Shown: positions 1 to 64,000 of the stretch, piece by piece | Layout: each line of letters begins with the position of its first letter | Numbering within the stretch: the first letter of the stretch is position 1 | Assembly: GCA_029263125.1 (NCBI GenBank) | Contig: JAJCYD010000010.1 | Coordinates: 1 to 64,000, forward strand | Length of the DNA: 64,000 nucleotides | Reading direction: 5' to 3' | DNA from: Solirubrobacteraceae bacterium | GTDB lineage: Bacteria; Actinomycetota; Thermoleophilia; Solirubrobacterales; Solirubrobacteraceae | Made by a program: the position numbers and the translations under genes | The notes under the pieces: generated by a model | What the model was told of the DNA's origin: nothing | What the model saw: only the letters and a program-made list of their open reading frames with translations | Databases searched by the model: none

Positions 1-1
1 A

Positions 2-1654
<1,653 letters not shown>

Positions 1655-1735
1655 GCCGAGCCCACCAGCGCGACTCTGTGCCGCGCGGAGTCATCGCGGG
1701 CCAGATCGTCGAGAGCACCGAGCGCGAAGATGCTC

Positions 1736-1772
1736 GGGCGGGTACTGCAGCCATGACATGCAGAACCCGCCC
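1736..1772. repeat. Inverted-repeat element, copy 1
   Basis: Two 14-base arms, GGGCGGGTACTGCA at 1736-1749 and TGCAGAACCCGCCC at 1759-1772, pair with a single mismatch around a 9-base loop. A second copy starts exactly 60 bases downstream at 1796. The pair sits in the 234-base gap between pyrG and the M20 peptidase gene. It could be a terminator pair or a REP-like repeated hairpin; no T-run follows, so a repeat element is favoured. Confidence 0.7.
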
Positions 1773-1795
1773 TTCGTCGCGGCGTCCGACCGACT

Positions 1796-1832
1796 GGGCG
1801 GGTTTTGCAGCTATGCAATGCAGAACCCGCCC
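1796..1832. repeat. Inverted-repeat element, copy 2
   Basis: The arms GGGCGGGTTTTGCA (1796-1809) and TGCAGAACCCGCCC (1819-1832) pair fully if one G-T pair is allowed, around a 9-base loop. The 3' arm is identical to that of copy 1. The differences from copy 1 are in the 5' arm and the loop, while the outer stem is kept, as expected of a structured repeat rather than a recent plain duplication. Confidence 0.7.
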
Positions 1833-1888
1833 CCGCCTGCACTTGGGCTCCGGCCCGCCAGAGCTCGACCCCGTCAGACTTCAGAACG

Positions 1889-3025
1889 ATGCGCCCCGCC
1901 TCCGAGCCCGAACGCCGCCGGCTGAACGACACGTTCGCCTCGCTGTGCGCGATCCCGAGCCCGTTCGCGTCCGAGCGCGCCTGCGCGGAGGCCGTCGCCG
2001 AGGAGCTGCGCGGGATCGGGGTGAGCGTCGAGGAAGACGGCGCGGCCGCCGCGTCCGGCGCGCAGTGCGGCAACCTGCTGGCCCGCATCCCGGGGCGCGG
2101 CGACCGCACGATCCTGTTGTGCGCGCATCTGGACACGGTGCCCGAGCCTAACCCGATCGAGCCCGTGCTCGACGACGGCGCCTGGGTCAGCGCGGGCGAC
2201 ACGATCCTCGGAGCCGACAACAAGGCCGCCGTCGCGGTGATCCTCGAGGTCGCGCGCCGCTGCGCGGTCGACGGCGCCCCGGTCAACCTCGAGCTGCTGT
2301 TCACCGTCTCAGAGGAGAACGCGCTCGCGGGCGCCAAGGCCTTCGACGTCAAGACCCTGCGCAGCGACTGGGGCTATGTCTTCGACCATGCCTCGCCGAT
2401 CGGCGAGATCATCGTCGCGTCGCCGACGTACTACCGCTTCGACGCCGACTTCCGCGGCGCGGCCGCCCACGCCGGCATCCGTCCCGAGGACGGGCGCAGC
2501 GCGATCCAGGCCGCGGCGCGCGCGATCGGCGCGATGCGCCTTGGGCGCATCGACGACGAGACGACCGCCAACGTCGGCACGATCAACGGCGGTCAGCACG
2601 GCGGTACGAACATCGTGCCCGAGCGCTGCCGGATTGTGGGGGAGGCGCGCTCGCTGGACTCGGCCAAGGCTGAGGCGATGGTCGCCGAGCTGATCGAGCA
2701 CATCCACGACGCGGCCAACGCGCCGCATTGCGCCTGCGACGTCGACGTCACGACCCAACGCCTCTTCGACGGCTACCGCCACAAGGCCGGTGCGCCCTCC
2801 GTGCTCGCCGCCGAGCAGGCGCTGGCCGCGCGCGGGTACGCGACGACGAGGCGCACCACCGGTGGCGGCTCGGACGCCAACGTTCTCGTCGCCGCCGGGC
2901 TGCTGTGCACGAACCTCGCCAACGGCACCGAGTACAACCACGAGTCGCGCGAGCGCGTCAGCGTCGACGCGCTGGAGGGCATGCTCGACGTCACGTTCGC
3001 GCTGCTCGACGCATGCTCCGGCTGA
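1889..3025 (+). CDS. M20-family metallopeptidase (tripeptidase/PepT-like)
   Basis: This 378-residue protein is a di-zinc aminopeptidase of the M20 family, probably cytosolic and acting on small peptides. Family metal ligands are visible in order: the His of LLCAHLDTVPE, the Asp of GADNKAAV, the Glu pair of TVSEENALAG, the Asp of FDHASP and a late His in EYNHE. A dimerisation lid lies between the last two sites. The ATG at 1889 is preferred over an upstream TTG at 1805, because the extra 28 residues would lie partly in the inverted repeat and look non-coding. Its last 13 bases overlap the next gene. The exact substrate is unknown. Confidence 0.9.
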   Translation: MRPASEPERRRLNDTFASLCAIPSPFASERACAEAVAEELRGIGVSVEEDGAAAASGAQCGNLLARIPGRGDRTILLCAHLDTVPEPNPIEPVLDDGAWVSAGDTILGADNKAAVAVILEVARRCAVDGAPVNLELLFTVSEENALAGAKAFDVKTLRSDWGYVFDHASPIGEIIVASPTYYRFDADFRGAAAHAGIRPEDGRSAIQAAARAIGAMRLGRIDDETTANVGTINGGQHGGTNIVPERCRIVGEARSLDSAKAEAMVAELIEHIHDAANAPHCACDVDVTTQRLFDGYRHKAGAPSVLAAEQALAARGYATTRRTTGGGSDANVLVAAGLLCTNLANGTEYNHESRERVSVDALEGMLDVTFALLDACSG

Positions 3026-4029
3026 AGCGCGCGACCGTGCTCGTCGCCGGATCGGCGACCGCGATGGAGCAGCGCCTCGCGATCGACGTCGGCGGCCAGC
3101 GGCGCACGGCGATCGCGGACGTCGGGCTCGTCGGCGCCTCCGAGGCCGGCGACGAGATCGTCGTCAACGTCGAGGCGCTCGAGCTGCGCCTGGGCTCGGG
3201 CGGCTTTGACATCGTCCACGTCAACCTCACGCGCGGCCTGGGCGGCGACGGGACACCCGGGGCGCACGTGATGAAGCTCAACTACACGAGCATGCAGCAC
3301 GCGGTCAATCCCGTGGAGGAGGGCGACGGCGACGGCACGCCCCCGCCGCTGCGCCTGCCGGTGGGGCGCCCGGCGGCGGTGATCGGGCTGCACGGGCAGC
3401 TCGCGCCGGTGGCCTGGGCGTTTGCGCAGGCCAGCCCGCAGGCGCGGCTGGGCTACGTCCAGACGGCCGGCGGCGCGCTGCCCGGCGGGCACTCGTGCGT
3501 CGTGCGCGACCTGCGTGCCGACGGCCTGCTGGCCGGCCATCTCACCGCCGGCCCGGCGTTCGGCGGTGCCGACGGCGACGCGATCACGACTGCCGCCGCG
3601 CTGCATCACGGTCTCACGGCGCTGGGCTGGGACGCCGCCGTCGCCGGTCCCGGGCCCGGCATCCTGGGCTCGGGCTCGGCGCTCGGCCACGGCGGGCTGC
3701 AGGCGCTTGACAGCGCGCACACGGCGCTCGCGCTGGGTTGTCCGACGCTGCTCGTCGCGCGCATGTCCAGCACCGACCCGCGGCCGCGTCACCGCGGCCT
3801 CAGCCACCACACCACGATCGTGCTCGACCTGCTGCTCGCCCCGGTCTGGATCGCCGTCCCCGTCGGCGAGCCGATCGACGCGCCCGGCGACCACGAGTGC
3901 GACGAGGTCGCCGTCGACCTCGCCGGCTACCTCGACAGCGGGCTGCCGACCCGCTCGATGGGCCGCGAGGACCCGCTCTTCTTCGCGGCCGCGCTGGCCG
4001 CGGGCACGGCACTGGCGCGGCGAGCATGA
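3013..4029 (+). CDS. DUF3866 family protein
   Basis: This 338-residue protein matches the actinobacterial DUF3866 family, whose function is unknown. Visible hallmarks are the MKLNYTSMQHAV segment, a long glycine-rich middle with GPGPGILGSGSALGHGG, and a C-terminal LSHHTTIVLDLLL region. The start is the ATG inside the end of the M20 gene (13-base overlap), and the stop overlaps the NUDIX start as ATGA. The gene is therefore probably translationally coupled to both neighbours. No signal peptide is seen. The context suggests housekeeping, but no reaction can be assigned. Confidence 0.88.
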   Translation: MLRLKRATVLVAGSATAMEQRLAIDVGGQRRTAIADVGLVGASEAGDEIVVNVEALELRLGSGGFDIVHVNLTRGLGGDGTPGAHVMKLNYTSMQHAVNPVEEGDGDGTPPPLRLPVGRPAAVIGLHGQLAPVAWAFAQASPQARLGYVQTAGGALPGGHSCVVRDLRADGLLAGHLTAGPAFGGADGDAITTAAALHHGLTALGWDAAVAGPGPGILGSGSALGHGGLQALDSAHTALALGCPTLLVARMSSTDPRPRHRGLSHHTTIVLDLLLAPVWIAVPVGEPIDAPGDHECDEVAVDLAGYLDSGLPTRSMGREDPLFFAAALAAGTALARRA

Positions 4030-4550
4030 ACGACCCGCGCATCGAGCCGCTTGACGGCGACACGGTCTTTGTGGGCTCGCAGTTCAGCGTGCGCATCGAG
4101 CACCTGCGCCACGAGGACGGCGAGGTCGTGCAGCGCGAGATGATCCGACGCGTGCACGCGTCGGCGGTCGTCGCCTACGACCACGAGCACGTCTGGCTCG
4201 TGCGCCAGCCGCGCGAGGCGATCCGCAGCTACACCCTGGAGATTCCGGCCGGCAAGATCGACGCGGGGGAGACCGCGCTCCAAGCTGCGCAGCGCGAGCT
4301 TGGCGAGGAGATCGGACGCCAAGCCGGCAGCTGGGAGCGGATCGTCTCCTACCACCCCTCCAACGGCTACACCGATGAGGTCGTCCACATCTTCGCGGCA
4401 ACCGACCTGCGCGACAGCGACATGCAAGCGATCCCGGGCGAGCGCATCGAGATCGTGCGCTGGCCGCTGGCCGAGCTCGACGGCGCCCTCGCCGCGACAA
4501 GCGACGCCAAGACGCTGCTCGGACTCGGCTGGCTGCGCTCGCGACGCTGA
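4026..4550 (+). CDS. NUDIX hydrolase, ADP-ribose pyrophosphatase type
   Basis: This 174-residue protein hydrolyses a nucleoside diphosphate linked to another moiety; the most likely substrate by family is ADP-ribose. The Nudix box is clear, with the glycine-glutamate start in AGKIDAGETALQAA and the REL-EE core in QRELGEEIG, roughly residues 78-100. An upstream AVVAYDHEHVWLVRQ strand fits the fold. Its start overlaps DUF3866 by four bases (ATGA). NUDIX followed by a XerD-like recombinase is a common arrangement in actinobacteria and other Gram-positives. The substrate is inferred from the family only. Confidence 0.9.
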   Translation: MNDPRIEPLDGDTVFVGSQFSVRIEHLRHEDGEVVQREMIRRVHASAVVAYDHEHVWLVRQPREAIRSYTLEIPAGKIDAGETALQAAQRELGEEIGRQAGSWERIVSYHPSNGYTDEVVHIFAATDLRDSDMQAIPGERIEIVRWPLAELDGALAATSDAKTLLGLGWLRSRR

Positions 4551-4611
4551 CGGCGACGCACGCCCCCTTGCACCGCAAGGTGCGCTCGCGGGCCACGGCG
4601 AACATCTCGCC

Positions 4612-5571
4612 GTGGCCGTCGCCCACTCCCCGACCGAGCTGCGCCCCTTCGAGCACCTCGTGCTCGACTTCCTGGCCTTTCTGGAGTTCGAGCGCGGCCT
4701 GTCGCGCAACACGCTGGAGGCCTACCGCTCTGACCTGCTGCAGTTCGGCCACTTTCTCGCGCGCCACGAGCTTGACCCCACGAGCCTCGGCCACCCAGAG
4801 CTCGCTGGCTTCTTGTCCGAGCTGGCCACCGGAGGGCCGAACCGGCCGGCCGTCGCGCCGGCCACGATCCAGCGCAAGGCCGCGTGCCTGCGCTCCTTCT
4901 ACCGCCACCTGCGCCGCGAGGAGATCATCGCCCACGATCCGACGGCCGAGCTGCGTGCGCCGCGCAAGAACCTGAAGCTGCCACAGGTGCTCACGCGCGA
5001 CGAGGTCGCCAAGCTGCTGGCAGCCCCGCGCGGCGGCGATCCGGCAGCGCTGCGCGACCGCGCGATGCTCGAGCTGATGTACGCCTGCGGCCTGCGCGCC
5101 AGCGAGGCGACCGGCCTCACCGTGGGGGCCGTCGACCTGCGCGCCGGCGTCCTGCGCGCTCGCGGCAAGGGCTCCAAGGAACGGCTGATCCCCGTCGGGC
5201 GCGAGGCCGTCGCGGCTGCGCGCGCCTACCTTGAGCACGGCCGCCCGAAGCTCGTCGGGCTCAGCGACGAGCGCCATCTGTTCGTCAACCATCGCGGCGG
5301 CGGCCTGACCCGCCAGGGCCTCTACAAGATCGTCCAGCGCCATGCGCGCGCGGCCGGCCTGGACGACAAGATGAGCCCGCACACCCTCCGCCACACGTTC
5401 GCGACGCACCTGCTCGCCGGCGGCTGTGACCTGCGCTCGCTGCAGGAGATGCTCGGCCACGCCGACGTCGCGACGACGCAGATCTACACGCATCTGAGCG
5501 CCGACCGTCTCAAGGACGTCTACTTCAACGCGCACCCACGCGCGCATGGCGTCCCGCCGGGCGGCTCCTGA
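4612..5571 (+). CDS. xerD: Tyrosine recombinase XerD
   Basis: This 319-residue tyrosine recombinase probably acts with XerC at dif to resolve chromosome dimers. The N-terminal SAM-like core-binding domain (LVLDFLAFLEFERGLSRNTL) is followed by the catalytic domain. Catalytic residues are visible: Arg in CGLRASE, Lys in GKGSKERLIP, His-x-x-Arg in HTLRHTF, His in LGHADVATT and the nucleophile Tyr in TQIYTHL. The GTG at 4612 gives the usual XerD N-terminus; a longer reading frame runs back into the NUDIX gene. There is no phage or element context, so a housekeeping role is favoured over an integrase. Confidence 0.92.
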   Translation: MAVAHSPTELRPFEHLVLDFLAFLEFERGLSRNTLEAYRSDLLQFGHFLARHELDPTSLGHPELAGFLSELATGGPNRPAVAPATIQRKAACLRSFYRHLRREEIIAHDPTAELRAPRKNLKLPQVLTRDEVAKLLAAPRGGDPAALRDRAMLELMYACGLRASEATGLTVGAVDLRAGVLRARGKGSKERLIPVGREAVAAARAYLEHGRPKLVGLSDERHLFVNHRGGGLTRQGLYKIVQRHARAAGLDDKMSPHTLRHTFATHLLAGGCDLRSLQEMLGHADVATTQIYTHLSADRLKDVYFNAHPRAHGVPPGGS

Positions 5572-5583
5572 GACACTCTCGGG

Positions 5584-6141
5584 GTGCGCCTCACCCTCCT
5601 CGGCCCGCTGGCCGCCATCGTGCTGGCCGGTTGCGGCAACGACCGCACGTCGCCGCCTGACATCGGACGGATCCTCCCGCCCAACAGCTTCCGCGACGTG
5701 CAGTACCCCGAGAAGGGCATCGCGCTGCGCGCACCGGCCAACTGGCGCATCTTCGCTGGCAACGGGTCGCAGGTCGCCACGATCGCGATCGGCGACGGCC
5801 AGATCGCGATCTGGCGCTATGAGCGCAGCGAGCCGGTGCCCGAGACGCGCGCGCAGCTGAAGGCCGCGCGCCAGGCGCTGGTCGCGCAGGTCGAGCGCCG
5901 CGATCCGACGTTCGAGCTGACGTCCTCGCGCCTGGTCATCAAGTCGGGGACCCGTGCGGTCGAGCTCGTCGGGCAGGGCACCAACCAGGGCCAGCGGCGC
6001 TCGGTGCGCTCGCTGCACTCCTACAAGGACGGCGTCGAGGTCGTGGTCGACGCCTTCGCCCCCCCGGAGGACTTCAGTCGCGTCGACAAGGAGACCTTCG
6101 GCCCGGTCACCCGGTCGCTGCGGCTCAGCGCTCCGTCGTGA
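5584..6141 (+). CDS. Putative lipoprotein of unknown function
   Basis: This 185-residue protein starts with a short hydrophobic signal and an LAGC lipobox within the first 18 residues, so it is probably lipid-anchored on the outer face of the membrane. The mature part, with GIALRAPANWRIF near residue 46, resembles the PsbP/LpqN-like fold often seen in actinobacterial lipoproteins (weak, by eye). A paralogous layout occurs in the lipoprotein at 60146. The GTG start has GACACT ending 6 bases upstream, a weak match to the leaderless-type promoter common in this window. No function is assigned. Confidence 0.75.
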   Translation: MRLTLLGPLAAIVLAGCGNDRTSPPDIGRILPPNSFRDVQYPEKGIALRAPANWRIFAGNGSQVATIAIGDGQIAIWRYERSEPVPETRAQLKAARQALVAQVERRDPTFELTSSRLVIKSGTRAVELVGQGTNQGQRRSVRSLHSYKDGVEVVVDAFAPPEDFSRVDKETFGPVTRSLRLSAPS

Positions 6142-6175
6142 GCGCCCGCGCGCCGGCCCGCGCCGCCACGCGCTG

Positions 6176-7024
6176 ATGCCCGAGCTGCCGGAGGTCGAGA
6201 CGATCCGCAGGCGCCTCGCGCCGCTTGTCGAGAGCCGCGTTCTACAGCGCGTCGAGATCCTCGACGCGCGCTGGTGTGCGCCGCTTGCGCCCGCCGCGCT
6301 CACCGACGCACTGGAGCATCGCGTGCTCGACAGGCTGGCGCGGCGCGGGAAGTACCTCATCGTGCAAGCGGTGGACGAGATGTTTCTGTTAATGCATCTG
6401 CGGATGACCGGAACGCTGCTGTATGACGCCGCGCCGCGGGCGCCATACGTGCGCGTGCGCCTGCACCTCGACGACGGCCACACCGTGAGCTTCTGCGATC
6501 CGCGGCGCTTTGGCACGGGCGAGCTGGCGGTGGGAGTAGCGGCGCTGGACGCCTTCTTGGACGCGCGCCTGGGCGTCGAGCCGCTGGGCCCGGACTTCAC
6601 CTCCGAGCAGCTGTACGCACAGACTCGCAACCGCCGCGCTCCGATCAAGGCCGTGCTTCTCGATCAGCGCGCAGTCGCCGGCGTGGGCAACATCTATGCC
6701 AACGAGGCGCTGTTTCGCGCCGGCATTCACCCTCTGCGCGAAGCGCGCGCGCTGACCCGCCGCCAGGTGACGGCATTGCGCGACGGCGTCGTCGCGTCAC
6801 TGCAGGCGGGCATCGACGCCGGCGGCGCCACGATCGACGACTTCCGTCACCCCGACGGCGTCAAGGGCGAGTTTCAGCACGAGTTCCTCGTCCACAGCCG
6901 CTGCGGTGAGCCGTGCCGGATCTGCTCGCGAACGATCGTCAAGTTCGTCGCGGCCGGACGCGGGACCTATGCGTGTGAGCGCTGCCAGACGCGGCCGCGC
7001 CGGCGACCTCTACGCGGCGATTAG
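6176..7024 (+). CDS. mutM: Formamidopyrimidine-DNA glycosylase (Fpg/MutM)
   Basis: This 282-residue bifunctional glycosylase/AP-lyase removes 8-oxoguanine and ring-opened purines from DNA. The protein begins MPELPEVE, giving the catalytic Pro1 and Glu2 after Met removal. RRGKYLI provides the conserved Lys, and VAGVGNIYANEALF is the helix-two-turn-helix signature. The C-terminal zinc finger has four cysteines (CGEPCRIC and CERC). The length fits the family. It sits immediately upstream of, and convergent with, the glutaredoxin cluster, a plausible oxidative-damage neighbourhood, though this is only inference. Confidence 0.96.
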   Translation: MPELPEVETIRRRLAPLVESRVLQRVEILDARWCAPLAPAALTDALEHRVLDRLARRGKYLIVQAVDEMFLLMHLRMTGTLLYDAAPRAPYVRVRLHLDDGHTVSFCDPRRFGTGELAVGVAALDAFLDARLGVEPLGPDFTSEQLYAQTRNRRAPIKAVLLDQRAVAGVGNIYANEALFRAGIHPLREARALTRRQVTALRDGVVASLQAGIDAGGATIDDFRHPDGVKGEFQHEFLVHSRCGEPCRICSRTIVKFVAAGRGTYACERCQTRPRRRPLRGD

Positions 7025-7264
7025 CTCCTTCAGGCGTCCAGACGCATCCGCTTCGGCGGTCTCCTGGTAGCCGCCGACGAGGACGTCGCCGACGAAGACC
7101 TGAGGCAGCGTCAACATGCCCGAGCACTTGGCCAGATCGACGAAGGCGTCGGGGTCGTCACGGACGTTGACCTCGCGAAAGGCGATCTCGCGCGCCTTGA
7201 GCAGCATCTTGACGCGCGTGCAGTATCCGCAGGGAATTGTGGTGTAGACGATGACCTCGCTCAC
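7010..7264 (-). CDS. Glutaredoxin, dithiol CGYC type
   Basis: This is the last of four tandem minus-strand glutaredoxin genes, each exactly 84 residues long. It has the dithiol active site CGYC near residue 12 and the cis-proline motif TLPQVFVG, followed by a VGGY turn that would contact glutathione or a mycothiol-like thiol. It ends 15 bases inside mutM, convergently. The gap to the upstream paralogue is 26 bases, so cotranscription is likely. Of the four it is closest to a classical glutaredoxin or mycoredoxin-like reductase. The physiological thiol is not visible from the sequence. Confidence 0.9.
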   Translation of the reverse strand: MSEVIVYTTIPCGYCTRVKMLLKAREIAFREVNVRDDPDAFVDLAKCSGMLTLPQVFVGDVLVGGYQETAEADASGRLKELIAA

Positions 7265-7290
7265 GCTGCTACAGGGTATCCGGCAGACCC

Positions 7291-7545
7291 TCAGTCCATG
7301 AGCAGATCGTCGAGCATCCCCGCCTGGTCTGCGACGAGCGTCTCCTCATAGCCGCCGAGCAGCACACTGCCGACGAAGACCTGCGGCAGCGTCGCCATGC
7401 CGGTGCGCTGCGACAGCTCGTGGTGCTCGGTGGAGTCCTCGACGACGATCACGTGCTCGTAGGGGACGTCGCGCTTCTCCAGCAGGCTCTGGACCGACCA
7501 GCAGGTCGTGCACAGCTCCGTGTCATAGATCGTGACCTTGCGCAT
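7291..7545 (-). CDS. Glutaredoxin-like protein, CTTC active site
   Basis: This is the third gene of the glutaredoxin quartet and also 84 residues. The active-site motif is CTTC followed by Trp, an unusual dipeptide for glutaredoxins, which changes the predicted redox potential. The cis-proline segment TLPQVFVG and the LGGYEET turn are kept, so the thiol-binding groove appears intact. Its ATG shares a base with the stop codon of the upstream paralogue (TGATG), indicating translational coupling. Substrate and reducing partner are unknown. Confidence 0.85.
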   Translation of the reverse strand: MRKVTIYDTELCTTCWSVQSLLEKRDVPYEHVIVVEDSTEHHELSQRTGMATLPQVFVGSVLLGGYEETLVADQAGMLDDLLMD

Positions 7546-7799
7546 CAGTCCACCAGCAGATCGTCGAGCATGCCCGAGTTGGCGGCGGCCATCGTGGCGT
7601 CGCCGCCGCCCACGAGGATCGCCCCGATGTAGACCTGGGGCAGGGACATCATGCCGCTGCACTGGGCGAGCTCCTGCAGCTGCGGCGAGTCGGGCGCGAC
7701 GACGATCTCCTCGTAGGGGATCTCGCGCGCGGCGAACAGCGCCTTGACCTGCTCGCAGGACTGGCAGACCTCGGTGCTGTAGAGCGTCACCATGCGCAC
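7545..7799 (-). CDS. Glutaredoxin-like protein, CQSC active site
   Basis: This is the second gene of the quartet, 84 residues, with a CQSC active site near residue 12. The motif SLPQVYIG supplies the cis-proline, and VGGGDATM replaces the usual GGYxE turn, so ligand binding may differ from the neighbours. The stop codon overlaps the next start by one base, and only 4 bases separate it from the first gene. It is clearly a paralogue of the other three by length, motif spacing and the shared C-terminus GMLDDLL-D. The specific role is unknown. Confidence 0.85.
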   Translation of the reverse strand: MRMVTLYSTEVCQSCEQVKALFAAREIPYEEIVVAPDSPQLQELAQCSGMMSLPQVYIGAILVGGGDATMAAANSGMLDDLLVD

Positions 7800-7803
7800 C
7801 GCG

Positions 7804-8058
7804 TCAGTCCTCGACCAGATCGGCGAGCATGCCGTTGGCGGCCGCTGCCTGAACCTCGTGGTAGCTGCCGAGGTAGATGTAGCCGACGAAGGCCTGGGGC
7901 AGCTTCATCGACCCGGCGCGCTCGCCGAGCTCGTGGTGCTCTTGGGAGTCGAGCTTGATGTTCGTCTCCTCGAAGGGAATATCGTTCGCCTCGAGCAGTG
8001 ACTTGAGCTGCGCGCTGAACCCGCAGCCTTCCTTCGTGTAGACGCTGACCGTTCTCAT
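7804..8058 (-). CDS. Glutaredoxin-like protein, monothiol CGFS type
   Basis: This is the first gene of the minus-strand quartet, 84 residues. It carries CGFS, the signature of monothiol glutaredoxins that bind or deliver [2Fe-2S] clusters in other organisms. It keeps KLPQAFVG as the cis-proline motif and LGSYHE as the glycine turn. CGFS in such a short, single-domain protein next to three dithiol paralogues is unusual for actinobacteria. A TAGACT box lies 9 bases before the ATG and would drive the whole cluster. A cluster-binding role is suggested by family knowledge but not shown. Confidence 0.85.
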   Translation of the reverse strand: MRTVSVYTKEGCGFSAQLKSLLEANDIPFEETNIKLDSQEHHELGERAGSMKLPQAFVGYIYLGSYHEVQAAAANGMLADLVED

Positions 8059-8067
8059 GGCGACGAA

Positions 8068-8073
8068 AGTCTA
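8068..8073 (-). promoter_or_regulatory. Putative -10 box of the glutaredoxin cluster
   Basis: TAGACT on the minus strand ends 9 bases before the ATG of the CGFS gene. It overlaps the opposite-strand TAATAC box of recO, so the two divergent transcripts would share one 25-base intergenic segment. No Shine-Dalgarno sequence fits in the remaining space. Confidence 0.5.
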
Positions 8074-8077
8074 ATAC
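8072..8077 (+). promoter_or_regulatory. Putative -10 box of recO
   Basis: TAATAC ends 6 bases before the recO ATG, the spacing expected for a leaderless transcript. The same bases overlap the opposite-strand glutaredoxin -10 box. Polymerase binding at one promoter should exclude the other. Confidence 0.5.
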
Positions 8078-8083
8078 CCGCCG

Positions 8084-8818
8084 ATGCCAGGCTCGCTGAA
8101 GACCGAGGCGGTGATCCTGCGCTCGATGCGCTTCGGCGAGGCCGACCGGATCCTGCATCTCTACACGCCGCATCGCGGTCGCATGAGCGCGATCGCCAAG
8201 GGCGTGCGCCGCACGCGCAGCCGCTTCGGCGGGCGCCTGGAGCCTTACTTTCGCCTGCATATGATCCTGTATGAGGGTCGCAGCGATCTCTTGACCGTCA
8301 CGAGCGCCGAGACGGTCAACGGCCATCCGCGCCTGCGCGAGGACGCCGCGGCGCTGGACAGCTCCGCGCGCGCGTGCGACGCGGTGTCGCGCCTGTTCGC
8401 CACGCCCGACCCGCATCCTGGCGTCTTCGCGCTGCTCTGCAACGAGCTCGCGCTGCTTGACAGTGGGGTGAACGGGGCTCGATCCCACGCCACGCACGCC
8501 AACCAGCTCGCGTTTCGGCTCAAGCTGCTGCTCGCGGCCGGCCTGGCGCCGCAGCTGGCGGCATGCGCGTCCTGTGGGGAGTCCGATCACCTGTCGGCGT
8601 TCTCGGGCGCCGCAGGCGGCGTCGTGTGCGGCGCCTGCGAGGCGTCGGGGTTCACGCTCGGAGAGGAGGCGCATGCGTTCATGACGGGCGCGCTGGGCGC
8701 GCCCCTGGCCGATGCGCCTGCCGCCGGCGAGCGCGCACTGCGCCAGGCCGACCGCGCGATCTCGGAAACCGTCGAGCATCACGCCAACGTGCGGCTGCGG
8801 CCGGCTGCCGCGGGCTGA
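8084..8818 (+). CDS. recO: DNA repair protein RecO
   Basis: This 244-residue protein is a recombination mediator that, with RecR, loads RecA onto SSB-coated single-stranded DNA. The N-terminal OB-fold begins with KTEAVILRSMRFGEADRI, the family signature. The C-terminal part has a four-cysteine zinc motif (two Cys in CASCGE, two in CGACEA) around residues 165-190, as in many Gram-positive RecO proteins. The length matches the family. The start is supported by the TAATAC box 6 bases upstream. It is expressed divergently from the glutaredoxin cluster. Confidence 0.93.
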   Translation: MPGSLKTEAVILRSMRFGEADRILHLYTPHRGRMSAIAKGVRRTRSRFGGRLEPYFRLHMILYEGRSDLLTVTSAETVNGHPRLREDAAALDSSARACDAVSRLFATPDPHPGVFALLCNELALLDSGVNGARSHATHANQLAFRLKLLLAAGLAPQLAACASCGESDHLSAFSGAAGGVVCGACEASGFTLGEEAHAFMTGALGAPLADAPAAGERALRQADRAISETVEHHANVRLRPAAAG

Positions 8819-8836
8819 TCGCCGGTGCGCGGGGCC

Positions 8837-11206
8837 TCACGGCGCGAACGCCGGGTCGACCGGATGTTCCTGGATCCCGTGGCTGCGACACCAGTGCACG
8901 TAGGACTCGCGGTCGGCGCCCAGCGGCTCGGGGAACGCCGCGCGCAGATCGTCGCGCAGCCCGTGGATTGCATACCACAGCCGCACGACGGCGGGCTCTC
9001 CGTCGTCGGCGGGCTCGGCCAGCCAGGCCTGAAAGCTCCCGGGCCCGGAATCGAGCAGGTTGCCGAAGCGTCGTCGCCGTAGGCCCAGCGCCGCGGCGAT
9101 CTGCACAACCGGTTCGGGAACCGCGGTGCCGTCGGCGAACGCCGCGCCGGGACGCCGCCCGGCGCCCGCGACGAGCCCTGCGGCCCGCAGCTGCTGCGCG
9201 TATCGCGCGTAGACCGGCCCGACGGCCTCGACGTCGTCGAAGCGCGCGCTCGGGGCGTGCCCCCAGATCACGTCCGGCTGGTCGGGATCGAACCCGCTGT
9301 GGTGCATCAGGCGCCAGTCGACGTCGCGTCGCTCGCGGACGTTCCACGGACCGACGTCGAAGCGGGCGTCGCGCAGCACGTGCACGCCGTCGAACATTCC
9401 CGGTGCGAGATCCAGCCAGCGCTGGTCGTAGTAGACGCCGGCGTCGGCGTCGCTGGTCAGTCCCGCTCGCAGCCGGTCGTTCCACCAGCGCAGGAAGGCC
9501 GTGGCCTGCGGGCCGGCGCGCACGCCGACCACGCCAGCGTTCATGGTGCCGGCCTTGAGCAACAGCAGTTCGCGCGACAGGTCCGGTGGGGTCGACGGAG
9601 GGTCGACGGAATGGGGCAGCAGTACGACCGGATGTGAGCGCACCGCGTCGAGGAGCGGCCCGAGGTCGCCCACGGCCTGGGTGTCGGCGTCGACATACAG
9701 CACGCACTCGTGCCCGAGGGCCAGCAGCGCGTCCAGCGCGGCGGGCTTTGCCTGCGTGACGGCATCGGCGACCATGCCGCCAAGCAGCAGCACGTCCAGC
9801 TCGTCGAGACCGAGGTCGGCGCAGTCCAGCGGCTCGAACGGCTCGGTTGCGTAGGCCCGATCGCAGGACGGTGCGCCCACCACGACGACCCGCAAGGCGA
9901 GGTCCGGGTGGTGACGGCGCAGCGAGTCGGCCAGGACGCGCGCGTACGGAAGCCGGTCGGGGGTGGCGACGGTCACGGCCACCATGTCGCGGTCCGACGG
10001 AGCTGGGGGATCGAGCTCGGGTCCGATCCCGAGCTGGCTGCCTGCTCTGCGTGCCCAGCCCGCGAATGCCGTCCGGTCCTCGCCGAGCGGGTCGGGAAAC
10101 GCGTCACGCAGGTCCCCACGGCAGGCATGCACCGCCCGCAGCAGGCGCGAGATCCTCGGGCGTCCCTCGTCGACCGGCGCCGTCATCCACGCGCGGAAGC
10201 TGTCCGGGCCGATGGAGAACGGATCGCCGAAGCGCTCGAGCTTGTCCGGCGGAAGGCTTCGCAGCATCGCGCGCGCAACATCCGGGACCGGGACGCCGTC
10301 CGCGAACACCGCGAACCCGTACTCGGCGTCGAGCGCCTGCGCCCAGCCCGCCTCCAGCAGCTCACGCCGGTAGCGCTCGAAGAGGCGGCGGGCCGAGCCG
10401 AGATCCGCGACGAGGACGCGATCGGTGTAGCGCGTGGCGCGCTCCGGGGTCTCCGGGTCATAGCCGCTGAAGCGCACCAGCGCGCATGGGCGTCCGGCGG
10501 TCCGGACATGCTCGCCGGCCGGATCGGCGGAGATCCGGCGCTCGGTGATGTTCCAGTGACCGACGTTGTAGGCCGGATCGCGCAGGATCGCGACGTCGGC
10601 GAACAGCGACGGCACGAGATCGATCCAGCGTTGCTCGAAGTGCATCCCCCCGGCGACGTCGTGGCGGCAGTGCTCATCCAGCCGCTCGTCCCACCAATCC
10701 AGGAACCGGCGCGCTTCCGGGTGGTCGGAGACGCCGAGGAACCCGAGGTTGTAGACCCCCGCGAGCAGGATCGTGCGCTCCCGCTCCGCCGCGTCTGCGC
10801 TCGGCGCCGGATCCAGCAGGTGGGGCGTGAGCAGGACGGCGCAGTCGCGCAGCCGTTCCAGCGCCGCGTCCTGGCGACCGACGATGAGGCTCTCCTGCTT
10901 GTAGAAGATCACGGCGTCGTGGCCGCGATCGAGCAGATTGGTCAGCAGCGCGCCGGTCAGCGCATAGGAGAAGGGCTGCTGCGCGGTACGAAACGCGCGC
11001 CTCAGCAGATCCGGACGCCCGAGCGCCGAGAGGGCCAGCAGCTCGCCGGGGAAGGCGCCGACCAGCGGGTCGCCGGATTCGGCCGGCGTATCTGCGAGCA
11101 GCGTCACGAACGGGATGTCCGGATGCTGCGCGGCGAAGGATCGCGCGACGACCGCGGCGGAGGGGAGCATCGCGCGTGCCGCGATCGTGCAGGCGCATGG
11201 CCGCAT
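8837..11206 (-). CDS. Tandem two-domain glycosyltransferase-like protein
   Basis: This 789-residue protein contains two homologous halves. Both carry a segment of the form FLxWWxxRL, a downstream QRWIDLVP or QRWLDLAP, and VGHWNITERR or VGPWNVRERR, typical of GT8-like hexosyltransferases of polysaccharide clusters. The second half (from about residue 400) keeps a DxD metal site in LYVDADTQ near residue 503. The first half has IFYKQES at the equivalent place (about residues 100-106), so its metal site is lost. The ATG at 11206 is chosen over an upstream start that adds an arginine-rich tail. It is monocistronic. The acceptor is unknown. Confidence 0.75.
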   Translation of the reverse strand: MRPCACTIAARAMLPSAAVVARSFAAQHPDIPFVTLLADTPAESGDPLVGAFPGELLALSALGRPDLLRRAFRTAQQPFSYALTGALLTNLLDRGHDAVIFYKQESLIVGRQDAALERLRDCAVLLTPHLLDPAPSADAAERERTILLAGVYNLGFLGVSDHPEARRFLDWWDERLDEHCRHDVAGGMHFEQRWIDLVPSLFADVAILRDPAYNVGHWNITERRISADPAGEHVRTAGRPCALVRFSGYDPETPERATRYTDRVLVADLGSARRLFERYRRELLEAGWAQALDAEYGFAVFADGVPVPDVARAMLRSLPPDKLERFGDPFSIGPDSFRAWMTAPVDEGRPRISRLLRAVHACRGDLRDAFPDPLGEDRTAFAGWARRAGSQLGIGPELDPPAPSDRDMVAVTVATPDRLPYARVLADSLRRHHPDLALRVVVVGAPSCDRAYATEPFEPLDCADLGLDELDVLLLGGMVADAVTQAKPAALDALLALGHECVLYVDADTQAVGDLGPLLDAVRSHPVVLLPHSVDPPSTPPDLSRELLLLKAGTMNAGVVGVRAGPQATAFLRWWNDRLRAGLTSDADAGVYYDQRWLDLAPGMFDGVHVLRDARFDVGPWNVRERRDVDWRLMHHSGFDPDQPDVIWGHAPSARFDDVEAVGPVYARYAQQLRAAGLVAGAGRRPGAAFADGTAVPEPVVQIAAALGLRRRRFGNLLDSGPGSFQAWLAEPADDGEPAVVRLWYAIHGLRDDLRAAFPEPLGADRESYVHWCRSHGIQEHPVDPAFAP

Positions 11207-11301
11207 GGCGCCAACATAGCCGGAGCGCGAACATGACGACCGGCGTGGTGGCATGGCTGCCGCCGTGACGCGCCGAGCATCGCCTGGCAGCGTCCACAGG
11301 T

Positions 11302-11307
11302 TAGGAT
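11302..11307 (+). promoter_or_regulatory. Putative -10 box of ppdK
   Basis: TAGGAT ends 6 bases before the GTG of ppdK, matching the leaderless-type spacing seen throughout the window. No Shine-Dalgarno sequence lies between the box and the start codon. Confidence 0.5.
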
Positions 11308-11313
11308 CGCCCC

Positions 11314-13902
11314 GTGGGAGACAGGGTGAGGTACGTCTACGACTTCTCCGAAGGCTCGCGCGAGATGCGGGACCTGCTTGGCGGCAAGGGCGCGAACGTC
11401 GCCGAGATGACGCGCATCCTCGGCGAGGACCGTGTTCCCAGGGGCTTCACGATCACCACGGAGGCATGCGTCTCCTACATGCGGGCGGGACGCGAGCTCC
11501 CCGCGGGACTCGACGAGGAGGTCGACGCGGCGCTCGCGCGCCTGGAGGCCGCGGCGGACAAGCGGCTCGGCGACCCCGACGATCCGCTGCTGGTGTCCGT
11601 GCGCTCTGGCGCTCGCGAGTCCATGCCGGGGATGCTGGACACGGTGCTCAACCTGGGCCTCAACGACCGCTCGGTCGCGGGCCTCGCGGCGAGGACCGGC
11701 AACGAGCGCTTCGCGTGGGACTCCTACCGTCGCTTCGTGCAGATGTTCGCAAACGTCGTTCGCGGGATCCCCGGCGAGCGCTTCGAGGCGCAGATCGCCA
11801 CGGCCAAGCAGAAGGCTCAGGTCAAGCTTGATACCGAGCTCGATGTCAAGGCTCTATGTGAACTTCAGGCCGCGTTCGTCGCGGTGTTCGAGGCCGAGAC
11901 CGGCGAGGCGTTTCCGCAGGACCCGCGCGAGCAGCTCGCACAGGCGATCCGCGCGGTGTTCGATTCCTGGCAGGGCGAGCGCGCCGTCGCCTACCGGCGC
12001 ATCAGCCGCATCCCCGACGAGTGGGGCACCGCGGTCAACGTCCAGCAGATGGTCTTCGGCAACAAGGGCGAGACGTCGGGCTCCGGCGTGGCCTTCAGTC
12101 GCGACGAGGTCACCGGCGAGCCCGAGCCCTCCGGCGACTTCCTCGTCAACGCCCAGGGCGAGGACGTCGTCTCGGGCGTGCGCAACACCCAGGACATCGC
12201 GCAGCTGCGCGTGGTCATGCCCGACGCGCACGCCCAGCTGATGGAGATCCTGCGCGCGCTGGAGTCCCACTACAAGGACATGCAGGACACCGAGTTCACG
12301 ATCGAAGAAGGCCGGCTGTACATGCTGCAGACGCGCAACGCCAAGCGCCCCGCGCAGGCTGCCGTGCGCTTCGCCTGCGACGCCGTTGGCGAGGGCCTGC
12401 TGACCCGTGCGGAGGCGATCGCGACGATCGACTGCGAGATGCTCGACGCGTTGCTTCATCCGACGTTCGATCCCGACGTCGACTACGCGGTGCTGGCGCG
12501 CGGCGTCGCCGCGTCACCCGGCGCGGCGAAGGGCGAGATCGTCTTCAGCGCGCCGGACGCCGTCGCGGCCGCGGCCGGCGGCCGCGACGTGATCCTCGTG
12601 CGGCCGTTCACCGAGGCCGAGGACGTCGCCGGCTTCTTCGCGGCGCGGGGCATCCTCACGGCCGAGGGCGGCAAGGCCAGCCACGCGGCGCTCGTGGCGC
12701 GCGGCATGGGCCGGCCCGCCGTCACCGGCGCCAGCGCGCTGGACATCGATCTCGTGGCGCGCGAGATGCGCGTGGGGGACACCCTGCTGCGCGATGGTGA
12801 TCGCATCGCTATCGACGGGACGACCGGCAGCATCACGATCGACGACGTCCCGCTCGTCGAGCCGGTCATGACCGAGCACTTCGAGCGGGTGCTGGGGTGG
12901 TGCGACGAGCTGCGTGCGCTCGGGATCCGGGCCAACGCCGACACCCCGCTGGATGCCCGCAAGGCGCGAGCCTTCGGGGCCGAGGGCATCGGCCTGTGTC
13001 GCACCGAGCACATGTTCATGGCCGCCGATCGCCAGCCGAAGATGCGCGAGATGATCCTCGCCGACACCATCGGCGACCGGCGTGCGGCGCTCGACGAGCT
13101 GCTGCCCCTCCAGCAGCAGGACTTCGAGCAGGTCTTCGAGGCGATGGACGGCCTGCCCGTCACGATTCGCCTGCTCGATCCGCCGCTGCACGAGTTCCTG
13201 CCGCCCGACGACGACGACCCGCGAGCGCACGCGCTCCGGGAGGTCAACCCGATGCTCGGCACGCGCGGCTGCCGGCTGGCGATCCTGCACCCGGAGATCT
13301 ACGAGATGCAGGTGCGGGCGATCATGCGCGCGGCGCGCGCCGTCAAGGAGCGCCTCGGGCACGTCCCGCTGCTCGAGGTCATGATCCCGCTGATCGACTA
13401 CGAGCGCGAGCTCGAGGTGCTCAGCGCCCTCGTGCATCGCGTCTCGGCCGAGGAGTCGATGACCCATGGCGCCGACTATGTCGTCGGGACGATGATCGAG
13501 CTGCCCCGGGCGTGCTTCCTGGCGGACGCGATCGCCGAGCAGGCGGACTTCTTCTCCTTCGGCACCAACGACCTCACGCAGACGGCGCTGGGCTTCAGTC
13601 GCGACGACATCGAGGGCAGGATCATGGCGCGCTACATCGAGATGAAGATCTTCGACCGTTCGCCGTTCGAGACGATCGACGTGCCGGGCGTGGGCCAGCT
13701 CGTGCGGATGGGCGCCTGGCTGGGGCGCAAGACCAAGCACGACCTGAAGCTCGGCGTCTGCGGCGAACACGGCGGAGACCCCGATTCGATCGCGTTCTTC
13801 CACAGCTCCGGGATCGACTACGTGTCGTGTTCGCCGTTTCGCGTGCCGGTGGCCAGAGTGGCGGCGGCGCAGGCCGCGATCCTCGGCGGGCCTGCGGATT
13901 GA
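11314..13902 (+). CDS. ppdK: Pyruvate, phosphate dikinase
   Basis: This 862-residue enzyme reversibly converts pyruvate, ATP and phosphate to phosphoenolpyruvate, AMP and pyrophosphate, linking glycolysis and gluconeogenesis. The N-terminal ATP-grasp domain starts with DLLGGKGANVAEM. The central phosphohistidine domain carries GGKASHAALVAR, with His457 as the phosphorylated residue. The C-terminal PEP/pyruvate barrel has GIGLCRTEHMF and ends with GVCGEHGGDP, whose Cys (residue 816) is the proton donor of the family. The length is standard. The GTG start is supported by the TAGGAT box. Confidence 0.97.
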   Translation: MGDRVRYVYDFSEGSREMRDLLGGKGANVAEMTRILGEDRVPRGFTITTEACVSYMRAGRELPAGLDEEVDAALARLEAAADKRLGDPDDPLLVSVRSGARESMPGMLDTVLNLGLNDRSVAGLAARTGNERFAWDSYRRFVQMFANVVRGIPGERFEAQIATAKQKAQVKLDTELDVKALCELQAAFVAVFEAETGEAFPQDPREQLAQAIRAVFDSWQGERAVAYRRISRIPDEWGTAVNVQQMVFGNKGETSGSGVAFSRDEVTGEPEPSGDFLVNAQGEDVVSGVRNTQDIAQLRVVMPDAHAQLMEILRALESHYKDMQDTEFTIEEGRLYMLQTRNAKRPAQAAVRFACDAVGEGLLTRAEAIATIDCEMLDALLHPTFDPDVDYAVLARGVAASPGAAKGEIVFSAPDAVAAAAGGRDVILVRPFTEAEDVAGFFAARGILTAEGGKASHAALVARGMGRPAVTGASALDIDLVAREMRVGDTLLRDGDRIAIDGTTGSITIDDVPLVEPVMTEHFERVLGWCDELRALGIRANADTPLDARKARAFGAEGIGLCRTEHMFMAADRQPKMREMILADTIGDRRAALDELLPLQQQDFEQVFEAMDGLPVTIRLLDPPLHEFLPPDDDDPRAHALREVNPMLGTRGCRLAILHPEIYEMQVRAIMRAARAVKERLGHVPLLEVMIPLIDYERELEVLSALVHRVSAEESMTHGADYVVGTMIELPRACFLADAIAEQADFFSFGTNDLTQTALGFSRDDIEGRIMARYIEMKIFDRSPFETIDVPGVGQLVRMGAWLGRKTKHDLKLGVCGEHGGDPDSIAFFHSSGIDYVSCSPFRVPVARVAAAQAAILGGPAD

Positions 13903-13963
13903 GCGACGCGTTTGCGGCGCGTCTGAACCGACCCCATTGGGGTGCGGACGCCCGCCCCCTCAG

Positions 13964-13981
13964 AGCAGTGGCGCCACTGCT
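13964..13981. promoter_or_regulatory. 18-base perfect palindrome upstream of dgt (operator candidate)
   Basis: AGCAGTGGCGCCACTGCT is a perfect palindrome ending 14 bases before the dgt ATG. A weak -10 candidate, GAGAAT at 13984-13989, follows it and ends 6 bases before the ATG. The palindrome therefore fills the spacer just upstream of the -10 region, where a dimeric repressor would block polymerase. A shorter imperfect repeat, CCCCATTGGGG, lies at 13932-13942. Confidence 0.55.
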
Positions 13982-13995
13982 GCGAGAATCGCGGG

Positions 13996-15036
13996 ATGGA
14001 CACCGTCAGTGCACCGGGCATCGTCGCGCAGCGCTTTGCCGATGGCCGGCAAGCGTGGGAGCAGGATCACCTCTCGCCCCGTGCCGCACGCTCCTATCCC
14101 GCGAGGCGCGCGATCTCCGAGCCCGACTGCGCGCTGCGCACGCCGCTGCAACGCGATCGCGATCGGATCGTGCACTGCAAGGCGTTTCGCCGGCTGAAGC
14201 ACAAGACGCAGGTGTTCGTCGCCCCCGAAGGCGATCACTACCGCACGCGGATGACCCACACGCTGGAGGTCACCCAGATCGCGCGCACGGTGGCCCGTGC
14301 GCTGCAGCTCAACGAAGACCTCGTCGAAGCCATCGGACTCGGACACGATCTCGGTCACCCGCCGTTCGGGCACATCGGCGAGGCGGTGCTCGACGCATGC
14401 CTGCGCGAGCGCTTTGGGTCGGGCTTTCGCCACTATCAGCAGTCGCTGCGGATCGTCGAGGCGCTCGAGCGAGACGGCGCCGGCCTCAACCTCTGCGAGA
14501 TCGTCCGGGACGGCATCGTCTGTCACTCCGGGCGCGCGCCGCAGCCGTCGACGATGGAAGGGCGGATCGTGCGGATCGTCGACCGCATCGCCTACATCAA
14601 CCACGACATCGACGACGCGGTGCGCGCCGGAGTGCTCGCCGCGTCCGAGCTTCCGTCAGGTGCCATCGCGGTGCTGGGAGCGACCGGCTCGGCGCGCATC
14701 GACGCGCTCGTGCACGATCTCGTGGAGACCTCCGAGCGCGCCGGCGACATCGCTCAGGGCGATGATGCCGGTGAGGCCATGACACAGCTGCGCACGTTCA
14801 TGTTCGAGCATGTCTACCTCGGCGACGCAGCCAGGCAGGAGCACTCGCGGATCGAGCGCGTCCTGCGCACCCTGTTTGATCACTACGCCTCCGATGCCGC
14901 ATTGCTGCCCGACGGCGGCGGCGCCCCTGGCGCCGACCACGCGCAGCGGATCACCGATTACCTCGCCGGCATGACCGACCGCTATGCAGTACGCGCCTTC
15001 AGCGCGCTGAGCGTGCCCGCGTCGTTCGCCCTGTAG
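13996..15036 (+). CDS. dgt: Deoxyguanosinetriphosphate triphosphohydrolase (dGTPase)
   Basis: This 346-residue HD-domain enzyme splits dGTP, and probably other dNTPs, into deoxynucleoside and triphosphate, controlling nucleotide pools. The metal-binding residues are visible: His in HTLEVTQIAR, the paired His-Asp in GLGHDLGHPPFGH, and Asp in DRIAYINHDIDD. The N-terminal segment CKAFRRLKHKTQVF is characteristic of the family. The ATG at 13996 is chosen because a weak -10 box sits 6 bases upstream. It is followed by dnaG after 15 bases, so a dgt-dnaG operon, common in actinobacteria, is likely. Confidence 0.94.
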   Translation: MDTVSAPGIVAQRFADGRQAWEQDHLSPRAARSYPARRAISEPDCALRTPLQRDRDRIVHCKAFRRLKHKTQVFVAPEGDHYRTRMTHTLEVTQIARTVARALQLNEDLVEAIGLGHDLGHPPFGHIGEAVLDACLRERFGSGFRHYQQSLRIVEALERDGAGLNLCEIVRDGIVCHSGRAPQPSTMEGRIVRIVDRIAYINHDIDDAVRAGVLAASELPSGAIAVLGATGSARIDALVHDLVETSERAGDIAQGDDAGEAMTQLRTFMFEHVYLGDAARQEHSRIERVLRTLFDHYASDAALLPDGGGAPGADHAQRITDYLAGMTDRYAVRAFSALSVPASFAL

Positions 15037-15051
15037 CTGGTGCCTGTCGCC

Positions 15052-16869
15052 ATGGCTCGCTACACCGCCGACTCCAGGGACCGCGTCCGCGACGCCGTCG
15101 ACATGGTCGACCTCGTCTCCTCGCGCACGGAGCTGCGGCGTGCCGGCCCCAACCGGCTCACGGGCCTGTGTCCGTTTCACGAGGAGCGCACCCCCTCCTT
15201 CGGGATCAACCCCGTGGAGAAGGTCTACCACTGCTTCGGCTGTCAGGCCTCCGGCGACGCGTTCACCTTCGTCATGGAAACCGAGGGTGTGGACTTCAAA
15301 GGTTCACTGGAAGTGCTCGCCGACCGTTACAAGGTCGCGCTGGAGCTCGAGCAGGAGGACCCGCGCGACGCCGAGACGCGTCAGCGCCGCGAACGCCTGC
15401 TTGAGCTGTTGGAGCGCACCGCGACGTTCTACGTGCGACAGCTGTGGGAGTCCGCGGAGGCGCGTGGCGCCCGCGAGTACCTGGCCCAGCGCGGGTTGGA
15501 TGAGGCGACGCTGCGCGAGTTTCGCGTCGGCTATGCCCCCAGCGCGTGGGACACCGTGCTCAACGGCTCGCGCCGCGAGGGCTTTGGCAACCGCGAGCTG
15601 TGGGACTGCGGGCTGGCTCAGAAGTCCGAGCGCAGCGGCAGGATCTACGACCGCTTCCGTTCGCAGATCATGTTCCCGCTCGCGGACGGGCGCGGGCGCG
15701 TGCGGGGATTCGCGGGCCGGACGATGGGCGACGACCTGCGGCCCAAGTACGTCAACAGTCCCGAGAGCGACGTCTTTCACAAGCGTCGCACGCTGTTCGG
15801 CGCCGATCTCGCACGCTCGGCCGCCGCGAAGGCCGGCTTTGTGGTCGCCGCCGAGGGCTACACGGACGTCATCGCGATGCACCAGGTCGGGCTGCGCAAC
15901 TGCATCGGGATCATGGGCACGGCGCTCACCGAGGAGCAGATCGGCGAGCTGGCGCGCCTCGCGCCGGAGGTCCGCCTGGCGCTTGATGCCGACAGCGCCG
16001 GCCAGGAGGCGATGCTGCGCGCCGCGCGGGTCGCGCAGCGACGCACGCCGCCGCTGCGCCTTCGCGTCGTGGCGCTGCCCGCCGGCGAGGACCCGGCCGA
16101 CCTGGTGGCGCGCACCGGCGGCGACGAGATCCAGCGGCTCGTGAACGAGTCCGTGGCGTTCGTGCGCTTCAGCGTCATGCGGGCGCTTGGGACGGGCGAG
16201 CTCGCAAGCGCCGAGGGCCGCGATCGGGTGATCGACCAGCTCAGCGCCGTGCTGGGACCGATGGGCCCCAGCGCCGAGCGCGAGGAGCTGCGGCGGATCG
16301 CCGCCGGTCGGCTGGACATGTCGCCGGAGCTACTCGAGCAGCGGCTGCCGCGCGGCAGAGCGCAGCGCGAGCAGGCGGCCAGCGGCGCACCGCCTGCGGC
16401 GGCGGGCTCCCCGGGGAAGCCGCCCAGCGGGGATAGCGGGAGCGCGGCGCTTGGCCGTCGCGAGCCGACCGAGCGCTCCTTCCTGGCGCTGTGCGTGGAG
16501 CTGCCCGAGCTCGGAGCCAAGGCTCTGGCCGAGCTTGACCTCGACGCGGACCTGACGAGCGCGTTCACCCGCCGCGCGGCGAGCCATCTGCGCGAGCATC
16601 TCGCTGCTCCGTCGGCGGGCCTCGCCGACGACGATCCGCTGCTTGCGTTCATGCGCGAGCTGGCGGTCGGCGACGAGCGCTCCGCGCGCGCGACGCCGGC
16701 GACCTTCGAAATAGAGCGCCTGCAACTCACGCTCGCGCGCCTGGATCGCGAGATCGCCGCCGCGCGGGCGGCTGAGAGCGGCGACGTCTCCGACCTGGCT
16801 CGCCGGCGCTCGGAGGCTCGCGAACGCCTCGCCGGAGCGTTGGCACAGGCCATGGACGGCGACGCCTAA
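15052..16869 (+). CDS. dnaG: DNA primase
   Basis: This 605-residue primase makes RNA primers at the replication fork. The N-terminal CHC2 zinc ribbon is intact (Cys40, His43, Cys61, Cys64). The catalytic Toprim region has Glu in VVAAEGYTDVIAMH and the DxD in LALDADSAGQ. The C-terminal helicase-binding part follows a flexible, Ala/Gly/Pro-rich linker near residues 440-470 and is poorly conserved, as usual. A GTG 12 bases upstream is an alternative start; the ATG is preferred because family members usually begin near this point. It lies downstream of dgt in the same direction. Confidence 0.96.
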   Translation: MARYTADSRDRVRDAVDMVDLVSSRTELRRAGPNRLTGLCPFHEERTPSFGINPVEKVYHCFGCQASGDAFTFVMETEGVDFKGSLEVLADRYKVALELEQEDPRDAETRQRRERLLELLERTATFYVRQLWESAEARGAREYLAQRGLDEATLREFRVGYAPSAWDTVLNGSRREGFGNRELWDCGLAQKSERSGRIYDRFRSQIMFPLADGRGRVRGFAGRTMGDDLRPKYVNSPESDVFHKRRTLFGADLARSAAAKAGFVVAAEGYTDVIAMHQVGLRNCIGIMGTALTEEQIGELARLAPEVRLALDADSAGQEAMLRAARVAQRRTPPLRLRVVALPAGEDPADLVARTGGDEIQRLVNESVAFVRFSVMRALGTGELASAEGRDRVIDQLSAVLGPMGPSAEREELRRIAAGRLDMSPELLEQRLPRGRAQREQAASGAPPAAAGSPGKPPSGDSGSAALGRREPTERSFLALCVELPELGAKALAELDLDADLTSAFTRRAASHLREHLAAPSAGLADDDPLLAFMRELAVGDERSARATPATFEIERLQLTLARLDREIAAARAAESGDVSDLARRRSEARERLAGALAQAMDGDA

Positions 16870-16952
16870 TTCTAGTGCCGGACGACCGATCGGACGCATC
16901 CGTCATCGGCTCTGCGCTCCTGAGCGGCAGATCTGCATCGGCGAGGCTCGAA

Positions 16953-17025
16953 CTCGGGGGGAGGGACTCGAACCCTCAGCCTTGACGTTAACAGCGTCCT
17001 GCTCTGCCGATTGAGCTACCCCCGA
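16953..17025 (-). tRNA. tRNA-Asn (anticodon GUU)
   Basis: The minus strand folds into a 73-base cloverleaf. The acceptor stem TCGGGGG pairs with CCCCCGA, the discriminator is G, the T arm is GAGGG-TTCGAGT-CCCTC, and the anticodon loop CTGTTAA reads GTT. The outermost pair of the anticodon stem is a G-A mismatch, the only irregularity seen. CCA is not encoded. The HNH gene on the same strand ends 8 bases upstream of it. Confidence 0.96.
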
Positions 17026-17033
17026 TCGGGCGC

Positions 17034-17561
17034 CTAGCGTAGCGGGTGCTGAGCGCCGTGCTCGACCTCCATGTGGCAGTTGGCGCAGAGGAGAACGCAC
17101 TTCGCGGCCTCGGCGCGAGCACGCGCCAGCGAGCGTGTGGTTCCGTGGACCGCGACACCGAACTCCTTGCGCGATGGATCGAGATGATGAAATCCCAGGG
17201 CCCGCAGACAGCGGTCGTAGCCGCAGCGACTGCAGCGTCCGCCGGCCTCTTCCGCAAGGATCTCCTTGATGCGCCGACGCCGCGCCTTGACACGATCAGC
17301 GCGACACGCCAGACACCGATAGCTTCCCTGCGCATCGCGCTGGTACCGGCTGCGCCCATGCGTGGGGCAGACGCGTTCGATCTCACGTTCGCCACTCAGC
17401 CGCGCAGCCTGGGACTCGCGATTCCTCGCCATGCGGTGCGTCTCCAAGCCCAGCGCAAGCACCCTCAGCCGGACGCTGGAAACGCGGCATCCACTGGCGT
17501 CCGCGATCTCCCTCGAGGTCGACCCCTCAGAGACCAACCGCCGGAGCAGGTCATTGCTCAC
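17034..17561 (-). CDS. HNH endonuclease family protein with HTH and zinc ribbon
   Basis: This 175-residue protein has three parts. The N-terminus is a helix-turn-helix (STSREIADASGCRVSSVRLR, about residues 14-33). A four-cysteine zinc ribbon has CPTHG and CLACR (about residues 65-85). The C-terminal HNH module has CSRCG, then FHHLDP, and LLCANCHMEVEHG. The catalytic His pair in HHLD is present. Such proteins nick or cut DNA; this one could be a tRNA-adjacent mobile or homing-type nuclease or a cellular DNA-processing enzyme. It uses a GTG start with TAGTGT 7 bases upstream and ends 8 bases from tRNA-Asn. Confidence 0.8.
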   Translation of the reverse strand: MSNDLLRRLVSEGSTSREIADASGCRVSSVRLRVLALGLETHRMARNRESQAARLSGEREIERVCPTHGRSRYQRDAQGSYRCLACRADRVKARRRRIKEILAEEAGGRCSRCGYDRCLRALGFHHLDPSRKEFGVAVHGTTRSLARARAEAAKCVLLCANCHMEVEHGAQHPLR

Positions 17562-17568
17562 AACACGA

Positions 17569-17574
17569 ACACTA
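17569..17574 (-). promoter_or_regulatory. Putative -10 box of the HNH gene inside a small inverted repeat
   Basis: TAGTGT on the minus strand ends 7 bases before the GTG start. It overlaps the loop of a CGAAC/GTTCG inverted repeat at 17566-17579, so a small repressor could cover the box. No Shine-Dalgarno sequence is visible. Confidence 0.45.
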
Positions 17575-17662
17575 GTTCGTACGCCGGACGGAATCGTCGC
17601 ACTGCACTGGACCGTGGATCAGGTTCGCGGTGGCGTCGAATCCACCAACACGGGAAAGTCAT

Positions 17663-18835
17663 TCACAGAGTCTCCACGCGATCGGCCGCGCGCGACGCGC
17701 CGTCGTTGACCTCCGCCCAGGTACGCAGCTCGCGAGCGCGGTCGAGCAGTTTCGGTCGTGCCTGAGCCCGGCCGACCGCCAGCGCCAGACCGCGGGCTCC
17801 GACCATCCTCCTGGGCAGGCGCACGCCGACGCCCGCCCAGTCGATTCGCGCCGCGTTCTCGTTCATGTCGCCCGCCGCCGGGACGGCGACGACCGCGCAG
17901 CCGCTTGCCAGCGCCCGTACGACCGTGCCGTGACCGCCGTGGCATACGACGAGGTCGCACGTGGGCATGGTGCGGGCGTAGGACAGCCACTCGACGACAT
18001 GCGCGTTGTCGGGGATCTCGAGCGGCGGATCGGGGTCGCGACGATTCCACGTCGCCAGCACGCGAACGTCCATCGCCGCGAGGCCCTCCAGCGAGCCGCG
18101 CAGCAGGCGGTGCTCGGCGTCCTGGGACGTCGACGGCGCGACGAGGACGAGCGGGCCGTCACCCGGCGGCAGCGCGACGTCCCGTGACGGCGGCTCCCAC
18201 AGCAGGGGGCCGACGACGTGCGTGGTGGCCGGCCAGGCGCGTGGATACTCCAGCTGGGGAAAGGTGCCGACGAGGCACAGACGGCGGCTGATGCCCCCGT
18301 GGACGTGATCCAGCGCCGGCAGGCCGAGGCGCTCGCGTGTCGCGTTGAGCTCGCGGCGTCCGAGTGCCAGCCCACGGCGCATCAACGGATCGGCCCCGCG
18401 CCACAGCACGCTTCCAACCGCGGTCCTCGGCAGGCGAGCGCCGCTTGAGTAGGGCGCTGCGCCCGCGGGAACGCGCGGATCGACGTGGGGGATGAGCGTC
18501 GCAGCCGGCACGCCCTCGAGCTCGGCCGCGAGAGCTGGGGCGAGCGTCAGGATGTCCGCCACGACGGCGTCGGGCGCGACGGATACGACGAGCGGCACGG
18601 TGTCGCGGGTCGCTCGCTCGACGGCCTCATAGGGGGAGAGCGGACGCTGCTGGGTAGGGAAGACCGGGTACTCAGGGGCCGGGGCGAACGCCATGCCCTC
18701 CGTCTCGACGTGCTCGCGCCAGCGCGTCCACGTCTGCAGCGTCACGTCGTGGCCGCGACGCGCGAGCTCGCGGCCGAGGGCGATCATCGGGAACGCGTGT
18801 CCCGGATCGCCGAACGCGCCGAGCAGGATCTTCAG
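17663..18835 (-). CDS. UDP-glycosyltransferase, GT1/MGT family
   Basis: This protein of about 390 residues is a GT-B fold glycosyltransferase that would transfer a sugar from a UDP donor to a small lipophilic acceptor. Its N-terminal strand is LKILLGAFGDPGHAFPMIALG. The C-terminal donor site has VVCHGGHGTVVRAL followed by GCAVVAVPAAGDMNENA, the typical HGG-T and later acidic motif. The reading frame runs back into the upstream LLM gene with arginine-rich sequence, so the most likely start is CTG at 18835, overlapping the LLM stop as CTGA. A later ATG at Met-Ile-Ala-Leu would remove the first beta strand. The acceptor is unknown. Confidence 0.8.
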   Translation of the reverse strand: MKILLGAFGDPGHAFPMIALGRELARRGHDVTLQTWTRWREHVETEGMAFAPAPEYPVFPTQQRPLSPYEAVERATRDTVPLVVSVAPDAVVADILTLAPALAAELEGVPAATLIPHVDPRVPAGAAPYSSGARLPRTAVGSVLWRGADPLMRRGLALGRRELNATRERLGLPALDHVHGGISRRLCLVGTFPQLEYPRAWPATTHVVGPLLWEPPSRDVALPPGDGPLVLVAPSTSQDAEHRLLRGSLEGLAAMDVRVLATWNRRDPDPPLEIPDNAHVVEWLSYARTMPTCDLVVCHGGHGTVVRALASGCAVVAVPAAGDMNENAARIDWAGVGVRLPRRMVGARGLALAVGRAQARPKLLDRARELRTWAEVNDGASRAADRVETL

Positions 18836-19866
18836 CTCGCGAGCTCCGCGACGAGCCGCAGCTGGGTCAGACGCTCCTCGCGCGTGAAGGCCAGCGGGCT
18901 GACGCCGAGCGTCCCGACGCCGGCGTCGCGGTACACCGCGAGGCGCTCGCGCACATGGTCGGGCGGCCCGCACAGGGCGACCATGTCGATCAGCTCGTCC
19001 GACAGGCGCGCCGCCGCTTCGTCGCGCTTGCCGTCGAGGTAGAGGTCTTGCACGTCGGCGGCCTCCTGCTCGAAGCCGTAGCGCTGCACGAGGGCGTTGT
19101 AGAAGTTCTGCTTGCGCGATCCCATCCCGCCGACGTACAGCGCCAGCAGCGGACGCACGAGATCGCGGCCGGCGGCGATGTCGTCGGTGATCGACACGTA
19201 GACCGTCGGCGCGATGTCGAAGTCCTCAAGTGAGCGACCGCTGCGCGCGGCGCCTTCCTCCAGGAGCGGGCGCAGCTCGGCGACGTGCTCGGGTGAGAAC
19301 AGCGTCGGGATCCAGCCGTCGGCGATCTCGCCGGCCAGGCGCGTGTTGTTCGGACCGATCGCCGCGAGGTAGATCGGGATGCGCTCCTGGACGGGGGAGA
19401 TCGTGAGCTTGAGCGCCTTGCCGGGCCCGTCGGGCAACGGCAGCGTGAGCGTCTCGCCGTCGTACTCCAGGCGCTCGCGGGCCAGCACCTTGCGCACGAC
19501 CTCGACGTACTCGCGGGTGCGCTGCATCTGCTTGGCGAAGCGCTGCCCATGCCAGCCTTCGGCGACCTGAGGGCCTGAGGACCCGATGCCCAGCAGCATC
19601 CGCCCGCCGGAGAGCTGATCGATCGTGGCCGCCGTCATGGCCGTCAGCGCGGGGCTGCGGCCCGGCATCTGGAAGATCGCCGACCCGAGCTTGATCGTCG
19701 AGGTCAGACCCGCGAGCCAGCCGAGGACGGTCGCGGCGTCAGAGCCGTAGGCCTCGGCGGCCCAGACGGAGTCATAGCCCAGCCGTTCGGCCTCCTGGAC
19801 GATCGCGCGCTGATCGTCGGAGGACAGCCCCAGCCCCCAGTAGCCGATGTGGACCCCGAGCTTCAT
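18832..19866 (-). CDS. LLM-class F420-dependent oxidoreductase
   Basis: This 344-residue luciferase-like barrel protein would use reduced F420 (less likely FMN) for hydride transfer. Family features are the N-terminal MKLGVHIGYWG strand, AERLGYDSVWAAEAYGSDA, the glycine-rich GGRMLLGIGSSGPQVAEGWHG, and IPIYLAAIGPNNTRLAGEIADGW. It is similar in layout to mycobacterial F420-dependent reductases. It overlaps the downstream glycosyltransferase by four bases, so the two are probably cotranslated and may act in one modification pathway. A 12-base palindrome lies about 20 bases upstream. The substrate is unknown. Confidence 0.9.
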   Translation of the reverse strand: MKLGVHIGYWGLGLSSDDQRAIVQEAERLGYDSVWAAEAYGSDAATVLGWLAGLTSTIKLGSAIFQMPGRSPALTAMTAATIDQLSGGRMLLGIGSSGPQVAEGWHGQRFAKQMQRTREYVEVVRKVLARERLEYDGETLTLPLPDGPGKALKLTISPVQERIPIYLAAIGPNNTRLAGEIADGWIPTLFSPEHVAELRPLLEEGAARSGRSLEDFDIAPTVYVSITDDIAAGRDLVRPLLALYVGGMGSRKQNFYNALVQRYGFEQEAADVQDLYLDGKRDEAAARLSDELIDMVALCGPPDHVRERLAVYRDAGVGTLGVSPLAFTREERLTQLRLVAELAS

Positions 19867-19886
19867 CGCGGCTTCATCCTGGGTTG

Positions 19887-19898
19887 ATCTTGCAAGAT
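19887..19898. promoter_or_regulatory. 12-base palindrome between LLM and unknown gene (operator candidate)
   Basis: ATCTTGCAAGAT is a perfect palindrome in the 118-base divergent gap between the LLM oxidoreductase (minus) and the gene at 19985 (plus). It overlaps TATCTT, a possible -10 box of the LLM gene, so it could serve as an operator there. A TAGGTT candidate for the plus-strand gene is at 19945-19950. Confidence 0.4.
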
Positions 19899-19984
19899 AG
19901 CGTTCATTACCAGGGAATCAGTTGCTGCAGGCGACGGGCTCCCATAGGTTGGCCGCGTCCCGAGCGAACGGAAGAGAGCACCAT

Positions 19985-20638
19985 ATGACAACGCCCACGC
20001 CTCGCGAACAGTCCCTCGCGGATCTTCGCCAGTCGATCGACACATTGCCCGAGCGCACTCGGCGCGCGATGCTGTCGGGACTCGGCAACAACACCGTGAT
20101 CACCGGGGCGTTCAGCGACGGCAGCGGCGTGTGCCCGATGCTTGCGGCCCAGCGCGAGGGCGACCGCACGCGGTGCATGAGCTTCCCCGAGGCGTGGGAC
20201 CGCTTCACGGGCGTGCACGGGCGTTACATCACCCGTCAGGCGACCGCCGACGAGGTCCTGCACCTGCGGATGCAGCTCGAGGAGAGCCTGCAGGCCCCGC
20301 CGCCCGACACCCACGGCTTCGCCCAGGCGATCGCCGATCATGAGGCGACCGTCGCGGCTCGCCGCCGGCGCAGCCGCCAGGAGAGCGGGAACTTCGCCGT
20401 CGATCTCCGGGGCGCCGTCGAGCAGCATCGCGAGACCGCCCGTGATCGCCGCCACCGCGAGGCCACCGAGGTCGGCCTGGACTGGCTCTTCGAGGAGACG
20501 CTCGTGCTGCCCGAGGACTTCGGCGCAGAGCCCGTCGCCGAGCCCGAGCCCGAGGTGGCCGAGGCCGAGGAGTTCGACTTCTCGCGTGAGCCGGCGACGC
20601 TGTCGGCCAACCATCGCCGCCAGTCGATCCTGAAGTAG
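19985..20638 (+). CDS. Conserved-looking protein of unknown function (217 aa)
   Basis: I do not recognise this family. The 217-residue product is soluble and charged, with no signal peptide or membrane segment. The N-terminal half (to about residue 90) is well-formed and includes FSDGSGVCPMLAA and MSFPEAWDRFTG. A basic stretch of arginines near residues 125-132 follows, then an acidic C-terminus rich in Glu-Pro and Glu-Val repeats. The ATG is preceded by a GGAAGAGAG Shine-Dalgarno-like run, which fixes the start against an upstream TTG. It is monocistronic between divergent and convergent neighbours. Confidence 0.7.
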   Translation: MTTPTPREQSLADLRQSIDTLPERTRRAMLSGLGNNTVITGAFSDGSGVCPMLAAQREGDRTRCMSFPEAWDRFTGVHGRYITRQATADEVLHLRMQLEESLQAPPPDTHGFAQAIADHEATVAARRRRSRQESGNFAVDLRGAVEQHRETARDRRHREATEVGLDWLFEETLVLPEDFGAEPVAEPEPEVAEAEEFDFSREPATLSANHRRQSILK

Positions 20639-20642
20639 CGGC

Positions 20643-21380
20643 TCAGATCATCCCCTCCAGCTGCCTGCCGCCGGGCAGCTGGAAGACGATCTCCGGCACG
20701 ACACAACCGGCGGACAGCGTCAGCAGCATTCGCACCGCGGCGACGATGTCCGACGTCTGGATCATCTCCTGCGGGGCGACGCGATCGCGCACGAACTCCG
20801 TCATCGCCGTGTCGACGAACGCCGGGCACAGCGCCGTGGACTTGATGCCCCTGTCGCCCAGCTCGCGGTTCATCGCCTGCGTGAAGGCGATCACGCCGGC
20901 CTTCGTCGCGGAGTAGACGCTCAGCCACGCCTCGCCCTGCTTGCCGGCGACCGACGACGTGTTGACGACGAGCGCGTTTGCGTGTTCCTCGCCGGCCGCG
21001 CTCAGCAGGTCCAGCGCCTCGCGATAGAAGAGCGGCAGCGAGCGCAGGTTGGTGGCGAGCTGGATGTCCATCCGCTTGGCGGTCAGCTCGCCGATCGGAG
21101 CTCCGATCCCGATGCCGGCGTTGTTGACGAGCACGTCCAGGCGGCCGTAGGCGTTCGCGTGGTCGCTGACGACACGAGCGATGTCGGCCTCGTCGCCGAC
21201 GTTCGCCGCCGCGTGGCGCACGTCAAGTCCCTCGGCGCTGAGCTGGTCGTAGGCGACCTGCAGCTTCTGGGGCCTACGAGCGACGAGCGTGACGCCATGC
21301 CCTTCCTCGGCCAGCATCCTCGCGATCGCCAGGCCGATCCCGCTCGAAGCACCCGTCACGATCGCAGCGCGATCTGGCAT
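20643..21380 (-). CDS. Short-chain dehydrogenase/reductase
   Basis: This 245-residue NAD(P)-dependent oxidoreductase has the cofactor motif TGASSGIG at residues 9-16, followed by LVARRP, which suggests NADP preference. NNAG is at about residue 87, the catalytic Ser lies in NTSSVAG, and the YSATKAG motif supplies Tyr and Lys. Its length is typical of classical SDRs. The GGGAAGGGA run before the ATG is a good Shine-Dalgarno sequence. It is divergent from the lipoprotein at 21450 and convergent with the unknown gene at 19985. The substrate is not predictable. Confidence 0.9.
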   Translation of the reverse strand: MPDRAAIVTGASSGIGLAIARMLAEEGHGVTLVARRPQKLQVAYDQLSAEGLDVRHAAANVGDEADIARVVSDHANAYGRLDVLVNNAGIGIGAPIGELTAKRMDIQLATNLRSLPLFYREALDLLSAAGEEHANALVVNTSSVAGKQGEAWLSVYSATKAGVIAFTQAMNRELGDRGIKSTALCPAFVDTAMTEFVRDRVAPQEMIQTSDIVAAVRMLLTLSAGCVVPEIVFQLPGGRQLEGMI

Positions 21381-21436
21381 GCGGTCCCTTCCCTCGGCGT
21401 CGTCGATGAGCTGCGCTATCCAATCACGAGACGACC

Positions 21437-21442
21437 TAGAGT
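21437..21442 (+). promoter_or_regulatory. Putative -10 box of the thioredoxin-fold lipoprotein gene
   Basis: TAGAGT ends 7 bases before the ATG at 21450. This spacing leaves no room for a Shine-Dalgarno sequence, and it supports this ATG over the long upstream extension of the same frame. Confidence 0.5.
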
Positions 21443-21449
21443 TCGCGCA

Positions 21450-22424
21450 ATGACCCGCACGCTCGCGATCCTCCTGTCCGCCGTGTTCGTGCTGTCCGCC
21501 TGCGGTTCGGGCGACGAGGGCGGCGCGGCCTCGGCGCCCGCCGAGCCGCCGGCCGCGCAGGCGTCGGACTTCCCGTCGGCAGCGGGCAAGACCCTGACGC
21601 AGCTCACCGAGGGGCTGAAGGACGACGCGGTCCTGCTGCCCAGCAGCGCCACCTCGCAGCAGGTCGGCAGCGAGAACCGGCTGGGGTTCATCGTGGTCGA
21701 CAAGGCCAACAAGCGCGTTGAGCCCACGGCCGTGGCGGTGTACACCGCGCGCGAGGACGGCACGCAGGTCCGCGGGCCCTTCGTCGCACGCCAGGAGTCA
21801 TTGGACGTCGCGACGCCCTACCGCAGCGCCCAGACGGTGTCCGATCTGGCGGAGGGCAAGATCTTCTACCTGGCGTCGCCGGAGTTCGCCTCGGCCGGGC
21901 CGCGAGTGGTGATCGGCCTCGCGATGGTCGACGGCGAGATGGTCGTCGCCTCGCCGACGATGGCGCTGTCCGTGGGCGCCAAGAACGGCCCGCCGGATGT
22001 CGGGGATCGAGCGATCCGCGTCCACACGCTGACGGGCGCGGACGTCGGTGGCAACCTCACGAAGATCAGCACGCGCGTGCCGCCGGCCCCCAAGCTCCTG
22101 AATACGGACTTCGCCGACGTCCTGGGCAAGAAGCCGGTCGTGCTGCAGTTCGCCACGCCCGCTCTGTGCTCGTCTCGCACGTGCGGCCCGGTCGTCGACA
22201 TCGCCGAGCAGGTCCGCGCCCAGAACGGCAAGGGCGTCGCGTTCATCCAGCAGGAGATCTACGTCGACAACACGCCACCGAAGCTGCGCCCACAGGTGCA
22301 GAAGTGGCGCCTGCAGACCGAGCCCTGGCTGTTCGTCATCGACCGCAAGGGGATCATCACCGCGCGCTTCGAGGGCGTCTTCTCGGCCGGCGAGCTCGCC
22401 CGCGCGGTCGCACAGGTCCAGTAG
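21450..22424 (+). CDS. Lipoprotein with C-terminal thioredoxin-like domain
   Basis: This 324-residue protein has a signal peptide ending in an LSAC lipobox (about residue 19) and a short low-complexity Ala/Pro linker. A beta-rich middle domain is followed by a thioredoxin-like domain from about residue 215 with KPVVLQFATPALCSSRTCGP. The two Cys are separated by four residues rather than the canonical two, so ordinary disulfide oxidoreductase activity is doubtful. A redox, copper or cluster chaperone role like SCO proteins is possible. It is extracytoplasmic and monocistronic, just before a tRNA gene. Confidence 0.8.
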   Translation: MTRTLAILLSAVFVLSACGSGDEGGAASAPAEPPAAQASDFPSAAGKTLTQLTEGLKDDAVLLPSSATSQQVGSENRLGFIVVDKANKRVEPTAVAVYTAREDGTQVRGPFVARQESLDVATPYRSAQTVSDLAEGKIFYLASPEFASAGPRVVIGLAMVDGEMVVASPTMALSVGAKNGPPDVGDRAIRVHTLTGADVGGNLTKISTRVPPAPKLLNTDFADVLGKKPVVLQFATPALCSSRTCGPVVDIAEQVRAQNGKGVAFIQQEIYVDNTPPKLRPQVQKWRLQTEPWLFVIDRKGIITARFEGVFSAGELARAVAQVQ

Positions 22425-22441
22425 CGGTACGTTCTGCGCCC

Positions 22442-22514
22442 GGGCCGGTAGCTCAGTGGTCAGAGCAGCGGACTCATAATCCGTCAGACGTAGGTTCGAG
22501 TCCTACCCGGCCCA
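22442..22514 (+). tRNA. tRNA with CAU anticodon (Met, or Ile2 after lysidine modification)
   Basis: This is a 73-base cloverleaf with acceptor GGGCCGG/CCGGCCC, discriminator A, T arm GTAGG-TTCGAGT-CCTAC and anticodon loop CTCATAA (CAT at 22475-22477). The first pair is G-C, so it is not the initiator. By eye I cannot separate elongator Met from the Ile2 type that TilS modifies. CCA is not encoded. It is followed by a decayed accessory stretch. Confidence 0.93.
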
Positions 22515-22780
22515 TGGCCGTCAAGGCTGAGCAGGCCTGCAGTCGGAGCCGGTCCAGCTTCCAGCAGCGCGCACCGAGAGCTCGGCCAAGCTCAACTCTT
22601 CGGGTCGGGGCATGATCCAACCGACCCCATCGGCCCACTCTTGTTCGGACGTATCACCGAGCCGGTCGTGTGCGACAGTGGTTGGGCCCGGCTGCTGGAT
22701 GTCGGCGACGGGCTCGTGTGGGGTCCGATGCGCAGGTCGCCCCGGCGCGCTTGGCGACCCCGGTCGGGATTCATACAGTG
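22515..22780. other. Gene-free stretch after the CAU tRNA
   Basis: I see no gene I can support in these 266 bases. Several frames are open on both strands but none shows a start with a promoter or Shine-Dalgarno sequence, and none gives a recognisable family. A plus-strand run reading LFGRITEPVV near 22640 looks faintly protein-like, so this may be remnant coding DNA belonging to the decayed locus downstream. Confidence 0.4.
22774..22779 (+). promoter_or_regulatory. Putative -10 box of the decayed antitoxin gene
   Basis: TACAGT ends 7 bases before GTG at 22787 and 1 base before ATG at 22781. It matches the leaderless-type boxes of intact genes here, so the promoter seems to have outlived the reading frame it served. 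Confidence 0.35.
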
Positions 22781-22947
22781 ATGGCTGTGTCGATTGCCGA
22801 CCAACCCGACGAGCCGCGAGTGCGTGTCTATCCGCCCGACGAGGCTCTGCGGCGCCAAGCCCCTTCCGCCTCGGGAGCGCTTCGTCGTCGAGGACATTCC
22901 CCAGGGCTGAGTGGGCGGCATTTCAGGAGGCGCTGGCCGAGGGATGA
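22781..22947 (+). pseudogene. Decayed antitoxin (VapB-like) gene
   Basis: The likely antitoxin is readable only by switching frame twice. It begins in one frame with MAVSIADQPDEPRVRVY, continues in a second with PLPPRERFVVEDIPQ (about 22859-22910), and ends in a third with EWAAFQEALAEG before a TGA at 22945. That final segment resembles the C-termini of antitoxins that end at an ATGA overlap with a toxin. Two indels therefore break it. The family assignment is by pattern memory and is moderate; the presence of broken coding frames is clearer than the name. Confidence 0.5.
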
Positions 22948-23041
22948 CCGACGTTCGCCCGGTGGGCGTGGTCGTCGACACGACGCGGTGTTCAGCGCGG
23001 CCCCTGGGCTAGAGCTTCCTTCCGCCCTTCCGCAGACGTAG
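22944..23041 (+). pseudogene. Truncated PIN-domain (VapC-like) toxin gene
   Basis: An ATG overlaps the antitoxin stop (ATGA). It reads MTDVRPVGVVVDT, a typical first strand of a PIN nuclease with its first catalytic Asp. After a shift near 22983 the neighbouring frame reads DAVFSA, which is what normally follows. The frame stops by 23041, so at least 80% of a normal PIN domain (about 130 residues) is missing, with the other catalytic acids. It is non-functional as it stands. Confidence 0.5.
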
Positions 23042-23119
23042 CCGGGCGCTGGGTCAAGGGCGCAATGCCCGGGGACGCCTGCGCCACCCATTCGACGAGG
23101 CGCCGCTGGGTCGCTTGTC

Positions 23120-23125
23120 TACGGT
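23120..23125 (+). promoter_or_regulatory. Putative -10 box of the membrane rhodanese gene
   Basis: TACGGT ends 6 bases before the GTG at 23132 with no Shine-Dalgarno sequence between them. It fixes the GTG as the probable start. Confidence 0.5.
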
Positions 23126-23131
23126 ACTGGT

Positions 23132-23884
23132 GTGAGCGATCGAGCTGATGGGAAGTCGCAGCGATCCGGCCGCAGCAGTTCCACGCGCGGCCCGGTCGCG
23201 CGCTGCGATGCCACGCCGGTGGCGCGCCGTGGCTTGGTGCTCGCCGCCGCGGCGAGCAGTGCCGCGCTGATCGCGGAAGCGCTGCACGGTGCGGAGGACG
23301 TCCGAGCGGGAGTCGGGCCGGCGCCGGCGCTCGTCGTGCTGCTGGCCGTCCAGCTGGTAGCGATCGTGGCGGCGCTCATGGGCCGGCGCTGGGGCGTGCG
23401 CATCGTGCTGGCGGTTGCCGTCGGCTGGGTCATCGGCGCGCTCGTCGACCACGTGCTGGTGTTCACCGATCCGGCGGGATTTCGTGACGGATGGTCGTCC
23501 ACGCTGGCCGTGTTCGCGTTGATCGCGCTCAACACGGCCAGCGCGATGTTCGCGCTCGCGCCGTCGATGCCGGCACGCTGGGACACGCTGAAGACCCCGG
23601 TGGCCGACGCGTGGCCCGCAGCGGACCGCGGCCGAATCTTCGTCCTCGATGTCCGCACACCTCGCGAGCGCGCCAGCGGGATGATCCCCGGGGCCGCGGT
23701 CGCCTCCTGGCGCGACCCCGTGGCTCCCGATGACTGTCGGGAAGTCCTCGTCGTTTGCTCCCACGGCGCCCGCTCGCTCAGCGCCGCCCGCACCCTGCAC
23801 GACCGCGGCGTCGATGCGCGATCGCTCAGCGGCGGCATGAACGCCTACCGCCGCGACGGCCTTCCACTCGATCGCCAATCGTGA
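23132..23884 (+). CDS. Membrane-anchored rhodanese-domain protein
   Basis: This 250-residue protein has a cytosolic arginine-rich N-terminus and four hydrophobic segments (about residues 32-50, 63-82, 88-108 and 118-138). A C-terminal rhodanese domain runs from about residue 165 to the end. The rhodanese motif LDVRTPRERASGMIPGA is followed by VVCSHGARS, whose Cys is the persulfide-carrying nucleophile, and LSGGMNAYRRDGLPL closes the domain. It would move sulfane sulfur at the membrane surface; the acceptor is unknown. The leaderless-type promoter suggests it is transcribed alone. Confidence 0.82.
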   Translation: MSDRADGKSQRSGRSSSTRGPVARCDATPVARRGLVLAAAASSAALIAEALHGAEDVRAGVGPAPALVVLLAVQLVAIVAALMGRRWGVRIVLAVAVGWVIGALVDHVLVFTDPAGFRDGWSSTLAVFALIALNTASAMFALAPSMPARWDTLKTPVADAWPAADRGRIFVLDVRTPRERASGMIPGAAVASWRDPVAPDDCREVLVVCSHGARSLSAARTLHDRGVDARSLSGGMNAYRRDGLPLDRQS

Positions 23885-24033
23885 CGATGATCGTCGGCGG
23901 CGGCGGCCACACGACGCCATCACCATGACGTCGATCCCGCGCCGGGCCGCGGCACCACTCAAGCAGTGCTCACGATGGCGCCCGATGTGAGACGCGCGAC
24001 ATGATCTCGGTTTCAGCGCAGCGACTGAGCATC

Positions 24034-24058
24034 CACGACGCGTGAGCCACGCGTCGTG
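24034..24058. terminator. Strong hairpin, 11-base perfect stem (terminator candidate)
   Basis: CACGACGCGTG and CACGCGTCGTG pair perfectly around the loop AGC. The hairpin lies 150 bases after the rhodanese stop and about 27 bases before the next -10 box. No T-run follows. It would end the rhodanese transcript or insulate the small-gene promoter; an operator role is also possible because it is close to the -35 region. Confidence 0.5.
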
Positions 24059-24084
24059 CGCGGTGACGTCGGCGCCGGCGTGAT

Positions 24085-24090
24085 TAGGCT
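24085..24090 (+). promoter_or_regulatory. Putative -10 box deciding the start of the 84-aa gene
   Basis: TAGGCT ends 6 bases before ATG at 24097 and directly abuts another in-frame ATG at 24091. By the spacing rule seen at other genes in this window, the second ATG is the more likely start. Confidence 0.5.
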
Positions 24091-24096
24091 ATGCCG

Positions 24097-24351
24097 ATGG
24101 ATTCGGAGTCCGGTCGCCCAGGCGACGTCAGCGACAAGGCGATCATCGAGCTGGGACCGATCGCGACGCGGCTGCGCGAGGAGGTCGAGCTCGACGATCG
24201 CAGCTGGGATCTCGTCGTCAAGGCGCTCACGCGCGCGCTGATGGCGGGCGTGCGGATTGGCGGGGCAGAGGTGGCGGCGCAGGCGATCGAGAGCGGACTC
24301 CCGATCACGCTCAACATGGAGGTCGACGCCGGCGAGTCCGACGACGACTGA
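24097..24351 (+). CDS. Small acidic protein of unknown function (84 aa)
   Basis: I do not recognise this protein. It has 84 residues (two more if the ATG at 24091 is used) and a predicted helical core of about 60 residues (KAIIELGPIATRLREEV and SWDLVVKALTRALMAGV). It ends in an acidic tail, EVDAGESDDD. There is no signal peptide, membrane segment or cysteine. It is followed after 80 bases by two even smaller paralogous genes in the same direction. The helical-plus-acidic layout would fit a partner-binding or anti-factor protein, which is speculative. Confidence 0.65.
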   Translation: MDSESGRPGDVSDKAIIELGPIATRLREEVELDDRSWDLVVKALTRALMAGVRIGGAEVAAQAIESGLPITLNMEVDAGESDDD

Positions 24352-24431
24352 GCTGAGCCCGGCGGGTGCGCGATACTGGGCACTGCCGAGGTGGCGCCAC
24401 GCCGCCGCTGATGTGACGCAAAGGGGATGAG

Positions 24432-24632
24432 ATGGGCGAACTGCTGCGCAAGATGTTCCGAGGCGACTACGACAGCAAGTCCGACGACCAGCTCGAGTCC
24501 GTCGCGGAGGGCGCGCTCATGATGCAGGAGCAGCTCGCTCGCGACATCATCTCGCTGGCCGAGGAGGCCGGGCTGCCCCGCTCGGATGTGCGCGTCGTGC
24601 GTGCCACCGAGCTGTTCGAGAAGTTGAAGTAG
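24432..24632 (+). CDS. Small helical protein, paralogue A (66 aa)
   Basis: This 66-residue protein has a good Shine-Dalgarno run (AAAGGGGA) before its ATG. It shares length, opening and internal pattern with the next gene: a basic N-terminus of the form MG-x-x-x-R-x-x, an acidic stretch, then a long helix where GALMMQEQLARDIISL aligns with SALRMQLLLSRDVLAI. The two are therefore tandem duplicates that have diverged strongly. The function is unknown. It is too small for an enzyme; an amphipathic helix for protein or membrane contact is plausible. Confidence 0.7.
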   Translation: MGELLRKMFRGDYDSKSDDQLESVAEGALMMQEQLARDIISLAEEAGLPRSDVRVVRATELFEKLK

Positions 24633-24639
24633 GCAGAGC

Positions 24640-24852
24640 ATGGGCTACTACATCCGCAGGCTGCTGGGCATGAACCACGAGTTTGAGTCCCGCGAGGAGA
24701 TCGTCCAGTGCGCCGAGTCCGCGCTGCGCATGCAGCTGCTGCTGTCGCGCGACGTCCTCGCGATCACCGAGCTGCTGGCGCTCCCCGACGAATACAAGAT
24801 CGAGGACCGCCGGATCCAGCGGGCACGCGAGTCCGTTCGGATCCTCGGGTAG
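24640..24852 (+). CDS. Small helical protein, paralogue B (70 aa)
   Basis: This 70-residue protein starts 7 bases after paralogue A, so the two are surely cotranscribed. Its N-terminal MGYYIRRLLGM is more hydrophobic and basic than that of A, and the helix SALRMQLLLSRDVLAITELLAL is followed by IEDRRIQRARESVRIL. The aligned positions with A include the Glu-Ser/Glu-Gly before the helix, Met-Gln, Arg-Asp, and the C-terminal Arg-Ala-x-Glu. The function is unknown. Confidence 0.7.
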   Translation: MGYYIRRLLGMNHEFESREEIVQCAESALRMQLLLSRDVLAITELLALPDEYKIEDRRIQRARESVRILG

Positions 24853-24872
24853 GCGGCATCCGACGGGCGCGC

Positions 24873-25799
24873 GTGCGCGGCCGGGCGAGCGCGCTTGCCG
24901 CCGCGCTCGCCCTCGGCGTCGTCGCGTGCGGTGGCTCCGACTCGCAGACGCCGCAGGTCACAACGACCGCCACCACGACAGCGACCGCAGCTGCCGCGGC
25001 CGCGCCCGCGCTGTGCGGGCCGCTGCGCAGACGGGTCACCGGCAGGATCACCACGGCGAGCGCCAGCGAGCTGTCAGGTCTCGTGCGGTCGCGCTCGCAG
25101 CCGGGTGTGCTGTGGACCCACAACGACTCCGGTGACCGCGCGCGCCTGCTCGCGGTCGGTGACGACGGCCGCCTGCGTGGCGAGTTCACGGTGCCCGGCG
25201 CCGTCAACGTCGACTGGGAGGACATCGCGATCCGCGGCCGCACGCTGTACATCGCCGATATCGGCGACAACGTCGCGGCTCGGACATCCGTCACGGTCTA
25301 CCGCGTGGCGGAGCCTCGCGTCGCCGATGGCGCCCGCTCGACCGCGCCGGCGACGCCGATCGAGCTGCGCTATCCGCGCGGCCCGCGCGACGCCGAGGCG
25401 CTGCTCGTCGATCCGGTCAGCGGATCGCTCGTGATCGTGGAGAAGCGCTTCGACGGGAGATCCGGCGTCTACGTCGCCGATCGGCCCACCGGCGGAGCGG
25501 TCAGCACGCTGCGCATGTCCGGGCGCCTGTCGCTCGGCCTGGCAGAGCTCGTCACGGCCGCTGACGTGTCGGCCGACGGCCGCACGCTCGCGCTGCGCAC
25601 CTACACGACGCTGCTCGTCTGGAGCCGGCGCCGTGGTGAGAGCGTGGCGGCGGCACTGCGCCGCCGACCCTGCGCCAGCGACGTCGATTTCGAGGGGGAG
25701 GGGCAGGGCGAGGCGCTGGCCCTCAGCGGCAGCGGTCGATCCGCCTACACGGTGCCGGAGGGAACCCGTCCGGCGATACGCGCCTACATGCCACGTTGA
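24873..25799 (+). CDS. Lipoprotein, probable beta-propeller
   Basis: This 308-residue protein has a GTG start and a signal peptide with a VVAC lipobox, so it would be lipid-anchored outside the membrane. After a Thr/Ala-rich linker, the mature protein has repeating strands such as GVLWTHNDSGDRARLLAV, WEDIAIRGRTLYIADIGDN and DAEALLVDPVSGSLVIVEKR. These resemble six-bladed propellers of esterase-like or PQQ-like lipoproteins. No catalytic site is evident. It starts 20 bases after the small paralogue pair and may be in their transcript. Confidence 0.75.
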   Translation: MRGRASALAAALALGVVACGGSDSQTPQVTTTATTTATAAAAAAPALCGPLRRRVTGRITTASASELSGLVRSRSQPGVLWTHNDSGDRARLLAVGDDGRLRGEFTVPGAVNVDWEDIAIRGRTLYIADIGDNVAARTSVTVYRVAEPRVADGARSTAPATPIELRYPRGPRDAEALLVDPVSGSLVIVEKRFDGRSGVYVADRPTGGAVSTLRMSGRLSLGLAELVTAADVSADGRTLALRTYTTLLVWSRRRGESVAAALRRRPCASDVDFEGEGQGEALALSGSGRSAYTVPEGTRPAIRAYMPR

Positions 25800-25904
25800 G
25801 ATCGGGGTTTAGTCCCGCCGAGGCCGGGCAACACCTTGATCAGAGCCCGCCGAGAGCTTTGGTTCGGCCCATAACCCCCCCCGCCTGCCCCGCTCTCGGC
25901 TCCA

Positions 25905-25933
25905 GCGCCCGGTCCTTCCCCAAGGCCGGGCGC
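25905..25933. terminator. GC-rich hairpin before the RpiR gene
   Basis: GCGCCCGG plus CCTT pairs with AAGG plus CCGGGCGC around a CCCC loop, with one bulged T: a 12-pair stem. It sits in the 217-base gap between the propeller lipoprotein and rpiR. It is probably a terminator for the lipoprotein transcript; a role in the RpiR leader is possible. Nothing else in the gap is recognisable. Confidence 0.45.
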
Positions 25934-26016
25934 GGTTCGTTAAGCGCCCGCTCTCGCCGTTCGTCGGGCGCGCTGCAAAGGAACGCGGGCGGGCCCGTCG
26001 AATCAGCTTCTCGTCC

Positions 26017-26880
26017 ATGAAGAGATCTGCAACGACGGCGGCCCCCGAGTCGCTCTCCACCTACATCCAGGCCCGCTTCGACGACTTCTCGCGCTCGCAG
26101 AAGGACGTCGCCCAGTACATCGTCGACCATCTCGACGAGGTCGCCTTCCAGACCGCGGAGGAGCTTGCACGGCGTGCGAACACCTCGTCGAGCACCGTCG
26201 TGCGCTTCTCGCAGGCGCTGGGCTTCGAGGGCTACCCCGAGCTGCAGCACTCCGCTCGCGAGGAGTACCGGCGCAGGCACGCGACGTCGCCGGTCACGAC
26301 GGAGTTCGCGGGCACCGCCGCGCCGCTGTTCTCGCTGGATCAGAACGAGTTCGAGACGATGCTCGCCGCCGATCACGTCAACGTCGAGGACACCGCGCGC
26401 AAGGTCTCTCGCTCGGAGGTCGAGGCCGCCGTCGAGGCGATCGCGACGACGCCCCGCCTGCTCGTCGCCGGCACCGACCAGATGGCATTCTTCGCCTCCT
26501 ACCTGCGCCACCTGCTGATGCTGCTGGACCTGCGCGCGGAGATCGTCGCAAGTCCCTCCCAGGAAGCGCTGGGGCGGCTCAGCCGCATCGACGAGGAGAC
26601 GCTCGTCATCGGGCTGTCGGCGGGCCGTCCGCATCCGCTCGTCGTGCGCGCGATGAAGCTCGCGCGCCACCGCAAGGCGCGCACGATGGCGATCACCGAC
26701 GCGACGCTCTCGGAGGTCGCCAAGCTCGCCCAGATCCGGCTGTACTACTCCTCCAACAGCCCCGCCTACGTGCGCTCGCACACGGCGCTGCTGAGCATGG
26801 TCCAGGCGCTGGCCTACGGGGTCTACGCCCGCGATGCCGACGGCTACGCCGACCGCATCAAGGCGTTCAAGCTGAAGTAG
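26017..26880 (+). CDS. MurR/RpiR-family transcriptional regulator
   Basis: This 287-residue protein has an N-terminal RpiR helix-turn-helix (residues 12-90), including [18 protein letters not shown] and [26 protein letters not shown]-terminal SIS sugar-phosphate-binding domain spans about residues 130-270. Family members sense phosphosugars and control sugar or amino-sugar catabolism. Here it lies 31 bases upstream of pdxS, so it may sense a pentose or triose phosphate, the PdxS substrates, but pdxS has its own promoter-like box. Its true target is unproven. Confidence 0.9.
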
Positions 26881-26898
26881 GCGCCGAAGCCTCGCCGT

Positions 26899-26904
26899 TA
26901 GACT
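26899..26904 (+). promoter_or_regulatory. Putative -10 box of pdxS
   Basis: TAGACT ends 7 bases before the GTG of pdxS. It lies in the 31-base gap after rpiR, so pdxST need not depend on read-through from the regulator gene. Confidence 0.5.
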
Positions 26905-26911
26905 GGGCTGG

Positions 26912-27796
26912 GTGAGAGACGAAGCGACATTCCGCGTCAAGGCGGGCCTTGCCGAGATGCTCAAGGGCGGCGTGATCATGGACGTCGTCGACGCCGAGCA
27001 GGCGGGCATCGCCGAGTCCGCCGGCGCAGCCGCGGTGATGGCCCTTGAGCGCGTGCCGGCCGACATCCGCCGTGACGGCGGGGTCGCTCGGATGTCCGAT
27101 CCCGCGATGATCAAGGCGATCCAGGACGCGGTCACGATCCCGGTGATGGCCAAGGCGCGCATCGGCCACATCGCCGAGGCGCAGGTGCTCGAGGCGCTCG
27201 AAGTCGACTACATCGACGAGTCGGAGGTGCTGACGCCGGCCGACGACGCCAACCACATCGACAAGTGGCCGTTCAGCGTCCCATTCGTGTGTGGTGCGAC
27301 GAACCTCGGCGAGGCGCTGCGGCGCATCGGCGAGGGCGCCGCGATGATCCGCTCCAAGGGCGAGGCGGGCACCGGCGACATCGTCGAGGCGGTGCGTCAC
27401 ATGCGGTCGATTCGCGCCGATATCCGGCGCCTGGCGACGCTCGACGAATCCGAGCTCGCGACGGCAGCCAAGGAGCTCGGCGCCCCGCTGGATCTCGTCC
27501 GCGGCGTCGCGCACGAGGGTGGCCTGCCCGTCGTGCTGTTCTGTGCCGGGGGCATCGCGACCCCCGCCGACGCGTCGCTGATGATGCAGCTCGGTGCGGA
27601 GGGCGTCTTCGTCGGCTCTGGCATCTTCAAGTCCTCAGATCCGCAGGCGCGGGCGCAGGCGATCGTCGAGGCAACGACGCACTTCGCCGACGCCGAGCGC
27701 GTCGCACGCGCGTCAGAGGGACTCGGCGAGGCGATGACGTCGCTGGAGACGAGCTCGCTGCACGGCGAGCAGCTGCTGGCCCAGCGCGGCTGGTAG
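26912..27796 (+). CDS. pdxS: Pyridoxal 5'-phosphate synthase, lyase subunit PdxS
   Basis: This 294-residue (beta/alpha)8 enzyme combines ribose 5-phosphate, glyceraldehyde 3-phosphate and ammonia into PLP, working in a 12+12 complex with PdxT. Diagnostic segments are [33 protein letters not shown] with the first catalytic Lys, [12 protein letters not shown], and the second catalytic Lys in [10 protein letters not shown]. The length matches the family. It is followed by pdxT after 8 bases. The GTG start is supported by the upstream TAGACT box. Confidence 0.98.
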
Positions 27797-27804
27797 GCCA
27801 CCCC

Positions 27805-28356
27805 ATGATCGGTGTGCTCGCGCTGCAGGGCGGCTTCGCGGCGCACGCCCGGATGCTGCGCAGCTTGGGAGCGCACGTCCGCGAGGTGCGCGTTCCCGGC
27901 GACCTGGCTCACCTGGATGGGCTCGTCATGCCCGGCGGCGAGTCGACGACGATGACCCTCGGCATCGAGCGCGAGGGACTCGCCGACCCGCTTCGCGAGC
28001 TGGCGGCCTCGGGCACACCGATCCTCGCCACGTGCGCGGGGCTGATCATGCTCGACCGCGAGCACCTCGGCGTGATGGACATCGTGGCGCGGCGCAACGC
28101 GTTCGGGCGCCAGGTGCGGTCATTCGAGGCGGACGTCGCGGTCGCCGGCTTCCCCGGGCCACCGGTGCGAGCGATCTTCATCCGTGCGCCCTGGATCGCC
28201 GAACACGCCGACGACGTCGAGATCCTCGCGTCGGTTGACGGGCACGCGATCGCCGCACGCCAGGGCAACCTGCTGGCAGTCGCGTTTCACCTCGAGCTTG
28301 GTGCTGACACGCGGTTGCACGAGCACTTCCTGCAACTCAGCGCGGTGTCACCGTGA
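27805..28356 (+). CDS. pdxT: Pyridoxal 5'-phosphate synthase, glutaminase subunit PdxT
   Basis: This 183-residue class I glutaminase releases ammonia from glutamine and channels it to PdxS. It starts MIGVLALQGGFAAHARML, has the PGGESTTM oxyanion segment, the nucleophile Cys in ATCAGLIML, and the His-x-Glu pair in AFHLELG near the end. The length is slightly below the usual 190-200 but all catalytic parts are present. The last 9 bases overlap the convergent lipoprotein gene. Confidence 0.96.
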   Translation: MIGVLALQGGFAAHARMLRSLGAHVREVRVPGDLAHLDGLVMPGGESTTMTLGIEREGLADPLRELAASGTPILATCAGLIMLDREHLGVMDIVARRNAFGRQVRSFEADVAVAGFPGPPVRAIFIRAPWIAEHADDVEILASVDGHAIAARQGNLLAVAFHLELGADTRLHEHFLQLSAVSP

Positions 28357-29265
28357 GCTGTCGCTGATCAGCCTCGTGCTCTCGTCGGGCAGGCAGTTGG
28401 ATGGTGCGTCGCCCGCGTTCTCCGCCAGCCTGACGAACTCGTCGGTCGCGTCGAAGACGATCGATTCGTCGGGGACCTCGATGCGCAGCGTGGGGTCGTA
28501 CCTGGTCACGTTCAGCGTGAGGGCGGCCGCCGGTTGCCCGGGCAGCTGGAAGCGCAGGCGAAAACGGCGGACGAGGTCCTTGTCGTCGACCCAGAAGACA
28601 TAGCTGAGCGTGACGTCGCCGAGGGTGTCCAGGCAGCCGGGAAGGTCCTTATCGGCGATGAGGTCCAGGATCTCGGCGTACGTCGTGGTGACGCGATAGC
28701 GCTTGGTCATCACGTCGCCGATGCGCTCCGGTCCCGCATCTTCGATCTTCGGCTGAAGCTTCTTCAACAGGTCCAGCGCTTCCTTCGGAGTCTGGTTCTC
28801 CAGGCGCCGCAGTTCCGCGAATCCAGCGGCTTCGGCGAGCTTGTCCTGGTCGACCTTGATCCATTTCGTGCCGGAGGGGATCGCGTTGTCCAGGCGCCTG
28901 CCGATCGAGGGGTCGATCGGCACGATCTCAAACGGCTCGTCGATGAAGCTCTCGCTGCGCTCGCCGCCGACGATGATCACGGTGCGCACCCGCTGCTCGT
29001 CTGCCTGGATCTGTCCGTAGCCGCGGAACGTCGCCAAGCTTCCGTCGTCGTCGCTGATGCGTCCGCGCAGGGTGTAGCGAACGCCGAGATCCTTTTCGGC
29101 GTCGTTGACGCGCTGCAGTGCTTCAAAGAGCGGGTTGTCGCCGGCGCCGTCGTCTCCGCAGCCGGACCAGCCGTATGCCAGTGCGACACATATGGCGAGC
29201 ATCCCCACTCGTATGATGCCGCGTCTGATCGCCCGAGTCTTGCAGATCAGCGGCGGTTGTTGCAC
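28348..29265 (-). CDS. Putative lipoprotein (LppX/LprG-like fold possible)
   Basis: This protein is up to 305 residues long. A basic N-terminus and hydrophobic stretch lead to a GWSGC lipobox, so it is probably membrane-anchored outside the cell. The mature part contains VRYTLRGRISDDDG, then KYRVTTTYAEILDL-like strands and FWVDDKDLVRRFRLRFQLPG. This pattern resembles mycobacterial LppX/LprG lipid-carrier lipoproteins or the Lol-type fold (weak, by eye). The start is uncertain: TTG at 29265 gives a positively charged signal, while ATG at 29202 gives a shorter one. Confidence 0.7.
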   Translation of the reverse strand: MQQPPLICKTRAIRRGIIRVGMLAICVALAYGWSGCGDDGAGDNPLFEALQRVNDAEKDLGVRYTLRGRISDDDGSLATFRGYGQIQADEQRVRTVIIVGGERSESFIDEPFEIVPIDPSIGRRLDNAIPSGTKWIKVDQDKLAEAAGFAELRRLENQTPKEALDLLKKLQPKIEDAGPERIGDVMTKRYRVTTTYAEILDLIADKDLPGCLDTLGDVTLSYVFWVDDKDLVRRFRLRFQLPGQPAAALTLNVTRYDPTLRIEVPDESIVFDATDEFVRLAENAGDAPSNCLPDESTRLISDSSR

Positions 29266-29280
29266 AAACCTGCGGGCGCT

Positions 29281-30240
29281 TCACTGCACCTTGTCTTCGG
29301 CTTCACCCGGCCGTACCACAAGACGGCGTAGAGACAGGCGCACGCGCCGCCCCAGCGGCATGTCGGTCGGAGGCCTCGCCTGCACGGTGCCGTCGCGCAC
29401 CTTCGGCCATTCCGATGCCACTTCGGCGCCGAAGAGAAAGACATTGGAGGTCACGAAGACGAAGACCAGGAACGCGACGACGCTTCCCAGCGACGCGTAC
29501 ACCGCGCCGTAGTCGGCGACGTACTCCAGGTAGATCGTGAAGCCCGCCTTGGCCGCCTCGACGCCGAGCGTCGCGGCCAGCGCTCCGGGCCACGCGTCGC
29601 GCACGCCGGTGCTCGCTGCCGGCACGAGCCCGAACAGCAGCAGGAACACGCCGAAGGACAGCAGCGCGGGGACGAGCTGGCCGCCGAGCAGGATCGCCTC
29701 GCGGGCAAACGCCCCGGGCTCGCCCAACGTGTCCCCGATCGACGCGACGAGCCGCACCGACAGCGTGACCGCCAGCGACGTCATGATCACGATCCCGGCG
29801 CAGAGCACGAGCAGCAGGTCGATGAGCTTGCCCTGAAGCGGGGGACGCGGATCCTCGACATCCCAGGCCGCGTTGAGCGCCTGGCGCACCGCTCCCATCA
29901 CCGCGCTTGCCGTGAACACCAACCCGGCGGCTCCGGCGATGCCGAAGCCGCGCCCCTCGGTGGTCACCGAGCGCAGGAGCTCCTCGAGCTGCTTGGCGCC
30001 CGCGTCCTCGCGCAGCGGCACGTTGTCGAGCACGAACGCGATGACCCGCATGCGCGCGGCGCCGTCGTCGACCACCAGGCCGAAGGTCGCCGCGAGCAGG
30101 ATCGCCAGCGGAAACAGCGACAGCAGCGCGTAGTAGGAGATCGCCGCCGCGCGCTGCGGGCAGTGATCGTCGAAGAACTCGGAGGCCGCCCGCCGTGCGA
30201 CCGTCTTCGCATGCCCGGCCGCTCGCGTGATCTGCTTCAC
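29281..30240 (-). CDS. YihY/BrkB-family inner membrane protein
   Basis: This 319-residue integral membrane protein has about six hydrophobic helices. The N-terminal segment CPQRAAAISYYALLSLFPLAILL is the YihY/virulence-factor-BrkB signature. Later helices include IAGAAGLVFTASAVMGAV and LIDLLLVLCAGIVIMTSL. The family was once misnamed ribonuclease BN and its activity is uncertain; lipid or metabolite export has been proposed. It ends 15 bases from the lipoprotein start, so the two may be cotranscribed. Confidence 0.9.
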   Translation of the reverse strand: MKQITRAAGHAKTVARRAASEFFDDHCPQRAAAISYYALLSLFPLAILLAATFGLVVDDGAARMRVIAFVLDNVPLREDAGAKQLEELLRSVTTEGRGFGIAGAAGLVFTASAVMGAVRQALNAAWDVEDPRPPLQGKLIDLLLVLCAGIVIMTSLAVTLSVRLVASIGDTLGEPGAFAREAILLGGQLVPALLSFGVFLLLFGLVPAASTGVRDAWPGALAATLGVEAAKAGFTIYLEYVADYGAVYASLGSVVAFLVFVFVTSNVFLFGAEVASEWPKVRDGTVQARPPTDMPLGRRVRLSLRRLVVRPGEAEDKVQ

Positions 30241-30435
30241 CCTCGAGCCCCTACCCGTTCTCGGGATCGAGACCGGCAGGACGGCAGACCAACCAGCAGG
30301 CGACCGTCCGGCTCATCGCTGCCGGCCACGGATACGCCGCGGCGGTGGCGCGCGCCCGCGGTTTGCGCCAGCGCCAGGCCGAGTCCCGTGAGGTAGTCAG
30401 GCGCCGTTCAGGCAACTGCTGGAACGCTTGAGCAC

Positions 30436-31230
30436 ATGACAGCCACCACGCTTCCAGCACCACGGCGCTCCGCGCGCCAGATGCTCAACAAGGTCCCGGA
30501 GGTGACGCTCTACTTCTGGATCATCAAGATCATGGCCACGACGGTCGGGGAGACGGCCGCCGACTACCTCAACGACACGCTCGGCTTCGGCCTGACGAAC
30601 ACGACCTACGTCATGGGCGCCCTGCTGCTGGCCGCGCTGGGCTATCAGCTCAAGACGCGCCGCTACGTGCCGCCGATCTACTGGCTCGTCGTCGTCTTCA
30701 TCAGCATCGTGGGCACGTTGATCACCGACAACCTGACCGACGTCGCGGGCGTGCCGCTGGCGACGAGCACCGCCGCGTTCAGCGTGGCGCTGGCCCTCAT
30801 CTTCGCGGGCTGGTTTGCCAGCGAGCGCACACTGTCGATCCACACGATCGTGACCTCCAAGCGGGAAGGCTGGTACTGGCTGACGATCCTCTGCACGTTT
30901 GCGCTGGGCACCGCCGCCGGCGACCTCGCGGCCGAGCAGCTGAACCTCGGCTACGGCGTGTCGGCCGCGATCTTCGGCGGGCTGATCGCGCTGATTACGA
31001 TCGCGCACTACCGCCTGCGACTCAACGCGGTGCTGGCGTTCTGGCTGGCCTACATCCTGACGAGGCCGCTCGGCGCGTCGATCGGCGACGGCCTCTCCCA
31101 GACTCGCGCCGACGGCGGGCTGGGTCTCGGGACGACCGGCACGACCGTGTTGTTCCTTGCGACGATCCTGGCCGTCGTCACCTACCTCACGGTCACCAGG
31201 CGCGATGCCACCGAGCTTCAGACGGCCTGA
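30436..31230 (+). CDS. COG4705-type multi-pass membrane protein
   Basis: This 264-residue protein has seven or eight hydrophobic segments. It begins with LNKVPEVTLYFWIIKIMATTVGETAADYL, the recognisable opening of the COG4705 uncharacterised membrane-anchored family. A related motif, TFALGTAAGDLAAEQL, recurs in the middle, suggesting an internal two-fold repeat. The function is unknown; family members often sit near stress or metal-response genes. It is separated by 2 bases from the PAP2 gene, so the two are an operon. Confidence 0.85.
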   Translation: MTATTLPAPRRSARQMLNKVPEVTLYFWIIKIMATTVGETAADYLNDTLGFGLTNTTYVMGALLLAALGYQLKTRRYVPPIYWLVVVFISIVGTLITDNLTDVAGVPLATSTAAFSVALALIFAGWFASERTLSIHTIVTSKREGWYWLTILCTFALGTAAGDLAAEQLNLGYGVSAAIFGGLIALITIAHYRLRLNAVLAFWLAYILTRPLGASIGDGLSQTRADGGLGLGTTGTTVLFLATILAVVTYLTVTRRDATELQTA

Positions 31231-31232
31231 CG

Positions 31233-31829
31233 GTGGACGCTGCCCTGCTGCACGCGCTCAACGGGTTCGCCGTTCGCCACGACGGCTTCGAGGACCCGCT
31301 CGCGCTCTACGTCGCGGCGTCGCAGGCGCTGTTCCTGGCGCTCGTCGCGGTGCTCGGGATCGCCGGAGGGGCCGGCGGCGCGCGGCGGCGCGCCGCGGCG
31401 GCGGCCGGGCTCGCCGCAGGTCTGGGCCTGGCGATCGCCCAGGTGATCTCGCGCGTGGTCGATCGTCCGCGCCCGTTCGTCGACGATCCCTCGGGGGTGC
31501 ATCTGTTCGCGCGTCACGCCGCGGACGCGGGCTTTCCCAGCGATCACGCGACGGCGGCGTTCGCGATCGCCACCGCGATCTTCCTGCGCGACCGGCGCCT
31601 GGGAGCGATCGTGCTCGCCTTCGCCGGGCTGCTCGCCGTAGGCCGCGTCGCGCTCGGCGTGCACTACCCGTCGGATGTGCTCGCGGGCGGCGTGCTCGGG
31701 GTGGTGGTGGCGCTTGGGATGACGGCGCGGCCGATCGCGCGCCGGGTCGACGCGCTGGCCGACCGCGCTGGCCGGATCGTCGACCTGCTGCTGCGCCGAT
31801 CATCGCGGCGGCGCGCGTTCACGGGGTGA
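31233..31829 (+). CDS. PAP2-family membrane phosphatase
   Basis: This 198-residue PAP2 phosphatase would dephosphorylate undecaprenyl diphosphate or a lipid phosphate at the membrane. The three catalytic motifs are visible: RVVDRPRPF (motif 1, about residue 70), PSDHATAAF (motif 2, with Asp where Gly is usual) and GRVALGVHYPSDVLAG (motif 3). Helices flank them. It begins 2 bases after the COG4705 gene with GTG. The glycan genes downstream would fit a lipid-carrier recycling role, which is an inference. Confidence 0.88.
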   Translation: MDAALLHALNGFAVRHDGFEDPLALYVAASQALFLALVAVLGIAGGAGGARRRAAAAAGLAAGLGLAIAQVISRVVDRPRPFVDDPSGVHLFARHAADAGFPSDHATAAFAIATAIFLRDRRLGAIVLAFAGLLAVGRVALGVHYPSDVLAGGVLGVVVALGMTARPIARRVDALADRAGRIVDLLLRRSSRRRAFTG

Positions 31830-31898
31830 TCACACCGGCCGCGCGCTCAGCGGGAACGCTGCCCGGCGACACGGTTTCCGACCTTCTGGAGCGCATCG

Positions 31899-33300
31899 AT
31901 GACAACGCCCGACCCGTCCGATGACCATCGCACCGACGAGGGTCTCTCACGCCGGACGATGCTGGAGCGCTCGGCCAGCGCGAGCCTGGGCATCGCCCTG
32001 AGCGGCAGCATTCCCGGGCTGCTCGGGGCCGCCGAGGCGCGCTGGCTGCGCGAGGTCGGCTACGGGCCGCTCGTGCCCGATCGGGCCGGGATCCTGTCGC
32101 TGCCGGAGGGCTTCAGCTACACGATCGTCGCGCAGTCGGGCGTCACGACGCTCGGAAGCGGCGAGCCGACCCCCGACGACACCGACGGCACGGCAAGCTT
32201 CGTGCGCCGCGGCGGCGGCAGCGTCCTCGTGTCCAACCACGAGATCGGCGGCAACGAGACCTTCAAGGTCCCGGCGCTCCCCGGCCTGACCTACGACGAC
32301 AAGGCCGGCGGCGGCGGCACCACGACAATCGAGGTCGATCGCAGCGGCGAGCGCGTCAGCGAGATCGTCTCGCTCGCGGGCACGCACAACAACTGCGCCG
32401 GCGGGCGCACGCCATGGGAGACCTGGCTGACCTGCGAGGAGACCGAGTCGACCCTCGCCGGCGGCAAGCGACACGGCTACGTCTTCGAGGTGGACCCCTA
32501 TGACCAGCGGGCCAACATAAGCCCGCAGCCGATCAAGGCGCTGGGTCGCTTCGCGCACGAATCGGTCGCGGTCGATCCGCACTTCGGGCGCATCTTCATG
32601 ACCGAGGACGCCAGCAACCCCAATGGGCTGGTGTACCGCTGGATGGCGCCCCTGCGCTCGCTGCGGCTTCGCAAGGGCTCATTGCGGCGCCTGACCGACG
32701 ATGCTGGCAGCCTGCAAGCGATGGTGGCGTTCACGCGCGGCGGAGCATTCGTGCCCGACCTCTCGGTGGCGACGCAGCCGGGAACGACCTACCCGGGTGC
32801 GCTGGGTCGACGTGCCCGACCGCGACGCCGCGAGCGTCTCCACGCGCAAGCAGCTCGAACAGGTCACCCGCAGCCGCAAGCTGGAGGGCATGTGGTGGGG
32901 TGATGGCGGCGCGTACGTCGTCGCGTCCTTCGCACGCACCTCCGATGGCAGCGCATCCCAGCACGACGGTCAGGTCTGGTTCGTCGATCCCTGGCGCGAC
33001 ACGATCGAGCTCAAGCTGCACTTCGCCTACACGCCGGGCGACGACGACACCGATCCCGACGGACCCGACAACATCACGGTGTCGCCGTACGGCGGCGTGA
33101 TTCTCGCCGAGGACGGCGAAGGCGTGCAGCACCTCGTCGGCGCGACCGATCGCGGCGAGACCTACTTCTTCGCGCGCAACGACCGCAACGGCTCGGAGTT
33201 CACCGGGCCGACCTTCTCGCGCGACCGCAGGACGCTGTTCGCCAACATCCAGTCGCCCGGCGCCACGTTCGCGATCCGCGGGCCGTTTCGCCACCAGTAG
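31899..33300 (+). pseudogene. PhoX-type (DUF839) phosphatase gene with a frameshift
   Basis: The 5' part (31899 to about 32797) encodes a Tat-like signal (LSRRTMLERSASA) and the DUF839/PhoX beta-propeller with VLVSNHEIGGNE, LAGTHNNCAGGRTPWETWLTCEE and HESVAVDP. Without correction this frame ends at 32903 in arginine-rich nonsense. The propeller resumes one frame away with VRWVDVPDRDA and continues intact to 33300. Removing one G from the GGG at 32795-32797 joins the two parts into about 466 residues. It could be a true recent mutation or a sequencing/assembly error; everything else in the gene looks conserved. Confidence 0.85.
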
Positions 33301-33363
33301 CCCGGCTGGGCGGCTCAAGCGCGTCCGGCGGGGCGATGCGGATGGATGCGCGACGATGTGCCG

Positions 33364-34464
33364 ATGCGCGTGCTCATCGTCACCGCCTCGATCGGCGCCG
33401 GCCACGATGTGCCGGCGGCGGTGCTCGCCGGCGCGCTGCGAGAACGCGGCGCGACACCCGAGGTCGTCGACGGCCTCGAGGTGGGCGGGCCGGTGGCCCG
33501 CGCGATCGTCGGCGGCGCCTCGTCGCTGGAGACCACAGCGGGCAACATCGCCTTCGAGGCCGGCTACCTGCTCGGCACGCGCTACGCCCCGATGCGGCGC
33601 GCCGGCTCGCGTGTCATCGAGCAGATCATGCGCCGCCGCTACGAACGCTTCCTCGCCGAGCATCCGTCGGACGTCATCGTCTCGACGTACCCGCTGACCA
33701 CCGAGCTGCTTGGGCGCATGCGGTGCTCCGGCGCGCTCGCCACGCCGGTGGTCAGCGCGATCACCGATCTCGCCGCGCTGCACTACTGGGCGCATCCGGG
33801 CGTTGACCTGCACCTGCTCACCCACCCAGAATCCGAGCCCGAGGTTCGGGAGATCGCAGGGCTGCGCACGCGCGTCGCCGCGGTCCACGGGCTGACGGAC
33901 CCGCGCTTCTGCGACCCGCCGCCGCGCAGCGCCGCGCGCGAGGAGCTCGGGCTGGCGGGCCGCGGGTCGCTCGTCGTGGTCTCCGGCGGCGGCTGGGGGG
34001 TGGGCGACCTGTCGGGCGCGACCGACACGGCGCTGCACTACGGCGCCGACAGCGTCGTGCTGCTCGTCGGCCACAACGACGGCGCCCTCGCGCGGATGCG
34101 GGAGGCCTACGGCGCGGACGATCGCGTGCAGATCTGGGGCTTCACCGACCGCATGGTCGCGCTGCTTGCGGCCGCCGACGTGCTGATCCACTCGACCGCC
34201 GGGCTGACGGTCCTGGAGGCGCTCATGTGCGACTGCCGCGTCATCTCCTACGGCTGGGCTCGCGGCCACATCCGCGTCAACAACGCCGCCTATGAGCGCC
34301 TGGGGATGGTGGACGTCGCCAGGAACCGCACGCAGCTCGCGCACGCGCTGATCGCGGCGCTCGCCGCTGCGCCGTCAGGCTTCGGCGCTCCCGACCTCCC
34401 GGCCGCCGCCGATCTCGTGCTCGCTCTGGCCTCCGAGGGCAAGCCGGCTGACGCCCTGCGATGA
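33364..34464 (+). CDS. GT28/MGDG-synthase-like glycosyltransferase
   Basis: This 366-residue GT-B enzyme is related to diacylglycerol glucosyl/galactosyltransferases. It starts MRVLIVTASIGAGHDVPA, the N-terminal MGDG-synthase motif. The middle has VIVSTYPLTTELLG, and the donor half has VVVSGGGWGVGDLSG, WGFTDRMVALLAAADVLI and STAGLTVLEAL. It probably glycosylates a membrane lipid. The ATG at 33364 is preferred to an in-frame upstream start at 33346. The last 90 bases overlap the convergent DMT gene, unusually long for this window. Confidence 0.85.
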   Translation: MRVLIVTASIGAGHDVPAAVLAGALRERGATPEVVDGLEVGGPVARAIVGGASSLETTAGNIAFEAGYLLGTRYAPMRRAGSRVIEQIMRRRYERFLAEHPSDVIVSTYPLTTELLGRMRCSGALATPVVSAITDLAALHYWAHPGVDLHLLTHPESEPEVREIAGLRTRVAAVHGLTDPRFCDPPPRSAAREELGLAGRGSLVVVSGGGWGVGDLSGATDTALHYGADSVVLLVGHNDGALARMREAYGADDRVQIWGFTDRMVALLAAADVLIHSTAGLTVLEALMCDCRVISYGWARGHIRVNNAAYERLGMVDVARNRTQLAHALIAALAAAPSGFGAPDLPAAADLVLALASEGKPADALR

Positions 34465-35247
34465 GGCCAAGACCGCGCTGCCGGCGATGACGAGCGTCAG
34501 ACCGCAGACGAGCAGCGGTGCGCTGCCCCAGCGCTCGTCGATCACCAGCGGGGCCAGCATCACCGGCACGGCGACCTGGCCTGCCAGCACGACCGGCGCC
34601 ACGCGCGCGGCGCCGCGGCGCTGCAGGACGGCGCTCTCGGCCGCGACGGCGGCGATCCCGCCGGCTGCCGCCAGTGCGCACCAGGCCGCCGTCCCCGGCA
34701 CACCGGGGAGCGTGCGCGCGGCCTGTGCGGCGGCCAGCGCCGTGATCGCGTCGGCTGCGATCGCGCCGGCCAGCAACCCGCCGTCTCCGGGCCGGCGGCG
34801 CGCGAAGGCGCTCAGCGCCACAGCCGCGAGCGCGACGGTGACCAGCACGAACGCGAGGCCCGCCGCGCCATCCTCGCCGCGCTGGGGATCGGCGAGCGCG
34901 ACGAATGCGACGCCGGCGACGATCGCCGCGACCGCAGCGACCTCGCGCCGCCCGACGCGCTCGCCGAGCAGGCCGGCGCTGACGGCCAGCAGACCGAGCA
35001 GCCCGGTCGCCAGCAGCGGCTGCAGCAGCGACAGCGCGATGTGGCGCAGGGCCAGCACCTGCAAGGCGAAGCCTGCGAGACCGAGTGCGATCGAGGCACG
35101 CCAGACCGGACGTGCCGCGAGCCCCCGCAGCGCCCCGAGGCTTGCGCGGGTCATCGGCGAAACCGCTCGGACCTCAAGCGCCTGCAGGACGTACGAGCTC
35201 TCAAAGCAGGCCGCGGCGCCCAGCGCGAGCAGCAGCCCCGTCAGCAT
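34375..35247 (-). CDS. EamA/DMT-superfamily transporter-like membrane protein
   Basis: This 290-residue protein has ten predicted helices in two halves, starting LTGLLLALGAAACFESSYVLQ, which resembles the EamA drug/metabolite transporter fold. The second half opens with PGTAAWCALAAAGGIAAVAAESAVLQ. The ATG at 35247 is chosen because the longer frame adds only arginine-rich sequence and would run over the divergent NodB gene. Its charged C-terminus lies in the 90-base overlap with the glycosyltransferase gene. The substrate is unknown. Nine bases separate it from the divergent deacetylase. Confidence 0.8.
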   Translation of the reverse strand: MLTGLLLALGAAACFESSYVLQALEVRAVSPMTRASLGALRGLAARPVWRASIALGLAGFALQVLALRHIALSLLQPLLATGLLGLLAVSAGLLGERVGRREVAAVAAIVAGVAFVALADPQRGEDGAAGLAFVLVTVALAAVALSAFARRRPGDGGLLAGAIAADAITALAAAQAARTLPGVPGTAAWCALAAAGGIAAVAAESAVLQRRGAARVAPVVLAGQVAVPVMLAPLVIDERWGSAPLLVCGLTLVIAGSAVLASSQGVSRLALGGQSEHEIGGGREVGSAEA

Positions 35248-35256
35248 GGGCGAATC

Positions 35257-35952
35257 ATGAGCCGGATGGCGATCGCCGCCGGGACGCTGGGGCTGGCGGC
35301 GTGGGCGGCGCCCGCGCCCGCGGCGCACGTACCGCTGCTGTGCGACGTGCTCGGCATCGCGCGGCGCCTGGACCTCGGCTCAGGCGCCGTCGGTCTGACG
35401 TTCGACGACGGGCCGCATCCGCGCGGCACGCCCGCGGTGCTCGAGGCGCTCGCCGCCGCCTCCGCGCGGGCGACATTCTTCGTCGTGGGGGAGCAGCTGC
35501 GCGCGCACGCGGGCGTCGCGGCGGAGATCGTCGCCGCAGGTCACCGCCTCGGCGTGCACGGCGACCTTCATCGCTGCACGAGCCTGCGGACTCCGCGCGC
35601 CCTGCGCGCCGACCTCGATCGCTGCGCGGCGCTCGTCGAGGACCTCTCGCAGGCGCGCGTCGAGCGCTACCGGCCGCCGTATGGGATCTTCTCGCCGGCG
35701 GCACTCGCGCACGCCCGGACGCGCGGCTGGACGGCGCTGCTGTGGTCGGCCTGGGGGTGTGACTGGCGGGCGGACGCCACCGCGTCCTCGATCGCCGCGC
35801 GCGCCACGCGGGGCGTCGGCGCGGGCGACGTGCTGCTGCTGCACGACGCCGATCACTACGCCTCGGCCGGCTCGTGGCGGCGGACCGCCGCCGCGCTGCC
35901 GCGGATGCTCGACGAGCTCGCGGCGCGGGGCCTGCGAGCGGTCGCCGTGTGA
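35257..35952 (+). CDS. Polysaccharide deacetylase (NodB domain)
   Basis: This 231-residue carbohydrate esterase 4 protein has an N-terminal hydrophobic segment (residues 4-22), so it is secreted or membrane-tethered. NodB motifs: TFDDGPHPRG supplies the catalytic base and metal Asp, HGDLH in motif 2 supplies the two metal His, YRPPYG is motif 3, and LLLHD is motif 5. It would remove acetyl groups from a surface glycan or peptidoglycan. A second NodB gene lies at 52947. It starts 9 bases from the divergent DMT gene. Confidence 0.88.
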   Translation: MSRMAIAAGTLGLAAWAAPAPAAHVPLLCDVLGIARRLDLGSGAVGLTFDDGPHPRGTPAVLEALAAASARATFFVVGEQLRAHAGVAAEIVAAGHRLGVHGDLHRCTSLRTPRALRADLDRCAALVEDLSQARVERYRPPYGIFSPAALAHARTRGWTALLWSAWGCDWRADATASSIAARATRGVGAGDVLLLHDADHYASAGSWRRTAAALPRMLDELAARGLRAVAV

Positions 35953-35959
35953 GCGTGGC

Positions 35960-36958
35960 TCACGCGTCGGGCCGGTAGTACAGCGGCACGCATGAGTGGT
36001 TGGCAGCGACCCAGTCGCTGTTTGGCAGGTCGTCGCCGGTGCCCATGATCCGGTGACAGGGCTGGTCGTAGACGCGGCCGGTCGAGCGCTGCAGCCAGTC
36101 GAAGACGATGTACTTGTAGAGGCCCGAGGTCATGCCGTCGGGCAGCTGTAGGCGAGACGGGTGCGCGGGATCGAGGTGCGCGCGAGCGATCTCGTTCTTC
36201 CAGGCGACGATCTCCTCCAGGCGCTGGACCTGCACGATCCCCAGCGCGGCGGTGAACTCGCTCATGCGGAAGTTCAGACCGGGCTGGGCATGGTCGGGCT
36301 TGGCGTAGTTGCGATAGGCGCGGGCGTACTGCACGAGCTCGGGGTGGCGTGAGACGAGCACGCCGCCCTCGCCCGTCGAGATCGTCTTCGTCGCGTACAT
36401 CGAGTAGATCCCAGCGTCGCCGAAGGTCCCCGGTCGCCGGCCGTCGTAGCGCGCTCCGTGGGCGTGCGCGCAGTCCTCGAGCATGATCACGCCGCGCTCG
36501 CGGCAGAGCTGGGCGATGGCCTGCGCGTCGAAGGCGATGTGCCCGCCGATGTGCACGAGGAAGACCACGGCCGGGTCGTGCAGGTCGATCAGCCGCTCGG
36601 TCTCCTGCACCGACAGGCAGAGGTCGTCTCGGCGGCAGTCGCCGAAGACCGGGGTCGCGCCGGCGCCGAGCACGGCCAAGGGCGTCGCCATGAACGTGTT
36701 GGATGGAACGACGACCTTGCGCCCGCGGACCTGCGCCCATTGCAGCGCCGCCATCGCCCCGCCCGCCCAACTGGACAGTGCGACGGCGGGCAGGTCGTTG
36801 TGGGCCTCCCACGCGGCCTCGAAGCGCGTGGTCAGTTCGCCCTCGCTCCAGCGCTGGCTGTCCAGGACGCCGTCCCACAGCTCGTGCAGGAGGGCGCGGT
36901 CGCGGTCGTCGAAGCCGATCGCGAAGCGATCGAACGCCGGCACCGCCGCAGAGCTCAA
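35960..36958 (-). CDS. DegT/DnrJ/EryC1 sugar aminotransferase
   Basis: This 332-residue PLP-dependent aminotransferase acts on nucleotide-linked keto-sugars. It shows VVVPSNTFMATPLAVLGAGATPVF, the PLP-contacting EDCAHAHGARYDGR, and the Schiff-base Lys in MYATKTISTGEGG, followed by RNYAKPDHAQPGLNFRMSE. The protein is 30-50 residues shorter than many family members, mostly in the C-terminal domain. Its start overlaps the stop of the upstream epimerase gene by 4 bases, so the pair is coupled and probably makes an amino sugar for the glycan. Confidence 0.88.
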   Translation of the reverse strand: MSSAAVPAFDRFAIGFDDRDRALLHELWDGVLDSQRWSEGELTTRFEAAWEAHNDLPAVALSSWAGGAMAALQWAQVRGRKVVVPSNTFMATPLAVLGAGATPVFGDCRRDDLCLSVQETERLIDLHDPAVVFLVHIGGHIAFDAQAIAQLCRERGVIMLEDCAHAHGARYDGRRPGTFGDAGIYSMYATKTISTGEGGVLVSRHPELVQYARAYRNYAKPDHAQPGLNFRMSEFTAALGIVQVQRLEEIVAWKNEIARAHLDPAHPSRLQLPDGMTSGLYKYIVFDWLQRSTGRVYDQPCHRIMGTGDDLPNSDWVAANHSCVPLYYRPDA

Positions 36959-38349
36959 CCGTCGGTCCGGTCGGCGAAGGACGGCTCGAGCATCGTGCGC
37001 CGCCCGCCGACGATGCCCAGGACGCCGAAGCCCGCGCCGGCCAGCCCGAGCGTCAGCAGGTGCACGTTCAGCCGCGAGAAGTCCAGCGCGGAGCTCGTGC
37101 CGGCGGGCACGAGCAGGATCGCTCCGACGAGCGCCGCGAGCCAGACGGCGGCGCGCGCCGCCGCCGAGCGCGCCGACAACGTCGCGACCACACCGAGCGC
37201 GGCGACGACGAGCACCGTGTGCCAGTCATCCGACGCCAGGCCGGCGGCGTGCAGGACGACGGTGTAGAGCACGAGCGCCAGCATCCCGCTGAGCACGGAG
37301 GTGACGCGCTGCAGGGTCAGCCGTTGCACGGCGCTGACCGCGCTCGTGACGGCGCGCACCAGCGCGCCGCTGCGCTCGCGCCGCTCGGCGGGCACGTCGG
37401 CCATCGCGGCCGCCAGCACCGGCGCCGCGGCCGGCACGGCGACGGCGGCCCGCTCGGCGTTCTCACGGTGCCACGCCACGTAGCGGCGCACGCCCTCGCT
37501 ATAGGGCGTCTGCGCGCGCCAGCCGAGCTCGCGGTCGGCGCGCTCGCCGCAGACCTTCGCACCCGCGAAGTCGCCGGCGCGGCCCTCGGTGTAGGTGATC
37601 TCGACGTCGCCGACACAGTCGCGCACGGCCTCGGCGATCGCCCGCACCGAGGTGTCCTCCTCGCCGACGAGGTTGTAGATCCGGCCGCCGGCCTCCGGCG
37701 CCAGGGCACGCACGACGCCGTCGGCGAGATCCTCGACATAGACGAAGCGCCGCGTCTGCGCGCCGTCGCCGGAGATCGTGAGCGGATCGCCCGCGAGCGC
37801 CTTGCTGACGAAGATCGGCAGCACCGCCGCCGGCCGGGCGCGCGGGCCGTAGGGGATGCCGAAGCGCAGGATCGTCGTCTGCACGTCGTAGAGCTCGCCG
37901 TAGGAGTGGCAGTACATCTCGCCGGCGAGCTTCGTCGCGGTGTAGAGGTGCGATGGCAGCGCGAGCGCCGTGTCCTCGTCGACCTCCGATGCCGTGACGT
38001 CGGAGTACACCCAGATCGTCGAGGCGTAGATCACGCGTGCGCCGGTCGCGCGGGCCGCCTCGAGCACGTTCAGGGTGCCTCGCGAGTTCAGCGCCTCGGC
38101 GCCAGCTGGATCCTTCGCCACGAGCCCGACGTCCGCCGCCGCGGCGAGGTGGATGATCACGTCGCAGCCGTCGGCGGCGTCACGCAGGCTGGCCGGATCG
38201 AGCAGGTCGCCCAAGACGGTCTCACAGCTCTCGCGCTCGTCACGGGCGTCGAGCACGTCGAAGATCCGCGCCGCATGACCCGCATCCAGCAGCCGGTCGA
38301 CGACGTGCGAGCCGATGAACCCGGCGCCGCCGGTGACGAGAACGCTCAT
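36955..38349 (-). CDS. NAD-dependent sugar epimerase/dehydratase fused to a membrane domain
   Basis: This 464-residue protein has an N-terminal extended SDR (residues 1-310) starting MSVLVTGGAGFIGSHV, with the catalytic Thr in YASTIWVYSD and YTATKLAGE supplying Tyr and Lys. From about residue 345 the sequence becomes four hydrophobic segments (for instance SVLSGMLALVLYTVVLHAAGLA). The membrane part has no recognisable family. The ATG at 38349 is the SDR start; an upstream start adds 9 residues. It is coupled to the aminotransferase downstream. The membrane tether would place nucleotide-sugar chemistry at the inner membrane. Confidence 0.85.
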   Translation of the reverse strand: MSVLVTGGAGFIGSHVVDRLLDAGHAARIFDVLDARDERESCETVLGDLLDPASLRDAADGCDVIIHLAAAADVGLVAKDPAGAEALNSRGTLNVLEAARATGARVIYASTIWVYSDVTASEVDEDTALALPSHLYTATKLAGEMYCHSYGELYDVQTTILRFGIPYGPRARPAAVLPIFVSKALAGDPLTISGDGAQTRRFVYVEDLADGVVRALAPEAGGRIYNLVGEEDTSVRAIAEAVRDCVGDVEITYTEGRAGDFAGAKVCGERADRELGWRAQTPYSEGVRRYVAWHRENAERAAVAVPAAAPVLAAAMADVPAERRERSGALVRAVTSAVSAVQRLTLQRVTSVLSGMLALVLYTVVLHAAGLASDDWHTVLVVAALGVVATLSARSAAARAAVWLAALVGAILLVPAGTSSALDFSRLNVHLLTLGLAGAGFGVLGIVGGRRTMLEPSFADRTDG

Positions 38350-38535
38350 GCGCTGGTGCGGGCCAGGTGCGGGCATGTGGAGTTCTCCTCGGGCCGATCG
38401 GACGGTTCGACGCAGCGGCGTGCTGGACGCACCCTAGACGCGACGTGTGAGGATTGTGTTGAGGGTTGTGGCCGACGTCGCCGGAGCGTCGCGAGCCGGT
38501 GCCCGACGGGCCGGCCGGTGTGCGACGCTGACGGG

Positions 38536-39049
38536 ATGGCAGACCGGCACAGCTTGCCCGGCGTGGCCGTCGTGCGGCCCCGCCGGCTGCGGCCCAGGCT
38601 GCACTACGAGCTACTCGTCTGCGGTCTCGCCGGCCACGAGCTCGGCGTCGATGCCCGCCTGCTCTCCGACGACACGCGCGAGCATCCCGCCCGCGCGCCA
38701 GGAGATCGAGCCGCTGCCGGTGCGCGGCAAGCCGCTGCGCGACAAGCTCGTCCTGCGCCTGATCGCGATCGACCGGGCGCTGCACTTCCTCGTGCTCGGG
38801 TTGATCGGGGCGGCGATCCTCATCTTCGCGGCCAATCGCGACACGCTGCGCGGCCCGTTCTACCGCGTGGTCGTGGATCTACAGACGGGCGCGAGCTCCA
38901 GCGGCCCGAGCTCCGGTGGGGGACTGCTGCACGAGATCGAGCGCGCGTTCTCGCTGCGGTCTGACACGTTGCAGCTCGTTGCGCACGACCTCGGCTGGGC
39001 GGCGCTGCAGCGACGAGCGCCCGAGGCCTTCGCGATGATCAGGAGATGA
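38536..39049 (+). pseudogene. Decayed DUF2127-type membrane protein gene
   Basis: The opening, VVRPRRLRPRLHYELLVCGLAGHEL, and the later LVLRLIAIDRALHFLVLGLI are recognisable as a DUF2127-type membrane protein, but they lie in different frames. The join is near 38687, where EH of frame 1 meets PPARQEIE of frame 2. By my memory of the family, a short zinc-ribbon-like middle is also missing. The protein stops at 39049, before the remaining helices (over 60 residues absent), and abuts the convergent P5CDH gene. It thus carries a frameshift, a probable internal deletion and a 3' truncation. Confidence 0.65.
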
Positions 39050-40604
39050 CCAGGCCGTGGCGCAGGGTGTTCTCGCTAAGCACCTGCGGCTGCACGAACT
39101 GCAGCAGGTAGTCGCTGCCGCCGGCCTTTGTGCCGGTGCCCGAGAGGCGGTTGCCGCCGAACGGCTGGCGGCCGACCATCGCGCCCGTCGTGGCCCGGTT
39201 GACGTAGAGGTTGCCGACGGGCGAGCGGCTGGCGACGTGCGCCACGGTTCGCGGGTTGCGGCTGAACAGCGCCCCCGTGAGTGCGACTGGCAGGGCGTCG
39301 ACGAGGTCGCACGCCTCGTCGATGTCGCGCACGGCCTCGACGCACAGCAGCGGACCGAAGATCTCGTCACGCAGCAGCGCCGAGCGCGACGGCAGGCTCG
39401 CGGCGATCACCGCAGCGCAGTACCAGCCCGCTGCCGGCACGTCGTCCTGCCGGGCGCTCACCACCGCGCCCTCCGCCGCCGCCTGCGCTGCGTAGGAGCG
39501 CACGCGCTGCTGCGCGGAGCGCTCGATGAGCGGCGGGACGTCTGACGCGAAGTCGGCAGCCGGCCCGACCGTCAGGCACGCGACGGCGCCCGCGAGGCGC
39601 TCCAGCAGCACGTCGTGGATCTGCTCGCTGACCAGCACCCGCGACGCCGCCGAGCACTTCTGCCCCGCGTAGCCGAACGCCGAGGCGACGATCGCGGGGA
39701 TCGCGTCGTCGAGATCGGCGTCGGCATCGACGATCACGCAGTTCTTGCCGCCCATCTCCGCGATGACGCGCTTGAGGTCCCGGGCGCCGGGTTGCACGGC
39801 GGCGGCGTCGCGCAGCAGCTCCGATCCGACGGCGGCCGAGCCCGTGAAGGCGATCGTCGCGACGTCGGGGTGAGCGGCCAGCGCCGCGCCGGCGTCCCCG
39901 CCGCCGGGGAGCAAGGAGATCGCTCCCGCAGGGACGCCGCCCGCGCGCAGAGCCTCGACGACCATGAGGCCGCAGCCCGGCGCCTGCTCGGCGGGTTTGA
40001 GCACGACGGTGTTGCCCGTCGCCAGCGCCGCCGCCGTCATGCCCATCGGGATCGCCAGCGGGAAGTTCCAGGGGGCGATCACCGCGCAGACCCCGCGCGG
40101 CACGTAGCGCAGCTCGTTGCGCTCGCCGGGGACCTGCAGCAGCGGCGCGCCGTCGGCGAGCCGCAGCGCCCCGCGTGCGTAGAACTCGAGGAAGTCGATC
40201 GCCTCGCAGACGTCGGCGTCCGCGTCCGTCCAGGGCTTGGCGCATTCGCGCAGCGCGAGCGCCGCGAGCGCGCGGCGACGCTCGCGCATCCAGGCGGCGG
40301 CACGCAGAAGCGCCGCGGCGCGATCGGCAGCGGGCGTGGCCGACCACGCGTTGAACGCGCCGCGGGCCGCGGCGACGGCCGCTGCCGCCTCCGCCGGCGT
40401 CGCGCTCGCGGCGAGCGCGACGACGCGCTCGGGCTCGCCCGGATCGGTCGAGACGAGCTGCTCGTCGTCGCGGCGGTCCTCGCCGATCCAGACAGGCACG
40501 CGCAGCGGCAGGACGAGCTCATCGAGCGCCGCCGTGAGCTTCGCGCGCTGGGCGGCCCGGCGCAGCTCGAGCACCGGCTCGTTGGCGAAGGGCTCGAGCG
40601 TCAT
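39039..40604 (-). CDS. Delta-1-pyrroline-5-carboxylate dehydrogenase
   Basis: This 521-residue aldehyde dehydrogenase oxidises glutamate semialdehyde to glutamate, the second step of proline degradation. Conserved parts are VIAPWNFPLAIPMG, FTGSAAVGSEL, the general base Glu in VIAEMGGKN, the catalytic Cys in GYAGQKCSAASR, and FGGNRLSGTGTKAGG near the end. Its ATG overlaps the PRODH stop by 4 bases, so the two subunits are made together. It matches the second half of a PutA protein, here as a free polypeptide. The longer upstream frame is a shadow of PRODH. Confidence 0.93.
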   Translation of the reverse strand: MTLEPFANEPVLELRRAAQRAKLTAALDELVLPLRVPVWIGEDRRDDEQLVSTDPGEPERVVALAASATPAEAAAAVAAARGAFNAWSATPAADRAAALLRAAAWMRERRRALAALALRECAKPWTDADADVCEAIDFLEFYARGALRLADGAPLLQVPGERNELRYVPRGVCAVIAPWNFPLAIPMGMTAAALATGNTVVLKPAEQAPGCGLMVVEALRAGGVPAGAISLLPGGGDAGAALAAHPDVATIAFTGSAAVGSELLRDAAAVQPGARDLKRVIAEMGGKNCVIVDADADLDDAIPAIVASAFGYAGQKCSAASRVLVSEQIHDVLLERLAGAVACLTVGPAADFASDVPPLIERSAQQRVRSYAAQAAAEGAVVSARQDDVPAAGWYCAAVIAASLPSRSALLRDEIFGPLLCVEAVRDIDEACDLVDALPVALTGALFSRNPRTVAHVASRSPVGNLYVNRATTGAMVGRQPFGGNRLSGTGTKAGGSDYLLQFVQPQVLSENTLRHGLVIS

Positions 40605-41950
40605 GTCGCGGGCGGGGCGAGCAGGAGCTCGAGCGGGACGCCGGTTGCCTGGTCGTGCAGGAAGCTCTCGTTGGCGGTGTTCTCCAGCAGCCGCCTGACG
40701 AGGTAGGCCATGCCGGCGACGAGATCGCCGACCGGGCAGTACGCGCGCACCCGCAGGCCCAAGGTCGCCAGGGCATGGCCGAGATCGTCGCCGAGGCCGC
40801 GCAGGACCTGCAGCTCGACATCGGCGTCGGAGCCGCCCTGCAGGCGGTTGCAGGCGATCGCGTGGGAGACCGACCGCAGGTTGTGCGACGCGATCGCGAC
40901 GCGCACCGCCGGACGTGCCTGCATCAGCCGCTCGGTCAGCGTCTCGAAGTTGCGGTCGCACGCGGCCTTCTCCTCGAAGACCGGCACGCTCCAACCGTGG
41001 CTGCGAGCCTCGACGACCTCGTGATCCCAGTAGGCGCCCTTGACGAGGCGCACGACGAGCGCCACGCCCGGGCGCGGCGTCGCCCGCGCCCAATCCAGCA
41101 CGCGATCGAGCGTCTCGGGCGAGTCGCGCAGGTAGGCCTGGAGGACGATGCCGGCACTGGGCCCGCGTTCGAACTCGGGCTCGGCGAGGAGCTCGAGAAC
41201 CAGCTCGAGGACCGCTTCGCGCGAGTCCAGCGACTCCATGTCGATGTGCAGGTGCGCGCCGAGCGCGTCGGCGCGGCGCAGCAGCTCGCGCAGGCGTGGA
41301 GCGGCGTCGTCGCGGCCGCGCGCCGGCGCCTCGGCGCGCAGGAGCGGCGTCAGCGCCGAGACCTTGACCGACAGGTTCGCCCGGGGGAGGACGCCGACCG
41401 AGTCGCGCTCCAGCAGCGGGTGTGGGTCCATCGCGGCGTACGCCGGCGCGAGGACGTCGAGTGCCGCGGCGCAGCGCGCGGCGTAGCGGTCGGCCTCCAC
41501 GGCGGTCACCGTCGCCTCGCCCAGCAGGTCGACGGACGTTGCGATCGCGTCATGCCACAACCTCGCCAGGGTGGGTAGGGCGGCTCGCGGATCGGACCCG
41601 ACGATGAAGCGGTGCGCCATGTGCCGCACGCTCGCGGCCGACGCCGCTCCGAGGGCGGCCCGGCCTGCGCCCGAGCAGGCCATGCGCATCGCGGCGCTCA
41701 GCGGCGGTGGCTGGTCGTGCACCTCGTCGAGGAAGCCGATCAGGTGGGTGGCGAGATCGCCGGCCGAGCGGCACGCGGGAACGACGTCGACGAAGCGAAA
41801 GAGCGCCGCTCGAAGCTCCTCGTCGCGCGCCGCGAGATCCATCGCGCGCTCGTCGAGGGCCCGGATCGGGTGGCCGCGGCGCGATGGGAACGCCTTGGCG
41901 AGCTCGTGGCCGACGAGCTGGATCTCCCGCTCGAGTGCCGGCCGGTGCAC
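40601..41950 (-). CDS. Proline dehydrogenase
   Basis: This 449-residue FAD-dependent enzyme oxidises proline to pyrroline-5-carboxylate. The barrel motifs are ANLSVKVSALTPLL, HIDMESLDSRE, VVRLVKGAYWDHEV, and the substrate-binding YCPVGDLVAGMAYLVRRLLENTANESF region. An N-terminal helical arm of about 100 residues precedes the barrel, as in PutA rather than in short monofunctional PRODH. The GTG start lies 5 bases after the stop of the upstream sigma-like gene. The stop overlaps P5CDH as ATGA. With P5CDH it converts proline to glutamate. Confidence 0.93.
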   Translation of the reverse strand: MHRPALEREIQLVGHELAKAFPSRRGHPIRALDERAMDLAARDEELRAALFRFVDVVPACRSAGDLATHLIGFLDEVHDQPPPLSAAMRMACSGAGRAALGAASAASVRHMAHRFIVGSDPRAALPTLARLWHDAIATSVDLLGEATVTAVEADRYAARCAAALDVLAPAYAAMDPHPLLERDSVGVLPRANLSVKVSALTPLLRAEAPARGRDDAAPRLRELLRRADALGAHLHIDMESLDSREAVLELVLELLAEPEFERGPSAGIVLQAYLRDSPETLDRVLDWARATPRPGVALVVRLVKGAYWDHEVVEARSHGWSVPVFEEKAACDRNFETLTERLMQARPAVRVAIASHNLRSVSHAIACNRLQGGSDADVELQVLRGLGDDLGHALATLGLRVRAYCPVGDLVAGMAYLVRRLLENTANESFLHDQATGVPLELLLAPPAT

Positions 41951-41955
41951 CTGCG

Positions 41956-43425
41956 TCAGTTCGGCGGGACCACGGGAGGCGGCTCGGCGGGAAGCAGGTC
42001 GCTTGCGGTCTCCTGCTTGGAAGTGGCATCCGCGGGCTCTGCCGGCGCCTTGTCGGCGCCGCCGGATTTCGGGGTCTTCGTCGGAGGGTTGCTGTCGGGC
42101 GTCGCCTTCGACGAGTCCTTGCCGGTGGACGTCTTGGGCTTCGCGGCGGGTGTGGCGGGCGTGGCGGCGGGCGCGGGTTGCACCGCCGCCGGTGTCGGAT
42201 CGGAGCGGTCGGCGGTGGTGCTCGTCGATGACTTGGCGGCACGTTTGGCGGCCCGGCGCTTGGCCTTCTCGCGCTCGATCTCCGCGGCCGTCACGCTCCC
42301 GACTCCCGGAACCACGACGACGGGCGTCGTCGAGGTCTCGCCCGGGGTGGTCGGATCGGGGGCGAAGCTCTGGGGCGTGGACGCGGCCTCGCGGCCGCCG
42401 AAGACGCCCGCGATCAGCAGCGCGACGACGATCGCCACGAGCACCAGCACGACGGGGAGCACGAGCCCCGGCCGCAACGACGAGCGCGCCGACCTGGACG
42501 ACGGGGACCCGGGCGTCGAGCGCCGCGAGCGCGCCGCTTGGCCTGCGCGCTCGCTGCGCGGCCGCCTGGTGTGCCGCGAGGTCCGAGGCTCGGCCGCGGC
42601 CGCCGGATGGGCACTCGACGCGGCGTTGCCGGCCGGGCGCAGCTTGCGGCTGAGCGCGGCGAGCTTCGGCCGGCTTCGCGGGGCTCGCTCACGCGACCTT
42701 CTGGTCGCCGGCGCAGGCGCGTCCGGCACGGGCGGCCCGGTCTCGACGTCGATGTCGTCGTCGCCGAGCTGCCATGCGGCGGTCGGCTGCTCGACATGGC
42801 CGGGTGCGAGCTCGCCGGGGATCCGCGCCTCCGCGCCGTTGTCAGACGGCAGCTCACCGACGCCGACGGTGGGCGCGGGTGGCATGTCCTGCGGAAGCGG
42901 TGGCGGTGGCGGTGGCTGGGCACCGGCGACCGGTGCCGCGGCCGTCATCGCGGCCACGATCGCCGCGGTCGTCTCGGGCGCCAGCGCCGTTGACGGCGGG
43001 TCGCGATAGGCCCGATCGGCGGCCTCGAAGCGCGCAACCGGTGCGCGACAGGTCCAGCAGCTCGGCAGGTGCTCCTGCAGCCAGTCGTGGTCGGCCAGCG
43101 TGATGCTGCGATCCGCGCGCGCGGCCAGCAGGGGCGGCACGCGGGCGCATTGCGGCGGCGCATCCGAACCGGCGTAGCGGGCCGCGGTGTGGCGCGTCGC
43201 GCTGATCAGCAGCGCCTCGGGATTGAGGTTCGCGAGATCCTCGGTGGCGACGACCCCTGCGCGGAAGGTGCCGAAGGCCTCGGCGGCTGCCGCCGCGGCC
43301 TGATCCTGACCGGCGATGACCGCGCAATAGGCGAGCACGGCGGGACCGCGACGATCGCACAGGCCCGCGAGCGCGTCCGTATCGCCGTCGCGCACTCCGA
43401 CGGGTGTCACGGCTGTTGCGGCCAC
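41956..43425 (-). CDS. Sigma-like / anti-sigma zinc-finger / membrane hybrid protein
   Basis: This 489-residue protein has an N-terminal segment (about residues 10-85) with the pattern of sigma-70 region 2 (DTDALAGLCDRRGPAVLAY and a later PEALLISATRHTAARY). Then comes an anti-sigma-type zinc finger of the form HxxxCxxC (His119, Cys123, Cys126). A long Pro/Arg-rich linker leads to one membrane helix (about 321-343) and an extracellular Lys/Thr/Pro-rich tail of about 145 residues. No sigma region 4 is present. It would sit in the membrane with the sigma-like part inside. The GTG start has TAGCCT 6 bases upstream. It is 5 bases from PRODH. Confidence 0.65.
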   Translation of the reverse strand: MAATAVTPVGVRDGDTDALAGLCDRRGPAVLAYCAVIAGQDQAAAAAAEAFGTFRAGVVATEDLANLNPEALLISATRHTAARYAGSDAPPQCARVPPLLAARADRSITLADHDWLQEHLPSCWTCRAPVARFEAADRAYRDPPSTALAPETTAAIVAAMTAAAPVAGAQPPPPPPLPQDMPPAPTVGVGELPSDNGAEARIPGELAPGHVEQPTAAWQLGDDDIDVETGPPVPDAPAPATRRSRERAPRSRPKLAALSRKLRPAGNAASSAHPAAAAEPRTSRHTRRPRSERAGQAARSRRSTPGSPSSRSARSSLRPGLVLPVVLVLVAIVVALLIAGVFGGREAASTPQSFAPDPTTPGETSTTPVVVVPGVGSVTAAEIEREKAKRRAAKRAAKSSTSTTADRSDPTPAAVQPAPAATPATPAAKPKTSTGKDSSKATPDSNPPTKTPKSGGADKAPAEPADATSKQETASDLLPAEPPPVVPPN

Positions 43426-43431
43426 CCGCTC

Positions 43432-43437
43432 AGGCTA
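43432..43437 (-). promoter_or_regulatory. Putative -10 box of the sigma-like hybrid gene
   Basis: TAGCCT on the minus strand ends 6 bases before the GTG at 43425. It probably drives the sigma-like gene and the downstream PRODH and P5CDH genes as one transcript. Confidence 0.5.
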
Positions 43438-43533
43438 CCGCCCACACCCCCGGACCGAACGCCGATGCGGCCTGGCGGCCCTCCGTGCACGGACGATTGC
43501 GCGCGGTGGGCGTGGCGCCGCCAGGCCCGGCGT

Positions 43534-43539
43534 TACAGT
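43534..43539 (+). promoter_or_regulatory. Putative -10 box of the GT4 gene
   Basis: TACAGT ends 7 bases before ATG at 43547, and only 1 base before the alternative GTG at 43541. The spacing rule favours the ATG. Confidence 0.5.
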
Positions 43540-43546
43540 CGTGGCG

Positions 43547-44731
43547 ATGACGCGGGTGCTGTTCGTCCTGGATCAGTGGCCCGAACTGTCGGAGACCTTC
43601 GTCGTCAACGAGCTCCAGGCGTTGCGCCGCATGGGCCATTCGGTGCGCGTACAGGCCGCTCGCGCGGCTCCGCACCCCAATCCCGAGGCTCCGGACGACG
43701 TCGACGTCCGGCTGCTCGGCGGGGCGCACTGGGGCGACCTGCTGTGGCTGTGGCGGCGCAGCCCGCGCGCCTGTGCCGCGGACCTCCTGCGGCGCCGTCG
43801 CTGGCGGCGCGAGGAGTGGGTTCGCCCGCTGCGCGTGCTCGCGGGCCCGGCGCGGCGGATCGCCGAGGGCGGTGACGAGCACCTGCACGCGCACTTCGCC
43901 GCCGGCGCGGCGCTCGACGCGATGCGCCTGTCGGCGCTGACGGGACGGCCGTTCAGCGTCACCGCGCACGCCTACGACATCTTCGCCTCGCCGCGCAACC
44001 TGCGAGAGAAGCTCGAGCGGGCGGGCGCGGTGTTCAGCGGTTGTGACTACAACGTGCGGCGGCTTCGCGAGCTGGCGCCGTCGGCTTGCGTGCACGAGGT
44101 CGTGATGGGGGTGGACGCCAGCGCCTTCCCGCCCTTCACCGCGCCGCACGGCGGCAGGAGCATCCTCGCCGTCGGCCGGCTCGTGGAGAAGAAGGGCTTC
44201 GACGTGCTCGTCGATGCCGCCTGTCTGGTGCCCGGCGTGACCGTCGCGATCATTGGGGACGGCCCGCTGCACGACGCCCTGGCTGCGCAGATCGCCGACA
44301 CCGCAGCGCCCGTCGAGCTGCTGGGCAGTCGCCCGCCCGGCGAGGTCCTGGCGGCGATGGCGCGCGCCGACGTGCTCGCGATGCCGTGTGTCGTCGCGCG
44401 CGACGGCGACCGCGACTCGATGCCCGTCGTCGTCAAGGAGGCGATGGCGCTCGGCGTGCTCGTCGTCGCCTCCGACGAGGTCGGTCTGCCCGAATGCGTG
44501 CTGGCGCCGTGGGGGTTCCTTGCGGCGCCCGGCGATCGCGAGGCGCTCGCGAGCGCGTTGCGCGCCGCGCTCGCGCTGGACGGCGACGAGCGCCGGCGGG
44601 CGGGGGAGGCCGCTCGTGCATGGGTGCGAGAGCACGCCGACGTCGACCGCGAGACGGCGGCGATGGCGGCGGTGATCCAGCGGCTGGCGCTCAGCTCGCG
44701 GGCGGGATCATCACGCGCAGGCGCGTGCTGA
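43547..44731 (+). CDS. Glycosyltransferase, GT4 family
   Basis: This 394-residue GT-B enzyme opens with TRVLFVLDQWPELSETFVVNEL, the motif of colanic-acid-type GT4 transferases (WcaL-like). Acceptor-side HLHAHFAAGAALDAMRL follows. The donor half has ILAVGRLVEKKGFDVLV, AIIGDGPLHDALA and the EX7E region MPVVVKEAMALGVLVVASDEVGLPE. It would add a hexose to a lipid-linked glycan on the inner membrane face. The last 41 bases overlap the convergent membrane glycosyltransferase gene. The exact sugar is unknown. Confidence 0.9.
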   Translation: MTRVLFVLDQWPELSETFVVNELQALRRMGHSVRVQAARAAPHPNPEAPDDVDVRLLGGAHWGDLLWLWRRSPRACAADLLRRRRWRREEWVRPLRVLAGPARRIAEGGDEHLHAHFAAGAALDAMRLSALTGRPFSVTAHAYDIFASPRNLREKLERAGAVFSGCDYNVRRLRELAPSACVHEVVMGVDASAFPPFTAPHGGRSILAVGRLVEKKGFDVLVDAACLVPGVTVAIIGDGPLHDALAAQIADTAAPVELLGSRPPGEVLAAMARADVLAMPCVVARDGDRDSMPVVVKEAMALGVLVVASDEVGLPECVLAPWGFLAAPGDREALASALRAALALDGDERRRAGEAARAWVREHADVDRETAAMAAVIQRLALSSRAGSSRAGAC

Positions 44732-46715
44732 GGGCGATCGTTCGCCAGCCGGCGTCAAGCGCCCAGCGCTGCTCGCGGGTGGGCTGGGGCGGGTAGAAGC
44801 CGCGGCCGACGACGATCACGTCGTAGCGCCCGCCCGCCAGCGCGGCCGCGAAGCGCCGACGGGTGGGGTAGCGGCGCAGGAAGCCGTCGAAATACCCGAT
44901 GTACTCGACATCGTTGGCGATCCGGGTGCCGAAGCTCGGCCAGATCGGCGTCAGCCCGCCGACCGACCAGTCGCTCGCCAGCCCGATCTTCCTGTCGCGG
45001 GGCGCGACGCGCAGGAGCGTGTCGATCGCGGGATCGATGCCGAGATAGCGGGCGTCGTTGATGCGCTGCTCGACGCGATGGGCGCCCGCCAGCGTGACGA
45101 TCGCGACGAGGATCGCCGCCCCGACGAGCGCGGCGGGCCTGCGCCTGGCCTGCCACAGCGCCCACAGGCCGGCGCCGACGACCGCGAGCGCGACGACCGC
45201 GAGAGCGGGGTCGCGTACACCGCGGACCTCATAGCCGCGATATGCGCCGATCACGACCGCGACTGCCAATGCCAGCTCGGTCGTGGCAGCGAGCAGGCGC
45301 GGCAGCCGCCCGACCGACCACGCGGCGACGGGCGCCAGCAGGATCAGGATCGGCACCGCGTAGCGGGTGTTGACGTTCGCCAGGAACGGGTCGCCGGGAT
45401 TGCCCAGGGCGGTGCCTGGCAGCCACGCGTAGACCGGCACGAGCGCGATCGCCGCCGCGCCGAGCAGCATGATCCGCGGATCCAGGCGGCGGCGGTCGAT
45501 GATCGCCGCCGCGGCGAGCGCCGCGGCGCAGATGATCGCCAGCAGGCCGAGGCCGTCGAAGACCTCGCCGGCGAGCTGTCGCAGGATCGGCGGGTCGCCG
45601 AGATAGTCCAGGATGCTGAAGCCGACCTGCTCGACGAGCACGTCGCGCGGCGCGTCGAAGATCGTCACCCCGAAGGGGGCGATCTTCACCGGGAAGACGG
45701 GATTGCCCGATTCGACGAGGTTGCGCGCCAGCCAGGCGGCGTCGCCGAGCAGCGCCAGGCTCCCGACGAGCAGGCCGTCACGCAGCGCGCGCGGCTGTCC
45801 TCGCACGAGCCGCGCGGCCGTCCAGACGACGACGAGGATGCCCACCGAGCTGATCCCGTACCACTTCGTCCCGAAGGCGACGGCCAGCGCGGTCGCGGCG
45901 AGGATCAGGTCTGAGGTGCGGCGGGAGCGAGCGTGGCGCAGCAGGAACAGCACGCCGCAGGCATAGGTCGCCCACAGCAGCGAGTCGGGCAGCGCGCGGG
46001 GGATCGTCGCGACGCCGACGATCGGGATCGACACGACCGCCGCGCCGGCGAGCACCGAAGCCGCCGCCGGCGCTCGCAGCTCGCGCGCGACGGCCACGAC
46101 GGCAAACGCCGTGACGAGCAGGAAGACGACGAACGGCGCTCGGACGAGGAAGTCGTTGTGCCACGGCAGGACCGCGCTGAGCATCACGACGTCGCCGTTG
46201 TTGGGGTAGTTGCCGTGTGCGAGCAGCGGGACGAACTGGTCGATCTGCCACAGCGAGCCGGTCTGGATCCAGCGGCCGACGTTCGGCAGATGGAAGGTCA
46301 GCGGGTCGACGCCGATGATCTCGTCACCCGCCCAGCGGCCGAGATCGGCGACCGCTGCCACGAGCGCGAAGCCGGGCGCAGCCGTCGCGAGCGCCCACTG
46401 CCAGGGCCGGCTCGGCGGGGGCGGTGGCCCGCGATCGTCGGGCGGCGCCGGCGCCGCCGGCCTCACGCGCGTGGCGACGAGGACCGCCAGCGCGCAGGCG
46501 ACGAGCACCGTCGCGCGGTTGAGCACCCCGAGCAGCAGCGGCACGAGATGCACGCCGATCAGCAGCGCCGTGCCGACGACGATCGCAGCCAGCACGCGCT
46601 CGAGGCGGTCCAGGTGGCCGAGCCGCCGCTGCACGACGAGCCCCGTCGCGACGAGCACGCCCAGCGCCATCAGCGAGAACAGCACGCAGCCGATGAGAAA
46701 GTCCGTCAGGGGCAT
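44691..46715 (-). CDS. Large multi-pass membrane protein, GT39/GT83-like glycosyltransferase
   Basis: This 674-residue protein has about 12 membrane helices and a C-terminal extracytoplasmic domain (from about residue 550). After the third helix comes GWAGDEIIGVDPLTFHLPNVGRW-type sequence with acidic residues in the first large outer loop, where GT-C enzymes keep their catalytic Asp. HGNYPNNGDVVML and GTKWYGISSVG are also family-like. It probably uses a polyprenyl-phosphate sugar. It starts after TAGCCT with 9 bases spacing. The 3' end overlaps the convergent GT4 gene. Confidence 0.75.
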   Translation of the reverse strand: MPLTDFLIGCVLFSLMALGVLVATGLVVQRRLGHLDRLERVLAAIVVGTALLIGVHLVPLLLGVLNRATVLVACALAVLVATRVRPAAPAPPDDRGPPPPPSRPWQWALATAAPGFALVAAVADLGRWAGDEIIGVDPLTFHLPNVGRWIQTGSLWQIDQFVPLLAHGNYPNNGDVVMLSAVLPWHNDFLVRAPFVVFLLVTAFAVVAVARELRAPAAASVLAGAAVVSIPIVGVATIPRALPDSLLWATYACGVLFLLRHARSRRTSDLILAATALAVAFGTKWYGISSVGILVVVWTAARLVRGQPRALRDGLLVGSLALLGDAAWLARNLVESGNPVFPVKIAPFGVTIFDAPRDVLVEQVGFSILDYLGDPPILRQLAGEVFDGLGLLAIICAAALAAAAIIDRRRLDPRIMLLGAAAIALVPVYAWLPGTALGNPGDPFLANVNTRYAVPILILLAPVAAWSVGRLPRLLAATTELALAVAVVIGAYRGYEVRGVRDPALAVVALAVVGAGLWALWQARRRPAALVGAAILVAIVTLAGAHRVEQRINDARYLGIDPAIDTLLRVAPRDRKIGLASDWSVGGLTPIWPSFGTRIANDVEYIGYFDGFLRRYPTRRRFAAALAGGRYDVIVVGRGFYPPQPTREQRWALDAGWRTIALSTRLRVMIPPAS

Positions 46716-46798
46716 GGCCGCCGCAGGCTAAGCGGTCCCCGGCCATGGCGCTGCGATCGCGATGGTTGCGCGCCGCCGAGGTGGGTAGCCCGAGTGGA

Positions 46799-46815
46799 CT
46801 CCTTCCGAAAGGAGG
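46799..46815 (+). promoter_or_regulatory. Hairpin that hides a perfect Shine-Dalgarno sequence
   Basis: CTCCTT (46799-46804) pairs with AAGGAG (46809-46814) around a CCGA tetraloop. The 3' arm is the Shine-Dalgarno sequence AAGGAGG, 9 bases before the ATG at 46825. It is the strongest ribosome-binding site I see here and it is self-sequestered, which suggests translational control by temperature, a protein or a ligand. Confidence 0.6.
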
Positions 46816-46824
46816 TGGGCGTAC

Positions 46825-47142
46825 ATGCTCACCGTCACAGCATCAGCTTCCGAAGCGATCCGACAGCTCGTCGACAACTCCGGCGCAGACGAGGCCGCTG
46901 GCATCCGCATCGCGGCCGGCGAGCCGACGGAGAAGGGCACGCCGCTCTCGCTGGCGATCACCGACGGCCCGGAGCCTGGCGACGAGGTCGTCTCCGGCGA
47001 CGGTTCGGTCTTCCTCGAGCCGGCGGTGGCCCAGGCCCTCGGGGACACGGTGCTCGACGCCGAGGTCAACGACGGCGAGATCGCCTTCGCGCTGGTCAAT
47101 CCGGCGGACACGCCGTCGAGCAACGGATCCGAGCCGCAATAG
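46825..47142 (+). CDS. HesB/IscA-like fold protein without cysteines
   Basis: This 105-residue protein has the A-type Fe-S carrier fold pattern (MLTVTASASEAIRQLV, then GIRIAAG, then GDEVVSGDGSVFLEPAVAQAL) but contains no cysteine at all. In IscA/HesB proteins three conserved Cys bind the cluster, so this one cannot carry it in the usual way. Actinobacterial relatives are sometimes labelled adhesin or HesB-like. An acidic composition and absence of a signal suggest a cytosolic role. Translation is probably regulated by the hairpin over its strong Shine-Dalgarno sequence. Confidence 0.8.
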   Translation: MLTVTASASEAIRQLVDNSGADEAAGIRIAAGEPTEKGTPLSLAITDGPEPGDEVVSGDGSVFLEPAVAQALGDTVLDAEVNDGEIAFALVNPADTPSSNGSEPQ

Positions 47143-47157
47143 CCCCCGGCGCAGCCT

Positions 47158-47196
47158 GTGGCGGATTGACCCCGTAGCGCGGGGTCAAAGCGCCAC
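47158..47196. terminator. Two-tier hairpin after the HesB-like gene
   Basis: GTGGCG pairs with CGCCAC and, after a 2x2 internal loop, TTGACCCCG pairs perfectly with CGGGGTCAA around the loop TAGCG. It starts 15 bases after the HesB-like stop and ends well before the flippase promoter. No T-run follows, as is usual for actinobacterial terminators. Confidence 0.6.
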
Positions 47197-47267
47197 GCTC
47201 ACCGCGTGACGGCGCCGGTCGCGCCGCGGTGGGACACGGGGTCGGCCCGGCCGTCGCCACTCGGCCG

Positions 47268-47273
47268 TATCGT
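47268..47273 (+). promoter_or_regulatory. Putative -10 box of the flippase gene
   Basis: TATCGT ends 8 bases before the GTG at 47282, in line with the other leaderless-type boxes of the window. Confidence 0.4.
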
Positions 47274-47281
47274 GGCGGCGA

Positions 47282-48775
47282 GTGAGCGTGCCGGCCCCAA
47301 CATCGACCGGCCGGCCGGATCTGAGCGTCGGTCTGCGCATCCGTGCCGCGCGCGGCACGATCGTCAACGCGGTCTTCCTGACGAGCATCAACACGCTCGC
47401 GCTCGTGCGCGGATTCCTCGTCGCGGCGTTTCTGACCAACGCCGAGTACGGGGTGTGGGGCGTCGTGCTCGTCGTCCTGGCCACGCTGGCGCTCCTGCGC
47501 CAGATCGGGATCGGCGACAAGTTCATCCAGCAGGACGAGGCTGACCAGGAGCGCGCGTTTCGCAAGGCGATGACGTTCGAGGTCGGGCTCGCCGCGATCG
47601 CGTTCGTCGGCGGCGTCGCCCTGGTACCGGCGCTCGCCGCGGTCCTTGGGACACCGGAGATCATCGCGCCGGCGCTCGTGTCGCTGCTCGTGATCCCCGC
47701 CTACGCGCTGCAGGCGCCGTTGTGGATCTTCTACCGCGAGATGGACTTCGTCCGCCAGCGCAAGATCCAGGCGACCGACCCCGTGCTCGGGTTCGTCGTC
47801 GCCGTGATCCTGCTGATCGCGGGCGCCGGATACTGGGCGCTGATCGTCGGGATCGTCTTCGGCGCCTGGGCGGGAGCGTTCTTCTCACTGCGCGCGTGCC
47901 GCTACCGGCTGGGGTTCGCCTTCGATCGCGAGACGCTGCGGGCCTACGCAACCTTCAGCTGGCCGCTGCTGTTCGCGGGTGGGGGCGCGGTCGTCGTCGG
48001 GCAGGGCCTGGTGATCGTCGGCGAGGCGAAGCTCGGCCTGGCGGGCGTGGGCATCATCGCGCTGGCGTCGGTGATCTCGCAGTACTCCGACCGCGCCGAT
48101 CAGGTCGTCACCCAGACGATCTACCCGACGATCTGCGCCGTCAAGGACCGCGCCGACCTGCTCTACGAGGCGTTCGTGAAGTCCAATCGCCTCGCGGTCA
48201 TGTGGGGCGCGCCGTTCGGGCTCGGGCTCGCGCTGTTCGCCGAGGATCTCGTCGCGTTCGCGATCGGCGAGAAGTGGCGCCCGGGGATCGGGCTCATGCA
48301 GGCGATCGGGGTCAGCGTCGCCGTTCACCAGATCGGCTTCAACTGGGACGCCTTCTACCGTGCGCTCGGGCGCACGAAGCCGATCGGCATCGCCGCCGCG
48401 ATCGGGATCGTCGCGTTCGTCGGGATCGCGCTGCCGCTGCTCGCGACCGAGGGGCTGGCCGGCCTGGCCCTGGCGACGCTGATCGTCGAGGGCGTGAACT
48501 TCGCGGTGCGGATGTTCTTCCTGCGGCGCCTGTTTGACTCCTTTCGCCTGATCCGCCACACCGCGAGGGCGCTGCTGCCCAGCATTCCGGCGGTCGGGAT
48601 CGTCGTCGCGATCCGGCTGGTGGCGGGGGAGGAGTCCACGCGCCTAGCGGCGGCCGGCATGGTCGCGCTCTACGTGCTGGTCACGATCGTGGCGACGGCG
48701 TACTTCGAGCGGCGGCTGCTGTCTGAGATGCGGGACTACCTGCGGCGTCGTCCGGGGGTGGGGGCCGCGACGTGA
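47282..48775 (+). CDS. Polysaccharide/lipid-linked glycan flippase (Wzx-type MATE/MOP fold)
   Basis: This 497-residue integral membrane protein with about 12-14 helices belongs to the polysaccharide biosynthesis (RfbX/Wzx, lipopolysaccharide exporter) group. Family-like parts are TNAEYGVWGVVLVVLATLALLRQIGIGDKFIQ near residue 45 and WIFYREMDFVRQRKIQATDPV. It would flip a finished lipid-linked oligosaccharide across the membrane. It overlaps crcB1 by 4 bases (GTGA). Its presence supports reading the surrounding genes as a surface-glycan region, although no polymerase is obvious. Confidence 0.88.
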   Translation: MSVPAPTSTGRPDLSVGLRIRAARGTIVNAVFLTSINTLALVRGFLVAAFLTNAEYGVWGVVLVVLATLALLRQIGIGDKFIQQDEADQERAFRKAMTFEVGLAAIAFVGGVALVPALAAVLGTPEIIAPALVSLLVIPAYALQAPLWIFYREMDFVRQRKIQATDPVLGFVVAVILLIAGAGYWALIVGIVFGAWAGAFFSLRACRYRLGFAFDRETLRAYATFSWPLLFAGGGAVVVGQGLVIVGEAKLGLAGVGIIALASVISQYSDRADQVVTQTIYPTICAVKDRADLLYEAFVKSNRLAVMWGAPFGLGLALFAEDLVAFAIGEKWRPGIGLMQAIGVSVAVHQIGFNWDAFYRALGRTKPIGIAAAIGIVAFVGIALPLLATEGLAGLALATLIVEGVNFAVRMFFLRRLFDSFRLIRHTARALLPSIPAVGIVVAIRLVAGEESTRLAAAGMVALYVLVTIVATAYFERRLLSEMRDYLRRRPGVGAAT

Positions 48776-49170
48776 CGCGCCCGGACCCGCGTGAACTGCT
48801 CGCGATCTTCGCCGGCGGCTTCGTCGGAGCCATCGCCCGCGTGGCCCTGTCGGAGAGCCTGCCGGCCGACCCGGGCCAGTGGCCGTGGGCGACGTTCGCG
48901 GCGAACATCGCGGGCGCCCTGGTGCTGGGGTACTTCGGTGCGCTGCTGCACGAGCGCCGGCCGATCCCCAGCACCCGCCTGCGCTTCGTCGGCACGGGGC
49001 TGTGCGGCGCGCTGACGACGTTCTCGGCGATGCAGCTGGAGATCCTGCGGATGCTCGACGGCGCGCACTACGCGCTGGCGGCCGCGTACGCGCTGATCGG
49101 CATCGGCGCCGGCGTCGCGGCCGTCGCTCTGGCGACGAGCGCCGGACGGCGCGTGCTGAAGACGACGTGA
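48772..49170 (+). CDS. crcB: Fluoride ion transporter CrcB/FluC, first copy
   Basis: This 132-residue, four-helix dual-topology fluoride channel subunit has the family signatures GGFVGAIARVALS, the pore Asn in FAANIAGALVLGYFGA, and GTGLCGALTTFSAMQLE. It starts with GTG inside the flippase stop and overlaps crcB2 by 4 bases. Two adjacent genes usually encode a heterodimer with opposite membrane orientation, which fits here. I see no fluoride riboswitch upstream, as expected from its position inside an operon. Confidence 0.93.
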   Translation: MTRPDPRELLAIFAGGFVGAIARVALSESLPADPGQWPWATFAANIAGALVLGYFGALLHERRPIPSTRLRFVGTGLCGALTTFSAMQLEILRMLDGAHYALAAAYALIGIGAGVAAVALATSAGRRVLKTT

Positions 49171-49538
49171 GCGCGCCGGTCGTCATCGCGGTGGGGCTGC
49201 TGGGCGGCGCGGGAGCCGTCGCGCGCTTCCTCGTCGACGGCGCGGTCAGCCTCCGCCTGGGACGGGGGTTTCCGTTTGGCATCCTGGCCGTCAACCTCAG
49301 CGGGACGTTCGTGCTCGGCCTGCTCGCCGGCGTCGCGCTGGGCGGCGACGCCTACCGGCTGCTGGCCGCCGGCCTGCTCGGCGCCTACACGACGTTCAGC
49401 ACGTGGGTCTTCGACAGCCATCTGCTGGGTGAGGAGGGGCGTCGCGATCTCGCGCTCGTGAACCTCGCGGCGAGTCTCGTGCTCGGACTTGGCGCGGTCT
49501 GGCTGGGTCGCGAGCTGGGGTTGGCGCTCAGCGGGTGA
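49167..49538 (+). CDS. crcB: Fluoride ion transporter CrcB/FluC, second copy
   Basis: This 123-residue partner of crcB1 starts at a GTG overlapping its stop. It has GLLGGAGAVARFLVDG, the pore Asn in ILAVNLSGTFVLGLLAG and GLLGAYTTFSTWVFDS. The pair forms the antiparallel FluC dimer that exports fluoride. Its last 11 bases overlap the convergent small membrane protein gene. The long frame upstream of this start is a shadow of crcB1. Confidence 0.93.
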   Translation: MSAPVVIAVGLLGGAGAVARFLVDGAVSLRLGRGFPFGILAVNLSGTFVLGLLAGVALGGDAYRLLAAGLLGAYTTFSTWVFDSHLLGEEGRRDLALVNLAASLVLGLGAVWLGRELGLALSG

Positions 49539-49686
49539 GGATGACGACGAGCAGCACGACGACGATCGCCACCAGCAGCCCGGCGCCGATGCTGTAGGTC
49601 TGCCACTGCGCGCGCCAGAAGGCCTGCCGGGCAGGGTCGCTGGTGTTGCGGGGCTCGGGCTCGTCGTCGTCCACAGGGTCACCCAT
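49528..49686 (-). CDS. Small single-pass membrane protein (52 aa)
   Basis: This 52-residue protein has a Pro/Asp/Glu-rich cytosolic N-terminus (MGDPVDDDEPEP) and one C-terminal helix, YSIGAGLLVAIVVVLLVVILTR. The ATG shares a base with the stop codon of the upstream GT2 gene (TAATG), so it is cotranslated with it. Small tail-anchored proteins of this kind often support a membrane enzyme, here perhaps the glycosyltransferase; this is an inference. It is missed if only long frames are considered. Confidence 0.65.
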   Translation of the reverse strand: MGDPVDDDEPEPRNTSDPARQAFWRAQWQTYSIGAGLLVAIVVVLLVVILTR

Positions 49687-50630
49687 TATGCGACCGCGTC
49701 GGGCGGGCGTAGGTAGACGCCCAGCTCGTCGAGGCCGGGCACGCGCGCATCCTGGATCTCGCGCCGTTCGCGCAGCAGGCGGGGGAGCCTCGCCAGGCCG
49801 GCGACGCGGCCGATCAGCTCGATGCCGGCCAGCCGCCGCGGGCGGTTGCAGCGCAGCTCGGTCAGCCAGCGCCGCGACAGGCGCAGCGGTCCGGTCTCGG
49901 GCAAACAGCGGACCGCGCACCAGACGCTGTTGCGCGCGACGTAGAACCGCCCCCTGGCAAGCGAACGTGTCGTGGCGCCGAGCTGGTGCACGACGCGCGC
50001 GGCGGGCACCAGCAGTGCGTGGTAGCCGGCCAGGACCGCGCGGAAGGCGAGGTCGACGTCCTCGTAGTAGAGAAAGAAGCGCTCCTCGTAGCCGCCGAGC
50101 CGGTCGAAGACGTCGCGGCGAAAGACCGGCGCTGCGCCGGGGGCCGCGAAGACCCGGTAGGGCTCGGCCGGGAGGTCCGACAGCGGCCGGTCGCGCAGCA
50201 GCTTGTAGGCGTAGCCCTCCGGCGAGTACTGGTCGCCGGCGCTCTCGATGCGCCCGGTGGTCGCGCTGACCAGCACGCTTCCCAGCGCCCAGGTCTTGTC
50301 GTCGCGGGGTGCCGCGGTGAGCAGCTCCAGCCAGTCAGGCGCGGGTGTCGCGTCGGAGTTCAGGACGCACACCCACGGCGCGCTCGTCGTGGCGACGCCA
50401 CGGTTGGCGCCGCCCGCGAAGCCGTGATTGCGCCCCAGCTGCAGCGTCTGGACGTGCGGGTGGTGTGCGTGCAGCAGCGCCAGCGAGCCGTCGCGCGAGC
50501 CGTTGTCGGCGACGACGATCTGCGCGGGCGCGAGCGTCTGGGCTGCCAGCGCGGCGAGACAGGCGGGCAGCAGTCGCTCGCCGTCGTAGTTGACGATCAC
50601 GACTGCGACATCCGTGGGGGCGGCGGTCAC
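49686..50630 (-). CDS. Glycosyltransferase, GT2 family (rhamnosyltransferase-like)
   Basis: This 314-residue GT-A enzyme starts VAVVIVNYDGERLLPACL. It has IVVADNGSRDGSLALL, GFAGGANRGV and the metal-binding NSDATPAPDW, then FLYYEDVDLAFRA, as in dTDP-rhamnosyltransferases of the WbbL type. It probably adds a deoxysugar to the lipid-linked glycan in the cytosol. The GTG start lies just after a long inverted repeat (50646-50700). It is coupled to the small membrane protein downstream. Confidence 0.9.
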   Translation of the reverse strand: MTAAPTDVAVVIVNYDGERLLPACLAALAAQTLAPAQIVVADNGSRDGSLALLHAHHPHVQTLQLGRNHGFAGGANRGVATTSAPWVCVLNSDATPAPDWLELLTAAPRDDKTWALGSVLVSATTGRIESAGDQYSPEGYAYKLLRDRPLSDLPAEPYRVFAAPGAAPVFRRDVFDRLGGYEERFFLYYEDVDLAFRAVLAGYHALLVPAARVVHQLGATTRSLARGRFYVARNSVWCAVRCLPETGPLRLSRRWLTELRCNRPRRLAGIELIGRVAGLARLPRLLRERREIQDARVPGLDELGVYLRPPDAVA

Positions 50631-50645
50631 GGCGAGGTCATCGAG

Positions 50646-50700
50646 CGGGGGGTGTGTCGAATGACTCGTGCATGCCGCGACTCATTCGACACACCCCCCG
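50646..50700. repeat. 19-base perfect inverted repeat with 17-base loop
   Basis: The arm CGGGGGGTGTGTCGAATGA (50646-50664) pairs without mismatch with TCATTCGACACACCCCCCG (50682-50700). On the minus strand the second arm contains the last codons and TGA stop of the acyltransferase gene, and the hairpin ends 15 bases before the GT2 start. It may end transcription between the two genes, or be a copy of a dispersed repeat. Stems this long and perfect are rare for plain terminators. Confidence 0.75.
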
Positions 50701-51398
50701 GGCTCAGGCCCGGGGTCGTAGGCGGCGATGAAGGCATCGATGTCGGCGCTGTTCAGCGAGCCGACGCGCTGCTTGACGATCTCGGTCGGCCACTGCCACC
50801 ACGCGATCCGCAGCAGCGCCGCGATCTGCCCGTCGCTGAAGCGCTGGCCGATCTGCGTGGCCGGGACGCCGCCGACGATCGCGTAGGGCGCGACGTCGCG
50901 TGTCACGAGCGCGCGCGCCGCGATCACGGCTCCGGGGCCGATCGTCACGCCCGACATCACGACCGCGCCCCGCGCCAGCCACGCGTCGCCGCCGATGTGG
51001 ATGTCCCCGCGGCCGTGGACCGAGCCGTCCTCATAGGCGCCGGGCATGCCGAGCATGCCGCGGATCGGGTACTGCGAGACCCAGTCGGTGCGGTGCATGC
51101 CACCGCAGTAGACCTCGACGCCGCGGGCGATCGAGACGAAGTTGTCGACGACGATTCGCCCCGTGTCGCCCTTGAACCAGTGCACGACGGGCGGCACGTA
51201 GCTCTCGCGGCCCATCACCAGCCGGCCCTCGGCGATGTGGCCCTTGGCGTCCTCGTCGAGTTCGATCAGGCCCTCGGCGGTGCTCATCGCAAGCGAGCGC
51301 CTGGCGAGCACGATCGCGTCGGCGCGCGCGCGCACGTGGCCGGCCCGCGCCACGGCGCCGCGCAGCAGATCGATTGCGCGTCGGCCCCGGCCTGGCAT
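50682..51398 (-). CDS. Left-handed beta-helix acyltransferase (CatB/xenobiotic type)
   Basis: This 238-residue hexapeptide-repeat acetyltransferase has the CatB-like core VDNFVSIARGVEVYCGGMHRTDWVS with the catalytic His, and coils such as IHIGGDAWLARGAVVMSGVTIGPGAVIAARALVTRDVAPYAIVGGVPA. It then ends with RIAWWQWPTEIV. The family acetylates sugars or antibiotics; in this context O-acetylation of a glycan is more likely. The TAGCCT box is 8 bases before the ATG. The stop lies in the long inverted repeat. Confidence 0.88.
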   Translation of the reverse strand: MPGRGRRAIDLLRGAVARAGHVRARADAIVLARRSLAMSTAEGLIELDEDAKGHIAEGRLVMGRESYVPPVVHWFKGDTGRIVVDNFVSIARGVEVYCGGMHRTDWVSQYPIRGMLGMPGAYEDGSVHGRGDIHIGGDAWLARGAVVMSGVTIGPGAVIAARALVTRDVAPYAIVGGVPATQIGQRFSDGQIAALLRIAWWQWPTEIVKQRVGSLNSADIDAFIAAYDPGPEPGGCVE

Positions 51399-51406
51399 CG
51401 CGTCGC

Positions 51407-51412
51407 AGGCTA
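51407..51412 (-). promoter_or_regulatory. Putative -10 box of the acyltransferase gene
   Basis: TAGCCT on the minus strand ends 8 bases before the ATG at 51398. It faces the plus-strand box at 51432, giving a compact divergent promoter of 47 bases. Confidence 0.45.
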
Positions 51413-51431
51413 ACGGCTCCGCGCGCGCCGC

Positions 51432-51437
51432 TACGCT
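51432..51437 (+). promoter_or_regulatory. Putative -10 box of the methyltransferase gene
   Basis: TACGCT ends 8 bases before the GTG at 51446 and supports that start over the long upstream extension of the same frame. Confidence 0.4.
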
Positions 51438-51445
51438 CGCGGTCA

Positions 51446-52150
51446 GTGGCAGCCGATCCCGCGCTCGCGGAGCTCTATGAGGACAAGGCGCAGACGTACG
51501 CCGCCTTCGGCAACGGCGTGATCGCCGATCACGCGATCCGCCTGCTGCCCGAGCAGGGTCGCGTGCTCGATCTCGGCTGTGCGTCCGGCGGCCTGCTGGC
51601 GCTGCTGCGCCCGCGCGCCGCGCACCTCGCCGGCCTGGAGCTGTCGGCGACGGCCGCCCGCGCCGCCGCGCGGATCGCTGACGTGGTCGTGCAGGGAGCG
51701 ATCGAGGACCCCGAGCTGCCCTTTGAGCCCGACGCCTTCGACCTGGTCGTGCTCGCCGACGTGCTGGAGCATCTCGCCGACCCGGTCGCGGCGCTGCGCC
51801 GTGCCGCGGGATGGGCGCGCCCGGGCGCCACGATCCTGCTGAGCGTCCCGAACATCGTGCACTGGCAGGCGCGCCTGACGCTCGCCCGCGGGCGCTGGCC
51901 GGCGGCCGAGAGCGGGACGTTCGACGCAAGCCACCTGCGCTGGTTCACCCGCGCGACGGTCGCCGAGCTGATGGCGCAGGCCGGCCTCGTCGACGCGCAG
52001 CTCGACGCGGTCGTTCCCGCGCTGCGCAACCACCTGGCGCTGCCGGGCCGCGTGGACCGCCGGGTCGAGCCGCTGTGGCAGGCGCTCGGCCGCCGCGCTC
52101 CCGGGCTGCTCGGCTACCAGGTCGTGGGGATCGCCCGGCGCCCGCGGTGA
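51446..52150 (+). CDS. SAM-dependent methyltransferase (class I)
   Basis: This 234-residue methyltransferase has the SAM-binding glycine loop VLDLGCASGGLLALL (about residues 43-57), the acidic end of the second strand in LAGLELSATAA, and the post-strand-4 segment FDLVVLADVLEHLADP. This pattern fits UbiG/MetW-like enzymes. SVPNIVHWQARLTLARGRW is often seen in glycan-cluster methyltransferases. The GTG start is chosen from the TACGCT box. It is followed 30 bases later by another methyltransferase gene. The substrate is unknown. Confidence 0.88.
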   Translation: MAADPALAELYEDKAQTYAAFGNGVIADHAIRLLPEQGRVLDLGCASGGLLALLRPRAAHLAGLELSATAARAAARIADVVVQGAIEDPELPFEPDAFDLVVLADVLEHLADPVAALRRAAGWARPGATILLSVPNIVHWQARLTLARGRWPAAESGTFDASHLRWFTRATVAELMAQAGLVDAQLDAVVPALRNHLALPGRVDRRVEPLWQALGRRAPGLLGYQVVGIARRPR

Positions 52151-52180
52151 TCGACCGAAGCCATATGCTCGCCACCGCCC

Positions 52181-52855
52181 ATGGGCCTGAGGACGATCCG
52201 CTACGACATGAACCACGGCGCCGCCCGGCGCATCCTGCAGCCGCCGCTGAAGGCGTGGGCGGCTGCGCGCTCGCCTGAGGACGAGGTGCTCGAGGTCGGC
52301 GCCGGCCACTACGACCACCGGCCGCTGTTCTCGTGCACGCTGACGAAGTTCGACGCCGACGAGCAGCAGCGCCCCGACATCGTCGGCGACGCGCACGCGA
52401 TGCCGATGGACGACGACCGCTTCGACGCCGCGCTGGCGATCTCCGTGCTCGAGCACGTCGAGGACCCCTACCAGGTGGTGCGCGAGATGTACCGGGTGCT
52501 CAAGCCCGGCGCCCCGGTCTTCGCGTGGATCCCGTTCACCTTCGGCGTGCACGGCTTCCCGCAGGACGTCAGCCGCTTCACGACGTTCGGGATGCGGCGC
52601 CTGTTCGAGCGCGCGGGCTTCGAGGTCACGCGCGTCGACGAGAAGCCGTACTCCGGCGCGTTCCTGCAGCTCTCAAACCTCGTGCACTTCGTCCTGCCGC
52701 GCACCGACCACCGGCGCTGGATGCGCCCGCTGAACAAGGTCCTGTTCCTCGTCGCGCGGATGGGCTACCCGCTGGATCAGCGCTTTGGCAAGCTGCAGCT
52801 GAAGAACCTCTACACCGGCGCCGAGATCGAAGCGCGCAAGCCGGTCGCGACGTAG
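52181..52855 (+). CDS. SAM-dependent methyltransferase-like protein
   Basis: This 224-residue protein has a shortened SAM loop (VLEVGAGHYDHRPLF), then DIVGDAHAMPMDDDRFDAALAISVLEHVEDPYQVVREMYRVLKPG, a classic methyltransferase 11 region. The glycine motif has only two of the usual three Gly, so SAM binding may be altered. It is in the same direction as, and near, the first methyltransferase, and both could act on one glycan or lipid. TATGCT lies 11 bases before the ATG, a longer spacing than other boxes here. Confidence 0.85.
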   Translation: MGLRTIRYDMNHGAARRILQPPLKAWAAARSPEDEVLEVGAGHYDHRPLFSCTLTKFDADEQQRPDIVGDAHAMPMDDDRFDAALAISVLEHVEDPYQVVREMYRVLKPGAPVFAWIPFTFGVHGFPQDVSRFTTFGMRRLFERAGFEVTRVDEKPYSGAFLQLSNLVHFVLPRTDHRRWMRPLNKVLFLVARMGYPLDQRFGKLQLKNLYTGAEIEARKPVAT

Positions 52856-52946
52856 CCGTCACACCCGTTCGACGGTACGACAAGCCCACCGCATGGCCAG
52901 GCGCCTGCGGACTCGCCGGGGCGCCGACGCGTTCAGGCGCTGGCGA

Positions 52947-53789
52947 TCACGGCCGCGCACAGCGTGCTGTGGAGATCTGCCGCCCCTGCGGGCGACGACA
53001 GCTCGGAGCATCGGTTGACGAGCGGCTGGCGATCGCCGGCGGCTGACCGGGCACCGACGACAGCAGCTCGGACACCGTCACGAACGTAAGACCCCGGCGA
53101 CGCAGCTCGGGCAGGGCGAGCGTGAGCGTCGAGATCGCGCGCCCGGCGCCATTGGGTGCGTCGTGGGCGAGCAGGATCGACCCCGGCCGCACCTGGTCAA
53201 GCAGCATCCGCGCCGCGATCCGCGGGTCGCGGCCGAAGGCCAGGCGATCGATCGGGACGTCCCAGCCGACCATGCGCAGTCCGGCGGCGGCGGTCGCGGA
53301 GCTGACCCGCCGGTCAAAGAAGCCGTGCGGCGGGCGGAAGTACCGCGGCGCCCGCCCGGTGACGCGCCGCAGCGCCCGTGCGCCGCGCTGGATGTCCTCG
53401 CGGATCTCCGCCGCCGGCCGCGGAGGGAGCAGGTCATGAGACCACGTGTGGGTCTGCACCTCGTGTCCGGCGGCCAACTCCGAGCGGACGAGGTCCGGGT
53501 GGCGCTCCAGCCGGCGGCCGACGGCGAAGAACGTCGCGCGGATGTCGTTGGCGCGCAGGAACGCGAGGATCCGGCGCGTCGCCGAGGGCAGCGGGCCGTC
53601 GTCGAAGGTCAGCGCGATCTTACGCGGCCCGCCCCGGACGGCGACGATCGCGTTGTTGCGATCACCGAGATGGGCCGGCGAGAAGGCCAGGCGGGGCGGT
53701 GGCATGCGATCGCCGGCCGATCGCGCGGACGCCACGAGAACGCCGCAGAGCAGCACGAGCGCGACGACCGCGATCCGCCGCCAAGCCAC
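52947..53789 (-). CDS. Polysaccharide deacetylase (NodB domain), second copy
   Basis: This 280-residue secreted or membrane-anchored CE4 enzyme has an N-terminal hydrophobic signal (residues 5-22). The NodB core has ALTFDDGPLPSATRRIL, the metal-binding HTWSHDLLPP, FRPPHGFFD, and ILLAHDAPNG, so all catalytic motifs are present. The tail after residue 245 is low-complexity. The motif set is closer to peptidoglycan/chitin deacetylases than is the copy at 35257. It follows the molybdopterin operon on the same strand by 9 bases and could be transcribed with it. Confidence 0.9.
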   Translation of the reverse strand: MAWRRIAVVALVLLCGVLVASARSAGDRMPPPRLAFSPAHLGDRNNAIVAVRGGPRKIALTFDDGPLPSATRRILAFLRANDIRATFFAVGRRLERHPDLVRSELAAGHEVQTHTWSHDLLPPRPAAEIREDIQRGARALRRVTGRAPRYFRPPHGFFDRRVSSATAAAGLRMVGWDVPIDRLAFGRDPRIAARMLLDQVRPGSILLAHDAPNGAGRAISTLTLALPELRRRGLTFVTVSELLSSVPGQPPAIASRSSTDAPSCRRPQGRQISTARCARP

Positions 53790-53798
53790 GGTCGCGTG

Positions 53799-54272
53799 TC
53801 AGTCAGCCGTGGCGGCGCGGCGCTGCCGCGCCGCCCGCGCGAGCGTTAGGGCGATCCCGCCGACCAGGATGATCGCGAGCACGATCGCGAGGTTGCGGGG
53901 ATAGTCGTATGGCAGCAGCGAGGGCTCGTTGGGGTCGCGGCCGTCGCCCCGGAGCACGGGAATGCTCATGACGACAAGCGTTGCGCAGACCGCGAGCGTC
54001 GCCTGGATGCCGCCTCGGATGGCTGCCGGCAGCAGCCGCGTGAGCAGGAACGCCACGATGACCACCGCAGGCGCGACGAGCGCGTCATGGGCGATGAGGC
54101 CTCCCACGACGTACTTGACCATATTGCCCGGACGCGTCTGCGAGCTGTTGGTCATCAGCCCGATCAAGCCGAACGTGAAGACGCCGCCGCCGATGATCAG
54201 GCCGATCCACCACGCAGGACCCGAAGGCGTCTCGGTCTCGTGGGTCTGCAGATGCTCATCCTGTGCGTTCAC
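53799..54272 (-). CDS. Four-helix membrane protein coupled to the molybdopterin oxidoreductase
   Basis: This 157-residue membrane protein has four hydrophobic segments: WIGLIIGGGVFTFGLIGLM, DALVAPAVVIVAFLLTRLL, IQATLAVCATLVVMSIPVL and NLAIVLAIILVGGIALTLA. I do not recognise a family. The GTG start overlaps the oxidoreductase stop by 4 bases (GTGA), which indicates joint translation and perhaps one membrane complex. No haem-binding His pairs or Cys motifs are obvious, so an electron-transfer role is not supported; a structural subunit is more likely. Confidence 0.75.
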   Translation of the reverse strand: MNAQDEHLQTHETETPSGPAWWIGLIIGGGVFTFGLIGLMTNSSQTRPGNMVKYVVGGLIAHDALVAPAVVIVAFLLTRLLPAAIRGGIQATLAVCATLVVMSIPVLRGDGRDPNEPSLLPYDYPRNLAIVLAIILVGGIALTLARAARQRRAATAD

Positions 54273-55510
54273 GTGCGGACCTCGAGGGTGGTGACCCACT
54301 TCGTCTGCAGGACGCCGGGACGGTTGGGCGCGATCAGCCGGCAGGGGAAGCCGTGGTCGATGTGCAGCGGCTCGCCGTTGATGTCGAGCGCCAGCAGCGT
54401 GTCGTCCGCCCGCGCGAAGATCGTGTTGAGCTCGGAGGTGCGAAAGCTCTTTCGCATCTGCAGCGAGCGAACGATGATCTCGCCGCCTTCCGGCGCGCCG
54501 GCCCGTTCGAGCAGGTCTCGCACGCGAACGCCGCTCCAGACGCCGCTCGCGCTCCAGCCCTCGACGCAGGTGATCGGCAGATCAGCCTCGTGCTGGGGCA
54601 TCGCTCGCAGATCGGCGATCGAGAGCTCCAGCGGGGTCTGCACATCGCCCGTCACGCGCAACCGGAATGCCGCGTCGATCGCGGTCTCGGTGACTCCGGC
54701 GGAGATCGCGCTGCGATTGATCGGGATGCCCTGCGGGCCGATGCCGGGCACCCGCGGGGCGAGCGCGGCCAGCTCCTTGAAGGGACGGAACGTCTGGCCG
54801 ACGGTCGTGAGCGTCACCGCGCCGACAGCCGCGGCCGCGGCGCCGAGCGCGCCGCGGCGGCTCAGCGTTCCGGTCGGTGCCGGTGGCGATTCGGCGTGCG
54901 CCTCGGTCTCCTCGACGGGCTTTGCAAGCGCACGGCGTGTCTGGCGCATCTTCGCGCCGATGTGAATCATCAGGACGCCGATGAGCATCCATGATGCCCA
55001 GAAGTGCGTCACGACGAAGTTGAACTCCCAGGGATACCAGCCGACGGTGTTTGCCAGCCCGCTGAACAGCTGGAAGACGGCGAGCGCGACGAGCGCTCCG
55101 ACGAACAGCCGCTCGGTCGCCTGGACGACGTTCTTGGCGGGCGGCCAGGTGAACAGCAGCGGGTAGACGGTCCACAGCTTGAACAGCAGCAGCGGGATCG
55201 AGGCGATCCCCATGGCGACATGCGTGCCCTGCGTGACCCGGTACAGCCAACCGGGTGAAACCGGGGTTGACAAGAAGCCGATGTCGAGCGGGTTCTGGGC
55301 GAAGTGTGAGATGAGGCCCGTCGCAAAGCAGGTGAAGAACGTGACGGCGAGCGCCAGGCCGAGCCGCGCTGCGACGCCCTCGTCATGCAGGCGGCTGGTG
55401 AACGCGCCTTCCTGAAACGGACCCGGCGGGCGGTGGGCCTCCAGTCGCCGCGCGACGAACGCGACCGGGTCCTTGCCGGGCTTCAGCGGAGGCTGTGGAC
55501 GGCGGGGCAC
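54269..55510 (-). CDS. Sulfite-oxidase-type molybdopterin oxidoreductase fused to a cytochrome b-like membrane domain
   Basis: This is a 413-residue fusion. Residues 45-190 form four helices with His in TGLISHF, GTHVAMG, VVTHFWAS and VLMIHIGAK, positions suited to haem ligation. After a linker comes an internal twin-arginine stretch, LSRRGALGAAAAA (about residue 215). The C-terminal molybdopterin domain has the Mo-ligand Cys in ITCVEGWSASGVW and ends with HIDHGFPCRLIAPNRPG. It would oxidise or reduce a small oxyanion or sulfoxide on the outer face and pass electrons to its own haem domain. The substrate is unknown. It has a good GGGAGG ribosome site. Confidence 0.85.
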   Translation of the reverse strand: MPRRPQPPLKPGKDPVAFVARRLEAHRPPGPFQEGAFTSRLHDEGVAARLGLALAVTFFTCFATGLISHFAQNPLDIGFLSTPVSPGWLYRVTQGTHVAMGIASIPLLLFKLWTVYPLLFTWPPAKNVVQATERLFVGALVALAVFQLFSGLANTVGWYPWEFNFVVTHFWASWMLIGVLMIHIGAKMRQTRRALAKPVEETEAHAESPPAPTGTLSRRGALGAAAAAVGAVTLTTVGQTFRPFKELAALAPRVPGIGPQGIPINRSAISAGVTETAIDAAFRLRVTGDVQTPLELSIADLRAMPQHEADLPITCVEGWSASGVWSGVRVRDLLERAGAPEGGEIIVRSLQMRKSFRTSELNTIFARADDTLLALDINGEPLHIDHGFPCRLIAPNRPGVLQTKWVTTLEVRT

Positions 55511-55640
55511 CGGGCCTCCCGTCGGGTGGTGTGCACGATGGTGACGATGGTGTGCAGCATATGTGCGCCGTATTACATGGTGCGAAACGCCCCGTCGATC
55601 CGGCTCGATCTCACCGACGGCCTGTCAGCATCGATGGCCT

Positions 55641-56303
55641 GTGTCGACTGCATCACTGCGCCTACGAGGACTGACCAAGACGGTCGGCAGCGGGCGCGCC
55701 GCGCGCCGGGTGCTCGACGGCGTCGACCTCGACCTGATGCCGGGCGAGCTCGTGGCGGTGGTCGGCCCGTCGGGGTCGGGCAAGTCCACGCTGCTGCACC
55801 TGGCAGGTGGTCTGGACCTGCCGGAGGCGGGGGAGGTGGAGGTCGCCGGCGAACGCCTGTCGGGGCGTTCGGACGCCGAGCTGGCGCGCCTGCGTGCTCG
55901 TCACGTGGGGTTCGTCTTCCAGGCCTTTCACCTCGTCGCGGAGCTGTCCGGTGAGGAGAACGTCCGCCTGGCGGCGCGCTTTGGCACCCGCGACGCCGCC
56001 GACCGCGTCGCGGCGCTGATCGACGCCGTCGACCTGCGCGCGGTCGCCCGCTCGCTGCCCGCCCAGCTCTCCGGCGGCGAGCAGCAGCGCTTCGCCGTCG
56101 CGCGGGCGCTCGTCAACGACCCGACCGTGATCCTCGCCGACGAGCCGACCGGCAACCTCGACGCGCGCTCCGGAGCGACCGTGCTCGACCTGCTGCGACG
56201 CAGCACCGACTCCGGGCGCGCCGTCCTCGTCGTCACCCACGACCCCGCGGTGACCGCACGCGCCGACCGCGTCCTGCGCTTGCACGACGGCTCGCTGGCA
56301 TGA
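55641..56303 (+). CDS. ABC transporter ATP-binding protein (LolD/MacB type)
   Basis: This 220-residue ATPase has Walker A VVGPSGSGKSTLLHL, the Q-loop in VFQAFHL, signature LSGGEQQRFAVARAL, Walker B VILADEPTGNLD and the switch His in VVTHD. It is the type that pairs with FtsX-like permeases. The GTG at 55641 gives the usual N-terminus; a longer frame starting at 55563 would add 26 atypical residues. It overlaps the permease by 4 bases (ATGA). Together they form a type VII (MacB-like) extrusion system with an unknown cargo. Confidence 0.93.
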   Translation: MSTASLRLRGLTKTVGSGRAARRVLDGVDLDLMPGELVAVVGPSGSGKSTLLHLAGGLDLPEAGEVEVAGERLSGRSDAELARLRARHVGFVFQAFHLVAELSGEENVRLAARFGTRDAADRVAALIDAVDLRAVARSLPAQLSGGEQQRFAVARALVNDPTVILADEPTGNLDARSGATVLDLLRRSTDSGRAVLVVTHDPAVTARADRVLRLHDGSLA

Positions 56304-58561
56304 GGCGCGCGCTGCGCCGCCTGCGCGGCCGGCGCCGGCGCGTGCTGACCGCGGCGGCACTGACCGCCGCGGCCGGGTTGGCGGTCGGCGTCGCGGGGAC
56401 CGTCGGCTTCTCCCTGGCGACGGGCTATGACCGCGCCGCGCAGCGCACCGACCAGCCCGACGTGCTGGGGCGCTTTGCGCCGCAGCGCCTGTCGGTGCTG
56501 CGCGAGCGACTGGACCGGCTGCCCAACGTCGAGGCGATCTCCTATCGCCTGGAGGTCAACCGCGTCCGGCTTGCCGCCAATGGCCAGTCCAAGCGCAACG
56601 GCGCGGTCCACGTCGTGCGGCCGGGCCGGCGGGGCTATGGCGTCGTCGCCGGCCGCGACCTGGGTTCGCGGGCCGGCGAGGCGCTCGTCGAGCGCGGGGT
56701 CGCCGAGGAGTGGAAGCTGCAGGTCGGGGACCGGATCGACGTCGGCGGGCTCGGATCGCTGCGCATCGCGGGGATCGCGCTGTCGGTGGACAATGTCGCG
56801 TTCCCGCTAGCGACGGTGCCCCGCATCTATGTCTCCGAAGCCGAGATCTCGCGCCGCTTCGGCGCCGACGCCAACCCCGGAGTGAACCTCGCGCTCGTCT
56901 GGCTCGCCGACCCGAGCCGGCTGGACATCACGCTGGCGGCCGCTCGGCCGGCGGTCTTCGGGCTGCGCACCGAGCAGCTGCTGACCAAGCGGGCGGTGCG
57001 CCAGGTCATCGACCAGGCGGCCGGGATCGTGATCGCGCTGCTGGCGGTCTTCGGGCTCGTCGCGTGCGCCTGCGCGGGCGTCATGCTCGCCGCCGCATCC
57101 GCCGCAGAGGTCCGCCGGCGCGCGCCGGCGCTGGGCGTGCAGCGCGCCCTCGGGGCCACGCGCGGGGCGGTCGTCGGCGACGAGACGCTGGATGCCGTGC
57201 TCGTCGCGGCGCCGGCGGCGGCACTGGGTCTCGGCGTCGGAGCCCTGGCGGCCGCCGGCCCGACCGCGAACCTGCTGGGCTTCCTCAACGAGGTCGCTCC
57301 CGGATCGGCGCTGCTGTGGCCGCTGGCGGGGGCGTTCGCCGGGCTCGTGACGGTCGCCGCCGCGGGCGCGGCGTGGCCGGCATGGCGGCTGAACCGCAAG
57401 GCGGTGTCCGAGCTGCTGCGCGGGGGAGATCTCGCGACCGGCCCGGCCAAGCGCCGCCGCGTGCCGTCCGGTGGGCTCTTCGGCCTCGGCGCGCGTTTTG
57501 CCTTCGCGCGGCGGGGACGGTGGACGTCGACGATCAGCGCGCTGGCGGTCGCCGGTGCGGCGATGCTGCTCGTGCTCGCGGTCGCGGACCTGCTCGTCTC
57601 GCTGCGCGACGATCCCGGCACGCTCGGGCGCCGCTACGCGCTGACGGTGCCCGGCGAGCAGCGCGACGCCAGGACGATCGCACGGATCCCCGGCGTCGCC
57701 GCAGCGGCGCAGCGCTCGACCGTCGAGGCGGCCGACTCGTTCTCGTTGACCGAGCCGCTGCGCGTCATCGCCTACCCCGGCGACCATGTGCCGTTCGAGG
57801 CACCGCCGCTGGCCGAGGGGCGGCGCCTGGCCGCCGACGGCGAGGTCGAGGTCGGACTGGGACTTGCCGACACGCTGGGCCTGCGTCCCGGCAGCGAGCT
57901 GGCGATCCAGCCCGCGGGCAGCGGCGAGCTGCGCTTCCGCGTCGTCGGGATCGTGCGGGCGCTGGAGAACGACGGCCGCGTCGTCTATGCCCGCACCGCG
58001 CGCCTGCGCGACGCCGACCCGTCGCTTGGCGGGCCGATCGCGATCCGGTTGGCGTCCGGGGCCGACCGCGCCGATGTCGTGCGGCGCCTCGACGCGGCGG
58101 GCTTCGAGAGCAGCGCGACGGGCGGCGCGACGCCGCGCAACCGGTCGTTCCTCGGTGTGCTGGCCTCGGTCCTGCGGGCGGTGGCGCTGGCGATCGGGCT
58201 CGTCTGCCTGGCCGCGATCCTGCAGACGCTGGCGCTGACGACGCGCGACCGGCGCCGCGCGCTGGCGGTCATGCGCGCGACTGGCGCGCCGCCGGGCGCA
58301 CTGGCCGCCGTCCTCACCGGAACCGCGGCAGCGCTGATCGTGCCCGCCGTCGTGCTGGCCGTGCTCTTGCAGCGCTTCGTGCTGGGACCGATCGTCGCCG
58401 AGCTCGCCGCCAGCTACGCGACCCTGCCACTCGGCGTCGGCGCGACCGGCATCCTGCTCGTCGGCGGCGGCCTCGCGGCGATCGGCGCCGTCGCCGTGCT
58501 CGTCGTGACGCGCGCCGCGACGCGCGAGCCGGTGGCCGCGGGAATCGAACGCGATGATTGA
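56300..58561 (+). CDS. FtsX/MacB-like ABC permease
   Basis: This 753-residue permease has an N-terminal helix (about 15-38), a large extracytoplasmic domain, three helices near 225-360, another helix and domain, and three C-terminal FtsX helices (from about residue 625 to the end). That is the ten-helix, two-fold arrangement of actinobacterial exporters. RRRAPALGVQRALGATRGAVV and RRRALAVMRATGAPPGALAAVL are the two coupling segments. It is coupled to the ATPase upstream and overlaps the phosphoesterase lipoprotein by 8 bases downstream. Confidence 0.9.
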   Translation: MRRALRRLRGRRRRVLTAAALTAAAGLAVGVAGTVGFSLATGYDRAAQRTDQPDVLGRFAPQRLSVLRERLDRLPNVEAISYRLEVNRVRLAANGQSKRNGAVHVVRPGRRGYGVVAGRDLGSRAGEALVERGVAEEWKLQVGDRIDVGGLGSLRIAGIALSVDNVAFPLATVPRIYVSEAEISRRFGADANPGVNLALVWLADPSRLDITLAAARPAVFGLRTEQLLTKRAVRQVIDQAAGIVIALLAVFGLVACACAGVMLAAASAAEVRRRAPALGVQRALGATRGAVVGDETLDAVLVAAPAAALGLGVGALAAAGPTANLLGFLNEVAPGSALLWPLAGAFAGLVTVAAAGAAWPAWRLNRKAVSELLRGGDLATGPAKRRRVPSGGLFGLGARFAFARRGRWTSTISALAVAGAAMLLVLAVADLLVSLRDDPGTLGRRYALTVPGEQRDARTIARIPGVAAAAQRSTVEAADSFSLTEPLRVIAYPGDHVPFEAPPLAEGRRLAADGEVEVGLGLADTLGLRPGSELAIQPAGSGELRFRVVGIVRALENDGRVVYARTARLRDADPSLGGPIAIRLASGADRADVVRRLDAAGFESSATGGATPRNRSFLGVLASVLRAVALAIGLVCLAAILQTLALTTRDRRRALAVMRATGAPPGALAAVLTGTAAALIVPAVVLAVLLQRFVLGPIVAELAASYATLPLGVGATGILLVGGGLAAIGAVAVLVVTRAATREPVAAGIERDD

Positions 58562-60014
58562 GCGCCTTCGAGCCCTACTCGCCGCGGCCGCGGCGACCGT
58601 GCTGCTGGCCGCCTGCGGCGCCGACGCCGGGCCGCCCGCGCCGGGTTCGACGTTGCAGGCCACGCTGCGCGACGCCGACGGCGACGGGGCGCTGGAGCGC
58701 GGGCCCGCCGCGCCACTGCGAGATCGCACCGAGCTGGGTGCGCCGGCGCCGTCGACGCGCACGCTGGCGACGCTCGGGATCATCTCCGATGCCCACGTCC
58801 GCGACGAGGAGTCACCCGCCCGCGTGCCGTTCCTTGACCGCTTCGGCTCCCCGGTGGACTCGACGTTTCGCCCGCAGGAGGCGTTGTCGGCACAGGTGCT
58901 CGACGCCAGCGTGCGAGCCGTGCGCTCGCAGCGCCCCGACGCGCTGATCGTGGCCGGCGATCTCGCCGACAACGCCCAGGCCAACGAGCTCGACCTCGCG
59001 CTGACCGTGCTGCGCGGTGGTCGTGCTCGGCCCGACAGCGGGGCGCCGGGCTATGACGGCGTGCAGCGCGCGAGCAACGCAGACCCGCTCTTCTACCGTC
59101 CCGACACCGATGCGCCCCGCCATCCGGGCCTGCTGGAGCGCGCGCAACGCCCGTTCGGGGCGGCCGGCGTCGGCGTGCCGATCCTGCCGGTCGCGGGCAA
59201 CCACGATCTGCTCGTCCAGGGCGAGCTGCCGCCCGACGCCCGCACCCGCGAGATCGCCACCGGCGATCGCATGGTCACCGAGCTTCGCGAGCGTCCGAAG
59301 CTGCCCGACGGCTCGTCGTCGGGCGCCCAGCGCGTGGCGGCGATCCGCGCGATCCTCGCCGGGCCGCAGCTCGGCCCATCGCGACGGGTCGCCCCGGACA
59401 CGGCGCGCCGCGAGCTGCGCGCCGGCGAGGTCGTCGAGCGCCTGCGCGACGCGGCAGGGGTGCCTGGATCCAGCGCGAGCCTCGACTACGCCGCCGACGT
59501 CGGAGCGGACCTGCGCGTGCTGACCCTTGACGCCGTCGATCGCGCCGGCGGCTCGGGTGGCGCCGTCTCGGCCGCACAGGTGCGCTGGCTGCGCGGCGAG
59601 ATCGCGCGCGCCGGCTCGCGCGCGGTGATCGTCGCCACCCACCAGCCGCTGCGCTCCTCGCGCGGCGGGGAGGCGGTGCTGGCGCTGCTGGATCAGAGCC
59701 CCGCGATCGTCGCCACGCTGTCGGGGCACACCCACCGCCACCGCATCGCCCCGCGCCGCACGGCGTCGGGCGGCTACTGGGAGATCGAGACCGCGTCGCT
59801 CGCCGATCATCCCCAGCAGGCGCGGATGCTGCGCCTCGTCAGCACTCGCGGTGGCGGCCGGGCGCTGGAGACCTGGGTGGTCGACCACGACGGCGCGGGC
59901 CTCGCCGGGATCGCCCGCGAGCTGGCCTTCCTCGACGTGCAGGGCGGCCGTCCGCGCAACCTCGGCGCCGGCCGCAACGACCGCAACGTCCGCCTGGGGC
60001 TGCCCGCGCGGTAG
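58554..60014 (+). CDS. Calcineurin-like metallophosphoesterase lipoprotein
   Basis: This 486-residue protein has a signal peptide with lipobox LAAC (Cys about residue 21). The dimetal phosphoesterase motifs are all present: DAH in IISDAHV, GD in IVAGDLADN, GNHD in PVAGNHDLL, the lone His in VATHQPL and GHTH in LSGHTHRH. It would act outside the membrane on phosphate esters. The start overlaps the permease end by 8 bases, an uncommon pairing of ABC exporter and phosphoesterase. It resembles the TIGR03767 group of actinobacterial phosphoesterases (from memory). Confidence 0.88.
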   Translation: MIERLRALLAAAAATVLLAACGADAGPPAPGSTLQATLRDADGDGALERGPAAPLRDRTELGAPAPSTRTLATLGIISDAHVRDEESPARVPFLDRFGSPVDSTFRPQEALSAQVLDASVRAVRSQRPDALIVAGDLADNAQANELDLALTVLRGGRARPDSGAPGYDGVQRASNADPLFYRPDTDAPRHPGLLERAQRPFGAAGVGVPILPVAGNHDLLVQGELPPDARTREIATGDRMVTELRERPKLPDGSSSGAQRVAAIRAILAGPQLGPSRRVAPDTARRELRAGEVVERLRDAAGVPGSSASLDYAADVGADLRVLTLDAVDRAGGSGGAVSAAQVRWLRGEIARAGSRAVIVATHQPLRSSRGGEAVLALLDQSPAIVATLSGHTHRHRIAPRRTASGGYWEIETASLADHPQQARMLRLVSTRGGGRALETWVVDHDGAGLAGIARELAFLDVQGGRPRNLGAGRNDRNVRLGLPAR

Positions 60015-60145
60015 TCACGGCGCCGCCGCCTGTGACGCCTGGCGACCGTGGCGACTGCCTGTCACATGGCGCCAGTGAAGCGACACGACCGTCGATGGGC
60101 AGCGGCCTGTCGGACCTCACGGCCCGCGGCGCTCGTAGGGGAGAC

Positions 60146-60778
60146 ATGCGCAGCCGCAGCACCGGTCGACGCTCACGCCAGCGCCTGGCAGCCGCGATCG
60201 CCATCGTCCTCGGCGCGGTGCTCCTGGGCGGATGCGCCGATCGACCGCAGGCGCGAGCCAGTGATGCCCCGGCCGGCTGGACGGCCTATCGCGACGCCGA
60301 GCGGGGCTTTGAGGTGCAGTTCCCCAGCGACTGGCGGCGCGCTCGCAGATCCCTGACGCCGGCGCTGGTCGCGCCGCACGAGATCCTGTCGCTGGGAACG
60401 GGGTCGCTGCGCGCACCCGGACCGGACGGCTGCGCTCAACTGCCGGTCGGTGCCCTTGATGCCATGGGCCCGCGCGATGTGCTGCTCTCCATCCAGGAAC
60501 AGGCCGCCGTCCGCCGCGGCGACCCGCGTGCGTACGGTCGCGCCTACCGCAAGGCTCCAGCAAGCCTGCGCCTTGCACGCTCGACGCGCACCGACGAGCT
60601 GCAATGCGTCGATGTCGAGCGACAGGACGTCTGGTGGCTGACCTTTCAAACGCAGGGCCGCAGCTTCTACGCTCTCGCGGCCATGGGCCGCGAGGCTCCT
60701 CAGGCCCGCCGCAGCCAGGCTCAGCGCGTCCTGCGCAGCCTGCGCTTCGCACGCGTCAGCGAGCCGGAGGCCGGATAG
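60146..60778 (+). CDS. Putative lipoprotein of unknown function
   Basis: This 210-residue protein has an Arg-rich N-terminus, a hydrophobic helix and an LGGC lipobox near residue 30, so it should be lipid-anchored outside. The mature part has WTAYRDAERGFEVQFPSDWRRA, a strand pattern like the PsbP-type lipoproteins, similar in spirit to the protein at 5584. The ATG has a GGGGAG ribosome site 3-8 bases upstream, which fixes the start. The sigma factor gene follows after 7 bases, so it may belong to the sigma transcript. Confidence 0.72.
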   Translation: MRSRSTGRRSRQRLAAAIAIVLGAVLLGGCADRPQARASDAPAGWTAYRDAERGFEVQFPSDWRRARRSLTPALVAPHEILSLGTGSLRAPGPDGCAQLPVGALDAMGPRDVLLSIQEQAAVRRGDPRAYGRAYRKAPASLRLARSTRTDELQCVDVERQDVWWLTFQTQGRSFYALAAMGREAPQARRSQAQRVLRSLRFARVSEPEAG

Positions 60779-60785
60779 GCTTGCG

Positions 60786-61394
60786 ATGCTCGCCCGCGCC
60801 TGCATGTCGCAACCCGCGTCACTTCTCAACCAGGTTCGTCTCGGCTCCGCTGCCGTGACCGGCACCGCGCGGCGATCGGACGCGGCGCTCGTGCGGGCCG
60901 CCCAGCGGGGCCATGCCGATGCGGTCGAAGCCCTCTTCGAACGCCACTGGCCGGCGCTGCACCATGCCGCGTTCCTCGTCGTCCACGATGGCTCCGCGGC
61001 GGAGGACATCGCGCAGGAGGCGTTCCTCGCGGCGCTGCGCGCCCTGCACCGCTTCGATCGCCGCCGACCGTTGAGACCGTGGCTGCATCGCATCGCGGTC
61101 AACCGCGCGATCGATCACGCGCGGGCACGGTCGCTGCGCCGCGAGGTCGATGCCGACCTGCCAGACCTGGCCGCCGCTTCACCGGTGGCGCCCGCCGAGC
61201 TCGACGACAAGCTGCTCGTGGCACTCGCAGTGCTCGACGTCGACCAGCGCGCGGTGATCGTGCTGCGCCACCTGCTGGAGTACACGCCGGGTGAGATCGC
61301 CGCGCTGCTTGAGATCCCGCGCGGCACGGTCAACTCGCGCCTGCGCCGCGCGCTGGACACGCTCGCACGCGAGCTGGGCGAGGAGGAGCGATGA
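60786..61394 (+). CDS. ECF-type RNA polymerase sigma factor
   Basis: This 202-residue sigma factor has region 2 (about residues 30-110) with VEALFERHWPALHHAAFLVV, GSAAEDIAQEAFLAAL and RPWLHRIAVNRAIDHAR for -10 recognition and melting. Region 4 (about 140-197) has LDVDQRAVIVLRHLLEYTPGEIAALLEIPRGTVNSRL for -35 recognition. It overlaps the downstream membrane propeller by 4 bases (ATGA), the usual place for an anti-sigma factor. TAGGCT at 60776-60781 is a possible -10 box. Target genes are unknown. Confidence 0.93.
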   Translation: MLARACMSQPASLLNQVRLGSAAVTGTARRSDAALVRAAQRGHADAVEALFERHWPALHHAAFLVVHDGSAAEDIAQEAFLAALRALHRFDRRRPLRPWLHRIAVNRAIDHARARSLRREVDADLPDLAAASPVAPAELDDKLLVALAVLDVDQRAVIVLRHLLEYTPGEIAALLEIPRGTVNSRLRRALDTLARELGEEER

Positions 61395-62575
61395 ACGACC
61401 GGCGTCTGCGCGACGCGCTGGCCCGCACCCGTCCACCCGACGAGGTCGAGGCCCGCGAACGGGCGCGCGCCGTTGCACGCGCCGCCCACGAGGGCATGCC
61501 GGCGCGGCCGAGGCGCAGGCGTCTGGGCGTGGCGGTGCCGGTCGCCTCGGCATTCACGCTCGTGCTCGTCGCGGGCGCCGTCGCCGCGACGCCCCCCGGC
61601 GCGGCCGTCAAGAACTGGGTTCGCGATCTGGTCGGCGGCACGCAGCCTCCCACGCCGGCACCGGCGCTCTCGCGGCTGCCGTCCTCCGGGCGCCTGCTGG
61701 TGACGGGGCCCGCTGGAGCGTGGATCGTGCATCCCGACGGCAGCCGGCGACGCCTCGGCGGCTACACCGAGGCGACATGGTCGCCGAACGGGCTGTTCGT
61801 CGGGGCGGCCCGCGAGCGCCAGCTCGCCGCGCTGGATCCGCGCGGGCGCGTGCGCTGGGCGCTCTCGCGTCCCGATCTGGTCCACGATCCGCGCTGGGCG
61901 CCCAGCGGCTATCGCGTCGCCTACCGCTCGGGAAGCGATCTGCGGGTCGTCGCCGGCGACGGCAGCGGCGACCGCCGGATCGCGGCGCGCGTGCGACCGG
62001 TCGCGCCGGCGTGGCGGCCCGGCCGGTCGCGCAACGAGCTCACATACGTCGACGGCGACGGGCGCATCGTCCGGCGCGACACCGATTCCCGGCGCCGGCT
62101 CGCGCGCCGGCGTTCGCCTGTCGTGCCGAAGCAGCTGCAATGGTCACCGTCGGGTGGGCGCCTGCTGATCACCGGTGAGCGCGCCATCGTGCTGATCGGC
62201 GCCGCCGGGAAGGTGCAGATGACCACGAGGGCTCGCGCCGGCACGAGCTTCGTCGACGCCAAGCTCTCCCCGGACGGACGCCGCGTCGCGGTCCTGCGTC
62301 GTAGCGAGGCCAGCTCACGCCACGACGTGCTCGTGGTCGCGGCCGCCGACGGCCGGGCGCGCCGGCTGTTCACCGCCGCCGGTCCGGTCAGGTCGCTGAC
62401 CTGGTCGCCCGCCGGGCGCCTGGTGCTCGCCGATTGGTCGGGCGCCGACCAGTGGCTGTTTCTCGCGATCCATCCCGATGCTCACACCAGCGCCGTCGCC
62501 GGCATTGCCGGTCAGTTCGACCCGTCGCTCACCCGTCCGGGGGACATCGACGTGGAGGGCTGGTGCTGTCGATGA
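61391..62575 (+). CDS. Membrane-anchored beta-propeller protein, putative anti-sigma partner
   Basis: This 394-residue protein has a short cytosolic N-terminus (residues 1-45, helical and charged: ALARTRPPDEVEARERARAV), one membrane helix (about 48-67) and an extracellular TolB/WD40-like propeller. Its blades contain EATWSPNG, PRWAPSGYRVAY, LQWSPSGGRLLI, AKLSPDGRRVAVL and LTWSPAGRLVLA. Because it is coupled to the ECF sigma gene by ATGA, its cytosolic stretch may bind the sigma factor, but it lacks the HxxxCxxC finger. The propeller would be the outside sensor. The anti-sigma role is an inference. Confidence 0.75.
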   Translation: MNDRRLRDALARTRPPDEVEARERARAVARAAHEGMPARPRRRRLGVAVPVASAFTLVLVAGAVAATPPGAAVKNWVRDLVGGTQPPTPAPALSRLPSSGRLLVTGPAGAWIVHPDGSRRRLGGYTEATWSPNGLFVGAARERQLAALDPRGRVRWALSRPDLVHDPRWAPSGYRVAYRSGSDLRVVAGDGSGDRRIAARVRPVAPAWRPGRSRNELTYVDGDGRIVRRDTDSRRRLARRRSPVVPKQLQWSPSGGRLLITGERAIVLIGAAGKVQMTTRARAGTSFVDAKLSPDGRRVAVLRRSEASSRHDVLVVAAADGRARRLFTAAGPVRSLTWSPAGRLVLADWSGADQWLFLAIHPDAHTSAVAGIAGQFDPSLTRPGDIDVEGWCCR

Positions 62576-62648
62576 CGCGCCGGGACCTCTGTCACAACCT
62601 CGGGCGTATTGACACTTAAGAGGAAGGACACACAACCAGGGGGAGCAT

Positions 62649-63167
62649 ATGGCTCGCATGCACGGCAGGACGTCGGTGGTCTTGATCATGGCCGCAGTGG
62701 TGACGACCGGGGTCGTCACGACGGCGATGGCCGAGGATCCGGCGCCGGCAACGACCTCGGAGCCGACGGTGACCGTGATCGGGACGGGTGACGCCAAGCC
62801 CACGCCGCGCGACCGCAAGAGCAACGCCTCGATCGCCAAGGCTGTCCACGACGCCGAGCGAGCGGCCATCCCCAAGGCGCTGGGCAACGGCAAGGGACGC
62901 GCCGCACGGCTGGCGAAGATGTCCGGACTGCGCCTGGTCAAGCTGCATTCGGTGTCCGAGACGCCCCCGAGTCCGTTCGGCTACTACGGGCCCTACGGCG
63001 CGCAAGGCACGTTCGGCCCCGGCAAGTACTGCGGGACGGTCCGCAGCTCGGTCTTCAAGACCGGCTCGGATGGCAAGCGCCGCCGTGTGGGCACCCGTTC
63101 GCGCCGCTCCTGCCGAGTGCCGCCGACCGTCACCGCGTCCCTGACGATGACGTTCACGGCCGCCTGA
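62649..63167 (+). CDS. Secreted protein with partial SIMPL (DUF541)-like region
   Basis: This 172-residue protein has a cleavable signal (hydrophobic residues 9-27, likely cut after AMA). The mature part begins TVTVIGTGDAKPTPRDR, the first strand of SIMPL-domain proteins, followed by a helix with Lys/Ala repeats and SGLRLVKLHSVSETP. A Gly/Tyr-rich FGYYGPYGAQG section and two Cys (in KYCGTV and RSCRV) follow. SIMPL proteins are usually over 220 residues, so this is a short or partial version. A GGGGGAG ribosome site precedes the ATG. Confidence 0.7.
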   Translation: MARMHGRTSVVLIMAAVVTTGVVTTAMAEDPAPATTSEPTVTVIGTGDAKPTPRDRKSNASIAKAVHDAERAAIPKALGNGKGRAARLAKMSGLRLVKLHSVSETPPSPFGYYGPYGAQGTFGPGKYCGTVRSSVFKTGSDGKRRRVGTRSRRSCRVPPTVTASLTMTFTAA

Positions 63168-63170
63168 GTC

Positions 63171-63635
63171 ATGCCGTACGTCCGCTGCGGTGGTTGCGCG
63201 CTGCGCTTCTACACCGCGGCCGCGGTCGCCACGCGCGGACAGTGCCCGTCATGCGGCACGCCCGTGCGCGGCCGGCCTCGCGCTCGGGGCCTCGACGATG
63301 CCGCGTTCGCGGCGCTCTACGAGGCGCGGGCCGAGACGCTGCTCGCGTTCTTCGTGCCGCGCGTGCCCTCGACGACGCTCGCGGTGACGCTGTGGGCCGA
63401 GACGCTTGCCGAGGCGCTCAGCGTCCGCCACCGCTACCGCGGCAGCTCAGACGAGCAGGCGGCGCTGTGGCTGGAGGCGATCGCCTATCGCCAGCTTGCC
63501 CGCTTTCGCGCCCAGGACGAGTTCGACCCTGTGCACCTGCGCCGGCTGGGACTACAGCCTCCCGGCGACGACCGGACGCGGGTCGTCGATGCCTTTCGCG
63601 AGGTCATCCTGCCGGCCTCGATGATTCAGGCGTAG
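63171..63635 (+). CDS. Zinc-ribbon protein with a sigma region 2-like helical domain
   Basis: This 154-residue protein has a zinc ribbon with CGGC near the N-terminus and CPSCG at about residue 25. It is followed by a helical domain (about 40-115) whose pattern FAALYEARAETLLAFFVPRV and LWLEAIAYRQLARFR resembles sigma-70 region 2 without a region 4. It starts 3 bases after the secreted protein, so the two are probably one transcript. It could be a degenerate sigma-like regulator or an unrelated helical fold. The evidence is by eye and modest. Confidence 0.6.
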   Translation: MPYVRCGGCALRFYTAAAVATRGQCPSCGTPVRGRPRARGLDDAAFAALYEARAETLLAFFVPRVPSTTLAVTLWAETLAEALSVRHRYRGSSDEQAALWLEAIAYRQLARFRAQDEFDPVHLRRLGLQPPGDDRTRVVDAFREVILPASMIQA

Positions 63636-63641
63636 GTTGGA

Positions 63642-64000
63642 TCAGCGCCCAACCGTCCGCATGACCTCGCGCGCGCGCCCCGGGAGCACGCCGAGGAGCT
63701 CGCGGACCTCACCGAGGCCGGAGCGCAGCTCGCGGTCGCCGACCTCGACGGGCAGCATCGAGTCCTGCAACGTGGAGAGGATGACGTCGGCCGAGCCGAC
63801 GGCCTGGACCGCGCCTTCGACGTAGCCCTTGACACCCTGCGAGGGAGCGCCGGGCGCCGCCGCCTCGAACGTCGCGGTCTGCAGGCCCGTGCGCTCGGCG
63901 AAGCTCGAGTGCGCGCGCTTGGCCCGCCCGTAGGCGACCTGCACCGGCCGGAAGAGCTGCTCCTCGAGCTCGTCGCCGTGCGCTTCGTCGAGCAGCTCGT
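63642..64000 (-). CDS. Partial hypothetical protein (3' end)
   Basis: The minus-strand frame is open from the window edge to a stop at 63642, so only the last 118 residues are visible. They are mainly helical and charged at the edge (DELEEQLFRPVQVAYGRAKR), then VKGYVEGAVQAVGSADVILSTLQDS and MLPVEVGDRELRSGLGEVRELL. I do not recognise the family. It is convergent with the zinc-ribbon gene, with 6 bases between the stops. The start and N-terminal domain are outside the window. Confidence 0.6.
   Translation of the reverse strand, partial: ELLDEAHGDELEEQLFRPVQVAYGRAKRAHSSFAERTGLQTATFEAAAPGAPSQGVKGYVEGAVQAVGSADVILSTLQDSMLPVEVGDRELRSGLGEVRELLGVLPGRAREVMRTVGR

What the first reader, a model, noticed from the sequence alone, without database searches (positions are those of the whole stretch)
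7010..8058. Four tandem 84-residue glutaredoxins with four different active sites
Seen directly: four adjacent minus-strand genes, all exactly 84 codons, with active-site motifs CGFS, CQSC, CTTC and CGYC in order, coupled by a TGATG overlap and gaps of 4 and 26 bases. Established: CGFS proteins bind Fe-S clusters, CxxC proteins are dithiol reductases, and the two central residues set the redox potential. Inference: a duplicated array tuned to different potentials or substrates, perhaps a relay or a hetero-oligomeric Fe-S scaffold. I know of no described four-gene glutaredoxin operon of this kind.
Basis: partly seen in the sequence, partly recalled or inferred. Interest (0 to 1): 0.68.

Follow-up and report, generated by a model that had tools for sequence, protein, structure and literature searches.

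The report
Genus-specific tandem glutaredoxin array
A soil-type actinobacterium (family Solirubrobacteraceae) has turned one widely shared glutaredoxin gene into a small neighbourhood of three to four diverged copies, one of which lost a catalytic cysteine; the copies look like ordinary redox proteins that split up their work, not a new iron-sulfur machine.

Summary
In detail: four adjacent minus-strand 84-codon glutaredoxin (Grx) genes (CGFS, CQSC, CTTC, CGYC) lie between recO and mutM. Across Solirubrobacteraceae this place normally holds ONE Grx. Five relatives in the window's genus hold THREE, in the same order: monothiol C[GQ]FS (A), CTLC (B), C[GS]FC (C). The fourth copy (CQSC, "X") was seen only in this genome. 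C descends from the shared single gene; A and B are separate, conserved orthologue groups under purifying selection. So it is a genus-level tandem expansion with conserved order, plus one extra copy.

The Fe-S scaffold idea is not supported. A is a class I (GrxC/Grx3-type) protein without the class II loop or WP motif. CGFS is not conserved in its orthologues, and a true Grx4 sits elsewhere in the genome. The array is at least two units: A-X-B is tightly coupled, while C has its own promoter/operator in three relatives.

That operator (CTATACTT-nn-TGAAGT) controls a thiol/sulfur regulon across the family: trxB, trxA, moeZ-cysO-cysM, an A-type Fe-S carrier and the single Grx. The genus lacks recognisable gshB, mshC and bshC. 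Most likely these are thioredoxin-reductase-fed redoxins; A is a monothiol offshoot.

The parts
7804..8058 (-). Gene A: monothiol class I glutaredoxin, active site CGFS (C12, S15), Lys9 three residues before the Cys; the only cysteine of the protein
   Evidence: orthologues in five genus members (68-75% identity), CGFS in three and CQFS in two
7545..7799 (-). Gene X: dithiol glutaredoxin CQSC, GTG start; seen only in the window's genome
   Evidence: best placed next to B (83/53 support) but not resolved; grouping with this genome's own A or C copy is rejected (AU p 1e-4, 0.012)
7291..7545 (-). Gene B: dithiol glutaredoxin CTTC, start codon overlaps the stop of X (TGATG)
   Evidence: orthologues CTLC in five genus members (60-63% identity)
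7010..7264 (-). Gene C: dithiol glutaredoxin CGYC, GTG start; descendant of the family-wide single recO-mutM glutaredoxin
8059..8083 (.). 25-nt divergent intergenic region between gene A and recO; holds TAGACT(TTCGTCGCC)ATG, a -10-like element 9 nt before gene A, similar in all six genomes
7265..7290 (-). 26-nt gap before gene C; position of the conserved operator in G015/G016/G017, decayed here to a TACCCT -10-like remnant
8084..8818 (+). recO (flank, divergent)
   Evidence: synteny recO-Grx in the family genomes examined
6173..7024 (+). mutM/fpg (flank, convergent; overlaps the end of gene C)

Best explanation
The array is a genus-level tandem expansion of one ancestral class I (GrxC/Grx3-type) glutaredoxin that sits between recO and mutM throughout Solirubrobacteraceae. 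Shown: the ancestral gene persists as copy C (dithiol C[GS][FY]C). Before the sampled genus members split, copies A and B arose; A became a true monothiol protein (single Cys, S15) that carries Lys at the GSH-anchor position, and B became a CT[LT]C dithiol protein. The window's genome has one more dithiol copy, X. A-(X)-B are tightly packed with one promoter-like element before A; C has its own in relatives. Inferred: C, B and X are dithiol thiol-disulfide reductases recharged by thioredoxin reductase, because the ancestral gene shares its promoter/operator with trxB, trxA, moeZ-cysO-cysM and an A-type Fe-S carrier, lacks the GSH-anchor Lys, and the genus has no recognisable gshB, mshC or bshC. 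A catalyses one-cysteine exchange on mixed disulfides with a low-molecular-weight thiol, or holds one partner, without making intramolecular disulfides. The copies thus divide substrates rather than forming a relay or Fe-S scaffold.
For: One copy beside recO (usually also mutM) in the other family genomes inspected, three in five genus members, four here. No A-like copy outside the genus among 232 genomes of the order: 170-183 bits for A genes versus at most 62 bits in other genera. A and B are each one clade (100/99, 97/80), and the singles plus C form the rest. dN/dS 0.05-0.43 for A, B and C among the five relatives. K9, C12 and S15 conserved 6/6 in A, with no other Cys. Class I features and fold; class II loop argument: PMC7351949. 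True Grx4 elsewhere. Operator and regulon. No gshB/mshC/bshC in seven genus genomes. Promoters and gaps.
Against: No biochemistry or expression data. In the window's own genome the operator of gene C is decayed and gene A's is only distantly similar, so co-regulation with trxB is suggested for the family and three genus members, not here. GSH or another thiol could be made by enzymes not covered by PF02955/TIGR03447/TIGR03998; the genome has two YbdK-type carboxylate-amine ligases, and gshF-like enzymes were not searched. dN/dS for B between the window and relatives is higher (0.47-0.83), so relaxed or diversifying selection in this lineage is possible. Lys9 in A would fit GSH-type chemistry.
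Confidence: 0.6

Rival explanations
1. Hetero-oligomeric Fe-S scaffold or carrier: the CGFS protein and its dithiol partners bind and hand on [2Fe-2S] clusters.
For: The CGFS motif itself; the family operator also precedes an A-type Fe-S carrier gene, in this genome next to the true Grx4; some class I Grx bind clusters with GSH (e.g. yeast Grx6, PMC5053157, abstract listed).
Against: No class II loop, no WP motif, Grx4 model score far below cut-off; CQFS in two orthologues; separate canonical Grx4; no recognisable GSH synthetase to supply the usual co-ligand.
Confidence: 0.12
2. Redox-potential series: four paralogues with different CxxC dipeptides form a graded electron relay.
For: Different dipeptides, conserved per orthologue group (B always CT[LT]C, C always C[GS][FY]C).
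Against: A has one Cys and no intramolecular potential; C appears separately regulated in relatives; the number of copies varies (three or four).
Confidence: 0.12
3. Neutral tandem duplication: redundant or decaying copies with no separate roles.
For: X is found in one genome on a long branch; B and C have elevated dN/dS on the window lineage; the operator is lost in some genomes.
Against: A, B and C are kept intact in all six genomes where the locus is assembled, with active-site motifs preserved and dN/dS well below 1 among the relatives.
Confidence: 0.12

Closest known systems
Class I GrxC / E. coli glutaredoxin 3 (TIGR02181; PDB 3GRX, 1FOV)
   Same: Best family model for all four; same length; no loop insertion; predicted fold of A nearest to Grx3 (TM 0.85-0.87); cis-Pro motif kept.
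   Different: Scores stay below the curated cut-off (50-72 versus 90 bits); the anchor Lys is missing in B, C, X and in 21 of 22 single-copy relatives; A is monothiol.
CxxS-type class I monothiol glutaredoxins of eukaryotes (yeast Grx6/Grx7, poplar GrxS12)
   Same: Class I backbone with Ser in place of the second Cys, anchor Lys present in A (comparison partly from general knowledge).
   Different: Bacterial, GF in place of SY/PY, inside a tandem array, no recognised GSH synthesis in the genus.
Class II CGFS glutaredoxins (E. coli Grx4/GrxD, TIGR00365)
   Same: The four letters CGFS in gene A of four of six genomes.
   Different: No five-residue loop, no WP motif, weak model score; the genome's real Grx4 is elsewhere.
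Streptomyces SigR / M. tuberculosis SigH thiol-stress regulons
   Same: Same functions under shared control: thioredoxin reductase, thioredoxin, MoeZ/CysM cysteine pathway (PMC4803200 for SigH; SigR from general knowledge).
   Different: Different DNA element: one 18-bp inverted-repeat block over the -10, no conserved -35; regulator unknown.
Expanded CC-type (ROXY) glutaredoxins of land plants
   Same: Lineage-specific expansion of Grx with altered active sites (PMC6508501 abstract).
   Different: Unrelated expansion in plants; different active-site types and partners.

Membership tests
Class II CGFS glutaredoxin (Grx4/GrxD) | Grx4 model TIGR00365 above its curated cut-off (117.1 bits) | tested here: not met
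   Gene A 21.6 bits; the genome's other CGFS gene 129.8 bits
Class II CGFS glutaredoxin (Grx4/GrxD) | Five-residue loop between anchor Lys and active-site Cys (K-x7-C) and WP motif | tested here: not met
   Gene A has K-x2-C and KLP; the true Grx4 has K-GSPASPA-C and WPTIP; the loop is the determinant of Fe-S transfer per PMC7351949
Class II CGFS glutaredoxin (Grx4/GrxD) | Conserved CGFS motif | tested here: not met
   CGFS in four of six orthologues, CQFS in two
Class I glutaredoxin, GrxC/Grx3 type | Glutaredoxin domain, best match to TIGR02181, thioredoxin-like fold nearest Grx3 | tested here: met
   (best model for all four, though below the equivalog cut-off; fold predicted for A only)
Class I glutaredoxin, GrxC/Grx3 type | GSH-binding residues: anchor Lys, TVP-type motif with cis-Pro, GG | tested here: inconclusive
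   Lys only in A; LP kept in all; GG kept in B, C, X but GS in A
Class I glutaredoxin, GrxC/Grx3 type | GSH-dependent thiol transferase activity | not testable with these tools
   needs purified protein
NrdH redoxin | NrdH model TIGR02194 above its curated cut-off (85.75 bits) | tested here: not met
   19.8-31.3 bits
Mycoredoxin | Mycoredoxin model TIGR02200 above cut-off (89.5 bits), and mycothiol made by the host (MshC) | tested here: not met
   16-27 bits; in the own genome the best MshC hit is CysRS, and nothing passes the cut-off in 7 genus genomes
SigR/SigH-type regulon | Shared thiol/sulfur targets under one conserved promoter element | tested here: met
   (by sequence only; no expression data)
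SigR/SigH-type regulon | ECF sigma promoter with separate -35 and -10 elements | tested here: not met
   No conserved block upstream of the 18-bp element in 56 sites
SigR/SigH-type regulon | Cognate sigma factor / zinc anti-sigma pair | not tested

The most novel reading that the evidence does not exclude
In a lineage without recognisable glutathione, mycothiol or bacillithiol ligases, an ancestral TrxB-fed redoxin was duplicated into a set in which copy A regained the thiol-anchor Lys and became monothiol to work with a still unidentified low-molecular-weight thiol, while B and X took over new protein substrates; the parent gene answers to an undescribed regulator that controls the family's thioredoxin/cysteine/Fe-S regulon through CTATACTT-nn-TGAAGT.
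Probability: 0.2. Interest if true: 0.7.

Novelty: new variant of a known kind. Interest (0 to 1): 0.42.

Why it matters
It gives a clean natural series (one copy, three copies, four copies in one place) for watching a glutaredoxin split into dithiol and monothiol forms, in bacteria that seem to lack the usual thiol cofactors. The shared operator ties the ancestral gene to thioredoxin and cysteine synthesis and points to an unnamed thiol-stress regulator in a large, little-studied actinobacterial family. It also warns that the letters CGFS alone do not make an Fe-S glutaredoxin.

Tried and rejected
Class II Fe-S glutaredoxin reading of gene A: rejected on loop, model score and non-conserved motif. 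Origin of X from this genome's own A or C copy: rejected by AU tests; X with the window's B, with the whole A group or with the whole C group could not be separated. Canonical sigma-70 -35/-10 promoter scan of the array: no hit; no conserved -35 upstream of the operator. Defence-system families: none. First structure prediction with six close sequences was poor (pLDDT 57); repeated with 37 sequences (pLDDT 90). Tandem arrays elsewhere in the family: genomes with three to four hits were checked; the extra hits lie on other contigs or far away, except weak partial hits close together in G073 and G051 that are not full Grx pairs. Genus member G012 shows no array, but its assembly (77% complete) has no recO hit either, so it is uninformative. 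Literature searches gave no paper on a bacterial tandem glutaredoxin array, and on this group only a mention of a single GrxC in Gaiella occulta; only open-licence PMC papers were searched. An earlier count gave about 96 operator sites against 34 controls; the recount is 106 against 27.

Full report
WHAT IS THERE. The four minus-strand genes are exactly as described: A 8058-7804 CGFS, X 7799-7545 CQSC, B 7545-7291 CTTC, C 7264-7010 CGYC, each 84 codons; gaps 4 nt, a 1-nt overlap (TGATG) and 26 nt. All are Pfam glutaredoxins, 37-49% identical. They lie between recO (8084-8818, +, divergent, 25 nt away) and mutM (6173-7024, +, convergent).

RELATIVES. The genome is an actinobacterium of Solirubrobacteraceae: the genus members that could be named are mostly Solirubrobacteraceae MAGs, e.g. 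AVDCRST_MAG67. 146 genomes of the family were searched; the representatives of other genera that were read carry a single glutaredoxin next to recO, usually with mutM on the other side. Five other members of the window's genus carry three in fixed order: A (CGFS in three, CQFS in two), B (CTLC), C (CGFC/CSFC). The sixth (G012) has no recO hit either, so its locus is probably not assembled. A search of 232 genomes of the order with the A group finds true A genes only in this genus: 170-183 bits against at most 62 bits in other genera. The CQSC copy X was found only in the window's genome.

HISTORY. In the tree A is one clade (100/99), B is one clade (97/80), A+B+X form one clade (98/89), and C falls between these and the single-copy genes: C is the resident gene; A and B arose by duplication before the sampled genus members split. 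X sits weakly beside B (83/53) on a long branch; grouping it with the window's own A (AU p 1e-4) or C (p 0.012) is rejected, with the window's own B is not (p 0.26). Among the five relatives dN/dS is 0.05-0.43 in A, B and C, so all three are kept by selection; window-to-relative values are higher for B (0.47-0.83) and C (0.45-0.62) (NG86 on short GC-rich genes, rough).

NOT A CGFS-CLASS PROTEIN. All four score best with the Grx3 model, and gene A gives the Grx4 model only 21.6 bits against a cut-off of 117.1. A has K-x2-C and KLP where class II proteins have K-x7-C and WP. The loop, not the motif alone, was shown to decide between oxidoreductase and Fe-S transferase (PMC7351949). The genome has a canonical Grx4 (K-GSPASPA-CGFS, WPTIP; 129.8 bits) on another contig, divergent from an A-type Fe-S carrier gene. 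The AlphaFold model of A (pLDDT 89.7) is nearest to E. coli Grx3 and other class I structures. A is genuinely monothiol: its only Cys in all six genomes is C12, with S15 and K9 invariant.

THIOL BACKGROUND. The anchor Lys, described as strictly conserved in glutaredoxins (PMC7351949), is Thr in C and in 21 of 22 single-copy relatives (sequences), Asp or Thr in B, Thr in X, and Lys only in A. Seven genus genomes have no hit to GSH synthetase (PF02955) or BshC, and nothing over the cut-off for MshC; in the window's genome the best MshC hit is the ordinary CysRS. The two GCS2-family genes are YbdK-type. Other thiol pathways were not searched.

PROMOTERS AND A REGULON. Directly before the single-copy gene, most family members carry an almost invariant element, CTATACTT-nn-TGAAGT[A/C]: a -10-like TATACT overlapped by an inverted repeat ACTT-N4-AAGT, often only 1-2 nt before the start codon. 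With at most one mismatch it occurs 106 times in 24 family genomes against 27 for the reversed control pattern. Of the fetched sites, 42 stand before genes that read as thioredoxin reductase (8), thioredoxin (3), MoeZ-type adenylyltransferase-rhodanese (13), cysteine synthase (10) or an A-type Fe-S carrier (8); one of each was confirmed by NCBIfam, and a small CysO-like protein lies between moeZ and cysM in L129. In the window's own genome the element stands before trxB and the A-type carrier. No -35 block is conserved. The content resembles the SigH regulon of M. tuberculosis, which includes trxB2, moeZ and mec-cysO-cysM (PMC4803200), but the DNA element differs and the regulator is unknown. 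In the genus, gene C keeps the element in three relatives and has lost it in two and in the window; gene A has a related -10-like sequence (TAGACT/TACACT) at a fixed offset in all six. So A-(X)-B (gaps of 2-4 nt or overlap) looks like one unit and C another; the duplication probably carried its promoter, which then drifted.

MECHANISM. Best reading: the ancestral gene is a dithiol redoxin recharged by thioredoxin reductase and switched on with the cell's thiol-repair genes; its copies divided the work, with A becoming a monothiol exchanger and B/X dithiol reductases of other targets. The history and anatomy are shown; the electron source, substrates and exchange chemistry are inferred. An Fe-S scaffold and a graded redox relay remain possible but have no positive support beyond the motifs.

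VERDICT. A real, conserved, genus-limited gene-family expansion with an unusual monothiol member: a new variant of a known kind. The more far-reaching lead is the family-wide operator.

Noticed in passing
Operator sites in 24 family genomes; in the window's genome G000:C48:61801-61815 (trxB, L120) and G000:C11:129394-129408 (A-type Fe-S carrier, L121): An 18-bp element CTATACTT-nn-TGAAGT (inverted repeat ACTT-N4-AAGT over a -10-like TATACT) marks a thiol/sulfur regulon (trxB, trxA, moeZ-cysO-cysM, A-type Fe-S carrier, Grx) across Solirubrobacteraceae; the regulator is unknown and no description was found.
   Followed up: partly
L134 and L140 (G025, G031), L152 (G134): The same element stands directly before an ABC transporter gene (L134, L140) and before a DsbA/FrnE-like oxidoreductase gene (L152); possible further regulon members, identified by eye only.
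   Followed up: no
G000-wide and seven genus genomes: No recognisable GSH synthetase or BshC and no MshC over its cut-off, although several glutaredoxins are present; the low-molecular-weight thiol of this genus is unclear.
   Followed up: partly
L001 / L121 (G000:C11 about 128.8-129.8 kb): The canonical Grx4 gene is divergent from an A-type Fe-S carrier that carries the thiol-regulon operator, linking Fe-S assembly to the thiol response.
   Followed up: partly
window 8837-11254 (-): Large 805-aa ORF next to recO with two similar halves that look like glycosyltransferase-type domains; not examined.
   Followed up: no
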